Virus record (IMG/VR): IMGVR_UViG_3300036820_000579
Span: 1 to 39,858 of that record
Length of the DNA stretch: 39,858 bases
Reading direction: 5' to 3' (one strand)
Source of the DNA: a virus
The notes under the pieces: generated by a model
The model's input: only the letters and a program-made list of their open reading frames with translations
Told to the model about the DNA's origin: nothing
The model's database searches: none
Made by a program: the position numbers and the translations under genes
Shown here: positions 1 to 39,858 of the stretch, piece by piece
Numbering within the stretch: position 1 is the stretch's first letter
Layout: each line of letters starts with the position of its first letter

Positions 1-15
1 ACCAATCGCCTCCCG

Positions 16-65
16 CCAAGACCGGCTCTGCTCCGCTATTTGCGGCTCCGCGCCGCCGGTCTCGG
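16..65. repeat. imperfect inverted repeat, possible transcript 3' structure
   Basis: The arms CCAAGACCGGC (16-26) and GCCGGTCTCGG (55-65) pair at 10 of 11 positions, and the 28-base loop holds a smaller CCGC/GCGG stem (33-36 with 42-45). It lies downstream of the last gene of the minus-strand operon, where a 3' end would be expected. No T-run follows on the minus strand, so an intrinsic terminator is not established. Positions 1-308 otherwise contain no gene that I can support. Confidence 0.35.
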
Positions 66-308
66 CTGCGTCAGCGGGGGCGTTCTTGGACGCGAAACCG
101 GGGGTCGCAGTTCGGTGCGATTTGACACTCTGACGGGGATTTCCCCCTTCTTTACTGGAATGGGAGGGAGTCTCGGCTCAAATCCGCGGGCTCGATGGCT
201 CTCAAGACCCTGAGCGGCGGCTCGTTGGAGGCTTCAATGGGGCGCGCCGGGGTGAGCGCGGCGGTGCTCAAGGGGAACAAGGCAATCTTTCCGCTGGTGA
301 GCCATCTC

Positions 309-2834
309 TCAGTTCAGGCCGCTCACGAGGTCCGCCCCGGTTGCCTCGCTGATGTAAGGGAAGATCGCCCAGAGCCAGTAATATTCTTGGGGCGCGGAGT
401 TCCAGACCTTCGGCAAAGGCTGTCTCTCGATGTCCTCGACCACGGGGACCGAACAAAGGAGATGAATCGCACGGGCTGTGTAGGGTTGCGCATTGGATAC
501 TAAAGAACGAAGCGCATCCGACAGGATCTCGCAATTCAAGGAATTGAAGTCACTATAATAAAGTTTATCAAAGAGACAAGCTCCAAGCACATCTCTAATT
601 AGAATAGTCCTTTCTGATTCGGTTTGACCGCCTAATCCCACAAAAGCCGCGCCCCAATCTGCGATGTCGTGCAAGGCTCTTCTTTCAGTGAAGTCATCTA
701 TGCTTAAATGAGTGTCTTCAAGGTTTGAAGATAGCTTCTGCGATCTGATGGACAATAGCATACCAGCTAGTTCACGATATTTTTCACCCCACATTTGCAA
801 CCATGCCCTAACAAGCGGGAAGGCCATTCCTTTGGTAAAATAATGCATCGTTTCAAAAAATTTGACCTCATTGCTCACCACGCTGCTCTTAGTTTGTATG
901 AAAATACCAACAGAATCGATCTTATTCGTATAGCCGAATAGCACGAGAAGAGACATCTCAAGTTCTAATCTAATTGCGTCATCCAACCTTTTGTGGTCCA
1001 CAAATTTTCCCAAGGCGCCTTGGTATCCCGGAGATCTGTGGTCTTTTTTCCTCACTTTTGCTGAGATTATGTTGAAGCATACGTCGTTCGTTATGCTCAT
1101 AAGTGAATTCTTGTTGGCTGTAATTCTATCCCTATCTGTCCGCTGATTGGCAAAGAATTCTTCGGCCTTTGTCAATTCCCTGGTGTGACGAGTATCCTTC
1201 CGTCTCGCCCATGAAATGCCAGGCATTGGACTTTTTGAGAACTCACCAACGAAACGAGCTTGAACTGCGTCCGCTGCCTCCTTATTGGCGAATACGCCAA
1301 CGACCGCAGTGGATATGAGTTGGTCGCCACTCCCACTCTCATCGAAATAGATCTCAAAGTGCTTTGATGGACGCTCGGTCGGCCGGTTGGCTTCCAGTTT
1401 GTCATAAACTCGCTGCACGTAGGCGAGCTGTAGCCGTCTGCGCAGCATAGGGGCTGCCCAATTAAGGGCTTGGTGCAGCGTCAACACTGCCGTGGGGACG
1501 GAGTCTGGGTCGGCCAGTGGATTGGGCTTCTGAAAATTCGTGAAGATGTTGCGGTAAGGTTTCAGCTTTTTTTGAACCAGCGCTTGCCCGGTCGCAGAGA
1601 AAAGGATGATTGGCGTGAGCGGTAGCGCTAGAGCCAGAAGCCGGGGTAAGAGTAACAACGCCTCCAAATGAATCGTGCCACTTGTCGCGCCGTTTGGTTT
1701 TAGCCAGGATCGTATCTTGTCCAGATCTCCCTGCGGGATGGCCTCCCATGCCGGACAAGTGCCTTCCCAGCGCTCGGCAATGGCCAACAGCTTTTCAACG
1801 TCTTTCTTCAGACGTCTCGACTCTCCCGATCCATACAGTCGGAGATCGAGAAAGATGATTTCTGGTCTGGCATCTTGCTTCTCGTCGGGGCCACTGATGC
1901 TGGCGATGAAGTCGCGGTATTTGAAAGTATTTTTCTGCTTATCTAGGAACTCGATTAGTTCATCCGGGTACTGCATGGGGCGCAAATTCACGTCATTCCC
2001 GAGTGCCTCCTCCAGGAACGTTGCCCATCCCGACTCATGCTTGTCGTCGACAAGGATGGCCGATATTGTCTTTCCATAGAGATATTGGGCATTGGGCAAC
2101 GCCCAGCATCCCCACTCTGATTCTTTTAAACTTTCTTTTAAACCCGACCATTTGGCCTTGGCGATAAGCGTCCGCATCGGCGCCGTTCGTTTTGATACGC
2201 TTCGACGGGCACTGAACATCTCCAGCATTAAGCGTGCGCCGACGATATTATTTATATCGTGGTTCTCATCACTTAGCCTCAGAGAAGCGGTCCAAAGGTT
2301 GTTCAGCCATTCGAGTGGGGCGCGGTCCGGTTTTTCCGCGCCGGGGCTGGAATAAAAACCCCAAGCGCCGTTCTTCTTTCTGATCAGGCCGTCCTCGGCG
2401 ACGCCTCCGTTGTCCATCGCAGTCTTGGAGAACGTCCACTTGTATAGAGGTTCGTCCTCCATTCTCACAAGCGGTGCGGAGAGTGTGACCCAGGGCATAT
2501 CGGCCAACAGTTGATGGCGCACGCTCCACGCCCATGTGTCCTTCCAGTTTCCGGCGGTTGCATCAATGATCACGATCGACGGAACCGACTGCTCGGCGCG
2601 CGCCTTTTTCAGCGACCAAGCCAGGGCCCAGTCAAGCGGCGTCAGATGCTTTTCCAGCAGGCGATCATCGGGACTTTCGCCGAGCAGCTTCCGATCCCAC
2701 ACGATCACAATGGGAATATCGGCCGACAATTTATCGGACCATAGCGTCGTCAACGCGTCGGCGTAGCGATAGACCTTCGCCTTACCGGCAAGCGCGGCTT
2801 CAAGCGCTTGCGCGTAAACCTGCCCCAGCCCCAT
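309..2834 (-). CDS. receiver-DUF3800 fusion protein, putative phosphorelay effector
   Basis: 841 aa, ATG start preceded by AGGTGG. Residues ~1-190 form a Rossmann-like region (two hydrophobic strands near 41-47 and 86-91) that I cannot name. Residues ~257-440 look like a response-regulator receiver: D263/D264 in SAILVDDK, phosphoacceptor candidate D330 in IIFLDLRLYG, S413 in IILFSATG, and K436 in NFQKPN, with a long insert between strands 3 and 4. From ~492 the sequence matches DUF3800, opening with IYFDESGSG (495-503) and closing with the typical late HDIADWGAAFV acidic motif. DUF3800 proteins have an RNase H-like fold and are predicted nucleases often found in defence loci. Last gene of the operon, so probably the output. 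The DUF3800 half is much richer in A+T than the upstream genes. That the receiver controls the DUF3800 domain is inference. Confidence 0.75.
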   Translation of the reverse strand: MGLGQVYAQALEAALAGKAKVYRYADALTTLWSDKLSADIPIVIVWDRKLLGESPDDRLLEKHLTPLDWALAWSLKKARAEQSVPSIVIIDATAGNWKDTWAWSVRHQLLADMPWVTLSAPLVRMEDEPLYKWTFSKTAMDNGGVAEDGLIRKKNGAWGFYSSPGAEKPDRAPLEWLNNLWTASLRLSDENHDINNIVGARLMLEMFSARRSVSKRTAPMRTLIAKAKWSGLKESLKESEWGCWALPNAQYLYGKTISAILVDDKHESGWATFLEEALGNDVNLRPMQYPDELIEFLDKQKNTFKYRDFIASISGPDEKQDARPEIIFLDLRLYGSGESRRLKKDVEKLLAIAERWEGTCPAWEAIPQGDLDKIRSWLKPNGATSGTIHLEALLLLPRLLALALPLTPIILFSATGQALVQKKLKPYRNIFTNFQKPNPLADPDSVPTAVLTLHQALNWAAPMLRRRLQLAYVQRVYDKLEANRPTERPSKHFEIYFDESGSGDQLISTAVVGVFANKEAADAVQARFVGEFSKSPMPGISWARRKDTRHTRELTKAEEFFANQRTDRDRITANKNSLMSITNDVCFNIISAKVRKKDHRSPGYQGALGKFVDHKRLDDAIRLELEMSLLVLFGYTNKIDSVGIFIQTKSSVVSNEVKFFETMHYFTKGMAFPLVRAWLQMWGEKYRELAGMLLSIRSQKLSSNLEDTHLSIDDFTERRALHDIADWGAAFVGLGGQTESERTILIRDVLGACLFDKLYYSDFNSLNCEILSDALRSLVSNAQPYTARAIHLLCSVPVVEDIERQPLPKVWNSAPQEYYWLWAIFPYISEATGADLVSGLN

Positions 2835-2852
2835 TGCCCACCTTGCTGGTCT

Positions 2853-4244
2853 TTATGACCCCCAACACTTATTCGTACTCATAAAGCGCCGGACAGTATC
2901 GATGTGCCGTGCGCCATCTATGTCTCCAAAGAAATAGAAGGCGTATTCGCTCTGTTTGAGGCTCTTGCCGGGCTCTATTTTTGCGGCGAGCTGGGCGCCG
3001 ATGCGCGCGGTGACATCCTGCAGGAGAAAGCGTGGCAGAGCTTTGAATTCATCGTAGCGTGCCTGCCCCTGCGGGATCGATTCGATTCGGATAACAGCCG
3101 CTCCGGCAAGGTCCGGCTCCGGTGGCGCGCCCGAGCGGCCGGCCGGCAGAGTGGCGAGCGGCAGGTCGAAATCCACATCCTCCGCCATCAGTACGTCGTT
3201 GCGAGTGAAAGTCAGAGCCTGGCGCAACACCGCTTCCAGTTCACGGATGTTACCGGGCCAGTCGTAGGTTCTCAGCTTCGACAAGGTTTCCGGGCGGAGA
3301 ATGGGACGTACGTGGATCTCCGCCTGTGCGTTGAACGACTCGATCGCTCGGGTAAATAATTCCGGAATATCATCCAGCCGCTCGCGCAGTGGGGGCAATA
3401 CCAGCTCCAAACCGCGCAGCCGGGTGAGAAGGTCGCTGCGCAGTCCAGCGATGGCCGCCGGACCGCTGCCGATCGAGGTGATAATCCGTACATCGCCCGG
3501 AGGGGCGTCTAGCAGGCCCAGCAGGGCTGTCTGGGCGTCGTCCGTGAGGTCTTCCGCCATAAGGCAGAGTGTGCCACCCACGGCCTTGCCAAACTTGCTG
3601 GCCAGATCAGCTGCGACCCGGTGGGGCGGCAGGGGTGCCGGGCGGATGGTCACGAACGAACCGCTCCGTCCGCTTAGCCGGTGTGCAGCTTCCGCCGCCA
3701 AAGTCTTGCCCGTACCGGTCTCGCCACGCAGGAGCAGGTTGTCGCCAGTGCGCGCGGCCGTTTCCAGCCGCCGCGCGAACTCCAGCATGGCAGGTGTCCG
3801 GCCGACGGCAAAGCCGAGATCGTGGCCCAATTCTTCCGCCGTGCGTCGGTGCGCGTCCAGAACCCGCGTCAGCCTCGCCACGAAGTCTTCATCCCATCCG
3901 GGCCGGTTAAAATCCGGCTTGGCAAGGATAGCAAGCGGCTGCGAATCGAACGCCTCTGCCGGGATGGCGGTATCCGCCGGACGGGTGGAAAAGATCGCCA
4001 CCGGTAGGTCCGGGAAACGCTTCTGCAGGTCTTTGTGCAGGCGCCCGCCGGTGGTGCGATGGGCATCCACAGCGTCATTGGGAAAATGCAGGTCCAGCAG
4101 AACGAGATCGGGCTTGAATTTCTCGATGCGCGGTACGGCGTCGGCAGCATTCAGCACCTGGTCGAACACAAAGCCGCGTGAACCCAGGTGCTGTTCCATT
4201 AAGGGTTTGCAGCGCACATCGTCAATGATGAGAATTTTCGTCAT
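2853..4244 (-). CDS. NtrC-like receiver-AAA+ response regulator without sigma54 loop
   Basis: 463 aa. I chose the ATG at 4244 because its A-T-G-A overlaps the stop of the preceding gene and opens directly on a receiver; the frame stays open upstream but overlaps that gene. Receiver ~1-125: D8/D9, phosphoacceptor D51 in LVLLDLHF, S86, K109. AAA+ ~140-345: Walker A GETGTGKT (174-181), the LPPLRERLDDIP block, and sensor II WPGNIREL (330-337). Two departures: the GAFTGA sigma54-contact loop is absent, and the Walker B region reads GGTLCLMAED where the family has GGTLFLDE. No Fis-type helix-turn-helix is visible at the C-terminus, which is an unfamiliar ~100-residue tail. It is probably not a sigma54 activator. 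Possibly a receiver-gated nucleotide-binding adaptor within the relay (inference). Confidence 0.8.
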   Translation of the reverse strand: MTKILIIDDVRCKPLMEQHLGSRGFVFDQVLNAADAVPRIEKFKPDLVLLDLHFPNDAVDAHRTTGGRLHKDLQKRFPDLPVAIFSTRPADTAIPAEAFDSQPLAILAKPDFNRPGWDEDFVARLTRVLDAHRRTAEELGHDLGFAVGRTPAMLEFARRLETAARTGDNLLLRGETGTGKTLAAEAAHRLSGRSGSFVTIRPAPLPPHRVAADLASKFGKAVGGTLCLMAEDLTDDAQTALLGLLDAPPGDVRIITSIGSGPAAIAGLRSDLLTRLRGLELVLPPLRERLDDIPELFTRAIESFNAQAEIHVRPILRPETLSKLRTYDWPGNIRELEAVLRQALTFTRNDVLMAEDVDFDLPLATLPAGRSGAPPEPDLAGAAVIRIESIPQGQARYDEFKALPRFLLQDVTARIGAQLAAKIEPGKSLKQSEYAFYFFGDIDGARHIDTVRRFMSTNKCWGS

Positions 4245-5047
4245 TGTGCTTTCTGGGCGAAGCGCCCCGCGATGGCGCACATCCGAGCATCGAGCGCCTG
4301 TCCCGCTGAACTGAGCGAAACAGCCGCGTCGGCCAGCGCTGCGGAAGCGGCCACGGGGCAGCTCGCCTTGACCGACTCCAACCGCGCGCTCTCCCGGCAA
4401 ACGGCGTCGACATCCTCCATCAAAGTCTTGGAGAGCACATCGCCGTCGGCGATCGCCGGCGCAAGGCGCAAGGCAGCCGCGAAGGCAGCCAAGTTGTCGC
4501 AATGCACGGACGAAAGCGCGAAACCCGGCTCCAGCATGGCGGAAGAGAGGCCAGTCTCCCCCCGCGCCGCATTCGCGAAAACTGTGGCCTCTCCAGCCAA
4601 ACCATTGACCACTCTTTCCAGCCAATGGCGGATGTTTGCCGCGCGGATAGCCAATTCCTCGCTCGTGGGCAAGGGCAGCGGCGCGTAACGGCCCTCCACA
4701 GCCATTGCGATCCCACACTTAAGTTCGTCCTCGCCGAATACAAAACGAAGATAACTTAGACCCGACCAGTCGAACAGACCGGGTGCGCCGGCGCGGAGCG
4801 CAACCCGCTGCCGCAGGTCGTCCTCAGCGTAGAGACCGACGAGCAGCATAGCCGGTGGCGTCTTGCCGGCCGCAGCGGCGCGGCGCAGCCGATCCAGCAC
4901 GGCCGCCACCCCCGCCTCGCGGGCAAAAGTGCCGGCGGCATCGTGGTCGACAGAGAAGACTTCGAGGGAGACGGCTCCCGCTGCTGCAGCCCGCGCTTTA
5001 ATCAACGAGCGGAGGCGGGGCCAAGGGGACATGGTAGGCGGGGTCAT
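4241..5047 (-). CDS. uncharacterised relay-associated protein, possible degenerate receiver
   Basis: 268 aa, ATG start 3 bp after the stop of the upstream gene; its own stop overlaps the next start by 4 bp, so all three are translationally coupled. I do not recognise a family. The first ~110 residues alternate helix and strand, and a stretch with AMLLVGLYAEDDL followed by RAGAPGLFDWSG resembles strands 4 and 5 of a receiver, but no DD pair or phosphoacceptor Asp is obvious. The remaining ~150 residues look all-helical, which could be a four-helix phosphotransfer-like bundle; a single His (SSVHCDNL) is present but proves nothing. Its position between a kinase-like protein and two receiver proteins suggests a role in the same relay. 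Product assignment is inference only. Confidence 0.6.
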   Translation of the reverse strand: MTPPTMSPWPRLRSLIKARAAAAGAVSLEVFSVDHDAAGTFAREAGVAAVLDRLRRAAAAGKTPPAMLLVGLYAEDDLRQRVALRAGAPGLFDWSGLSYLRFVFGEDELKCGIAMAVEGRYAPLPLPTSEELAIRAANIRHWLERVVNGLAGEATVFANAARGETGLSSAMLEPGFALSSVHCDNLAAFAAALRLAPAIADGDVLSKTLMEDVDAVCRESARLESVKASCPVAASAALADAAVSLSSAGQALDARMCAIAGRFAQKAQ

Positions 5048-5050
5048 TGT

Positions 5051-5566
5051 TTAGTGAGTTTGATTGAGAAGTTTGATTTGCGCTTCCATTGCATCATCAA
5101 CGTTTCGCTTCCACCCGCTACCTTCGGAGACAAGGGTGACGATCTTCGCGACCACCTTCGATCGACAAGCGTTATCGCGTCCCTCCAGGAGTTCGTTGAG
5201 GAGGTCGTACACGGGAACGCGGGGTTCGTGGCTAAATGAAATTCCCCTTTCATATCCGGGCATCGCCGCTTTGAGTTGCTTCTCGCGATCCCCTTGGATC
5301 AAATATCTGGCGTGTTCGATGCCGAAGATTCGGCTACCCTCCGGCAACGTGAAGCCCAGGTCGTTCAGTGGACGCTTATCGCTTAGAACAATGAGGGCAT
5401 CCCCCCCATTGGGGTCCGGCGTCCCAATGGACCCATCCGGACGCACGCCTCTAGGCGGAAGCTGTCCCGGCTCGACCTCAAGGTCGGCGTGTTCGCCCAG
5501 GAATGCTTGGAGGAGGTTGGCATCGAACTTCTCCAATGCGGCAAACAAAAATATCGGATCAGGCAT
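5051..5566 (-). CDS. hypothetical protein, operon-internal
   Basis: 171 aa, ATG at 5566, overlapping the 3' end of the kinase gene by 8 bp, which argues for coupled translation. The protein is soluble, with no signal peptide or membrane segment. It has an N-terminal helical stretch, a Pro/Gly-rich middle (about 35-55), a strand-like DALIVLSDKR segment, and a charged helical C-terminus. I recognise no domain. The ALIVLSDKRPL segment could be a strand-loop of a small alpha/beta fold such as a partial receiver, but key residues are not visible. Conserved association with the kinase would be the main clue to function. Confidence 0.6.
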   Translation of the reverse strand: MPDPIFLFAALEKFDANLLQAFLGEHADLEVEPGQLPPRGVRPDGSIGTPDPNGGDALIVLSDKRPLNDLGFTLPEGSRIFGIEHARYLIQGDREKQLKAAMPGYERGISFSHEPRVPVYDLLNELLEGRDNACRSKVVAKIVTLVSEGSGWKRNVDDAMEAQIKLLNQTH

Positions 5567-8500
5567 CGGTTTCTCGCACTATCAGAGGGAGCGCGCACCA
5601 AATCACGCGCATGAGGCCGAGCTTGCTCGGCCTATGCACGAGGTATTCGAGCAGCGCCGAGACCGGTAGATACCGCACCTCGCGTTGCACCCTGCCCTGC
5701 GACCTGTCGAAGGTCTGAACACCACGGCCGGTGACGATCACGACCTGGGCCGTTTTGGACCTGGTCCCATGAGTTAGTGCATCGATGGTGCTAAAGATGT
5801 TTTCACCGCCGCCCGAACCCTTTTGCTGCTGGGCGAGGCTCTCCAGGATCGACAAGTGCAACACGAGATAGTCGACCTTCGAGGTGAATGTCTCAAGGTA
5901 TTTGCGACACTGGCCGAATTTTGGATAATCGAGATCAACTTCCGTTTCACGGTCTGGAACATGCACATGCATGAGTTGCCAATATCGCTCGGCCTTAAAG
6001 TCACGGATGTCTTTCTTGGCTTCGGTCTGAACTCTTTCATCCAATACCACAACGCGAGGCAGGGCGGCGGCGATCAATTCCCATCCTTCGCCCGGCTGGA
6101 GGCTCCTGATGATCGTGATGGCCGGACTATCGCTGTAGATCAATTCGACAGAGATCGATCTGATCGTGTCGTTTCCGGCTTCGCTTGCCCAATGCTCAAG
6201 CTGTTTGAGCTTCGTCTCGGTCGGATGGTCCACCCAGACGCACGCGTCGAGCTTCTGTCCGCCGCTAGCCTGGGCACTCAGCCAATCCTGCCAAGCCTCC
6301 TGTTCCGCTGGGGCCAAGCACACAGGCCGCGCACTCGACTGGTTGGCCGCACCATTTGCCATGAGCGCAAGCCCGGCAAGGACCGCGCCGCCACCACCCT
6401 GAATCTGCTGCGCGTAGATTTCGTAGAGTGCTTCAATCTGCTTCTGAGATTCGAGTTCGTCTAGCCCTTGGGGAACTGTATTCAATCGCCGGACGGGCAG
6501 GTCCCCTTTGAATTTTTCCACCCAATTGGTGATCGCCGCCTCGCTTCCGTCGTAGGCGACGAACACGTGGTTGCGAAGATTGGCGAGTGCTCCCGCAATC
6601 TTGCTTTCTTCGGGTTCCGCGCGAAGAATCTCCAGGAGTTTCACCTCCTGGATGTACAACACGTAGGATAGGCAATACTTGCCTTTTCCGCGATCAAAGC
6701 ACTCCGCCCGGATCAGAGGGACTTTGTTCGCGGCATTGTCGCGTTCAGAATACGGCACGTCCTCCAGGTCACTGAGGAAAAACTCGCGTAGATACTGAGC
6801 GCAGATCTGAATCTCGCGAATACCTAAGAACTTCGGACTAGGCCGGCCGTCGTCATTAATAATCCGCTCGTTCTGGATTATCCAGTTGAGACGATCTGGA
6901 ATCGAGAGGCTCTCCAAGAATTTGTCAGGCGTTTTCCCGTCCTCGTTCCCTTCCGCTATTCTCCAATCTTCGAACATCTGCCGCAACTGTTCGCCGTTTT
7001 TGTAGTCCCATTTCTTCTCCCCCGGTTCGCTTTGGCGCCGACCACCGGGCCCTAACTCCGAACCTACGTCGAGGATACGGAATTCGATTAGACCCGGCCA
7101 GTTGACCGAAGGGAAGAGCGCGCCCTGCGAGGACGCGTCGCTTCCGATCCGGGCGTGTACATGGATTTCAACTTGACCGGTCTCGGCTCTACCCACGTTG
7201 TGCCGAGCGCTGTTGCGGATGATGTTTTCAAGGACGATATAAAGCGCATGGACGCCCACCTCGCCGCCGGGGCAGGAAAACAACAGCTTTTCGTTCCCGA
7301 CGAAAGTCACATTGGCCGTCATGGCATTCTTGCCGGAAATGTACGCCAACATAGGCGACATTGCGGCCTGCCGCTTCGCGCCGCGCTGGATTGCTAATCT
7401 GCCAATCTGAACGTCCAGACTAAGTTGATCGAGCTGTGTTTTCAGCACAAGCGGTTGGGTCCAGAATGCCTTGTCGCTAGTGCCGAACTCGGCGAGAAAA
7501 TCCATGCGCTTCTGGAGGTAGATCAGAAAGTCGGTGCGCGGATCGATCGGCTGTACATTCGGAGGGGGCGCTTGCTGTCCTTCTTGGGTAGGAGGCCCGT
7601 CTTTGGAAATCGTGGACGCATAGCGCGCAAGCACATGCGACCCGATATTGTGCGACATGTTGCGGGCCATGATCGCCGAGACCGCGTTGCGCAGGGCAGC
7701 GCGGCGGGCGCGTACTTTGGGAATCAGCCCGCGCATCAACTCCACTTGCTGACGCCGATAAGCCTCCACGAGAAATTGCCGTGTTTTTGGGTCAGGCGGA
7801 ATGCGGCATGCTTTTGGAAACTTGAAACGGATCGAGATGCCGCCGGCTTCCGCCCTCTCTTCATCGCTCAGCCCCGGCAGGACAGCCTGCGACCAGAGAT
7901 CTTGGCAGCTTTTATCATTTTCGGATGTCCACCACATGTAGAATTCATTGCACTCTATTAGCTCATTGGATGGCTGGCGGGACTGTTGATCAGCTCCCGA
8001 TTCCTTCCACTCTTTTTCCTTCCACCCTTTGCGCACACCTTTGTATTCCTTGTCTGGATTATCATGCGGGACACGCTTGAACGAATAGTGCGGATATTTG
8101 TCGTTGTTATAGAAGACCGCTGCTTCTTCCCAGTCCTGCACTTCGATCAGGATACGGAGGAATTGGCGGACAAGATCATAGGGCGGCACGATCGGCCTGG
8201 AGAGAGCCCTGCGTGTCGCGGCCTGTCCAATCTCTTGCGCGAACTCGCTGCAGCGTTCGAGCATTTTTTTGAAGTTGGGTTCCCAGGCCGGATTGCCGAT
8301 TTTTCCCTTCCCCGGATCTGCATTATTCTCGAAGCCCTGCTCTGGGGGCTTGAGGAAAATCAAGAGGACGGCCTTCAATCCCCCCCAACCCTGCGTGCCG
8401 CTCCACACGTCATAGATGGGAACCAGAACTCTGAAGTTATGGCTTTCGATTATCCCTTTGAGGGGCTTCCCTTCGCCAGAATCCCAATCCATGAGAAGAG

Positions 8501-9368
8501 GATATAAAAATGCACTCTGGAGGACATTTGCCTCCTCGATCCGACTGTTGCTGTAGCGGAGGCCGCCCTTATCGGGCTCCTTCATCCTACGTCGGCCATC
8601 GCAATCCTGAAATGGACATTCAGGGAAGCTCGATCCACGCGCATTCTTCCAGGCAGTGAGATCGAGAACCCCGTCGTCTGCGATGCCGAATACCGCATCG
8701 GCGACTATGTCCGGGTGTGTATGGCCGACCTCTTCAAGAATCCTGAAGAATATTCCCTCAAAATTTTGGTCGCTTGGATGAGAATAGCACGAGTAGGCCA
8801 TCAACATTGCCGTCGACAAGCGCTCGAATTCTCCCTTCGATAGCAGGCTCTCCGAACACTCCGGACCCTCACTTTGCCTGCCGTATTTTTCTGCGGCCTT
8901 ATGAATAACCTCGAGATATTCTTTGATGAAAGCTCCCGGTTGGTCGTCGTAGCGACCTTCGAATTTCTGCCATTGTAGATTCTTCAGCTCATCGCCAAGT
9001 TTGAAAAAAGCGCCGAAAAGGGCTTTGAGCACTTTCTGCAGAGCATCTTGAGCATATTTTGCACTGCTGGAGCTTTCGTGGCTTAGCGTTGCTGCCTCAA
9101 GGATCGGATTTGCAGCCGCAACCCAATTAAACGTGCGGTTCGCCTTGTCGAACATGATCGGCACGAAATAGGCAATCTCGTCTCCGTTGCCGTTCTGAAA
9201 TCCAAGATTGTAGTCGCCGCGAAGCCAAAAGCGACGAAATTGATCATTGATCTGAAAGACGGTTTCCTCTCTTTGCTTCCATATACCCTCTCGATACCAT
9301 CGGGCACGAGACTGGCGAGCCTGCTGGCCATAAGTCGCTTTACGATCGGCCTCAGTGGCCATCCTCAT
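5559..9368 (-). CDS. large cytoplasmic histidine-kinase-like signalling protein
   Basis: 1269 aa. ATG at 9368, or ATG at 9362 two codons later; either overlaps the permease gene. Residues 1-~540 are an unrecognised, probably sensory region without membrane segments. A dimerisation/phosphoacceptor-like helix carries ARNMSHNIGSHVLARY (568-583), where H573 or H578 could be the phosphorylated His. A GHKL ATPase domain follows: N-box IVLENIIRNSARHN (711-724), G1-like RILDVGSELG (764-773), and a G2-like region FLGIREIQICAQYL (847-860). The C-terminal ~165 residues look like a degenerate receiver: VVVLDERV, then DYLVLHLSI where the phosphoacceptor Asp position is His, then VVIVTGRG. This is a soluble hybrid-kinase architecture. 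It joins the transporter half of the operon to the response-regulator half by overlapping genes. Kinase activity is family-based inference. Confidence 0.8.
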   Translation of the reverse strand: MRMATEADRKATYGQQARQSRARWYREGIWKQREETVFQINDQFRRFWLRGDYNLGFQNGNGDEIAYFVPIMFDKANRTFNWVAAANPILEAATLSHESSSSAKYAQDALQKVLKALFGAFFKLGDELKNLQWQKFEGRYDDQPGAFIKEYLEVIHKAAEKYGRQSEGPECSESLLSKGEFERLSTAMLMAYSCYSHPSDQNFEGIFFRILEEVGHTHPDIVADAVFGIADDGVLDLTAWKNARGSSFPECPFQDCDGRRRMKEPDKGGLRYSNSRIEEANVLQSAFLYPLLMDWDSGEGKPLKGIIESHNFRVLVPIYDVWSGTQGWGGLKAVLLIFLKPPEQGFENNADPGKGKIGNPAWEPNFKKMLERCSEFAQEIGQAATRRALSRPIVPPYDLVRQFLRILIEVQDWEEAAVFYNNDKYPHYSFKRVPHDNPDKEYKGVRKGWKEKEWKESGADQQSRQPSNELIECNEFYMWWTSENDKSCQDLWSQAVLPGLSDEERAEAGGISIRFKFPKACRIPPDPKTRQFLVEAYRRQQVELMRGLIPKVRARRAALRNAVSAIMARNMSHNIGSHVLARYASTISKDGPPTQEGQQAPPPNVQPIDPRTDFLIYLQKRMDFLAEFGTSDKAFWTQPLVLKTQLDQLSLDVQIGRLAIQRGAKRQAAMSPMLAYISGKNAMTANVTFVGNEKLLFSCPGGEVGVHALYIVLENIIRNSARHNVGRAETGQVEIHVHARIGSDASSQGALFPSVNWPGLIEFRILDVGSELGPGGRRQSEPGEKKWDYKNGEQLRQMFEDWRIAEGNEDGKTPDKFLESLSIPDRLNWIIQNERIINDDGRPSPKFLGIREIQICAQYLREFFLSDLEDVPYSERDNAANKVPLIRAECFDRGKGKYCLSYVLYIQEVKLLEILRAEPEESKIAGALANLRNHVFVAYDGSEAAITNWVEKFKGDLPVRRLNTVPQGLDELESQKQIEALYEIYAQQIQGGGGAVLAGLALMANGAANQSSARPVCLAPAEQEAWQDWLSAQASGGQKLDACVWVDHPTETKLKQLEHWASEAGNDTIRSISVELIYSDSPAITIIRSLQPGEGWELIAAALPRVVVLDERVQTEAKKDIRDFKAERYWQLMHVHVPDRETEVDLDYPKFGQCRKYLETFTSKVDYLVLHLSILESLAQQQKGSGGGENIFSTIDALTHGTRSKTAQVVIVTGRGVQTFDRSQGRVQREVRYLPVSALLEYLVHRPSKLGLMRVIWCALPLIVRETDA

Positions 9369-10155
9369 CCCCCAAGCCTGCGCCGGCGAGACTCCTTACG
9401 CCCGCCACAATCAACATTAGCATGGCGGCCGGCGCCACGCTGAGCCACCAGGCCGAGCCGACATAGTTGATACCGTCAAAGATCATCTTGCCAAGTCCCG
9501 GATGCGGCGGCTGGAGACCAAGGCCCAAGAAAGACAGGCCCGCCTCGAGGGCGATGATGTCCGGCAGGAACGACACGGCGAATATGACCGCCGGCGCAAG
9601 GCATTTAGGCAGGACTTTTGCGAACAGGATGTTGGCTTCCGAGAGACCAGCCACGCGGTCGGCCGCCACCCAGTCGAGCGGTAAGGTGCGGACCACCTCG
9701 CCGCGCACCTGGCGCGCGGAATTGGTCCACATGACCAGCGTCAGCACAGCATAGGCCTTGGCAAGGCCGCCGCCCCACACCGCTAGTACGCCGGCGATGA
9801 GGACCAGGAACGGCGTGGCACTGAGTACGTCGGCGACCCACATGATAAGCCGGTCGGGCCAGCGCTGGTAAAAATAGCCGGCAACAGCGCCCATCAGGAC
9901 GCCAATCCCCAGAGAAGAGACCAGAGCCAGCACCGAAATGGTAACCGTGGCCGCGGCGGCGGAGAGTACGCGACTCAAGACGTCTCGCCCCAGTTCGTCG
10001 GCACCTAGAAGATGGCCGGGCCCGGGGGGCGCCAGAGTTGGCGCGATCCCCACTCGTACCGGGTCGTACGGCGCCAGAAGGGGCAGCAGCCTGCTCACAA
10101 CCGCCACCACGAGGAGGGCGAGCAGCAGCCGCGACGCAAGCTGCCGCTCACTCAC
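9352..10155 (-). CDS. peptide/nickel-type ABC transporter permease, DppC-like
   Basis: 267 aa from GTG 10155, chosen because a strong GGAGG lies 5 bases upstream; a TTG at 10170 in the same frame lacks such a site. Inner-membrane channel subunit with about six hydrophobic segments. The N-terminus carries the DppC/OppC hallmark GADELGRDVLSR, and later the cytoplasmic coupling loop (DRVAGLSEANILFAKVLP) and the LEAGLSFLGLGLQPP motif. It pairs with the adjacent DppB-like permease and the upstream fused ATPase. It overlaps both its neighbours, the DppB-like gene by 8 bp and the kinase gene by up to 17 bp. The substrate of this family ranges over di- and oligopeptides, nickel and opines; context suggests a peptide. 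Confidence 0.9.
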   Translation of the reverse strand: MSERQLASRLLLALLVVAVVSRLLPLLAPYDPVRVGIAPTLAPPGPGHLLGADELGRDVLSRVLSAAAATVTISVLALVSSLGIGVLMGAVAGYFYQRWPDRLIMWVADVLSATPFLVLIAGVLAVWGGGLAKAYAVLTLVMWTNSARQVRGEVVRTLPLDWVAADRVAGLSEANILFAKVLPKCLAPAVIFAVSFLPDIIALEAGLSFLGLGLQPPHPGLGKMIFDGINYVGSAWWLSVAPAAMLMLIVAGVRSLAGAGLGDEDGH

Positions 10156-11077
10156 GCCCACCTCCAACAATGCGCGGATCGATGGCCGGATAGGCTAGCT
10201 CGACTACCAAGTGTAGAACAACGGCCAGAGCACTGGCGATGATGGCGACGCCTTGCAGCATCGGCAGGTCGCGATTGAGCACCGAGCGCAGTAGCAAGGC
10301 ACCGAGCCCCGGGACCGAGAACATGATCTCGATAATGAAGCTGCCAGTAAGCAGGATAGGCAGCAGGGTAATCCAGCCCGACAGTAAGGGAATCAAGGCG
10401 TTGGGCGTCATGTGCCGCCATAAAATCTGCCCGGGCGAAAGGCCTCGCGCCCGTGCCGCCTCGACGAAAGGTCGCGCAGCGAGGCGCGCAAATTCCCGAT
10501 CCATGATTTTGCCAAGGATGCCCATGGGATAGAGCGCCAGGACCGACGCCGGGAGGAGGAGGAAAGCCCAGGCGCCAACGCTTTTCAGAGTTCCGGGGAA
10601 ATAGTCCCAAGGATAGTGTGGGAGAAGCCAAGCGAGCGCGACCGCAGCGACAAACATCGTCGGGAACGCAGTAAATAGACTATTGGCCCAGGCGAAGGCA
10701 TACGGTGCCCGGCCGTTGGATGAGACGCTAGCCTGAGCGATCACCCATATGCCGGCAATCGCCGAGGCCATCAGGGTGAGCGCCGTAGACACGGAGAGCC
10801 TTATCGCAACTTCCGGCCCCACTGCGCGGCCGTCGATAAGCGAGCGGCCGAGGTCGCCTCTAAAGAGTGCCCGCAAATAGCCAGCCAGTTGCACCGGCCA
10901 GGGTTGGTCGAGGCCGAGTTGCACACGCAACGCCGCCACTTGCGCTTGGCTGGCGTTAGGACCGAGCGCGATTCTGGCCGGATCGGCCGGCACCAAATGG
11001 AAAAGGACGAACGAGAGAAAGATCGTGGCAGCGATCAGGGAGATTGCGTAGGCGATTCGTCCAATCGCGTATCGCAC
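10148..11077 (-). CDS. peptide/nickel-type ABC transporter permease, DppB-like
   Basis: 309 aa, GTG start 4 bases after the solute-binding gene stop, with a modest TAGG just upstream. It opens with a single transmembrane helix followed by the DppB-family periplasmic segment (HLVPADPARIALGP, then QLGLDQPWPVQLAGYL, FRGDLGRS). Further hydrophobic segments follow, and the EAA coupling loop EAARARGLSPGQILWRHM sits near residue 205. The C-terminus has the family's FSVPGLGALLLRSVLNRDLP motif. It forms a heterodimer with the DppC-like subunit to carry substrate into the cytoplasm. All catalytic-context motifs look intact. Confidence 0.9.
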   Translation of the reverse strand: MRYAIGRIAYAISLIAATIFLSFVLFHLVPADPARIALGPNASQAQVAALRVQLGLDQPWPVQLAGYLRALFRGDLGRSLIDGRAVGPEVAIRLSVSTALTLMASAIAGIWVIAQASVSSNGRAPYAFAWANSLFTAFPTMFVAAVALAWLLPHYPWDYFPGTLKSVGAWAFLLLPASVLALYPMGILGKIMDREFARLAARPFVEAARARGLSPGQILWRHMTPNALIPLLSGWITLLPILLTGSFIIEIMFSVPGLGALLLRSVLNRDLPMLQGVAIIASALAVVLHLVVELAYPAIDPRIVGGGRE

Positions 11078-11081
11078 AAGC

Positions 11082-12692
11082 CTAGCCGCCGAGCCGGGCG
11101 AAATCGAAATAGCCGTGAGCGTTGACCTTCACCGGCGCCAGACCCTTGCGCTCGATTAGGACCGGATCAAGTTCGAACAGGAAGGCGGCCGGCGCATCTC
11201 TGACAACCTCAGCCTCGATCTCGGCTGAGCGGGTTAGCGCCTGTTTCGAATTTAAGGTGCGCAAACTCGCGAGCTCAGCGTCGACCGTTGGGTTCGAATA
11301 TTGCCAGAAGTTTGGAACAGGACGTTTGTCGGACTCAAACATATTAATGAGGATGAGTTCGGGCGCCGAGAACACATAATCAAAATACATGCTGAACATC
11401 GGCGCCTCGCCCTTCACCACCCGACTGAGGGCGGTGTTGAAGTCCACCTTGGTGAGATGGATGTTGACGCCGATTGCCCGTAGCTGAGCTTGGACCAACT
11501 GACCGATCTGCTCGCTGCCAGCCTGGTCGTTCACGAGCAGTTCGATGTCTTGGCCATGATAGGAGGTTTGCGCCAACTCGTTCCGAGCGGCGACCGGGTC
11601 GTAGAGGCTGTCCACCGGGATATCCGAGACATAACCTTGCATGGCCAACGGGACCGTTCCGCCGTTGATCTGGGCATTGCCGAAGAACAGGGTATCGACG
11701 ATTTTCTTCCGGTCGATGCCAAGTGATATGGCGCGGCGCAGATGGACATCAGGCAGACTGGTCACATTGAAGCCGATCATGTGCGAGTTGAAGGTGGGAT
11801 AACGGACCAGACGCAGTTGGTCGGTCAAGCCACTCTTCAGGCTTCCGTCAGGATTTAACACTGCAGGAAACAGTGTCGGTGGAAGTTGGGTCAGATCGAC
11901 CGAGGCATCACGCACGGCGTTGAGACGGGCTTGGTCGTTGCGGATAACCCGGAAGGAGATGTCATGCACCGCGCCGGTGGCGGTCTTGTCCCAGTAATCG
12001 GCATTGCGCGTAAGCTTGACTTGGGTGTCGGAGTTGGAAACCAATTTGAATGGGCCGGTACCGACAACGCTGGAGAGGCCCCACTGCTCCTTATTGGCTG
12101 GTTGTAATGCCTCTTTCGGGAAGATGGCGATCCAGGCGGTCGACAGGCGATTCAGGAAATAGGGCTCGGGATGCGTGAGAACCAATTCGACCGTCATCGG
12201 GCCGGTCTTACGGATTCCTGAGACGCTCGTTGCCTTGCCAGCGTTATAGTCAGCGCAGCCCTCCAGGATGTCGGTCAAAAGGAAGGCAGGATAGGCGTTG
12301 GCACCGCAGAAGGCGGTATAGCTGGAAACCACATCGTCCGCCGTGACCGCTCGACCCCTGCCGTCCGGTCCGAAAATCGGCGAATCGTGGAACCGGACGC
12401 CGCTGCGGATCGTGAAGCGCCAAGTCTGGCTATCAGTCGTCTCCCATTTTGAGGCCAGCTTGGGGATGAGATTCCCCTTCTCGTCCAGCGCCAGGAGGCC
12501 CTCGAATATCTGCCAAGAGACGATAAAGGTCTTCGGGCTCTTGATGGTCAAGGGATCCAGGCGCTCAAGCTCGGAATCGAGCGCCACGGTCAGTTGTTCT
12601 GGGCTATGCGCTGACGGCTTGAAGTAGCTTACGGCACCAGCAAGGACCAGCGCCAACGCGCAAGCAGCGCCAATCCATTTTACTGCTCGCAC
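11082..12692 (-). CDS. family 5 extracellular solute-binding protein (DppA/OppA-like)
   Basis: 536 aa, GTG start preceded by AGGACGG. Residues 1-~25 form a hydrophobic signal sequence, so the protein is exported to the periplasm. The mature part follows the SBP_bac_5 pattern: LDPLTIKSPKTF near the N-terminus, then IFEGLLALDEKGNLIPKLA, WRFTIRSGVRFHD, VTADDVVSSY, and a central ARNELAQTSYHGQDIELL region. Such proteins capture peptides, nickel complexes or similar ligands for the partner permeases. No lipobox Cys is evident. The gene begins inside the end of the small peptide gene (13-bp overlap), so the binding protein and the peptide are translated together, a striking arrangement if the peptide or its modified form is the ligand. 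Confidence 0.9.
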   Translation of the reverse strand: MRAVKWIGAACALALVLAGAVSYFKPSAHSPEQLTVALDSELERLDPLTIKSPKTFIVSWQIFEGLLALDEKGNLIPKLASKWETTDSQTWRFTIRSGVRFHDSPIFGPDGRGRAVTADDVVSSYTAFCGANAYPAFLLTDILEGCADYNAGKATSVSGIRKTGPMTVELVLTHPEPYFLNRLSTAWIAIFPKEALQPANKEQWGLSSVVGTGPFKLVSNSDTQVKLTRNADYWDKTATGAVHDISFRVIRNDQARLNAVRDASVDLTQLPPTLFPAVLNPDGSLKSGLTDQLRLVRYPTFNSHMIGFNVTSLPDVHLRRAISLGIDRKKIVDTLFFGNAQINGGTVPLAMQGYVSDIPVDSLYDPVAARNELAQTSYHGQDIELLVNDQAGSEQIGQLVQAQLRAIGVNIHLTKVDFNTALSRVVKGEAPMFSMYFDYVFSAPELILINMFESDKRPVPNFWQYSNPTVDAELASLRTLNSKQALTRSAEIEAEVVRDAPAAFLFELDPVLIERKGLAPVKVNAHGYFDFARLGG

Positions 12693-12946
12693 GATCCGTC
12701 CTTTTTATCTGTCATTCTGGCTGGCGATACCAGCCGGACATGCGCACAGATCGTGGCCGGCCGAGATGTATATAGTCCGCCGATCTCCCTCTTTGCGCGC
12801 GCGTTGGCAACCGTCTGTGCTGGACGATTCGGGTCGATCCGCAAGTCCCATTGCACTTTGGCGGCATTGTCATCCGTCTGCGCAGGATGATCCACAACAC
12901 TGAACAGCTTGCCACGGCCAACAGACCCGCTATTCGCCGCGCCCAT
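12680..12946 (-). CDS. short repeat-containing peptide, candidate radical-SAM substrate
   Basis: 88 aa. The ATG at 12946 overlaps the radical SAM stop codon (T-G-A-T-G); a GTG one codon earlier is also possible. No signal peptide, membrane segment or double-Gly leader. Residues 20-30 (HPAQTDDNAAK) and 41-52 (RPAQTVANARAK) are clearly related, and a weaker third copy starts RPAT at 62. P21, P42 and P63 are exactly 21 residues apart. Residues available for radical chemistry include W33 (WDLR), Y59 and C67. Placement directly after a radical SAM gene and before a peptide-binding protein fits a RiPP precursor or a signalling peptide. Third-position G+C of roughly 65% is coding-like. I cannot match it to a known precursor family, so the role is inference. 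Confidence 0.6.
   Translation of the reverse strand: MGAANSGSVGRGKLFSVVDHPAQTDDNAAKVQWDLRIDPNRPAQTVANARAKREIGGLYTSRPATICAHVRLVSPARMTDKKDGSCEQ
12701..12889 (-). repeat. three 63-bp coding units in the small peptide gene
   Basis: In-frame 21-codon units at 12827-12889, 12764-12826 and 12701-12763. Units 1 and 2 share PAQT..NA and a following K; unit 3 keeps RPA and an Arg. DNA similarity is visible on the plus strand as CCGTCTGTGCTGGACG (unit 2) and CCGTCTGCGCAGGATG (unit 1). Unit 3 is degenerate and may be coincidental. Confidence 0.5.
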
Positions 12947-14109
12947 CACACAACACTCCTCAATAATGCCGCCTCCTTGCGGAGTTCGGCTCGGTAGAAC
13001 GCGAATCCCTGCAGCTCAGGAAGATTGGCTAACAGATCGTCCGAAGAATTGCGTAACAAGTTACCGAGCACAGCTTCCTGCGGAACCTTCCCATGCACCA
13101 TGGACTTTGGGACGATCACATCGCCATTGGTATTGACGATCAACTCCCGAACACCTGTCAGGGACAATGGATAATAGCGGACGAACAGGGGACTAACGGC
13201 GCTTCCGGCACCATAAATCTCGCTCATATCCCAGAACAACTCATCCCGCCCGGCCTCGTGGGTTCCCCACAGATCGGGTAGGGCCGAGGCCAGATCTGCC
13301 GCGTAGTCAGCCGAAAAGAGCAGTAGTTCCACCCAAGCGTCATCAAGCTCAGGCGCCATATGCCTTAGTTCGGCGATGAAGGCGGCAAGCTGCTCGCGTG
13401 ACAGGCGCAGTTCCGGTGAAGGTCCTACTCCGTCTCCCAGGGTTATCGGGATAACAAAGAAGTTTTTGAACCCAAGCGCGTTCACTTGCCTAATCATGTC
13501 GCAGACCGAGCGATAGTTAAGTGTCGTCAGACACGTAAGAATGTTGACTCGTGGCGCGAACCCCTCCTCTTTGAGCCGCATCGCGCCGCTCAGGCCTGCC
13601 GCAAAGCTCCCCGGCCGGCCGCGCTGTCGGTCGTGATCCTCCGCTAAGCCATCAAGCGACACGTCAAACCAATCGGCGCGCACGGCGCGTAGACCGTCCA
13701 GATGCGTCAGCATCGAGATACCGTTATCGATCATCCCGATATGTGCATCCGGCACCCGGGACCGAAGGGTAGCCATTATCTCCACACCATCAGCGTTCAG
13801 CGAGCGACCGCCATAGACAAAAGTGCGAATCCCGAAGTCGCGCACCAGCGCGTGAAGGACATCCTCCCACTCGCCAATTTTCAAGCTGCGGTTGTTGCGA
13901 GCAAAGCTCGGCGGATAGATGCAGTGGGCGCACTGGAAGCTGCAGGCGCCAGTAAAGATCAACTCGCCTTGGGTAGGCGGAAAGGCGTGATAGATATCAG
14001 CCAGAATCCGGCCATCCGTAGGCTCTGCTGCATGCAGCGCCTCGCGCCACGGCTCAATCGCCGAAATGTCCTCCGAAACAGAGGACGGGATGAATGCCAG
14101 ATTAGTCAT
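12946..14109 (-). CDS. radical SAM enzyme, putative peptide maturase with degenerate SPASM-like tail
   Basis: 387 aa, ATG start. The 4Fe-4S/SAM motif is CSFQCAHC (C56, C60, C63) after the strand ELIFTGA, followed by the radical SAM barrel; the usual GGEP motif reads YGGRS. The C-terminus contains VRELIVNTNGDVIVPKSMV and then EAVLGNLLRNSSDDLLANL, which has the layout of the SPASM auxiliary-cluster region (Gly-Asp/Val, Pro, 'lGNl') but without its cysteines. Radical SAM/SPASM enzymes often install crosslinks on ribosomal peptides; this one probably has only the SAM cluster. The peptide gene directly downstream is the natural candidate substrate. Two intercistronic hairpins separate it from the ATPase gene. 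Function on the peptide is inference; the radical SAM assignment itself is firm. Confidence 0.88.
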   Translation of the reverse strand: MTNLAFIPSSVSEDISAIEPWREALHAAEPTDGRILADIYHAFPPTQGELIFTGACSFQCAHCIYPPSFARNNRSLKIGEWEDVLHALVRDFGIRTFVYGGRSLNADGVEIMATLRSRVPDAHIGMIDNGISMLTHLDGLRAVRADWFDVSLDGLAEDHDRQRGRPGSFAAGLSGAMRLKEEGFAPRVNILTCLTTLNYRSVCDMIRQVNALGFKNFFVIPITLGDGVGPSPELRLSREQLAAFIAELRHMAPELDDAWVELLLFSADYAADLASALPDLWGTHEAGRDELFWDMSEIYGAGSAVSPLFVRYYPLSLTGVRELIVNTNGDVIVPKSMVHGKVPQEAVLGNLLRNSSDDLLANLPELQGFAFYRAELRKEAALLRSVV

Positions 14110-14123
14110 GGTAATAGTCCACA

Positions 14124-14141
14124 GACGGCCATTTAGCCGTC
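14124..14141. promoter_or_regulatory. intercistronic hairpin upstream of radical SAM gene
   Basis: A perfect 6-bp stem GACGGC/GCCGTC with a 6-base loop, 15 bases upstream of the radical SAM start. It lies close to the ribosome-binding region, so it could modulate translation or mRNA stability of the downstream genes relative to the ATPase gene. The role is inference. Confidence 0.35.
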
Positions 14142-14189
14142 CGCCGGCTGACTAGCCATCCGGTAGCGTGTGAGCGGAGCGATGGTGCG

Positions 14190-14207
14190 TGTGAGCAGCG
14201 GCTCACA
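14190..14207. promoter_or_regulatory. hairpin over the ATPase stop codon
   Basis: TGTGAGC (14190-14196), loop AGCG, GCTCACA (14201-14207): a perfect 7-bp stem that includes the ATPase stop codon. No T-run follows on the minus strand, so mRNA processing, stabilisation or attenuation is more likely than full termination. Confidence 0.4.
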
Positions 14208-15747
14208 TGGCAGGCGGTAGCGGGTAGCGCGACGCGAGCAACTTTCGGGTGTATGGCGACGCTGGCCCCCCAAAAACGGCGTTCACCGACCCGATTTCCA
14301 CAAGGTGTCCGCCTTCTAGGACTGCGACCTCGTCGGCGAAGCACTCCACGAGGCCGAGATCATGGGTGATGAACAGGATCGTCAGTCCTAGACTGGCGCG
14401 GAGGTCAGCCAATAGCTCCAGGATCCCACTGCGCACAAGCACATCGAGAGCCGAAACACTCTCGTCGCAGATCAGAATCTCTGGCCGTGGGGCTAGTGCC
14501 CGAGCGATGGCTACACGCTGCCGCTCGCCACCGGAGAGCTGCGTTGGCCGGCGGTCAAGTATTGTCGCCGGTAATCCAACCCTTGCCAGGAGGTCCGTCG
14601 CTTCCTTGAGGCGGGCGGTCGAGTCGGTGCCTATCCCATTGACTTTCATGGTTTCGGTCAAGAGCGCGCCGACGGTACGATCCGGGTCCAGCGCTGTCGC
14701 CGGATCTTGAAAGACCATTTGGACACGACGGGTACGTAAGCGGGCGACAGTGGCGTCACCCGCCCCTATCCGGACACTGCCGCCACTAGGCTTTGCGAGC
14801 CCCACGACCAAGCGCCCCAACGTAGTCTTTCCGGAACCTGATTCACCGATAATGGCCAGGATGGTGCCGCGCCGAACGGCTAAAGAGATCGGTGCAAGGG
14901 CAGGAGGCTTGGTATTGTTCCAAGTCTTTGTGAGGCGCTCCGCCCGCAGGACCACGGGCGCCCCGACCGGTTTCTGTATCGGCCTTACGGAGATCCTGCC
15001 CGTTCCCTCCAGCAATTCTCGCGTGGCCGCATGGGCCGTCTGAGGATCAATGGCTGCGGGATTAAAGGTATCGACGATCTCACCGTCGCTCATCACACAC
15101 ACCCGGTCCGAAAGGGCGAGCGCCATCGGCATGTCGTGTGTAACCATCAATAAGGTAAGTCCGCAATCCCGCCGGAGCTCGCCGAGCAGGTCCATGATCT
15201 CTTTCTGAACAGTGGCGTCGAGGGCGCTGGTCGGCTCGTCAGCGAGTAGCAGTTGGGGGCGCGAGGCGAGGGCGAGGGCGATCATCACCCGTTGCTTCTG
15301 ACCGCCCGATAGCTCGTGGGGTCGCGCGGCGAGCATCCGATCAGGGTCGGTCAATCGCACCTGCGCCAGCAATTCGCGCGCTACGCCCGGATGCGGACCG
15401 ACCACCTCGGCAAGATGACCGCGAACGGTCATCAGCGGATCGAGGTGCGCTGCTGGATCCTGAAAGATCATCGCCATGCCAGAGCCGCGTAGTCCAGCGA
15501 GATTCTCCGGGTGGCTTGCATCGAACCGCCGGTCGTCAAAGACGACGTTTCCAGAAACCCGCCAAGCCGTCGCCGGCAGCAACCCCATCAAGGCACGCAA
15601 GGTGAGACTCTTGCCGCTTCCTGACCGACCAACAATCATGGTCAGTGACCCCAGCGCGACCGCCAGCGAGACGTTCTTCACAAGCGGCTCCAACGAGCCG
15701 CGTCGGGCAACTAACAAACGATCCGTCTCGAGAAGGGGGCGGGTCAA
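14203..15747 (-). CDS. fused two-domain peptide-type ABC ATPase (DppD-DppF-like)
   Basis: 514 aa, TTG start with AGGTGAG five bases upstream. Two complete nucleotide-binding domains are in one chain. Domain 1: Walker A GRSGSGKS (40-47), signature LSGGQ (146-150), Walker B LLLADEP (166-172). Domain 2: Walker A GESGSGKT (301-308), signature LSGGE (404-408), Walker B ILICDES (424-430). This fused form is common for proteobacterial peptide/nickel importers (YejF/GsiA-type) and supplies the energy for the DppB/DppC-like permeases farther along the operon. It is the first gene of the operon, unusually separated from its permeases by the radical SAM, peptide and binding-protein genes. Confidence 0.92.
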   Translation of the reverse strand: MTRPLLETDRLLVARRGSLEPLVKNVSLAVALGSLTMIVGRSGSGKSLTLRALMGLLPATAWRVSGNVVFDDRRFDASHPENLAGLRGSGMAMIFQDPAAHLDPLMTVRGHLAEVVGPHPGVARELLAQVRLTDPDRMLAARPHELSGGQKQRVMIALALASRPQLLLADEPTSALDATVQKEIMDLLGELRRDCGLTLLMVTHDMPMALALSDRVCVMSDGEIVDTFNPAAIDPQTAHAATRELLEGTGRISVRPIQKPVGAPVVLRAERLTKTWNNTKPPALAPISLAVRRGTILAIIGESGSGKTTLGRLVVGLAKPSGGSVRIGAGDATVARLRTRRVQMVFQDPATALDPDRTVGALLTETMKVNGIGTDSTARLKEATDLLARVGLPATILDRRPTQLSGGERQRVAIARALAPRPEILICDESVSALDVLVRSGILELLADLRASLGLTILFITHDLGLVECFADEVAVLEGGHLVEIGSVNAVFGGPASPYTRKLLASRYPLPPAM

Positions 15748-15828
15748 GGATGCTCACCTTATGCGCAACTGCTGTACCTCCGCCAGTGCTGTGCAACTGA
15801 CCCCAGCCACGAAACCAACCGACGAAGC

Positions 15829-15858
15829 TTATTACTGTTCATCATCACATACCATCAA
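15829..15858 (-). promoter_or_regulatory. possible promoter of the ten-gene operon
   Basis: On the minus strand TTGATG (15858-15853) and TAATAA (15834-15829) are 18 bases apart and ~80 bases upstream of the ATPase start. Matches to the sigma70 consensus are partial (4/6 and 3/6). Confidence 0.25.
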
Positions 15859-15985
15859 TGACTAACGGTGCAACCAGCGAGAACCTATAGACGAGATGGG
15901 CATGGCAGAGGTCCACACACTACGCGAAGTGAGCAGCCACTCCCACCAAATGAGACCGACAGACGGAAGGCTCACATGAGAACAT

Positions 15986-16015
15986 TTGGCTGCGAATTAG
16001 CGGTTACCCTACACT
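15986..16015 (+). promoter_or_regulatory. possible promoter of the 16079 gene
   Basis: TTGGCT (15986-15991) and TACACT (16010-16015) with 18-base spacing, each matching sigma70 consensus at 4 of 6 positions, 64 bases upstream of the start codon. Confidence 0.3.
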
Positions 16016-16078
16016 GCACGCGACAACTGACCAAAGGAGAGAGCGAAAGGAATTTCGCAATCTCAGGAGGCCCGCCCA

Positions 16079-16372
16079 ATGCGCTACACCGAAATCACGG
16101 TCATTTGTGATCCCGCGGAATCTGAGTCCATCCAGGTTCGCCTGCACGATTTGGAGGTCGACGGCGCTGTGCGGTCCTCAGTCGCGATTCGCACCCATCC
16201 AGTCAAACGTACGGTGAGTCTTGTCGAGCGACGGGATCAAGCAACGCCCTTAAACAGCTTCGGACCCGACTGCAAGGAATATTGCGGACGCAAGTGCATG
16301 TGTGAATTGGCGATGCCTGATGCTTACCGGCGCGCCATCTCCGGCACGGCAGATGCAATCCACTCAAATTGA
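16079..16372 (+). CDS. small hypothetical protein with C-terminal cysteine cluster
   Basis: 97 aa, ATG with a strong AGGAGG eight bases upstream, so translation is likely. The first ~55 residues alternate short strands and charged turns (TEITVICDPAESESIQVRLHD), suggesting a compact beta-rich fold. Near residue 70 a cysteine cluster CKEYCGRKCMC could bind a metal. No signal peptide or membrane helix. I recognise no family. It is divergent from the ten-gene operon and 151 bp upstream of the next plus-strand gene, so it may be the first gene of the small-gene operon or an independent gene. Confidence 0.6.
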   Translation: MRYTEITVICDPAESESIQVRLHDLEVDGAVRSSVAIRTHPVKRTVSLVERRDQATPLNSFGPDCKEYCGRKCMCELAMPDAYRRAISGTADAIHSN

Positions 16373-16523
16373 CCGACGCTGTGACTTCCACTTTCGGCCA
16401 TAGCGATGATGTGCGCGCATTTCGCCGCCCCGCTCTGGCCGGCCGCGCCGCGGCTCCTGTCCCCCTCGGGGGCCGTGGCACAGAAATAAAGCTGGGGTAC
16501 GTGTCAACAGATCGGAGGACGCT

Positions 16524-16811
16524 ATGAACATCACCTACAACGCTGCGGCACTTTGGACCGTAGCGTGCGTTTTCTGCGCCTCGGCTGATGCCGAGGACAT
16601 GGACGCCAGGTTTTTGTCATTTCGCGTTGGGGATCGCTGCTCGCTTATTGCTGCAGCGATGGGCGAGCCGAGCGCCAAGTCTAATAGCTTCACCTTGGGT
16701 GTTCCGCACTTGGTAATCCGATGGATCGTCGGTTCACGGACGTATGTGGCGACTTGCGTATTCGACAGGCTCGTCTCCAAACGAGTCTGCCAGTCCATGT
16801 CCAACTGCTAA
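16524..16811 (+). CDS. small exported protein, possibly BamE/SmpA-like fold
   Basis: 95 aa, ATG with GGAGG five bases upstream. Residues 1-23 are a signal peptide ending in ...CASADA, so the protein is exported. The mature 72 residues contain VGDRCSLIAAAMGEPSAKS followed by two predicted strands and FDRLVSKRVC. The pattern G-x5-V/I-x3-M/L-G-x-P, then strands and a final 'F...V' strand, is reminiscent of the SmpA/OmlA (BamE) fold used by many small periplasmic proteins, but the similarity is weak. Four cysteines in the mature part could form disulfides. It precedes the coiled-coil gene by 21 bp and is probably cotranscribed with it. Confidence 0.65.
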   Translation: MNITYNAAALWTVACVFCASADAEDMDARFLSFRVGDRCSLIAAAMGEPSAKSNSFTLGVPHLVIRWIVGSRTYVATCVFDRLVSKRVCQSMSNC

Positions 16812-16832
16812 CTCAAAACGAGGAGGCGTCAA

Positions 16833-17435
16833 ATGAAGCTCGACCGTAACATGAGAGTGACTCCATTGGATCGAAACAGTGAGACGCTTGAGCCAAGTAC
16901 GCCTTTGTCGCTATCAAATTCTACCAATCTCATTGCGATCGAGAAGCATACTAGGCTCCTTGACCGGTGGCGTGCTGACCGGGCGGCAAGCCGGCAAGCC
17001 GGTTATTCGCTTGCTGATCTGAAAACGCAGCGCATTCTGGCAGAGCAGCGGATCGCGAACACGGCGTTGAAGATTGCCGAGGTTCAAATCAAGTCTGCGC
17101 TGGTTGCCGGCTCAATGGCGCGCATCGGCGCGCTTGCGGCCGACTTAAACCAGAAGACCGCAGCCGTCGAGGAGCGGCTTACCACCGGTAACCACGCGGA
17201 GCTCGTTGCTCATTGCGAGAATCGCGCTGCATCGGTGGCGTCGTTCAAGAGCCTTGAGCAGCAGGGCCGCATTTCGCCGGAAGAAGCGACGGCGCTGACC
17301 TCGTTCGCTCAGGGCGATCTCGTGGACGATATCAATCGTTCGCGGGACCGGACCAACAAGGCGAAGGAAGCCCTGGGTGCCTTACACGGCTTCGCGCTCG
17401 ACGGCATTGCGCGCGCCAAGGACAGCGTCGGCTGA
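16833..17435 (+). CDS. helical hypothetical protein of the DUF4407 operon
   Basis: 200 aa, ATG with AGGAGG six bases upstream. After ~45 unstructured residues it is almost entirely alpha-helical and charged, rich in Ala, Arg and Glu (for example AEQRIANTALKIAEVQIKSA), consistent with a cytoplasmic coiled-coil. No signal peptide or transmembrane segment. It is followed 37 bp later by a small gene and then by the DUF4407 membrane protein, which has its own long helical arm; a helical interaction between them is plausible but unproven. I recognise no family. Confidence 0.7.
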   Translation: MKLDRNMRVTPLDRNSETLEPSTPLSLSNSTNLIAIEKHTRLLDRWRADRAASRQAGYSLADLKTQRILAEQRIANTALKIAEVQIKSALVAGSMARIGALAADLNQKTAAVEERLTTGNHAELVAHCENRAASVASFKSLEQQGRISPEEATALTSFAQGDLVDDINRSRDRTNKAKEALGALHGFALDGIARAKDSVG

Positions 17436-17472
17436 TCCGGTGAACTCAAACGCCCTAATGGAGGAGTCGAAT

Positions 17473-17769
17473 ATGAGCATCGAAAAGGTCATGGCCAACA
17501 TCGCAGCAGGCAAGGATCAGATAGAGGCGAATCTCAAGGCGCTCGCCGAAGTGGCGCCGCTTCCCCTCAAAGCCGCGCGCGAGAGCGAGGACGCCAACGG
17601 ATTGCTGGCGTCGGTCGTAGCCGGCGAATTCGCTGAAGCCGCGGCGCGGCTCAATGCTGTCATTTGCGCGGCACGAACGACCTCGGTTGGCGCACCAGAT
17701 GGCAAGAAGAGTACCGACGAGGTCATCGACGTGAGCGATTACAGGGAACTGCCCAATGAAGGCTCGTAG
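17473..17769 (+). CDS. small helical hypothetical protein
   Basis: 98 aa from ATG 17473, which has GGAGGAG just upstream; the frame is open further 5' but that would overlap the previous gene. The protein is helical and Ala-rich with a hydrophilic acidic tail ending DVSDYRELPNEGS. Its last 14 bp overlap the start of the DUF4407 gene, indicating translational coupling. No known domain. Likely cytoplasmic partner of its neighbours. Confidence 0.7.
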   Translation: MSIEKVMANIAAGKDQIEANLKALAEVAPLPLKAARESEDANGLLASVVAGEFAEAAARLNAVICAARTTSVGAPDGKKSTDEVIDVSDYRELPNEGS

Positions 17770-19144
17770 CGCGCTGACGCGACTCGCCGGTTACCATCCG
17801 GCGGCCCTTGACGGCCACAGCCATGACGACCAGCAGCCGATTGTGCATGTCGGCTGGGTTATTCTGCTCGGCGCGACGGTCGCCGGGACGAACTGGGGGA
17901 TCGGTAGCTATGTCTTCGCCGGGGCCGGCGGTTCCGCCCCCGCCGTCGGCGCCGGCATCCTCTTCGGTCTGATCGGCTTCAGCATCGTAGTGATCATTGA
18001 TCGCGGCGCCGTCTACGCCATGGACACGCATGCCGGATTGCGCGCTGCGCTTTGGCCGTTGGTTGCCTTCCGCATCCTGCTAACGTGTTTCGTAAGCTCG
18101 ATTACGACCCATGCGGTCGCTCCATTGTTCCTCAAGTCAGAACTTCAGCTGAAATCGCTCGACTTGCAGGAAGAGGCGGAACGCAGCCGGAATCACGAAC
18201 TGGAGGCGCGGTACGATATCGCCGGACTGCAAGTGGCCGCGACCAACGCCGAGGCGGAGGTTCGTGATGCCCGGAAAGCCGCAGAGATCGTTCCCGCCGA
18301 AATTCAGGCACTGCTGGCGGCTGCCCGGACCTGCTGGCAGGGCTACGCAGGCCGTCGCGCTCAGTTGCTCAGGGATGGGTTCGGTATCGATGAGGCGCGC
18401 CGCCGACTTGCAGGGATAGCCTCAGGATGCGCCCGGTCGGAGGCGGCTGCGCATCGGCAGTTACAGGAATACCGGGACCGATCCCTTGTCGTCCTTGCCG
18501 CCGCAGAGATCAAGTATCAGGAAGCGCTCAGGGCCGCGAAGGACACTACTGCGATCGTGACCGCCAAGCAGACTTATGCGGCCGCAATCGAGCGAAAAGC
18601 CCTGACGCCGCTCAACTCGACAGTACTCGACAAGTTGATCGCCACGGACGCCGGCGCTCGTTGGAAATTCTGGTCGGCGTTCGGCCTAATCATGGGGCTC
18701 GAATTGCTACCTTTGCTGTCCAAGCTGCTGGCGCCACAGACCGTAGCGGGCATCCGCGTCGCGACGGATCGGGTCATCGCAGTTGCCCATCAGATGCGGC
18801 GGAGAAAGGCAGCGGTTGAGGAGCAGGAAATCGAGGAGGCACTCCGGTCGTCGATGGCATCAGCGATGCGCACCGCCATCGAAGGACCCGACCTTCAGCG
18901 CTTCGCGGCTCGTGTACTCGCCGCCAAGGTCGCGGCGCTCGTGCCGATGGAAGTTTTCAAGGCTCTGATGGACGAGATTGAGGCCCGAGATTATGACCTT
19001 CAGTCGTTCTGCCACCGCCATCCGTCCCACGCCCGTATCCTGACCGACGAATGGCAAAAGACGGTGGACGAGACCATTGAAATGCTGAGGCGCACCCGAC
19101 CCGAATTCACCGGCGCTTGGTGCTCCGCTCAGCGCGCCGCGTAA
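17756..19144 (+). CDS. DUF4407-family membrane protein
   Basis: 462 aa, ATG start inside the preceding gene. Three hydrophobic segments lie at ~31-57, 62-85 and 97-122, with the DUF4407 signature of a conserved Asp-Arg after the second (IVVIIDRGAVYAMD). A long charged helical arm (~130-290, with EEAERSRNHELEAR) follows, then a fourth hydrophobic segment near 300-322 (FGLIMGLELLPLLSKLL) and a helical cytoplasmic C-terminus. This topology places the helical arm between membrane segments, probably periplasmic. The biochemical role of DUF4407 is unknown to me. The gene is coupled to upstream small helical proteins, and a 44-aa membrane peptide follows. Confidence 0.8.
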   Translation: MKARSALTRLAGYHPAALDGHSHDDQQPIVHVGWVILLGATVAGTNWGIGSYVFAGAGGSAPAVGAGILFGLIGFSIVVIIDRGAVYAMDTHAGLRAALWPLVAFRILLTCFVSSITTHAVAPLFLKSELQLKSLDLQEEAERSRNHELEARYDIAGLQVAATNAEAEVRDARKAAEIVPAEIQALLAAARTCWQGYAGRRAQLLRDGFGIDEARRRLAGIASGCARSEAAAHRQLQEYRDRSLVVLAAAEIKYQEALRAAKDTTAIVTAKQTYAAAIERKALTPLNSTVLDKLIATDAGARWKFWSAFGLIMGLELLPLLSKLLAPQTVAGIRVATDRVIAVAHQMRRRKAAVEEQEIEEALRSSMASAMRTAIEGPDLQRFAARVLAAKVAALVPMEVFKALMDEIEARDYDLQSFCHRHPSHARILTDEWQKTVDETIEMLRRTRPEFTGAWCSAQRAA

Positions 19145-19161
19145 GGAAACGGAGCCTCGAA

Positions 19162-19296
19162 ATGATTAGAATCATTATTTTTCTGCTTGCAGCCTTTGGT
19201 GCGTACAGCCTGTACCAGTTGTGCGGAGGAACAACCTCGGGCAATCCTAATGCCTATCAAATGAAGGCGAGCCGCAATGGCGAGCCTACTAAGTAG
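19162..19296 (+). CDS. 44-aa single-pass membrane peptide
   Basis: ATG 19162 with GGAG seven bases upstream. The peptide begins MIRIIIFLLAAFGAYSLY, a hydrophobic helix that could be an uncleaved anchor or signal, followed by a short polar tail ending NGEPTK. It lies 17 bp after the DUF4407 gene in the same orientation, so probably the last gene of that operon. No known family. Confidence 0.5.
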   Translation: MIRIIIFLLAAFGAYSLYQLCGGTTSGNPNAYQMKASRNGEPTK

Positions 19297-19324
19297 CCGG
19301 ACTTGCGTCGGCGTTAGACCCAAT

Positions 19325-19364
19325 GTTGGCCGTGCGCGCTGAAATTCATATTTCGAGCGCCAAC
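19325..19364. terminator. hairpin between convergent operons
   Basis: GCGCTGAAAT (19336-19345), loop TCAT, ATTTC-g-AGCGC (19350-19360): a 10-bp stem with one bulged G, extendable through GTTG (19325-19328) with CAAC (19361-19364). It sits midway between the end of the DUF4407 operon and the end of the phage operon, where a bidirectional terminator is expected. It has no U-tract on either side. Confidence 0.45.
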
Positions 19365-19400
19365 GCTGCACGTTGTCGAGGACATGGGAACGAGCGGGGT

Positions 19401-20261
19401 TTACGAGGTCGGCACGTTGCAGAGGATGTAGTGGATGGCGATGCGCACTGTGCCGCCAGTGAAGCTGCCGCTGGTCGCCGTAATGACAATGTTGGTCGGC
19501 GAATAGAAAGCGGTTGGCCCGATCACCCCGCTGTTGTTCGATCCGGCCGACGTTCCGAGCGAGCCGCCGAACTGGGTGGCGTTCCCTGAGACGCCGACTC
19601 CGAATGACGGGGCGCCCGTGACTGTCGTCACGACCAGCTCCGAAACCGCAAAGACGATCGCGCGATTCGGGATTTGAATGGTCGAGGTTGTCGAGCTGCC
19701 GGATAGCGTAATCAGTTGTTCGAGAACGCCGAACTGAATTTGCGACCCGTTCGGCCCTTGGGCGACCGTATTCAACTGGGGCGGCGAGGTCTGCGCTAGG
19801 ATCGTCCACTGGTTTGATCCGTTGCATTTAAGGACGAGGCCCGCATAGGCGGCGGCAAGCACGGCGCCGGTCGCACCGTCGATGGTATCGGTGCCCGCGC
19901 GTGCCACGGTGATCGATTTCGTCGCTGAGCAGTTCCCGGTCTCGTCCGTAATCGTCAGCTGGCAACCGGCCGGAAACGAACTTGCCGCCGGCAGCGTGAC
20001 CGTGCGCGCGGCCGTCAGCGCCGTGTAGGCGATGCTGCGATCCGTGGTCGCCGCCGAATAGTTCGCATCCGAAACGGTGGTCCGGCCTATCGTTTGCGTT
20101 TCCGAGAGCTTCGCTGCGGGAAAGCCGCCCGCCGTCGCGCCGTCCTGGACAACGACCCGGTTATTCGTCGTGTCAACGGCGATCTCGCCCTGTGCGCCGG
20201 TGAAGGACGCAATTTGCGAGGCCGTGCCGCGCCGATATTGGACTTGGACAGCGGTAGTCAT
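19401..20261 (-). CDS. phage tail fibre protein with DUF2793-like C-terminus
   Basis: 286 aa, ATG with AGGAGA upstream. The N-terminal ~50 residues (VQYRRGTASQIASFTG, GEIAVDTTNNRVVV, QDGATAGGFPAA) match the short repeat that starts many tail fibre and tropism-determinant proteins. A middle beta-rich segment has TLPAASSFPAGCQLTITD. The C-terminal ~110 residues (QIPNRAIVFAVSELVV, RIAIHYILCNVPTS) resemble the DUF2793 domain of alphaproteobacterial phage and GTA tail fibres. It would serve in receptor or glycan recognition at the tail tip. Last gene of the prophage module; appears complete although the baseplate gene upstream is not. Confidence 0.8.
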   Translation of the reverse strand: MTTAVQVQYRRGTASQIASFTGAQGEIAVDTTNNRVVVQDGATAGGFPAAKLSETQTIGRTTVSDANYSAATTDRSIAYTALTAARTVTLPAASSFPAGCQLTITDETGNCSATKSITVARAGTDTIDGATGAVLAAAYAGLVLKCNGSNQWTILAQTSPPQLNTVAQGPNGSQIQFGVLEQLITLSGSSTTSTIQIPNRAIVFAVSELVVTTVTGAPSFGVGVSGNATQFGGSLGTSAGSNNSGVIGPTAFYSPTNIVITATSGSFTGGTVRIAIHYILCNVPTS

Positions 20262-20273
20262 TCGATGGCTCTC

Positions 20274-21233
20274 CTAAGCCGCTCCGAGATCCACGTTTAA
20301 TTCGACCGGTAAGGTGAACGGCACGCCGAAGTCGTCCTGCATGCCGACCGATTGCGTGACCAAGCCGAAATCCATGGAGGCACCCACCTGCATCGCGCGC
20401 GCGACTGGATGATCGACTGCGATGCCGGTCGGCGTGTAGGTGTAATCCCACGTCACCCGGCCGTCGCCGCCGGTCGTCCCCGCCTTCGTCCAGGCCGGGC
20501 CGCGGATGGTCTCGATGCCGCGAAATTCCGATCCGAGGAGAAAGAGATCGACGCCGCCGGCAATCACGCAGAGGTTCGCATAATGCAGGATCATCCGCCG
20601 AAAGGTGTAATCGGTCGGCGATCCCGAATAGGCGACGGTCAGGTTCGTCGTGTCACGCGTGAACTGCGAGGTCGCGGCACTGGAAACGTCCGTGCCGTCA
20701 TAGGTGATGCGCCCGCGCCACGGCTCGCCCGCCGCCGTCATCAGGATGAACGGGTAGAAGACGACGCGCAGCCCGCGCGATTTCAAATCCCGAATGCAGC
20801 GGACGATCGATTGGTCCGACGGCGTGCCGCCATAGATGAACGTGCCGTCGACGGACGGGATCGGGATGAGGCCGGACGAGAATTGCGTCAGGCCCGAGCA
20901 CCGCCACACGTCCAGCCCGCCGGCCGCCTGCTCGAACGTACCGCCAATGTAGGTGGTCGAGGGATAAATCTGGCAAGCAGTGATGTCGGTCGAATTGCCG
21001 AACCAGGCGACAACAAGGGCGACCGTCGTGCAGCCGGGAAATTCGGCCTGAAGGTTATTGAGCGCGATCGTGTAGTCGGTCGTCGTGCCGGTCGCCGCCA
21101 GCGGCCCACCGTTGGCATAGCGGTTGATCGAGGTCAGGATGGATTCGGTTACGCGCTGGCCGAGATAGGGGATGGTGTCGTAGGTGAACTCGCCGGTCGA
21201 CGGCAGCAGGTTGACGCCGTTGACGTAGCCCAC
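20274..21233 (-). pseudogene. remnant of GTA-type baseplate 'megatron' (TIM-barrel region), chimeric
   Basis: 319 aa from GTG 21233; the frame continues upstream to about 21288 without a better start. Residues 1-~245 match the GTA gp15/megatron TIM-barrel-like domain: YVNGVNLLPSTGEFTYDT at the start, DLKSRGLRVVFYPFIL, and the hallmark YANLCVIAGGVDLFLLGSEF then RGIETIRGPAW. The family is normally ~1,200-1,300 aa. Here the part before the TIM domain is missing, and soon after GSEFRGI the sequence jumps to an unrelated beta-rich tail ending LPVELNVDLGAA. Together these point to an internal deletion that joined two pieces plus loss of the 5' part. The open frame survives, but the product cannot be a working baseplate hub. 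Confidence 0.7.
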
Positions 21234-21304
21234 AGCCTGGTTTCCATTCAGTGACGCTTGTGCCGGCTGATGCCGAGCGACTGCCTACCTCGGAGGCATA
21301 TCCG

Positions 21305-21907
21305 ATGAGCGATGCAATATTTTGGATTCTCGCGAATCTGGGTGTGAACGTCGTCGCCGCTGCCGTGATCGCTGTAGCGGTGGTCTTCGTCCTGCGCAAC
21401 GCGGTCAAAACGAGCATTGAAGAGGGCGTAAAGTTCGGATTTTCAAAAGCGCTTGAGGAGCACAAGGCTCAACTCACTCAAGAGATCGAAGCCGCAAAGA
21501 CGTCTCTTAAATTCTCAGAGACGCGCTTCTCAAAGCAGTTCGAGGCGCTGGTAGCACTGCGCCGCTATTTCCGTAGGCTTCTTCCGAAGAAAAGTCACCC
21601 GGACATGGAGTGGGACGAAGCGATGGAGCGGGTCGCAGATAGATTCAGCAAGCACCTGGACGAACTGGAGGAGTTTCTTTTCGCGCATGAAGCTGTATTG
21701 CCGACACCAGTCCTTGAGCGATTGGAGCAAGCCATCAATAAGGCAACCGACGCCCAGTTCGAGTTCGACTGGAACTCTAAAGACGAAGAAGCATACGCAC
21801 GACCGGAGGCCATCAAGCTCGCAAACGGCTTCTATGACGACGTCAAAACAGCCGTCGAGGGATTACAGAAGACCGTGGATGCCCAAATGCCCGCCCGCAG
21901 AGTGTAG
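21305..21907 (+). CDS. single-pass membrane protein with helical cytoplasmic domain, moron-like
   Basis: 200 aa from ATG 21305 (MSDAIFWILANLG) with GGAGG eight bases upstream; the frame is open 18 codons earlier but that region lacks a site. One N-terminal membrane helix (~5-28) is followed by a charged coiled-coil (SKALEEHKAQLTQEIEAAKT) and a helical C-terminal domain. It is the only gene on the plus strand inside the prophage module, exactly where the baseplate genes after the tape measure should be. That is the behaviour of a moron or cargo gene with its own promoter. Function unknown; membrane-anchored helical proteins at such sites sometimes act in superinfection exclusion, which is only a possibility here. 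Confidence 0.75.
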   Translation: MSDAIFWILANLGVNVVAAAVIAVAVVFVLRNAVKTSIEEGVKFGFSKALEEHKAQLTQEIEAAKTSLKFSETRFSKQFEALVALRRYFRRLLPKKSHPDMEWDEAMERVADRFSKHLDELEEFLFAHEAVLPTPVLERLEQAINKATDAQFEFDWNSKDEEAYARPEAIKLANGFYDDVKTAVEGLQKTVDAQMPARRV

Positions 21908-21922
21908 CCGTCGCTCCCATCA

Positions 21923-23971
21923 TTATGAATTGCCACGTCGCAGTCCGAGATGCGCGCCGCGCTTCACCGCGTCGTTGATCGCGCGCAGCATGTGCTTGGA
22001 ATTGTCGTTGAAGAAGCGGGCGACGCTCTGCGAATCGAGTGCCGAAACATTGATGCTCACCGGCGCGTGGACCTGAGTCCCCATGCCGCCGCCGGTAAAC
22101 GGGCCGGAGCCGCGGGCGGCCGGTATAATCGTCTCACCGGGATGAATGAGCGCGAGGCCGCCCCGCACCACGTAATCGGTGCCGACTTCGAAGATCGCCG
22201 CGGCCGAGACGGAAGCCTGCGCCGCTGCCGCTGGGCCGGCGGCGGCCGGGCCCATCACCGGAGCAAGGAAGGCGAACACGCCGGCAAAGGCCTGCGCCGC
22301 GTCACGCATGATCGCCTGCACGGCGGCGGCGACGTTGGCAAGCATGCCGCTTGCGGCGCTCGTCTGTTCGGCCGCGGTCCGCGCTGACGCGCCGGCCGCG
22401 GTCGCCGAGGTCATCGCGGTTTCGCTGGCCAGATGACCGGCGAGGACTCGCGCCTGCGAGGCGAGCCATTCAAGCTCGAATTTCAAGGCGTCCTCGATCA
22501 GCTTGATAATGAGGTCGCCGGCGATGTTTTTCATCGCCTGGCTCCAGGTCGTCGTCCCGGCCAGAAGCCCCCGCAGCTGGCTGTCGAAGGCGCTCGATAT
22601 CTGATCGGCGGCGGCTTTCCAGGTCTTCTCCTGCTCCTGGGCCGCCTGATCGGTAATCCTCTGGCGATCGGCGGTGGCCTTCTGCTTGATCTTGGTCAGC
22701 TCATCCTGAAGCTTTTGGTATGACGCTTGGGTCTGTCCCTGCAGCCCGATCGCCTGTTGCAATTCGGCAATCTGGAATGCTTCACGCTGATCCACCGCGG
22801 CCAGCAGCATCTGGGTCTTTTGCTGCTCGCTGATCTGGAACGTCTTGGCCAGAGAATTGATGTGCTCGACCTGCGACTGATAATAGGTGTTCTGCGCCGC
22901 GACCTGCGCCTGAATCGCCTCAAGCTCTGCCTTCAAGGCGTCCTGGTTGCCGTACCCGATCGCCGGCGGCTGCTTGAGGCCCTTGTTGGTCTCATTCGCT
23001 TGATCGAGCAACGCTTTGTATTGCTGGCGAGCCCTTTCCAACACGTCGTCGACTTGCCCCAGCGACTCGTTCGCGTCGGCCTCGACCGCATCCATGTTCT
23101 CCTTCCAATGCTTGCTGAACTCGCCCCAGTTCAGCAGCACGAGATCGGTGAATGCCTGCGCCAGCAGCTTGGCGTAATCGGCGACCAACAGCATGTCGCT
23201 GCCCAGCGCCTTCATGACGAAATCGGTGAGCTGCCCGGTGGCAACGAGCGCCGTGATATTGCCGACCGAGTGCGCCAACTGATTGTCAAATTCCGTGATC
23301 GAGGGCGCGACTTGGCCCATTATCGTGCCGCCGAGGGATTTCAGGCTCGCCTCGAGGAGCGTGGTCGACTGTTTCATCGTCGCCAGCGCCGCGATGGTCT
23401 GTCCGGACATCACGGTGGCGGCATCCTCGGCGCTTTGCCGCATCTGATCGAGACCGGCGCGGCCAAGGTCGAGGGTCGGGATCATCTCGGCGCCGCCGCG
23501 GCCGAGGAGCGCCATTACGATCGCGGTCTTGTTGCCGCCGTCGGCGAACTTCGAGACTGCGTCTGCGATACGGTCGAACTGCTCCGGCAACGGCACGCCG
23601 ATCAATTGGCTGGCCGATAGGCCGATCGCTTTCAGCGCCAGGGCCTGCTGCGAGGTCGGCACCTGCGCGCGCTGCAGGCTTTGTTGCAGCCGATCTACCA
23701 GCGCGCCGAAACTCTCGGCCGAGCCGCCGGCAAGTTGGTTGGCAAGCTGCAGCTCCTGCACGTCCTTTGTGGAGGCGCCGAAGATCGCGGTCGCGCGCTC
23801 GATCTTCTCGCCCATGTCGCCGAACTGCGCGATGAACTCGGCGGTCTTGTCCGCCACGTACATGGCGCCGACCGCCTCGGCGAAGCTGCGCAGCTCCCCG
23901 ACCGCCGAGTTGATGCCCTCGACCAGATCGGTGATGTTGGCGCCAAACTTGACCTGTACGCCGTCGGCCAT
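21923..23971 (-). CDS. phage tail tape measure protein
   Basis: 682 aa, ATG start, directly after the tail chaperone frames. Long helical protein beginning with a typical tape-measure N-terminus (VQVKFGANITDLVEGINSAV). Extended Gln/Ala-rich coiled-coil lies at ~330-460, a membrane-like Ala-rich stretch at ~510-600 (GVFAFLAPVMGPAAAGPAAA), and a C-terminal segment FEVGTDYVVRGGLALIHPGE that resembles the C-terminal end of lambda-type tape measures. It sets tail length and takes part in DNA ejection. At roughly 0.15 nm per residue it would fit a tail near 100 nm. It seems intact although the downstream baseplate genes are lost. Confidence 0.88.
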   Translation of the reverse strand: MADGVQVKFGANITDLVEGINSAVGELRSFAEAVGAMYVADKTAEFIAQFGDMGEKIERATAIFGASTKDVQELQLANQLAGGSAESFGALVDRLQQSLQRAQVPTSQQALALKAIGLSASQLIGVPLPEQFDRIADAVSKFADGGNKTAIVMALLGRGGAEMIPTLDLGRAGLDQMRQSAEDAATVMSGQTIAALATMKQSTTLLEASLKSLGGTIMGQVAPSITEFDNQLAHSVGNITALVATGQLTDFVMKALGSDMLLVADYAKLLAQAFTDLVLLNWGEFSKHWKENMDAVEADANESLGQVDDVLERARQQYKALLDQANETNKGLKQPPAIGYGNQDALKAELEAIQAQVAAQNTYYQSQVEHINSLAKTFQISEQQKTQMLLAAVDQREAFQIAELQQAIGLQGQTQASYQKLQDELTKIKQKATADRQRITDQAAQEQEKTWKAAADQISSAFDSQLRGLLAGTTTWSQAMKNIAGDLIIKLIEDALKFELEWLASQARVLAGHLASETAMTSATAAGASARTAAEQTSAASGMLANVAAAVQAIMRDAAQAFAGVFAFLAPVMGPAAAGPAAAAQASVSAAAIFEVGTDYVVRGGLALIHPGETIIPAARGSGPFTGGGMGTQVHAPVSINVSALDSQSVARFFNDNSKHMLRAINDAVKRGAHLGLRRGNS

Positions 23972-23977
23972 CGCATT

Positions 23978-24277
23978 TCACCTGATAGTGCCAGTAGGAA
24001 ACATCGCCAGCAGTTCGTGGAAGTTCTTCGAGGATTTCTGTTTCGGCTTGTGACCCAGATGGGCGGCGACGACCTTGCGCAGCGGCGGCCAGTCCTGCCA
24101 GGCGCGGTGCAGGTCCTCCAGAAAAGGCATATCCACCTGATCGAGGACTTCCGCGCGGGTCCAACCCAACTCGATTACGAGATCGGCGACGAGCGCTCGC
24201 CAGTCGATTTCATCGAATCGCTCGCCGCCTGTGCCGGGGTCCCCATCGCGCCAGCGCGATGGGGTTCCAATTCCCCC
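23978..24277 (-). CDS. tail chaperone T part, reached by -1 frameshift (GT)
   Basis: The -1 frame relative to gpG encodes FDEIDWRALVADLVIELG and RAEVLDQVDMPFLEDLHRAW, then a basic C-terminus, which is the expected T extension of tail assembly chaperones. I see no ATG, GTG or TTG that would start it independently before the conserved part. A CAGGGGGAA run in the gpG frame (24279-24271) allows a GGG codon to slip back one base. The product would be a gpG-T fusion of ~210 aa that recruits tape measure and tail tube. The exact slip site is inferred. Confidence 0.5.
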   Translation of the reverse strand, partial: GGIGTPSRWRDGDPGTGGERFDEIDWRALVADLVIELGWTRAEVLDQVDMPFLEDLHRAWQDWPPLRKVVAAHLGHKPKQKSSKNFHELLAMFPTGTIR

Positions 24278-24606
24278 TGGCCGCTCTCCCGCTTCCTGGC
24301 GCCCGCCTGCTGCATCACCACGGACAGCGCGGCAACCAGCTCCGCGACGGTGATGGGCAGATCGAAGAACTCCTCGCGGGTCAGCTGGGGATAAGCGCGA
24401 CGCAGGCCCTGCCAGACAATCTCGGCAATCGGCGCGAGCCGTTCGCCGCTTACGTTCTCCGCCGTGAGCCCGGCCATCTTCGGCAGCTGATCGGCAACGG
24501 CGAGCACTTGCCGTAGCGACAGCGGTGCGATGGAAAAGTCGCGGTCGGCGAGCCGCACCGTGCACGCCGTCGCGAGATCAATGGACTCGTCGCGTTCGAG
24601 GCTCAC
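24175..24606 (-). CDS. phage tail assembly chaperone G
   Basis: 143 aa, GTG start with GGGGAGA upstream. Helical protein lying between the tail tube and tape measure genes, the fixed position of gpG-type chaperones. Residues ~25-95 (LSLRQVLAVADQLPKM, REEFFDLPITVAELVAAL) have the composition and length expected of the family. The last third has lower complexity (ESGQGELEPHRAGAMGTPAQ), which is where the -1 frame overlap with the T part begins. Confidence 0.75.
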   Translation of the reverse strand: MSLERDESIDLATACTVRLADRDFSIAPLSLRQVLAVADQLPKMAGLTAENVSGERLAPIAEIVWQGLRRAYPQLTREEFFDLPITVAELVAALSVVMQQAGARKRESGQGELEPHRAGAMGTPAQAASDSMKSTGERSSPIS

Positions 24607-24618
24607 GGGTCATCTCCC

Positions 24619-25360
24619 CTATTCGGCCAGGCTGATGGTGCCAATATTGTTGGACGCATCGGCGATGGCTTGAAAGTCAAACTCCTGGATTGTGAACTTG
24701 CTGTTGGAGAACGGCAGCGACAGCTTCGAGGAAACGCAGGCATTAAGCTTGACGCAAAGGTCCTTGGTGCTGCCGAAATAGTTGAAGGTCTCCTTTAGCG
24801 AGACCCTCGAACATCGGCAGCGGTCCTTGGAGCTGGTTGGCCAGCGTGATCTTGTTGCCGGTGGTGACGGTGTAGCTGTAGTAGATCAGCACCGCCGCGG
24901 CGTTGTCGGACGCATTGAAAGTGTAGACCCCGGCGCTGACGCTGTACTGGCCAACGGTCGGCGACGAGGCGACCGGCACGAGCTGCACGCCGGTCAATGC
25001 GTAGAAGACGCCGTAATCCTCGACGAAGGTTGCGCTGTTGGCGACGGTGACCGACCCGGAAGCGACGGTGCCGGCCTCGCCCGTCGTCATCTCCAGCATG
25101 GAGTTCGCCGTCAGCGTCTGGCCGAGGTACAGATTGTTGATCGTCGTGGCCTGCAAACGCGCGAACTTGGTCTTGCCGGTGATCTTGAACTCCCCGCCGC
25201 CGGCCGCCACCGCCATGTTGTATTGGCCGAGCAGCGTCTCGATCTTGCGATCGAAGTCGAGCGAGACATCCTGCAAGGTGCCGATCAGACACGGCGGCGT
25301 CCCGGTCACGTCGGTCCGCTTGCAGACCAGGGTTCCGCTGCCGAAGGCGTATTGCGTCAT
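24619..25360 (-). pseudogene. phage tail tube protein, frameshifted
   Basis: Starts MTQYAFGSGTLVCKR at ATG 25360 and reads a beta-rich tail tube protein. After MFEGLAK the frame turns into unrelated sequence and stops at 24743. Removing one G from AAAGGAGACC (24796-24787 on the minus strand) restores KETFNYFGSTKDLCV and a continuous reading to TAG at 24619, with a natural C-terminus (FTIQEFDFQAIADASNNIG, ISLAE). The intact protein would be 246 aa. The single-base insertion is visible directly; whether it is a true mutation or a sequencing error cannot be told from the window. It forms the tail lumen in siphophages, so this lesion alone would stop tail formation. Confidence 0.75.
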
Positions 25361-25363
25361 TGC

Positions 25364-25552
25364 TCAATTCTCCTCTGCAAGCCGGCGCTTGAGGTCGTCC
25401 TTGGCGCGAACCACATGGTTGAAAGTCTCGGTATCGCGCATCACGGACGCGCCGTGGAACCATTTGAGGAACCACGCATCGACCAGCGCGTGAAAACGAG
25501 ACGTTACCGGCGCGTCGCCCGCCGGCGGCGCGTCGGATTCTTCGATCGCCAT
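25364..25552 (-). CDS. small phage protein between tail tube and tail terminator
   Basis: 62 aa from ATG 25552 with AGGAG seven bases upstream. Short acidic N-terminus, then an amphipathic helical region (FHALVDAWFLKWFHGASV) and a charged tail. Located between tail terminator and tail tube genes, a place where small proteins of unknown function are usual. No known domain. Confidence 0.55.
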   Translation of the reverse strand: MAIEESDAPPAGDAPVTSRFHALVDAWFLKWFHGASVMRDTETFNHVVRAKDDLKRRLAEEN

Positions 25553-25563
25553 CCGTTTGCTCC

Positions 25564-26025
25564 TTACGGATATTGTTTCAGGGTGACTTTGATCGGGACG
25601 GCTGTCTGCCCCTTGCCTTGATTGTCGCCCGGGGCGCATTCAATCTCGCCTTCGACCCTGCAGTCGTAGACCAAGCCGCCGAGCGTCTGGCGTGCGCCGT
25701 TGGTCACTTGATCGACCTGGGAGGGCGCGAGAGCCTGGTCTACCGCGTCAAGGAGATCGTCGATGATGTCGGCAGGGACGGCGTCCGCCTCTTTGCCGAC
25801 GTCGGTATAGATGACCGCGAGAAAGTAGAGTTCGCGCGTCGGCGGCACGCCGCGAGCGTCATCGGAGTAGACATACGCCTCGCGCGGCTTGACCAGATAG
25901 AGCCCCGGCGCCTTCGGCGCGGCCGCCTGTTCGGGCGCGCGGTCGCGACGGCCGCTCTTGGTGAACTGGCCGCCCTGCGTCAGTTGCGCGAGCAACGCCC
26001 CGGCAATCGATCTTCGTGCTGTCAC
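25564..26025 (-). CDS. phage tail terminator/completion protein
   Basis: 153 aa, ATG overlapping the end of the upstream gene by 4 bp. Contains a strand ELYFLAVIYTDVGKE, a helix PADIIDDLLDAVDQAL, and ends in the beta hairpins common to tail terminator proteins (GLVYDCRVEGEIECAPG, AVPIKVTLKQYP). Position after the HK97 gp10-like gene and before the tail tube matches the tail terminator that caps the tail tube before head joining. Confidence 0.65.
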   Translation of the reverse strand: MTARRSIAGALLAQLTQGGQFTKSGRRDRAPEQAAAPKAPGLYLVKPREAYVYSDDARGVPPTRELYFLAVIYTDVGKEADAVPADIIDDLLDAVDQALAPSQVDQVTNGARQTLGGLVYDCRVEGEIECAPGDNQGKGQTAVPIKVTLKQYP

Positions 26026-26513
26026 TCTTGCGATGCCCGGCCGGCCACATTGAGCACGGCGTTCTCAAGATTCTCGACGATTTCGGCTCTCATCTCGTCG
26101 AAGGCCGAATGAATGATGTTGCGGGCTTCATACACTCCGCCAGGGTGGTGCACGCTCGCGGCGAAGACATTGCCGCCGCGCATTTGCAGGAGGAGTGCCT
26201 TGGCGTTCTTCGGCTCGATATCATGGGGCGGCGTCGTGCCACCGAATTCAAACAGGTGCGCGCGCACGTCCTTGCTGTACACGCGACCGGTGATCGAGTT
26301 CTTGCCGGCCGAAACGCCGGCCTTGATGCTTTTGACGAACTTTCCGGTTCGCACCTGCAGCAAATCGCCGGAGGCTTTCGATCGCGCCGAACCTTCCAAC
26401 TCGCCCGCCGCCAGCGTGACGGCGACGATCAAGGCATCGCGCACCTCCGGCGACATTTCTTCCAGGCGCAGATTCGCCCTCGAGGCGTCGACCTGGACGT
26501 CGAACGTTCCCAA
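26022..26513 (-). CDS. HK97 gp10-like head-tail/tail completion protein
   Basis: 163 aa. I take the TTG at 26513 just after the preceding stop, with GAGG nine bases upstream; a longer open frame would overlap the previous gene. The core AGELEGSARSKASGDLLQVRTG then HLFEFGGTTPPHDIEPKNAK is characteristic of the HK97 gp10 family, which takes part in joining head to tail. Domain boundaries and gene position agree. Confidence 0.75.
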   Translation of the reverse strand: MGTFDVQVDASRANLRLEEMSPEVRDALIVAVTLAAGELEGSARSKASGDLLQVRTGKFVKSIKAGVSAGKNSITGRVYSKDVRAHLFEFGGTTPPHDIEPKNAKALLLQMRGGNVFAASVHHPGGVYEARNIIHSAFDEMRAEIVENLENAVLNVAGRASQE

Positions 26514-26514
26514 G

Positions 26515-26895
26515 TCACGCGCCCTCGGCGACGATGTCGATCGCGCCAGCGATGCGACGCTTGTTGGGATCGAACTCCATGATGTTGAGTTCCTCGGCCT
26601 CGCCTTCGAAGCCCAGCACAATCACTTTGTCGTTCTTGGTCACCGGCAGCGGGAAGCGCTTTTGGCGTAGGTCATCCTCCAGCAGTATGACGTTGCGCGC
26701 GCCGAGCGTGATGTCGCCCTCTGGCTTTACGTCCGCCACTGGCTGCTTGGCCACGTAGTCCATGACGATCGCCAGCACGCGAGCGTCAAAAGTTGCCGTA
26801 TTGGGCGCATCACCGTTGACGCGACGCACGATCACTGGCTGGCCGCGACGCGCAATGGCGCGGCGATAACCGGCGACCGCGTTGGCATCGATCAT
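26515..26895 (-). CDS. phage head closure/stopper protein
   Basis: 126 aa, ATG overlapping the previous stop by 4 bp. Starts with a short helix then RRGQPVIVRRV, typical for the small beta-barrel head-closure (SPP1 gp16-like) proteins, and continues as beta strands (ARNVILLEDDLRQKRFPL, DKVIVLGFEGEAEELNI). Located between a small structural gene and the gp10-like gene, as expected for a stopper closing the DNA channel. Confidence 0.65.
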   Translation of the reverse strand: MIDANAVAGYRRAIARRGQPVIVRRVNGDAPNTATFDARVLAIVMDYVAKQPVADVKPEGDITLGARNVILLEDDLRQKRFPLPVTKNDKVIVLGFEGEAEELNIMEFDPNKRRIAGAIDIVAEGA

Positions 26896-27299
26896 CGTGC
26901 TATGCCACGGACGCTGACCAGCGGGGCGCCCATATAGGTGCCCTCGGAAACCACAATGGCCTGCAGGCTGTCGCCGAGCGGACCGTCGAGGATCGTGCCG
27001 GGGGTCAGCCCGAGATTGGTCGGCGACGACGGCGCGGCTTTGTCGAGCCCCGACAGATTGATGACTTGGACGCCGGGCGTCGTGGTGAACTGCACGCAGG
27101 CGACATCAAACCAGCTCTGGCCTTGATCGAGAGTGGTCTGAATAAAGACGTTGATCGACGTACCGCCGGTGGCGCTCGACAGCCGCACCTGCAGCGACGC
27201 CGCCGTCATGCCTTGAAGGTTGCAGACCGGCTTGCCGTTCTGTTGGCCCGCAGCCCCGATCTGAAAATCGCCGAGAGTGAAGCTGCCTGGATTGTCCAT
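26892..27299 (-). CDS. small phage structural protein, beta-rich
   Basis: 135 aa, ATG start. Beta-rich with small residues (TAASLQVRLSSATGGTSINVF, QAIVVSEGTYMGAPLVSVRG), no helices of note, no signal peptide. It lies between the head-tail adaptor and the head-closure protein. Similar small beta proteins at this place occur in many alphaproteobacterial prophages, but I cannot name the family. Confidence 0.6.
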   Translation of the reverse strand: MDNPGSFTLGDFQIGAAGQQNGKPVCNLQGMTAASLQVRLSSATGGTSINVFIQTTLDQGQSWFDVACVQFTTTPGVQVINLSGLDKAAPSSPTNLGLTPGTILDGPLGDSLQAIVVSEGTYMGAPLVSVRGIAR

Positions 27300-27321
27300 T
27301 TTCGATCGACCTTCGGGTCCA

Positions 27322-28005
27322 TCACCCGATGACAGGCACGCGATACTTTTCGAGCAATGCCTGCACGTCGGGCGTGAGATTGCCGATGGCCGCGCCGGGC
27401 CCGGAGGCGAACCAATAGGTCGCCTCGTAAGCGCCAGTGATGTTTTCCGAACGCAGCGCCGGGTCGCGCAATTGCGCGAAGAAACGCGCCTTCACCATGC
27501 GGATCACGGCGTCGGCGACGTCGGCAAAATCGGGGTCTGTGGGCTTATAGCCGGCAGGATACTGCACGACGGTCGGCAACGCCGGCCAGCGCTTGGGCCA
27601 ACCGTTCACATCGAGGCGAAGGAGCTGGCCCACATCGTATTTGACGATGAAGTCGGTATCCTCGACGAGGGCGATCCCGTTCTCCGTTACCGTGGGAGAT
27701 TCGCTGACGGGCCAGCGCGAAAGCTGCAACGGCATGACGCCGCCGATCACCACCGGCACCGGGAAATAGTCCCGCGGCGGGAAGATCTGGTCTCGGACGG
27801 TTTCGATGGGAAACACGCGGTTGCAGAATTTCGCCGCCGCGGCCGAAGCTTGCGTGATCCAGCGCAGCAACAGCGCGTCTTTGCTGCCGTCGATGAGGTT
27901 CAGCTCGGCCTTCAGGGTCGGAAGATCGACGAGATCATAGGGCTGCTGGCCTTGGAACGCTGCCGTCGCCGCCGAGACGACCGTGGTAACGATGACGAAG
28001 TCCAT
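27322..28005 (-). CDS. head-tail adaptor (gp6-like connector)
   Basis: 227 aa from ATG 28005 (MDFVIVTTVVSAATAA), which has GGAG close upstream; a longer open frame overlaps the preceding gene. The region YDLVDLPTLKAELNLIDGSK then ALLLRWITQASAAAAKFCNR is the helical signature of gp6-like adaptor proteins that dock onto the portal ring. Later there is a beta domain and a C-terminal helix. Order within the head-tail interface genes supports the call. Confidence 0.75.
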   Translation of the reverse strand: MDFVIVTTVVSAATAAFQGQQPYDLVDLPTLKAELNLIDGSKDALLLRWITQASAAAAKFCNRVFPIETVRDQIFPPRDYFPVPVVIGGVMPLQLSRWPVSESPTVTENGIALVEDTDFIVKYDVGQLLRLDVNGWPKRWPALPTVVQYPAGYKPTDPDFADVADAVIRMVKARFFAQLRDPALRSENITGAYEATYWFASGPGAAIGNLTPDVQALLEKYRVPVIG

Positions 28006-28019
28006 CGCTCCGCGCTTGT

Positions 28020-28406
28020 TCAGCCGGGCCCGACGTAGAGATCGATGCGCCCGTTGGTGACGTTGCCCGCGGCCGAGATCGTGGGCGTGAAGTTGCCGGG
28101 ATCGATGAAGGCCGGGCTCACCGCGGAGACGATCGGCACGGCGATGCTGGCGGCGGTATTCGAAAGCGTCGCGCCCTTGCCAGCAAACAGATCGACGCCA
28201 TCGGCGTCGACCAACGTGGCGGCATAATTGTTGCTGGGCTGGGTGCCGCCGTTGGTCGGCGCGAATTTCACTTGGAGCAATCGTCCGCGCTTGAGCGCGA
28301 CCGACGTGCCGTTGACGTTGCCGGACGGGTCCGAGGTCCAGACGATCGAATACCTGGTGATGCCGCCGCCGAGATCGGAGGTGGTGAGCGCGATCGAGCC
28401 GGCCAT
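28020..28406 (-). CDS. small beta-sandwich structural protein
   Basis: 128 aa, ATG start, no clear ribosome site. All-beta composition (ITRYSIVWTSDPSGNVNG, RGRLLQVKFAPTNGGTQP, NVTNGRIDLYVGPG), lacking signal peptide. Lies between the lectin-like protein and the adaptor, so probably a virion decoration or neck protein. No family recognised. Confidence 0.6.
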   Translation of the reverse strand: MAGSIALTTSDLGGGITRYSIVWTSDPSGNVNGTSVALKRGRLLQVKFAPTNGGTQPSNNYAATLVDADGVDLFAGKGATLSNTAASIAVPIVSAVSPAFIDPGNFTPTISAAGNVTNGRIDLYVGPG

Positions 28407-28476
28407 CTTGGGCGATTTCCGCTATTGAGAAAGTCACGATCAGCGCGCATCGCGCGATCGAGACGCGGCGGGCGCT

Positions 28477-29223
28477 TCATGAGCGGTTCGACAACAGGCG
28501 CACATAGTCGACAACCAGTGTGGCGACGCCCGTGCCGGAAGGCTTGTAGACCGAGAGATAAGGTTGCAGCAGCCCGGTCGCGCCGAATTTGATCAGCCCG
28601 GCCGTGTTGTAGCGCACGCCGTCGATGTAATAGCCGACATCCTGGGTGTTGCTGGCGTCGATCCGGAAGATGTGGAAAGCGCTGGCCGCAAGCGCGATTC
28701 CGGTGGAGATCGCATTCTGCACCGAGCCGTCCTGGGAGCGCATCAGCATCGTGCCGTTGCCGCTCGCGCCGAACTCCAGATATTCGGTGTTGTTGTCGGG
28801 ACCGTCGATCCAGCTCCCGGCGGCGCCGAACACCGCCTCGACGCCGGTGGCGCTCGGCAGCACCGAGAGCGCGGCACGGCATTCGAACTCAAAACCCTTG
28901 GTCGGATCGAGGTGCTTGTTATCCGCCCAGTAGAGCGTCGCCTCCTGCTTTTCGGAGGTCGCATCGAGCGCGAGCTGGACTTGGCCGAACTGGCCGCTGG
29001 CGACGCCGGCCACGCTTGGCGTACCGCCGGTTTCAACCAGCTTTTTCACCCAATCGACGCCCTGGGTGGCAGTAGTCGGGAACGCCTGCTTGCCGGCGGC
29101 GAGGAAGTCGTCCTCGTAGAACAGAGCCGCCAGCGCGAAGACGCGCTCCTGCGTGCTCTGGTCATAAAATTCGAGATTGTTCGCAGCGTTGAAGCGCGAA
29201 TGGATGCGAGCCTTGTCCGACAT
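28477..29223 (-). CDS. virion protein with concanavalin A/LamG-like fold
   Basis: 248 aa, ATG with AAGGA upstream. The N-terminal ~35 residues (RIHSRFNAANNLEFYDQSTQ) look like a docking arm. The rest has the strand rhythm of a ConA-like lectin/glucanase domain: YEDDFLAAGKQAF, TLYWADNKHL, FEFECRAALSVLP, FHIFRIDASNTQDVGYYIDG, VATLVVDYVRLLS. Such domains on phage heads serve as decoration that can bind sugars. It is located in the capsid gene cluster rather than with tail genes, so a capsid fibre or spike is plausible. Confidence 0.65.
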   Translation of the reverse strand: MSDKARIHSRFNAANNLEFYDQSTQERVFALAALFYEDDFLAAGKQAFPTTATQGVDWVKKLVETGGTPSVAGVASGQFGQVQLALDATSEKQEATLYWADNKHLDPTKGFEFECRAALSVLPSATGVEAVFGAAGSWIDGPDNNTEYLEFGASGNGTMLMRSQDGSVQNAISTGIALAASAFHIFRIDASNTQDVGYYIDGVRYNTAGLIKFGATGLLQPYLSVYKPSGTGVATLVVDYVRLLSNRS

Positions 29224-29241
29224 TGCGGTTCCTTTCTGGCA

Positions 29242-29724
29242 TCAAGAAAGGATCGAGGGCGGCTGCGCCTGCTGATAACGATGCAGCACGTAGATCATGG
29301 CCTCGGTTATATTTGCGGCATTCGACGCGCCGGTCTCGATAGCGATGGTGTGAAAGCCATTCGTGACATCCATGCAGTCCTGCGGCGAGATTTCGAACAC
29401 GACGACCTTGCTGTGCAGCCCGGCGTCGGTCGTGTAATTCGCGGCATTCGTCTGTTTGGTGAGCTGATCACCGGCGCTCTCGTTGAGATCGCCCCAAACC
29501 TGGGTCGCACCGATCGCTTTCGAACCGGTGCCGGAAACGTCCTGTGCCTGGAGCGGCGTCAGCTGCACCGTCGCAGCGTTGCCCTGATTGATGTGGCAGA
29601 CGATGTAGGCCTTGTCGGCCTTGCCGAGATTGACATAGCCGCTGGTGCGGCCGGCGGCATCTGCCGCCGGCGCCAGCAGCTCGACCGGCGGGATGATTTC
29701 GGGAAGAGAAAACTGTCGGGCCAT
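29242..29724 (-). CDS. putative head decoration protein
   Basis: 160 aa, ATG with GGAG upstream. Mixed alpha/beta, no cysteine-rich or membrane parts; segments DKAYIVCHINQGNAATVQLT and HSKVVVFEISPQDCMDV are beta strands, and the C-terminus has TEAMIYVLHRYQQ. Position right after the capsid cluster indicates a capsid-bound decoration protein. Family not recognised. Confidence 0.6.
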   Translation of the reverse strand: MARQFSLPEIIPPVELLAPAADAAGRTSGYVNLGKADKAYIVCHINQGNAATVQLTPLQAQDVSGTGSKAIGATQVWGDLNESAGDQLTKQTNAANYTTDAGLHSKVVVFEISPQDCMDVTNGFHTIAIETGASNAANITEAMIYVLHRYQQAQPPSILS

Positions 29725-29779
29725 GGAGGGCTCCTTTCAGATACCGGACGACGAGTGACGGAGAAGGGATTGGCGGCGT

Positions 29780-30019
29780 TCAAGCTGCTTTGGCGTTGCC
29801 GGCGCGCACGAGTTCGGCGCGCGCGGCGTCGTAGGCGAAGCTGGCGCTGACCTTGTCGCGCTGGAGGTCGGCGAGCTTGCGCCTGCCCTCCCGCACCATC
29901 TCCTCCGCGGCGCGCAGATCGTTTGCAGCGGCCTCGATTTTGGCGGTTCGCTCGGCCGTCTCCCTGGCGTGCTTCCTGTCGAGGGCTTCGAGCGGTGAAA
30001 GCTTCTTGTCTTCGGCCAT
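29780..30019 (-). CDS. small coiled-coil phage protein
   Basis: 79 aa, ATG start. Nearly all charged helix (LDRKHARETAERTAKIEAA, LRAAEEMVREGRRKLADLQR), a two-heptad-rich coiled-coil. It follows the major capsid gene. Could be a capsid accessory or assembly factor. No known family. Confidence 0.6.
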   Translation of the reverse strand: MAEDKKLSPLEALDRKHARETAERTAKIEAAANDLRAAEEMVREGRRKLADLQRDKVSASFAYDAARAELVRAGNAKAA

Positions 30020-30031
30020 TGGTGCGTCCTA

Positions 30032-31426
30032 TCAGCGGCTCGCCAGCGAGACGAACGGCGAGAGGGTGTTGGAGCCCTTGAACGGCGTGAGTTGAGCGTT
30101 CCAGAGCGGCTCGCCATCAACGCGGTAGGTGATGCGGAACACCATTTCGTCGGTGAGAAAGGCCACATGCATCGAGGACGCTGCCTGGATGCCGCCCTTA
30201 TCGACAATGCCGTATTGCGAATAATCGGCGAGCACGATGTCGCCCTGGGTGCCCAGCGTGTTGCTATACTCCACAGGAACCACTGGGCGACCGAACAAGG
30301 TGCCGTAGGGCTGACCGGAGAGACCGTTCGCCGGCAAATAAACCGGCACGCCGGCGGTACCGATGACCTGGCTCAGTGCATAGAGCTGCGGCTCGTTGTC
30401 CTGATTGATCCACCACACCGCATTCTGACGCGAGCGAGCCCAACAACGCGACCACATCTTGAGGATGTTCTCGTAGACGATGGTCTTGGTCGCCTGGCCG
30501 GTCTCGGTCGCCACGGTGACCATGGCCGGCGCGTTCATGATGCCGAGTGGTTGGCCGGCGCCGGTGCCCTCGAAGACCGCGTCCTCGGTCATGAACATGA
30601 TTTCTTCGGAGAACGCCTTGCCGGCGATTGACGTCAGCAAGGACTGATCGGCGAGAAGTTCATCGGTGACCCACATCAGCGACATCAGCTTCTTCAGGTC
30701 GTACTCGATGAGGCGGAATTTCGGCTTGGTGCCGGTCGGCTGCGTGCCCTCGCCGACCCAGAACGATTGCACACCGCCCCACCGCGACCCAGTGGCGCGG
30801 CTCGTTTCATCGACGCCCGGAATTTTGATCGAATTGGCCGTGGTGGAGAGCGAGAACTTCTCGCACCGGCTCAAAATCTCGCCCATGTCGTAGGAACGCA
30901 TGAACACTGCGGTGGCGAAGTCGGTCTGCACCAGGAAGCCGCCGGCGGAAGGATCGATTTCGCCGGCGCCGGTCGGCGCGCGCACCAAGCGGGAGTCAAC
31001 GTCCGCGCCGTGCGTCATGTGATAGCGCGCGACGGCCACGAGCTGCTCGCCAAAGGAACGAAAGCGCCCGGGACCCTCCCACGAAGTCTCGCCACCCTCG
31101 CGCAAAAGCGCGCGCGCCTTGCGCAGATAGTGCTCGAACGGCGGCACGCGCCGCACCTGACGCCCCGAGATGCTGCTCTCGTAGTAGGGATCGAGCACGA
31201 TTGGCACCGCAGCAGCGCTGGGATTGCCCGCGCCATTTTCCGGATGCGGGCGGGCGCGCGACGCAGCAAGCTGCTGTACTCGCTCGGCTTGCGCGATCTG
31301 TTGATCGAAGCCGGCGACGTCGCGCTCCTTGGCCTCGAACTTTTCCTTGTCGCCGATCAGCGCTTCGAGTGCATCGATCGCCGTGGCACGCGCTTGGCGC
31401 AGTTCGTTCAGCTTGTTGTCCATCAT
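30032..31426 (-). CDS. HK97-type major capsid protein
   Basis: 464 aa (ATG 31426; ATG 31423 is next). N-terminal ~110 residues are a coiled-coil delta domain (RQARATAIDALEALIGDKEK), removed by the prohead protease. The core from ~130 has HK97 capsid features: SAGGFLVQTDFATAVF, the E-loop region TANSIKIPGVDETSRATGS, VTDELLADQSLLTSIAG and the C-terminal FRITYRVDGEPLWNAQLTPF. Forms the icosahedral shell. Gene position directly after the protease fits. Confidence 0.92.
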   Translation of the reverse strand: MMDNKLNELRQARATAIDALEALIGDKEKFEAKERDVAGFDQQIAQAERVQQLAASRARPHPENGAGNPSAAAVPIVLDPYYESSISGRQVRRVPPFEHYLRKARALLREGGETSWEGPGRFRSFGEQLVAVARYHMTHGADVDSRLVRAPTGAGEIDPSAGGFLVQTDFATAVFMRSYDMGEILSRCEKFSLSTTANSIKIPGVDETSRATGSRWGGVQSFWVGEGTQPTGTKPKFRLIEYDLKKLMSLMWVTDELLADQSLLTSIAGKAFSEEIMFMTEDAVFEGTGAGQPLGIMNAPAMVTVATETGQATKTIVYENILKMWSRCWARSRQNAVWWINQDNEPQLYALSQVIGTAGVPVYLPANGLSGQPYGTLFGRPVVPVEYSNTLGTQGDIVLADYSQYGIVDKGGIQAASSMHVAFLTDEMVFRITYRVDGEPLWNAQLTPFKGSNTLSPFVSLASR

Positions 31427-31495
31427 TAGTCTCCAATAGCGGGCGGCCCGCGGGGCGGCCCGTGCACAGGTCAGCGATTGCGGGTTGGTCAGTGG

Positions 31496-32629
31496 TCAGC
31501 TGGGCTTGGCGAGCCGCAGCAGGCGCACGCGACGAGCGCGGATTTCCGATTCCGGCGCGGCAAGCGACGCCTGTTCGGGATCCTCGTCGGTGCCGTCGTC
31601 GTCACCGTCGCCATCGTCGCCGTCGGGCTTGTGATTTTGCTCGATAACGCCCATGACGTGATCGCCGGCGGCCATGCAGTGGTCGTGGGCTGCGCGCAGC
31701 CGCCGCTCGTTCTCCTCCGAGAGCACACGCCCGGCGCGCTTTTTTTTGGTCGCGAAATCGCGAGCGAGTGCGATGAGGCGCGCGGCGAACTCGTCGGCCG
31801 ACAGCACACCGTTGGAAAACAGCGTGTTGAGCGCGGCTGCGCTTTGTTCGAAGGACTTGTGTTCACCCCGATGTTTGCTGCCATTCGCAGCAGGCGCGGA
31901 CTGCTGCCGGCCGTCGGCGCTGCGCGATGGCAGAAACGGCGGCACCTCATACACGGCTGGCGCGCCCGCGGCCTTGCGCAAGGCCTCGATCTCAGCGCGC
32001 GGGATGATCGTCATACCGCCCTGGTCCAGCGCGCGCTCCGCCCAGGCAATGAGAGGGCTTGTATCGATCCCGAGCGACCGGGCGCCGACTAGGCAGTCCG
32101 GGTTGGCCGGAATGTTGACCACCGACCATTCAAGCAACTCCTGTTCGAGGTAATCGATGCCAAAGCCGCGCTCGCCACCCTCGACGAACTTGTATTCGAG
32201 CGGTATCCAGCCAACCGAAGCGGCGCCGATAAAGCGCGCCTTGATCAGCCGAAAAATGGTGTCGGCAAGTGGATGTGCGTCGCGCTCAGCAAATACGGCG
32301 CGCGACTTGAGCCGGCCACCCTCCACGCGCACGCTCTCGGCGCGGCCGATCGCTGGGATCGCATCGTCGTGCGCCCACAGCACGACCGGGTTCTTTTCGA
32401 AGTTCTCGGTCTTCCACCCCTCGACCGCGATGGTGGAGTTGTAGCGGTCCAGGGCCTCGGTGGAGATGACGAAGTCGGCGGAGCGGTCTTCGATCCCCGC
32501 AGTCACGCTTGCCTCGACGCCGACGAGTTTCGCCGTCCGCGCGCCGCTGGCGTCGAAGAAGATGTCGCGCGGCGTCTGGCCGGCCTTGAGCCGCGCCATG
32601 ACGTCGGAGGGTTTCAGAATCTGCGGCAT
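31496..32629 (-). CDS. HK97-family prohead protease, S78 type, with extended C-terminus
   Basis: 377 aa, ATG start. The catalytic pattern is present: His in PVVLWAHDD, Ser in FIGAASVGW, and an acidic residue in LLEWSVVNIPANPD. It cleaves the capsid delta domain during maturation. After ~210 residues an additional ~165-aa charged tail follows (helical, then acidic DGDDGDGDDDGTDED), which could act as a scaffold; fusion of protease with scaffold is known in several phages. Gene order portal-protease-capsid is standard. Confidence 0.88.
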   Translation of the reverse strand: MPQILKPSDVMARLKAGQTPRDIFFDASGARTAKLVGVEASVTAGIEDRSADFVISTEALDRYNSTIAVEGWKTENFEKNPVVLWAHDDAIPAIGRAESVRVEGGRLKSRAVFAERDAHPLADTIFRLIKARFIGAASVGWIPLEYKFVEGGERGFGIDYLEQELLEWSVVNIPANPDCLVGARSLGIDTSPLIAWAERALDQGGMTIIPRAEIEALRKAAGAPAVYEVPPFLPSRSADGRQQSAPAANGSKHRGEHKSFEQSAAALNTLFSNGVLSADEFAARLIALARDFATKKKRAGRVLSEENERRLRAAHDHCMAAGDHVMGVIEQNHKPDGDDGDGDDDGTDEDPEQASLAAPESEIRARRVRLLRLAKPS

Positions 32630-32636
32630 GCGTTTC

Positions 32637-33932
32637 TCATTTCACCGTGCCGTCTTCGGGCCGACCGGCGTCATCGGGCGCGGTGCCGCTCGATTGGCTG
32701 CCCATCACCGCCATGTTGGATGGTTGCAAAAGCTTTTCGCCGTCTGGATCGGGATCGCGGCCGTCGTCGACGCGCGCCTCGTTTGGCTTGAGAAAGCCGC
32801 TCATGATACCGACGCGATAGGCGTTGTAGCGGGAGGTGATGTCGGCGCGCACAAGCTCGGTCAGATCAAAGGCGACGTGGATGCCGTCCTTCGCCAGGCC
32901 AAAGGTCTTGCTTAGCTTCACCTTCCAGCGTCGGGTGTACCCGGACACCGTGTAATTGACGTATTCCTGCGCCTGCTGGACGATGTTGTTGTTGGTCGAG
33001 CGCGACAGCTCGCCGATCATGTGCGGCGGGATGCGGAACATCCGCGCGATTTCCTGCACCTGGAACTGCCGCGCGGCGATGAACTCCAATTCCTGCGCCG
33101 ACAACGACAGCGGCGTCCACTTGAGCCCGGCCTCGAAGATCGCTGCCTTGCCGGCGTTCTGCAGCCCGGCATTGAGTTCTTTCCAACGACCCTTCAGCCG
33201 TTCGATGGTTGGACCGTCGAGCTTTTGGTCCGTCGACAACACGCCCGATGGCTTCGAGCCGGCGCCGATCCATTGCGCCGCCTGGCGCTCCTGCGCGAGC
33301 GTCAAACCGATCGCGTCGCGGGCGACTGCGATGCGCGAGGCGCCCATGAGGCCGTTCACCGAAAGTCCGCGGAGGTGGAACATATCCGCGGCCGGGATCA
33401 GGAACGGCATGTCGCGCAGTTCGGCCATCTCGTGCAGGCCGAAGGGCGTGACGCGGTAGAACAACTCTCCGGTCGGCGTCTCCCACAGCGCCACCCGGTC
33501 CGGATTGATCGGAACGAGCTTCACCGGCCTGCCGCGCCAGTCGCGAATGATCACCGCGTAGCCATTGCCGCGGAGCACCAGGCCGACCTGGACCATCTCG
33601 GCGAATTCGAGCCAGTCCTGCCACTCGTTCGGCTCCTCAAGGAGTAGCGCAAGCGGATGGTCGGTGATCTGTTCGCGTGAAGAATCGGAGCGCAGCCGGT
33701 AAAGCGAAACCGGCAGCTTCGCCACGTCCTCGGTGAGCATCATGACGCACGCCATGACGCACACGGCGCCGAGGGCGGTCTGCTGGTTGATCTCGACGCC
33801 GGCGGTCGACGGCACCGACCAGATCTGATCGCCCCAGAGCAGCGCGTCGGCGGTGGTGTCGGTCGAGCGGGTCGCCCGCCAAATGGTCGGCACGGCGCGC
33901 GTGAACGCACCGAGCCGCGAGATCACGCCCAT
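32637..33932 (-). CDS. HK97-family phage portal protein
   Basis: 431 aa, ATG start, 18 bp after the terminase stop. Typical portal segments: GAVCVMACVMMLTEDVAKLP, HPLALLLEEPNEWQDWLEFA, GNGYAVIIRDWRGRPVKLVP, QWIGAGSKPSGVLS and IARMFRIPPHMIGELSRSTN. It forms the twelve-fold channel through which the terminase packs DNA. The C-terminal ~40 residues are acidic and low in complexity, as usual. Confidence 0.92.
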   Translation of the reverse strand: MGVISRLGAFTRAVPTIWRATRSTDTTADALLWGDQIWSVPSTAGVEINQQTALGAVCVMACVMMLTEDVAKLPVSLYRLRSDSSREQITDHPLALLLEEPNEWQDWLEFAEMVQVGLVLRGNGYAVIIRDWRGRPVKLVPINPDRVALWETPTGELFYRVTPFGLHEMAELRDMPFLIPAADMFHLRGLSVNGLMGASRIAVARDAIGLTLAQERQAAQWIGAGSKPSGVLSTDQKLDGPTIERLKGRWKELNAGLQNAGKAAIFEAGLKWTPLSLSAQELEFIAARQFQVQEIARMFRIPPHMIGELSRSTNNNIVQQAQEYVNYTVSGYTRRWKVKLSKTFGLAKDGIHVAFDLTELVRADITSRYNAYRVGIMSGFLKPNEARVDDGRDPDPDGEKLLQPSNMAVMGSQSSGTAPDDAGRPEDGTVK

Positions 33933-33950
33933 GCGATGTTTTTCTTCGCT

Positions 33951-35663
33951 TCACGCGCTGCCCAGAATGATGATGCCCTCGCCGATGCCACCGGAGTGCG
34001 GGTTCATCGCCATCAGCGCCACGGCGTTGAACAACGCCATCACCGGATCGATCTTGGCGAACCCCGCCGCCTGCTTGGTAATGGTGATGGCGTTGCCGCG
34101 TGGCTCGACCTTGGCGTTGCCGACCGCCCAGGCCATGAGCGGCGTTCCGCCGTGGACCAAGTCGCCGCCGGCAAGCTTCCGCTCGGTCGTCTTGATCGCA
34201 TTGTTCAATTTCCAACCCTGCGGCACCCCGACGATGATCCCGGCTTCCGGACTCGCATCGATGTTGCGCTCGGCGAGTTCGTCGACAATGGCGCCAATAC
34301 CGACCGGGTCGACGCCGACGGCGGCCTTGTTCGGCAGTAGCCCGGAGTCGCGTACCTGTTCGACAATGTCGGCAACTTCGATCACGTCGTCGCCGACGCG
34401 CTTCACGATGGTCAGGTTGCCGTCCGCCTCGAAGTCGCGCAGCCGAGCCGCAATGTCCTTGCGGCGCTCCAGCACCGCCTCGTGCGCCCAGGCGTGACCC
34501 CAATGCAGCCATTTGCGCGATTGCGCGTCGGCGCTTGGTTCGCGGGCACGGCCGAGGACGGCTAGACCAAGCAAGTCGTCGAGGCCGCCGCCGTCGATCC
34601 CGACCGTCACGACCTCGCTGCGGGCCAGCAATTCGTCGAGGGTGAGCGCCGGCTCGGCGTTCTTCTCCCAATGGTGCGCGCCGGCCCAGTCGTCGGACTT
34701 GAGCGCAAGCCCGATCTCGATGTTGAGGTGCTGGCTCGCCCAGCGCCGGACCTCCTTCTCGCCGGCGATCTGCGCCGCCTCGAAGTCCTCGATCAGCCGC
34801 GCAATCGTCACCGAGCGGTCGCGGTTGGGCGTGACCATCGGCCAGTTCGCCGGGTCGCGCCACGCGCCGGACTTGATGATGTCGTCCGGGAATTCGTACA
34901 GCACCGGCAACATCGGTCCGTTGGCACGGCCGTCCCGGATCGCGCGCGCCTTCATCAGCTCGTCGCGGAAAATGCCCGCCGGCGGATCGTCCGACTGCGT
35001 CGTGATGAAGATCAGAAACCCTTCCGGCTGCGAAATCAGCCCGCCGCGCAGCTGCCCGATGATCTTGTCGGCCTTATTGATCTTTCCGATCTGATGCAGC
35101 TCGTCGACCAGCACGCCCGCCGGCTTCGGGCCGGTGGCGACGCTGGCGTCGAAGGTCTTGACTTTGAGCCGCGCTTTCGTGCGCCGGTCGGTGATGGCCT
35201 TCAGATGCTCCTGGATGTGCAACCGCTTCTGCAGGAAGCCATCCGGATCGCACTCGATCATCCCCGCGGCCTGGTTGAACGCGAGCTCCGAAACCTCATG
35301 CGTCGGGCCGGTCAGCAGGAATTCCGCGCGCGGCCGGCGGTTCATCAGCAGCGCCGTCACCATCAGGGCGGCACCGTTGGTGGTCTTGCTGTTCTTCTTC
35401 GGGACTAGGTTGAAGCTCTCGCGGACGTGCCGGACGCCGGTCTCGAGGTCGTAGGAGCCGAAGATCGCCGCGATGATCTCGCGGAACCACTCGGCACCCA
35501 CCTCTCCGAACGACGGCGTACCGGCGACATCGGGAATGCGAAGCTTGTTGTAGATGGCGACGGCCCGGTGCGCCTCCTTCTTGTCCAGCGGCAGGTCGGG
35601 GATCAGCGATCGTCCGTTCCGAATCCGCTCTTCCCAGTCGGGACACGCGAAGGCCCACTTCAA
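33951..35663 (-). CDS. phage terminase large subunit
   Basis: 570 aa, TTG start overlapping the small-subunit stop by 4 bp. ATPase domain: Walker A-like NLVPKKNSKTTNGAAL (~107-122), Walker B PAGVLVDELHQI (~189). Nuclease domain: acidic strands VTVGIDGGGLDDLLGLAV (~378) and AAVGVDPVGIGAIVDEL (~463). It is the packaging motor and headful or site-specific nuclease. The conserved order of motifs and length agree with Terminase_1-like proteins; it appears intact. Confidence 0.92.
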   Translation of the reverse strand: MKWAFACPDWEERIRNGRSLIPDLPLDKKEAHRAVAIYNKLRIPDVAGTPSFGEVGAEWFREIIAAIFGSYDLETGVRHVRESFNLVPKKNSKTTNGAALMVTALLMNRRPRAEFLLTGPTHEVSELAFNQAAGMIECDPDGFLQKRLHIQEHLKAITDRRTKARLKVKTFDASVATGPKPAGVLVDELHQIGKINKADKIIGQLRGGLISQPEGFLIFITTQSDDPPAGIFRDELMKARAIRDGRANGPMLPVLYEFPDDIIKSGAWRDPANWPMVTPNRDRSVTIARLIEDFEAAQIAGEKEVRRWASQHLNIEIGLALKSDDWAGAHHWEKNAEPALTLDELLARSEVVTVGIDGGGLDDLLGLAVLGRAREPSADAQSRKWLHWGHAWAHEAVLERRKDIAARLRDFEADGNLTIVKRVGDDVIEVADIVEQVRDSGLLPNKAAVGVDPVGIGAIVDELAERNIDASPEAGIIVGVPQGWKLNNAIKTTERKLAGGDLVHGGTPLMAWAVGNAKVEPRGNAITITKQAAGFAKIDPVMALFNAVALMAMNPHSGGIGEGIIILGSA

Positions 35664-36103
35664 TTGGCCCGGCTCTCGTCGACCAGTTCAGCCCAATCGG
35701 TACCCCGCGCCGCGTTCGCGGCCGCAAGTTGCGCCGCCTCCTTCTTGCCCAGCGGCTTCGGCCGCAGCGGAGCGTACTCGGAGCGTCCGCCGCGCGTGCG
35801 TTCCCACCAGATGCCGGCAGCGAGCACGCGCTGTTGCTCCGCGCGCATCAGCTTGCCGGCATCGGGATGGCCAGCCGGGTAGTATTGCGCGGGGGCGCCG
35901 ACGGCTTGCAGGAAGATCGACTCGGCCACCTTCGCGTTCGCCTTCACAAAGGCGACATCGAGTTCGAGCCGGAAGTGCTTGCGCAGGGTCTTCGCGTCGA
36001 TACCGACGACGATCGCGATGTCATCCTCGGGAATCCCATATCGGGCCATGATTTCGACCTCCTTGCGCTGCTCGGCGCTCGGAGCGAATGCGGGACGTCC
36101 CAT
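35660..36103 (-). CDS. phage terminase small subunit-like DNA-binding protein
   Basis: 147 aa from ATG 36103, which has AAGG seven bases upstream and opens MGRPAFAPSAEQRK; the frame stays open upstream but contains low-complexity sequence. The N-terminus has a helix-turn-helix, EIMARYGIPEDDIAIVVGID then KTLRKHF, as in small terminase subunits that recognise packaging sites. The C-terminal half has two helices and a basic tail. It directly precedes the large subunit. Confidence 0.8.
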   Translation of the reverse strand: MGRPAFAPSAEQRKEVEIMARYGIPEDDIAIVVGIDAKTLRKHFRLELDVAFVKANAKVAESIFLQAVGAPAQYYPAGHPDAGKLMRAEQQRVLAAGIWWERTRGGRSEYAPLRPKPLGKKEAAQLAAANAARGTDWAELVDESRAN

Positions 36104-36526
36104 CGATTGACCTTTGCGATTGTTTCGGAGCGACCCACCCCCCTTTTTTATAGGGCGGGAAATACTCGGCCCGGCCGGCGAAAAAAATTTCTGCGCGTGA
36201 GGAAGCGCGGGGTTGCTGCCCCCGCCGCCGAAGGATTTAATCCCCGTCCCCTTCAAGCACGCAGGCGCTCCCCGCGCCGCGAGCGCAAGTCACACTGCTT
36301 CTGCTTTGATCCAAAGACGACAGCTGCCTACCGCAAGGCGAACGGTGCGAAGGGCAGTTTGCGTCATCTTGCACCCCGGTAAAATGGAGAGCCCTTCCGA
36401 GCAACCGGATGTGACATTGCGGGAGCTGCTTGGGGGGCTCACCGGACAGTGTGGGAGATTCCCGCGTTGCATCCTGCATTGGCTCGATTAAGGTGACGTT
36501 TGGGCTTGCCGCTAACAGAGGCTGTA
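36104..36526. other. 423-bp spacer upstream of the phage packaging genes
   Basis: Divergent region between the terminase operon and the TIR gene. It holds a G/C-rich purine/pyrimidine tract with A/T runs (CCCCCCTTTTTTA near 36138-36151, AAAAAAATTT near 36180-36190), which may be part of the late phage promoter. A 35-codon frame at 36384-36491 is readable but has only a weak ribosome site. No integrase, repressor or tRNA attachment site is seen. Confidence 0.5.
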
Positions 36527-37705
36527 GTGCCTAATATTCTCATCTCCTATAGACGCGCGGATTCGGACGCGATTGCCGGACGAATTCGCGATCGCGTCGC
36601 CGGTTACTTCGGTGAAGGTTGCGTTTTTATGGACATCGACAACATCCCGTTCGGTCTAGATTTTCGCGAACAAGTCCAGGATGCATTGCTAAAAAACGAC
36701 ATTGTGCTTGCAATTATTGGTCCCAAATGGATGGGCGGAGCGCGCGGCGGCTCGTCACGAATTTTGAACGAATCCGATCCGGTCCGGATCGAAATTGAGA
36801 CAGCGCTTACGCGCGGTATTCCGGTCGTTCCAGTCCTGATCGGCACTGCGATCATGCCTAAGGCTGCCGATCTGCCGGAAGGATTGAAGGATTTGCCTTA
36901 TTTGAACGCGGCGGAAGTCAGTGCCGGCCGCGATTTCAATCAGCATATGGAGCGCCTGCTTCGCTCGATCGAACAGTTGCTCAAGCTCAAACAGACCGGG
37001 TCAACGGCGCCGAAGAGCAGCGAACAGGATGCCGCCACAGTTGTTATTCCCAAAACGCCTGAACAAAAGCTCTCCCGCCTCCAATGTTTGATGGCGCGCA
37101 ACGGATTGTTGTTCGAAGATTGGACGCTCGAACGCGCCTTTATCGATTCATTCCGCCAGCGCTTCTATGTAGTCGGCCAGACCTCAATGACGTTCGGAAT
37201 CGTGGCTTGGGTTGTGTTCGGCGCCACCGATCTCCTAAGCGGCGCCGCCGGGCTGGCATCGATCCAGTTCCGTTTCATGCTGGCCATGCCCCTGATGCTG
37301 CTGTTTTTCGGCTTGAGCTTTACGCAACTTGCACGCCGGCACTGGCAGGCGTTCTTTGCATCATTTGCGGTCGTCGGCATAACCTGCATGTACATTGCTC
37401 TGTTGCTCGTCGGGCCGGAAACCTGGTTTCGCGTCGAGCAGGCGACGATGAGCTTCATGCTGTTCATCGCCCTCGTCGGGATGGCGCCCTTTACGGTCGT
37501 GTACGCCGCTGGCGTCGGTTTGTTCATCATAGCGCTGCACGCCATCTACGTCGCTTCCCATCCGGAACTGTCCGGTGTTCACGCGCTATTTTACACTTTG
37601 TTCGTCGCCGCCGCCTATGTGATCATTTGCACGACCGCCTGGGTGCGCGAACGATCATTGCGATCGAGTTTCGTCGCCCAAGTAGCATCTGACCAACGGC
37701 GATAA
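36527..37705 (+). CDS. TIR-domain membrane protein, cyclase-type membrane module without cyclase
   Basis: 392 aa from GTG 36527 with AGAGG five bases upstream; a TTG nine codons earlier is possible. TIR domain ~2-130: ILISYRRADS, FMDIDNIPFGLDF, VLAIIGPKW, and a candidate catalytic Glu (E89) in DPVRIEIETAL as in NAD-cleaving bacterial TIRs. Linker ~135-185, then ERAFIDSFRQRFYVVGQ and about six membrane helices to ~375. This part resembles the N-terminal membrane domain of Bradyrhizobium-type membrane adenylate/guanylate cyclases, which continue with ERSLR-like linkers into the cyclase; here the chain ends shortly after ERSLRSSF. Possible roles: stress or defence signalling, with membrane-anchored TIR. 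The cyclase-domain comparison is from memory and needs confirmation. Confidence 0.8.
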   Translation: MPNILISYRRADSDAIAGRIRDRVAGYFGEGCVFMDIDNIPFGLDFREQVQDALLKNDIVLAIIGPKWMGGARGGSSRILNESDPVRIEIETALTRGIPVVPVLIGTAIMPKAADLPEGLKDLPYLNAAEVSAGRDFNQHMERLLRSIEQLLKLKQTGSTAPKSSEQDAATVVIPKTPEQKLSRLQCLMARNGLLFEDWTLERAFIDSFRQRFYVVGQTSMTFGIVAWVVFGATDLLSGAAGLASIQFRFMLAMPLMLLFFGLSFTQLARRHWQAFFASFAVVGITCMYIALLLVGPETWFRVEQATMSFMLFIALVGMAPFTVVYAAGVGLFIIALHAIYVASHPELSGVHALFYTLFVAAAYVIICTTAWVRERSLRSSFVAQVASDQRR

Positions 37706-37706
37706 C

Positions 37707-37739
37707 CGATAGCGGCCACCGCCGGCTCTAGTCCTATCG
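37707..37739. terminator. hairpin between convergent genes
   Basis: CGATAG (37707-37712) and CTATCG (37734-37739) pair perfectly around a loop with further G/C complementarity. It covers the 28-bp gap and reaches the stop codon of the minus-strand gene. Short stem and no U-tract keep confidence low. Confidence 0.3.
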
Positions 37740-38258
37740 CGGCGAGGACCTCCTGAAGGTCACGTCCATCAATTGGCCGCCAAGCGTGGTGGCACGCATG
37801 GAAAAAGACCCCGGGCTGATCAGTGTCAAAACGACGCTCACACTGGGCGTCAGACCCGGAAAGCTAACCGTGAAGTCGGCGGTCTTATCGGTTTTGTGGC
37901 CGGTGACCGAACCGCCGAGATCGGACTCCCGCGCACCGCTGCCGCGTGTCGTCGCCTTCTGGCTGAGCGTGCCCGAGAACGCATCCCTAGCCAGGGTTAT
38001 ATTCAATTGAATTACTTTGGTGAGCCCAGCCGCGCCGTTACACAAGATATGGGCGCCCATCCGAACAACGTCGGCATTGATGCTCGCACGACAATGTGTC
38101 TGCTGCGACGATTCGAGTGGCGTGTTCCGATCGGTGCCGTTGCCCTGCCACGTGCCGTTAAAGTCGGTGAGCTTTGTTTCCGCCCGCGCGTAGCCCGAGG
38201 CCAATCCCAAAGCCAATAAGACAAGCACGCTTACAGTACCGTGATTGACATGCATCAT
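37734..38258 (-). CDS. small exported hypothetical protein
   Basis: 174 aa from ATG 38258, nine bases after GAGGAG; GTG 38264 and ATG 38255 are alternatives. Residues ~1-27 are a signal peptide (hydrophobic VSVLVLLALGLASG ending ARA), so the product is periplasmic or secreted. Mature part starts TKLTDFNGTWQGNGTDRNT, a beta-barrel-like opening, and has two Cys (HCRASIN and ILCNGAAG) that may form a disulfide. Similar small proteins with a 'GTWqGnG' start are common in Bradyrhizobium and relatives, function unknown. Confidence 0.75.
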   Translation of the reverse strand: MMHVNHGTVSVLVLLALGLASGYARAETKLTDFNGTWQGNGTDRNTPLESSQQTHCRASINADVVRMGAHILCNGAAGLTKVIQLNITLARDAFSGTLSQKATTRGSGARESDLGGSVTGHKTDKTADFTVSFPGLTPSVSVVLTLISPGSFSMRATTLGGQLMDVTFRRSSPR

Positions 38259-38378
38259 GGTCACGATCTCCTCAACCTACAGACCAGAGCACAATTGATT
38301 TGCCGAGACAATTCAGATGCAATCCATTCGCGTCTGCCGGATTTCGGGCAAGCCGGCAGTGATCGAAGCGGACAGACC

Positions 38379-39677
38379 ATGAAGCCGAAGGATTCCCGAA
38401 TTTGCATCGTCGGCGCTGGGGCGGCTGGCCTATCAGCGGCGTATTACCTGAAGGAGCGTGGTTATGGGAGGGTGACCGTGCTGGAAGCGGCCAGTCGCGT
38501 TGGCGGAAAGTGCCACTCCGTCGATTTTCGCGGCAGGTCATTCGATGTCGGCGCCAACTATGTAACGGCGAGCTATTCCGAAGTTCTTCGCTTGGCGCGA
38601 AAGTTCGGTGCTGCCCTGTACACCGAATCAGCTGCCACCATCGGGAGGGTCGCTCCCGACGGCAAGATAAAATTCAGAACGCCGCTTGCGGCGATTGCGG
38701 GCAATCGGAAATTCCTCAGCGTCGCGTGGGCCGCTGCCCGCTATTTCTGGATACGCTTTCTGCTGCGCGGCGTCATCGATCGGCCGGGATTCGGTCAGAT
38801 TGGCGAACATGTCGAGCTCTGCGTCTCATTCCGTGATTGGCTAAAGCGCAACAGGCTGGGCGTCCTTGAACCGATGTTTGAGATTCCCATCACGATCATG
38901 GGTTACGGATATCTCGATGAAATTCCGGCGCCGTATGCGCTGAAATATCTCAGCCTTGGGACCTATTGGAGCCTTGTTGCCGTCGCCTTCAGATTGCCGA
39001 CGCGTTGGCCCAAGCGCTTCGTCGCCGGCTTTGAGCGCCTGTGGCATGACGTTGCGGCGCAACTCGATGTCCGCCTTGGCGTCCGTATAGCGGCGATCGA
39101 CCGCAGCGGACCTATCCGCGTCCATCTCGGCAACGCCGACGTCATGGAATTCGACTATTTGGTGTTTGCCTGCCCAATCCACGGCGATTCGTTGGGGCGA
39201 CTCCTCAAGCTGTCGGCCGAGGAAAGCGGCCTGTTCAATCGCATCGTCGTGAACAAATACGTAGTGACGTCGTACGCCATGCCGGACCTGCGGCTGTCAA
39301 GGCGCATCATCGGAATGTCGCCAACGCCGGAAATTGGCCGTCCCTGGGCTATCACGCAACAATATGCCGACAATGAATTCGTTCAGTTCTATACGCGATT
39401 GGGCCGCATCGACGCGAGGTCCAAGGAGAAAGTCATAGATGGCATCTGGCAATTCGCAGCGGCAATCGGAGCCGCTCTTCCGGAAAATTGTATCACCTAT
39501 AATGAATGGGATTACTTCCCGCACGTCACGGTGGATGACCTTCGCCACGGCTTTTATGATCGGCTAGAAGCATTGCAAGGCCAATTCAACACATTCTATT
39601 GCGGTGGCGTAGCCGCGTTCGAATTGGTCGAAACCGTTGTGCAATATTCACGGCTAATCGTCGAGAGATACTTTTAG
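38379..39677 (+). CDS. FAD-dependent amine-oxidase-family oxidoreductase
   Basis: 432 aa from ATG 38379 (MKPKDSRICIVGAGAAGLSA); the frame is open 46 codons upstream but that part looks non-coding and overlaps the divergent gene's 5' region. Dinucleotide fold: ICIVGAGAAGLSAAYYL with GxGxxG at 11-16, the ribose-binding Glu in VTVLEAASRVGGKCHS, and the GANYVTASY active-site strand. The C-terminus has the second FAD-binding motif (TFYCGGVAAFELVETVVQYS). Members oxidise amines, isoprenoids or fatty compounds; substrate cannot be inferred. No signal peptide, so cytoplasmic. Divergently arranged with the small exported protein across ~120 bp. Confidence 0.88.
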   Translation: MKPKDSRICIVGAGAAGLSAAYYLKERGYGRVTVLEAASRVGGKCHSVDFRGRSFDVGANYVTASYSEVLRLARKFGAALYTESAATIGRVAPDGKIKFRTPLAAIAGNRKFLSVAWAAARYFWIRFLLRGVIDRPGFGQIGEHVELCVSFRDWLKRNRLGVLEPMFEIPITIMGYGYLDEIPAPYALKYLSLGTYWSLVAVAFRLPTRWPKRFVAGFERLWHDVAAQLDVRLGVRIAAIDRSGPIRVHLGNADVMEFDYLVFACPIHGDSLGRLLKLSAEESGLFNRIVVNKYVVTSYAMPDLRLSRRIIGMSPTPEIGRPWAITQQYADNEFVQFYTRLGRIDARSKEKVIDGIWQFAAAIGAALPENCITYNEWDYFPHVTVDDLRHGFYDRLEALQGQFNTFYCGGVAAFELVETVVQYSRLIVERYF

Positions 39678-39858
39678 CGCGTGTGGTAGCCGATGGCCTC
39701 GCGAGCGATGAAGATGCGGACAGAGAATGGGAGTTAGTCGCTCGTGAACAACCGCCAAGCCGTTGATTGGGATTCGTTTTTCGGCGGGCAGGTTAGTTTG
39801 AGATTGCAAGGTTTTGGGGTGTTGAGGCCTGGAAGCCTGCAATTTCGTTTTTGGGATT
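39678..39858. other. 3' flank without a gene
   Basis: 181 bases after the oxidoreductase stop. The only readable frame is a short minus-strand one with no ribosome site. I see no clear terminator or RNA gene. Confidence 0.5.

Follow-up and report, generated by a model that had tools for sequence, protein, structure and literature searches.

A 39.9 kb IMG/VR record (IMGVR_UViG_3300036820_000579; its full 39,858 nucleotides were analyzed and are called the window here) carries an open reading frame of 392 residues on the plus strand in which a TIR domain is followed by a membrane part and then by a stop codon. This arrangement raises the question of whether the frame encodes a complete protein, with a membrane part that serves the TIR domain, or a longer enzyme that has lost its end. 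A sequence-only reading of the same DNA had left both options standing, a truncated derivative of a TIR-membrane-cyclase protein and a receptor using a cyclase-type sensor.

The gene and its TIR domain

The gene spans positions 36527 to 37705 of the plus strand, stop codon included, and begins with GTG. AGAGG can be read in the sequence five bases upstream of this codon, and L022, the nearest TIR relative, begins at the equivalent methionine. GC content at the three codon positions (0.59/0.43/0.66) together with homology along both halves of the protein indicates that the frame is coding. The TIR domain comprises residues 1-158 (36527 to 37000); residues 4-144 match Pfam TIR_2, for which the cut-off is 28 bits, with a score of 34.4 bits (E = 3.5e-8). 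This is the sole Pfam match of the whole protein at E values up to 1; the membrane half belongs to no Pfam family, and neither a Guanylate_cyc nor a GGDEF match was obtained with Pfam anywhere in the protein.

The catalytic residue of SARM1 is E642. In a phmmer alignment, E89 of the window protein (codon at 36791 to 36793) pairs with this residue (entry numbering 561-700; the title of entry 7cm7 reads 'E642A'). E89 is invariant, as are Y8, R10, W68, D84 and P102, in all 42 TIR proteins compared, the window's and those of 41 other loci. The AlphaFold model of the TIR half, built on 23 sequences, has a pLDDT of 88.5, and among solved structures it comes closest to the TIR domains of SARM1, with Z 18.0 for 135-136 aligned residues that superpose at 1.9-2.1 Å. 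The TIR_2 match and the invariant glutamate bear out the earlier claim of intact TIR motifs, and sequence comparison suggests that the domain is probably an NAD-cleaving enzyme.

A membrane module related to second-messenger sensors

A linker of residues 159-198 (37001 to 37120), placed by alignment and by the AlphaFold model, follows the TIR domain and holds the entry motif of the membrane module at its end. The module itself extends from 37121 to 37642, as delimited by the model and by its relatives (L042, L090 and GGDEF proteins described below), with predicted helices at residues 199-238, 243-266, 272-294, 297-318, 324-344 and 350 onward. Past helix 6 there is a 20-residue stub (residues 373-392, 37643 to 37702) recognized by alignment with relatives and by structural alignment with ImcA; all of these features lie on the plus strand. 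The protein ends in ...WVRERSLRSSFVAQVASDQRR-stop about 20 residues beyond the last helix, confirming the reported stop right after the ERSLRSSF linker, and in the alignment the stop falls within the segment that forms the signalling helix in relatives.

The six membrane helices called from the letters are reproduced by the AlphaFold model of residues 182-392, which consists of six long helices in agreement with the hydropathy peaks. The model is based on an alignment of 18 sequences, mostly GGDEF proteins, and has a pLDDT of 74 and a pTM of 0.65, with 100 of its 211 residues at 50-70. Foldseek ranks the diguanylate cyclase ImcA at the top (E 0.025, probability 1.00), with no match at E 0.001 or better. 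VIA-align likewise places ImcA ahead (Z 14.4 over 207 residues at 4.0 Å, for a moderate-confidence model), followed by the human adenylyl cyclases AC9, AC5 and AC8 (Z 8.5-10.7), mixed helical bundles and Rv1625c (Z 6.7); according to the program, a Z below about 13 between helical bundles may not be meaningful. ImcA is described as a homodimer with a 6TM domain at L47-E231 and a GGDEF domain starting at R241 (PMC10904736). The window module aligns structurally onto residues 17-230 of ImcA, so that in the model the window protein would stop just ahead of the position of the catalytic domain.

Sequence relatives of the module were found in bacterial genomes. A whole-protein search of 397 genomes from the order of a Rhizobiales MAG, which may not be the clade of the host, gave matches in 23 genomes, two loci (L042 and L043) being covered in the membrane half only. 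L042 is the closest module relative found (25% identical over 203 alignment columns, 51.6 bits), and its module precedes an HD-GYP domain (HD_5, 111 bits); that of L043 runs into what reads by eye as the start of GGDEF. A module profile built from the window protein, L042 and L043 (E up to 0.01) was run against 297 genomes from one family and matched 31 of them, in part falsely (L092 is BacA); it identified L090, a class III cyclase (Guanylate_cyc, 182 bits) whose module scores 25.5 bits against the window module, with 35% over the first 80 residues. Pfam was then run on 31 module proteins, namely the loci of the profile search plus L042 and L113. GGDEF is carried by 26 of the 31, whereas Guanylate_cyc, HD-GYP, a histidine kinase with MASE8 and the false positive BacA account for one each and TIR_2 for none. 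By subtraction, the one left is the shortened L063, with no output domain among the matches listed. This locus (L043/L063, G297 contig C29) is a 6TM-GGDEF protein cut short within GGDEF in a 278-aa frame, and truncated members thus exist within the module family.

To separate kinship from shared hydrophobicity, the window module was permuted inside 10-residue blocks, which keeps its hydropathy profile. Real scores exceeded the maximum shuffle score for L042 (45.0 versus 7.8 bits; 0 of 500 shuffles reaching the real score), L090 (24.1 versus 8.2 bits; 0 of 500) and L066 (16.6 versus 11.3 bits; 0 of 499), so that kinship with these three goes beyond hydrophobicity. Several other GGDEF proteins of the L066/L069 family score near or under zero individually against the window, which means that this family is tied to the window protein via L066, L069 and similar members and not uniformly. 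The MASE8 histidine kinase L113 was rejected as a module relative, 18 of 500 shuffles reaching its score (9 of 475 for the BacA control). L113 shares a 51-residue entry segment with the window protein; it and one further match cover nothing beyond the N-terminal motif.

Further searches yielded little. A class-wide profile search for the module returned one marginal match in 385 genomes, and the 15-genome family of G284 contained nothing beyond G284 itself. Another profile search listed 33 of 189 genomes, with weak and partial matches in all except G284 itself (1.1e-94); among these weak matches, L098 is BacA by Pfam and L106 by eye resembles an ion exchanger. The modules of L090 and L042 retrieved nothing from plasmids, and no Pfam MASE model matched the window protein. 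Similarity to the sensor relatives runs from the entry motif through the exit of helix 6. By sequence, the membrane part is kin of the sensors of second-messenger enzymes (HD-GYP, class III cyclase and GGDEF). The earlier description of a cyclase-type module therefore stands as far as the kinship with the class III cyclase L090 goes, but the module is not cyclase-specific, given that the HD-GYP protein L042 is its best relative and GGDEF proteins make up most of the others.

Complete protein or shortened enzyme

Three partly overlapping sets of 397, 297 and 28 genomes yielded no single match spanning the TIR domain and the module, and the same holds for the viral contigs, phages and plasmids searched. 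Longer homologues with a cyclase domain were sought in the same genome sets and none appeared; a TIR-6TM-cyclase protein was not found in them. Exact-peptide scanning of genome contigs with the whole protein gave 10 pattern matches, none confirmed, while viral contigs and the phage collection held no relatives and six plasmid records matched the TIR part only. With the module alone, viral contigs gave two pattern matches, none confirmed, and plasmids none. Among 41 TIR frames, the window's own excluded, none resembles any of the cyclase, HD-GYP and GGDEF domains used for comparison and none contains this module (best score 8.0 bits). A search of the window for remnants of the three output domains likewise found none. 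L014 had at first looked like a homologue of TIR plus module, but its match over residues 3-281 shrank to 3-173 on rescoring; by eye it is of the FGE-sulfatase type, and no helices are predicted after TIR. The open-licence papers listed by the literature searches name no TIR domain fused to a MASE or 6TM sensor. Within the data searched, TIR plus this module is, as far as sequence comparison goes, a new joining of known parts represented by one sequence. Because the pair occurs in no other genome searched, selection on it as a unit cannot be inferred.

TIR proteins that end in membrane segments are common. A simple hydropathy rule applied to 42 TIR frames, counting the broken L003 but not the window's own, predicts at least two helices after TIR in 11 and at least four in five, the membrane ends ranging from a single helix up to 11. 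Such an ending is thus a usual build among TIR proteins, albeit with other modules, and this favours a complete protein. The sequence-only reading would have been undermined if homologues of such length were the norm and the membrane part unrelated to cyclases; the common membrane-ending proteins speak to the former, but the membrane part is cyclase-type kin. Other architectures were observed in the TIR set. L024 (1-2016, minus strand) has, in one open frame, a BPD_transp_1 ABC-transporter permease and a TIR domain that shares 45% identity with that of the window protein. L014 (3350-5386) and L015 (3977-5494), from two Rhizobiales MAGs, combine TIR with an apparent FGE-sulfatase domain (formylglycine-generating type), which is present in 7 of 42 scanned TIR proteins. 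By eye, C-terminal TIR domains follow a thioredoxin-like part in L023 (814-1953) and a Clp_N-like part in L026 (883-1962); across the set, Pfam gives one match to Thioredoxin and two to Clp_N.

The gene lies at one edge of a prophage. Upstream it is flanked by the divergent terminase small subunit gene (35660 to 36256, minus strand), beyond which are those of the terminase large subunit (33951-35663), portal (32637-33932) and capsid (30032-31426). Downstream, 28 bases past the TIR stop, is a convergent frame (37734 to 38264, minus strand) of 176 aa with a signal-peptide-like start, for which no relatives were found, and then an amine-oxidase-like gene. GC3 of the TIR gene (0.66) is close to that of the amine oxidase gene (0.65), compared with 0.71-0.87 for the measured prophage structural genes, and a codon-usage score groups the TIR gene with the flanking non-phage genes and not with the prophage. 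The reported position beside packaging genes is correct, but opposite strand and flank-like codon usage make the TIR gene a neighbour and not a member of the packaging operon. PADLOC recognized no defence partner among 14 window proteins scanned, and its matches to an ABC ATPase, a radical SAM protein and a sigma-54 activator appear generic. The best match of the ABC ATPase is 48% identical in 385 genomes of one class, and the best plasmid matches, among those listed, of the amine oxidase and a substrate-binding protein are less than 30% identical. Elsewhere in the window, two prophage tail genes (19401-20261 and 20274-21233) encode a Major tropism determinant N-terminal domain and a 41-residue GTA TIM-barrel piece, and a DUF4407 protein (17756-19144, 56.3 bits) lies at the opposite edge of the prophage genes. 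Two long frames without an above-cut-off Pfam match (309-2834, 841 aa; 5559-9368, 1269 aa) lie close to a gene for a receiver/sigma-54 activator, the AAA part of which is similar to RtcR/PspF models.

In the truncation proposed earlier, an ancestral TIR-6TM protein ending in a cyclase, GGDEF or HD-GYP domain would have lost that enzyme from its C-terminus, and the window protein would be what is left of it or a receptor with changed properties. The stop does sit where the output domain of relatives begins, and the next frame is as near as could follow a deletion, but no longer homologue combining TIR with an output domain appeared in the genome sets, the 41 TIR frames and the 31 module proteins show neither half of such an ancestor joined to the other, no relic lies downstream, and reading frame and TIR motifs are intact. 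We therefore favour an intact protein over a broken cyclase; an old truncation is also possible, if unlikely. That the frame is a decaying gene at the prophage border, or a chance product, is hardly credible: 392 open codons, a retained catalytic residue and gene-like codon usage outweigh its single known copy, its solitary place between oppositely oriented genes and a promoter scan that detected no sigma-70-like promoter.

Two further alternatives accept an intact protein and assign its halves other roles. The six helices could passively hold the TIR domain at the membrane while TIR or a partner does the sensing. The varied membrane ends of TIR relatives suggest that tethering itself matters, yet kinship to dedicated sensors from entry motif to helix-6 exit exceeds what an anchor needs, and we regard a purely passive role as rather improbable. 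Alternatively, the TIR domain could, as in Thoeris, produce a messenger of the cyclic ADP-ribose type that acts on a distant partner, instead of depleting NAD. This is suggested by weak similarity in the first half of the TIR domain to ThcB4 (25.7 bits against a cut-off of 220, residues 4-68 only) and to ThsB (profile ThsB1, 20.5 bits, residues 4-69 only). All PADLOC and NCBIfam defence names obtained cover only about the first 65 residues and score far under the cut-off where one exists, no full-profile match to ThsB or ThcB4 was obtained for the window protein, and no ThsA-type gene is present among the 14 scanned window proteins, all of which leaves a signal maker of this kind very unlikely.

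Proposed function and comparison with known systems

We see about an even chance that the window protein is an intact membrane sensor-effector encoded by one gene. Its TIR domain would be located in the cytosol, and the six-helix module, a putative sensor of the MASE/6TM kind, would dimerize in the membrane; such a sensor normally controls a C-terminal second-messenger enzyme and would here control the TIR domain that precedes it. A signal at the membrane or envelope, perhaps phage attack, might change the arrangement of the modules or gather them into clusters. TIR domains would thereby meet and start to cleave NAD, with growth arrest or a nucleotide signal as the outcome. Activation by clustering has precedents: the TIR NADase SpbK is activated by clustering via a phage portal and its N-terminal domain (PMC12847820), and TIR-STING by a filament of cyclic-dinucleotide-bound STING (PMC9402430). 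Several points count against a sensor-effector: the pair occurs in no other genome searched, the output domain of relatives follows the C-terminal helix and does not precede the module, the stub after helix 6 resembles the beginning of a missing output, the module model is of moderate confidence, and no defence neighbours were recognized nearby. More specifically, and tentatively, the protein may be a new kind of one-gene membrane immune receptor in which a second-messenger-type 6TM sensor has traded its usual enzyme for a TIR NADase at the N-terminus; NAD loss or ADP-ribose signalling would then follow directly from a signal at the envelope.

If the protein is active, membrane sensors known from c-di-GMP and cAMP signalling could also control TIR enzymes, joining two large signalling worlds. 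It would then be a simple bacterial counterpart of membrane receptors that carry their TIR domain in the cytosol, and would help account for the varied C-terminal membrane modules of many TIR proteins.

The window protein shares features with four groups of known or related proteins. SARM1, SpbK and TIR-STING have in common with it the TIR fold (Z 18.0 for SARM1), a glutamate at the catalytic place and a second domain, which in the known enzymes clusters the TIR domains and thereby activates them. In the window protein this second domain is a six-helix membrane module of sensor type, and the NADase is putative. The TIR relatives L022 (TIR 48% identical to the window's), L035, L093 and L024 also have TIR first and a multi-helix part last, but their membrane parts lack clear sequence similarity to its module. 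ImcA and other 6TM-GGDEF proteins would resemble the window protein in the six-helix arrangement predicted by the moderate-confidence model, and 6TM-GGDEF and 6TM-HD-GYP proteins are related to it in sequence; unlike ImcA and MASE-type proteins, it has a TIR domain in front, no GGDEF or HD-GYP domain past helix 6 and no Pfam MASE match. Membrane class III cyclases are related through the module sequence of L090, and the transmembrane halves of human adenylyl cyclases (AC9, Z up to 10.7) and, weakly, Rv1625c (Z 6.7) resemble the module model, but the cyclase domain present in these enzymes is absent from the window protein.
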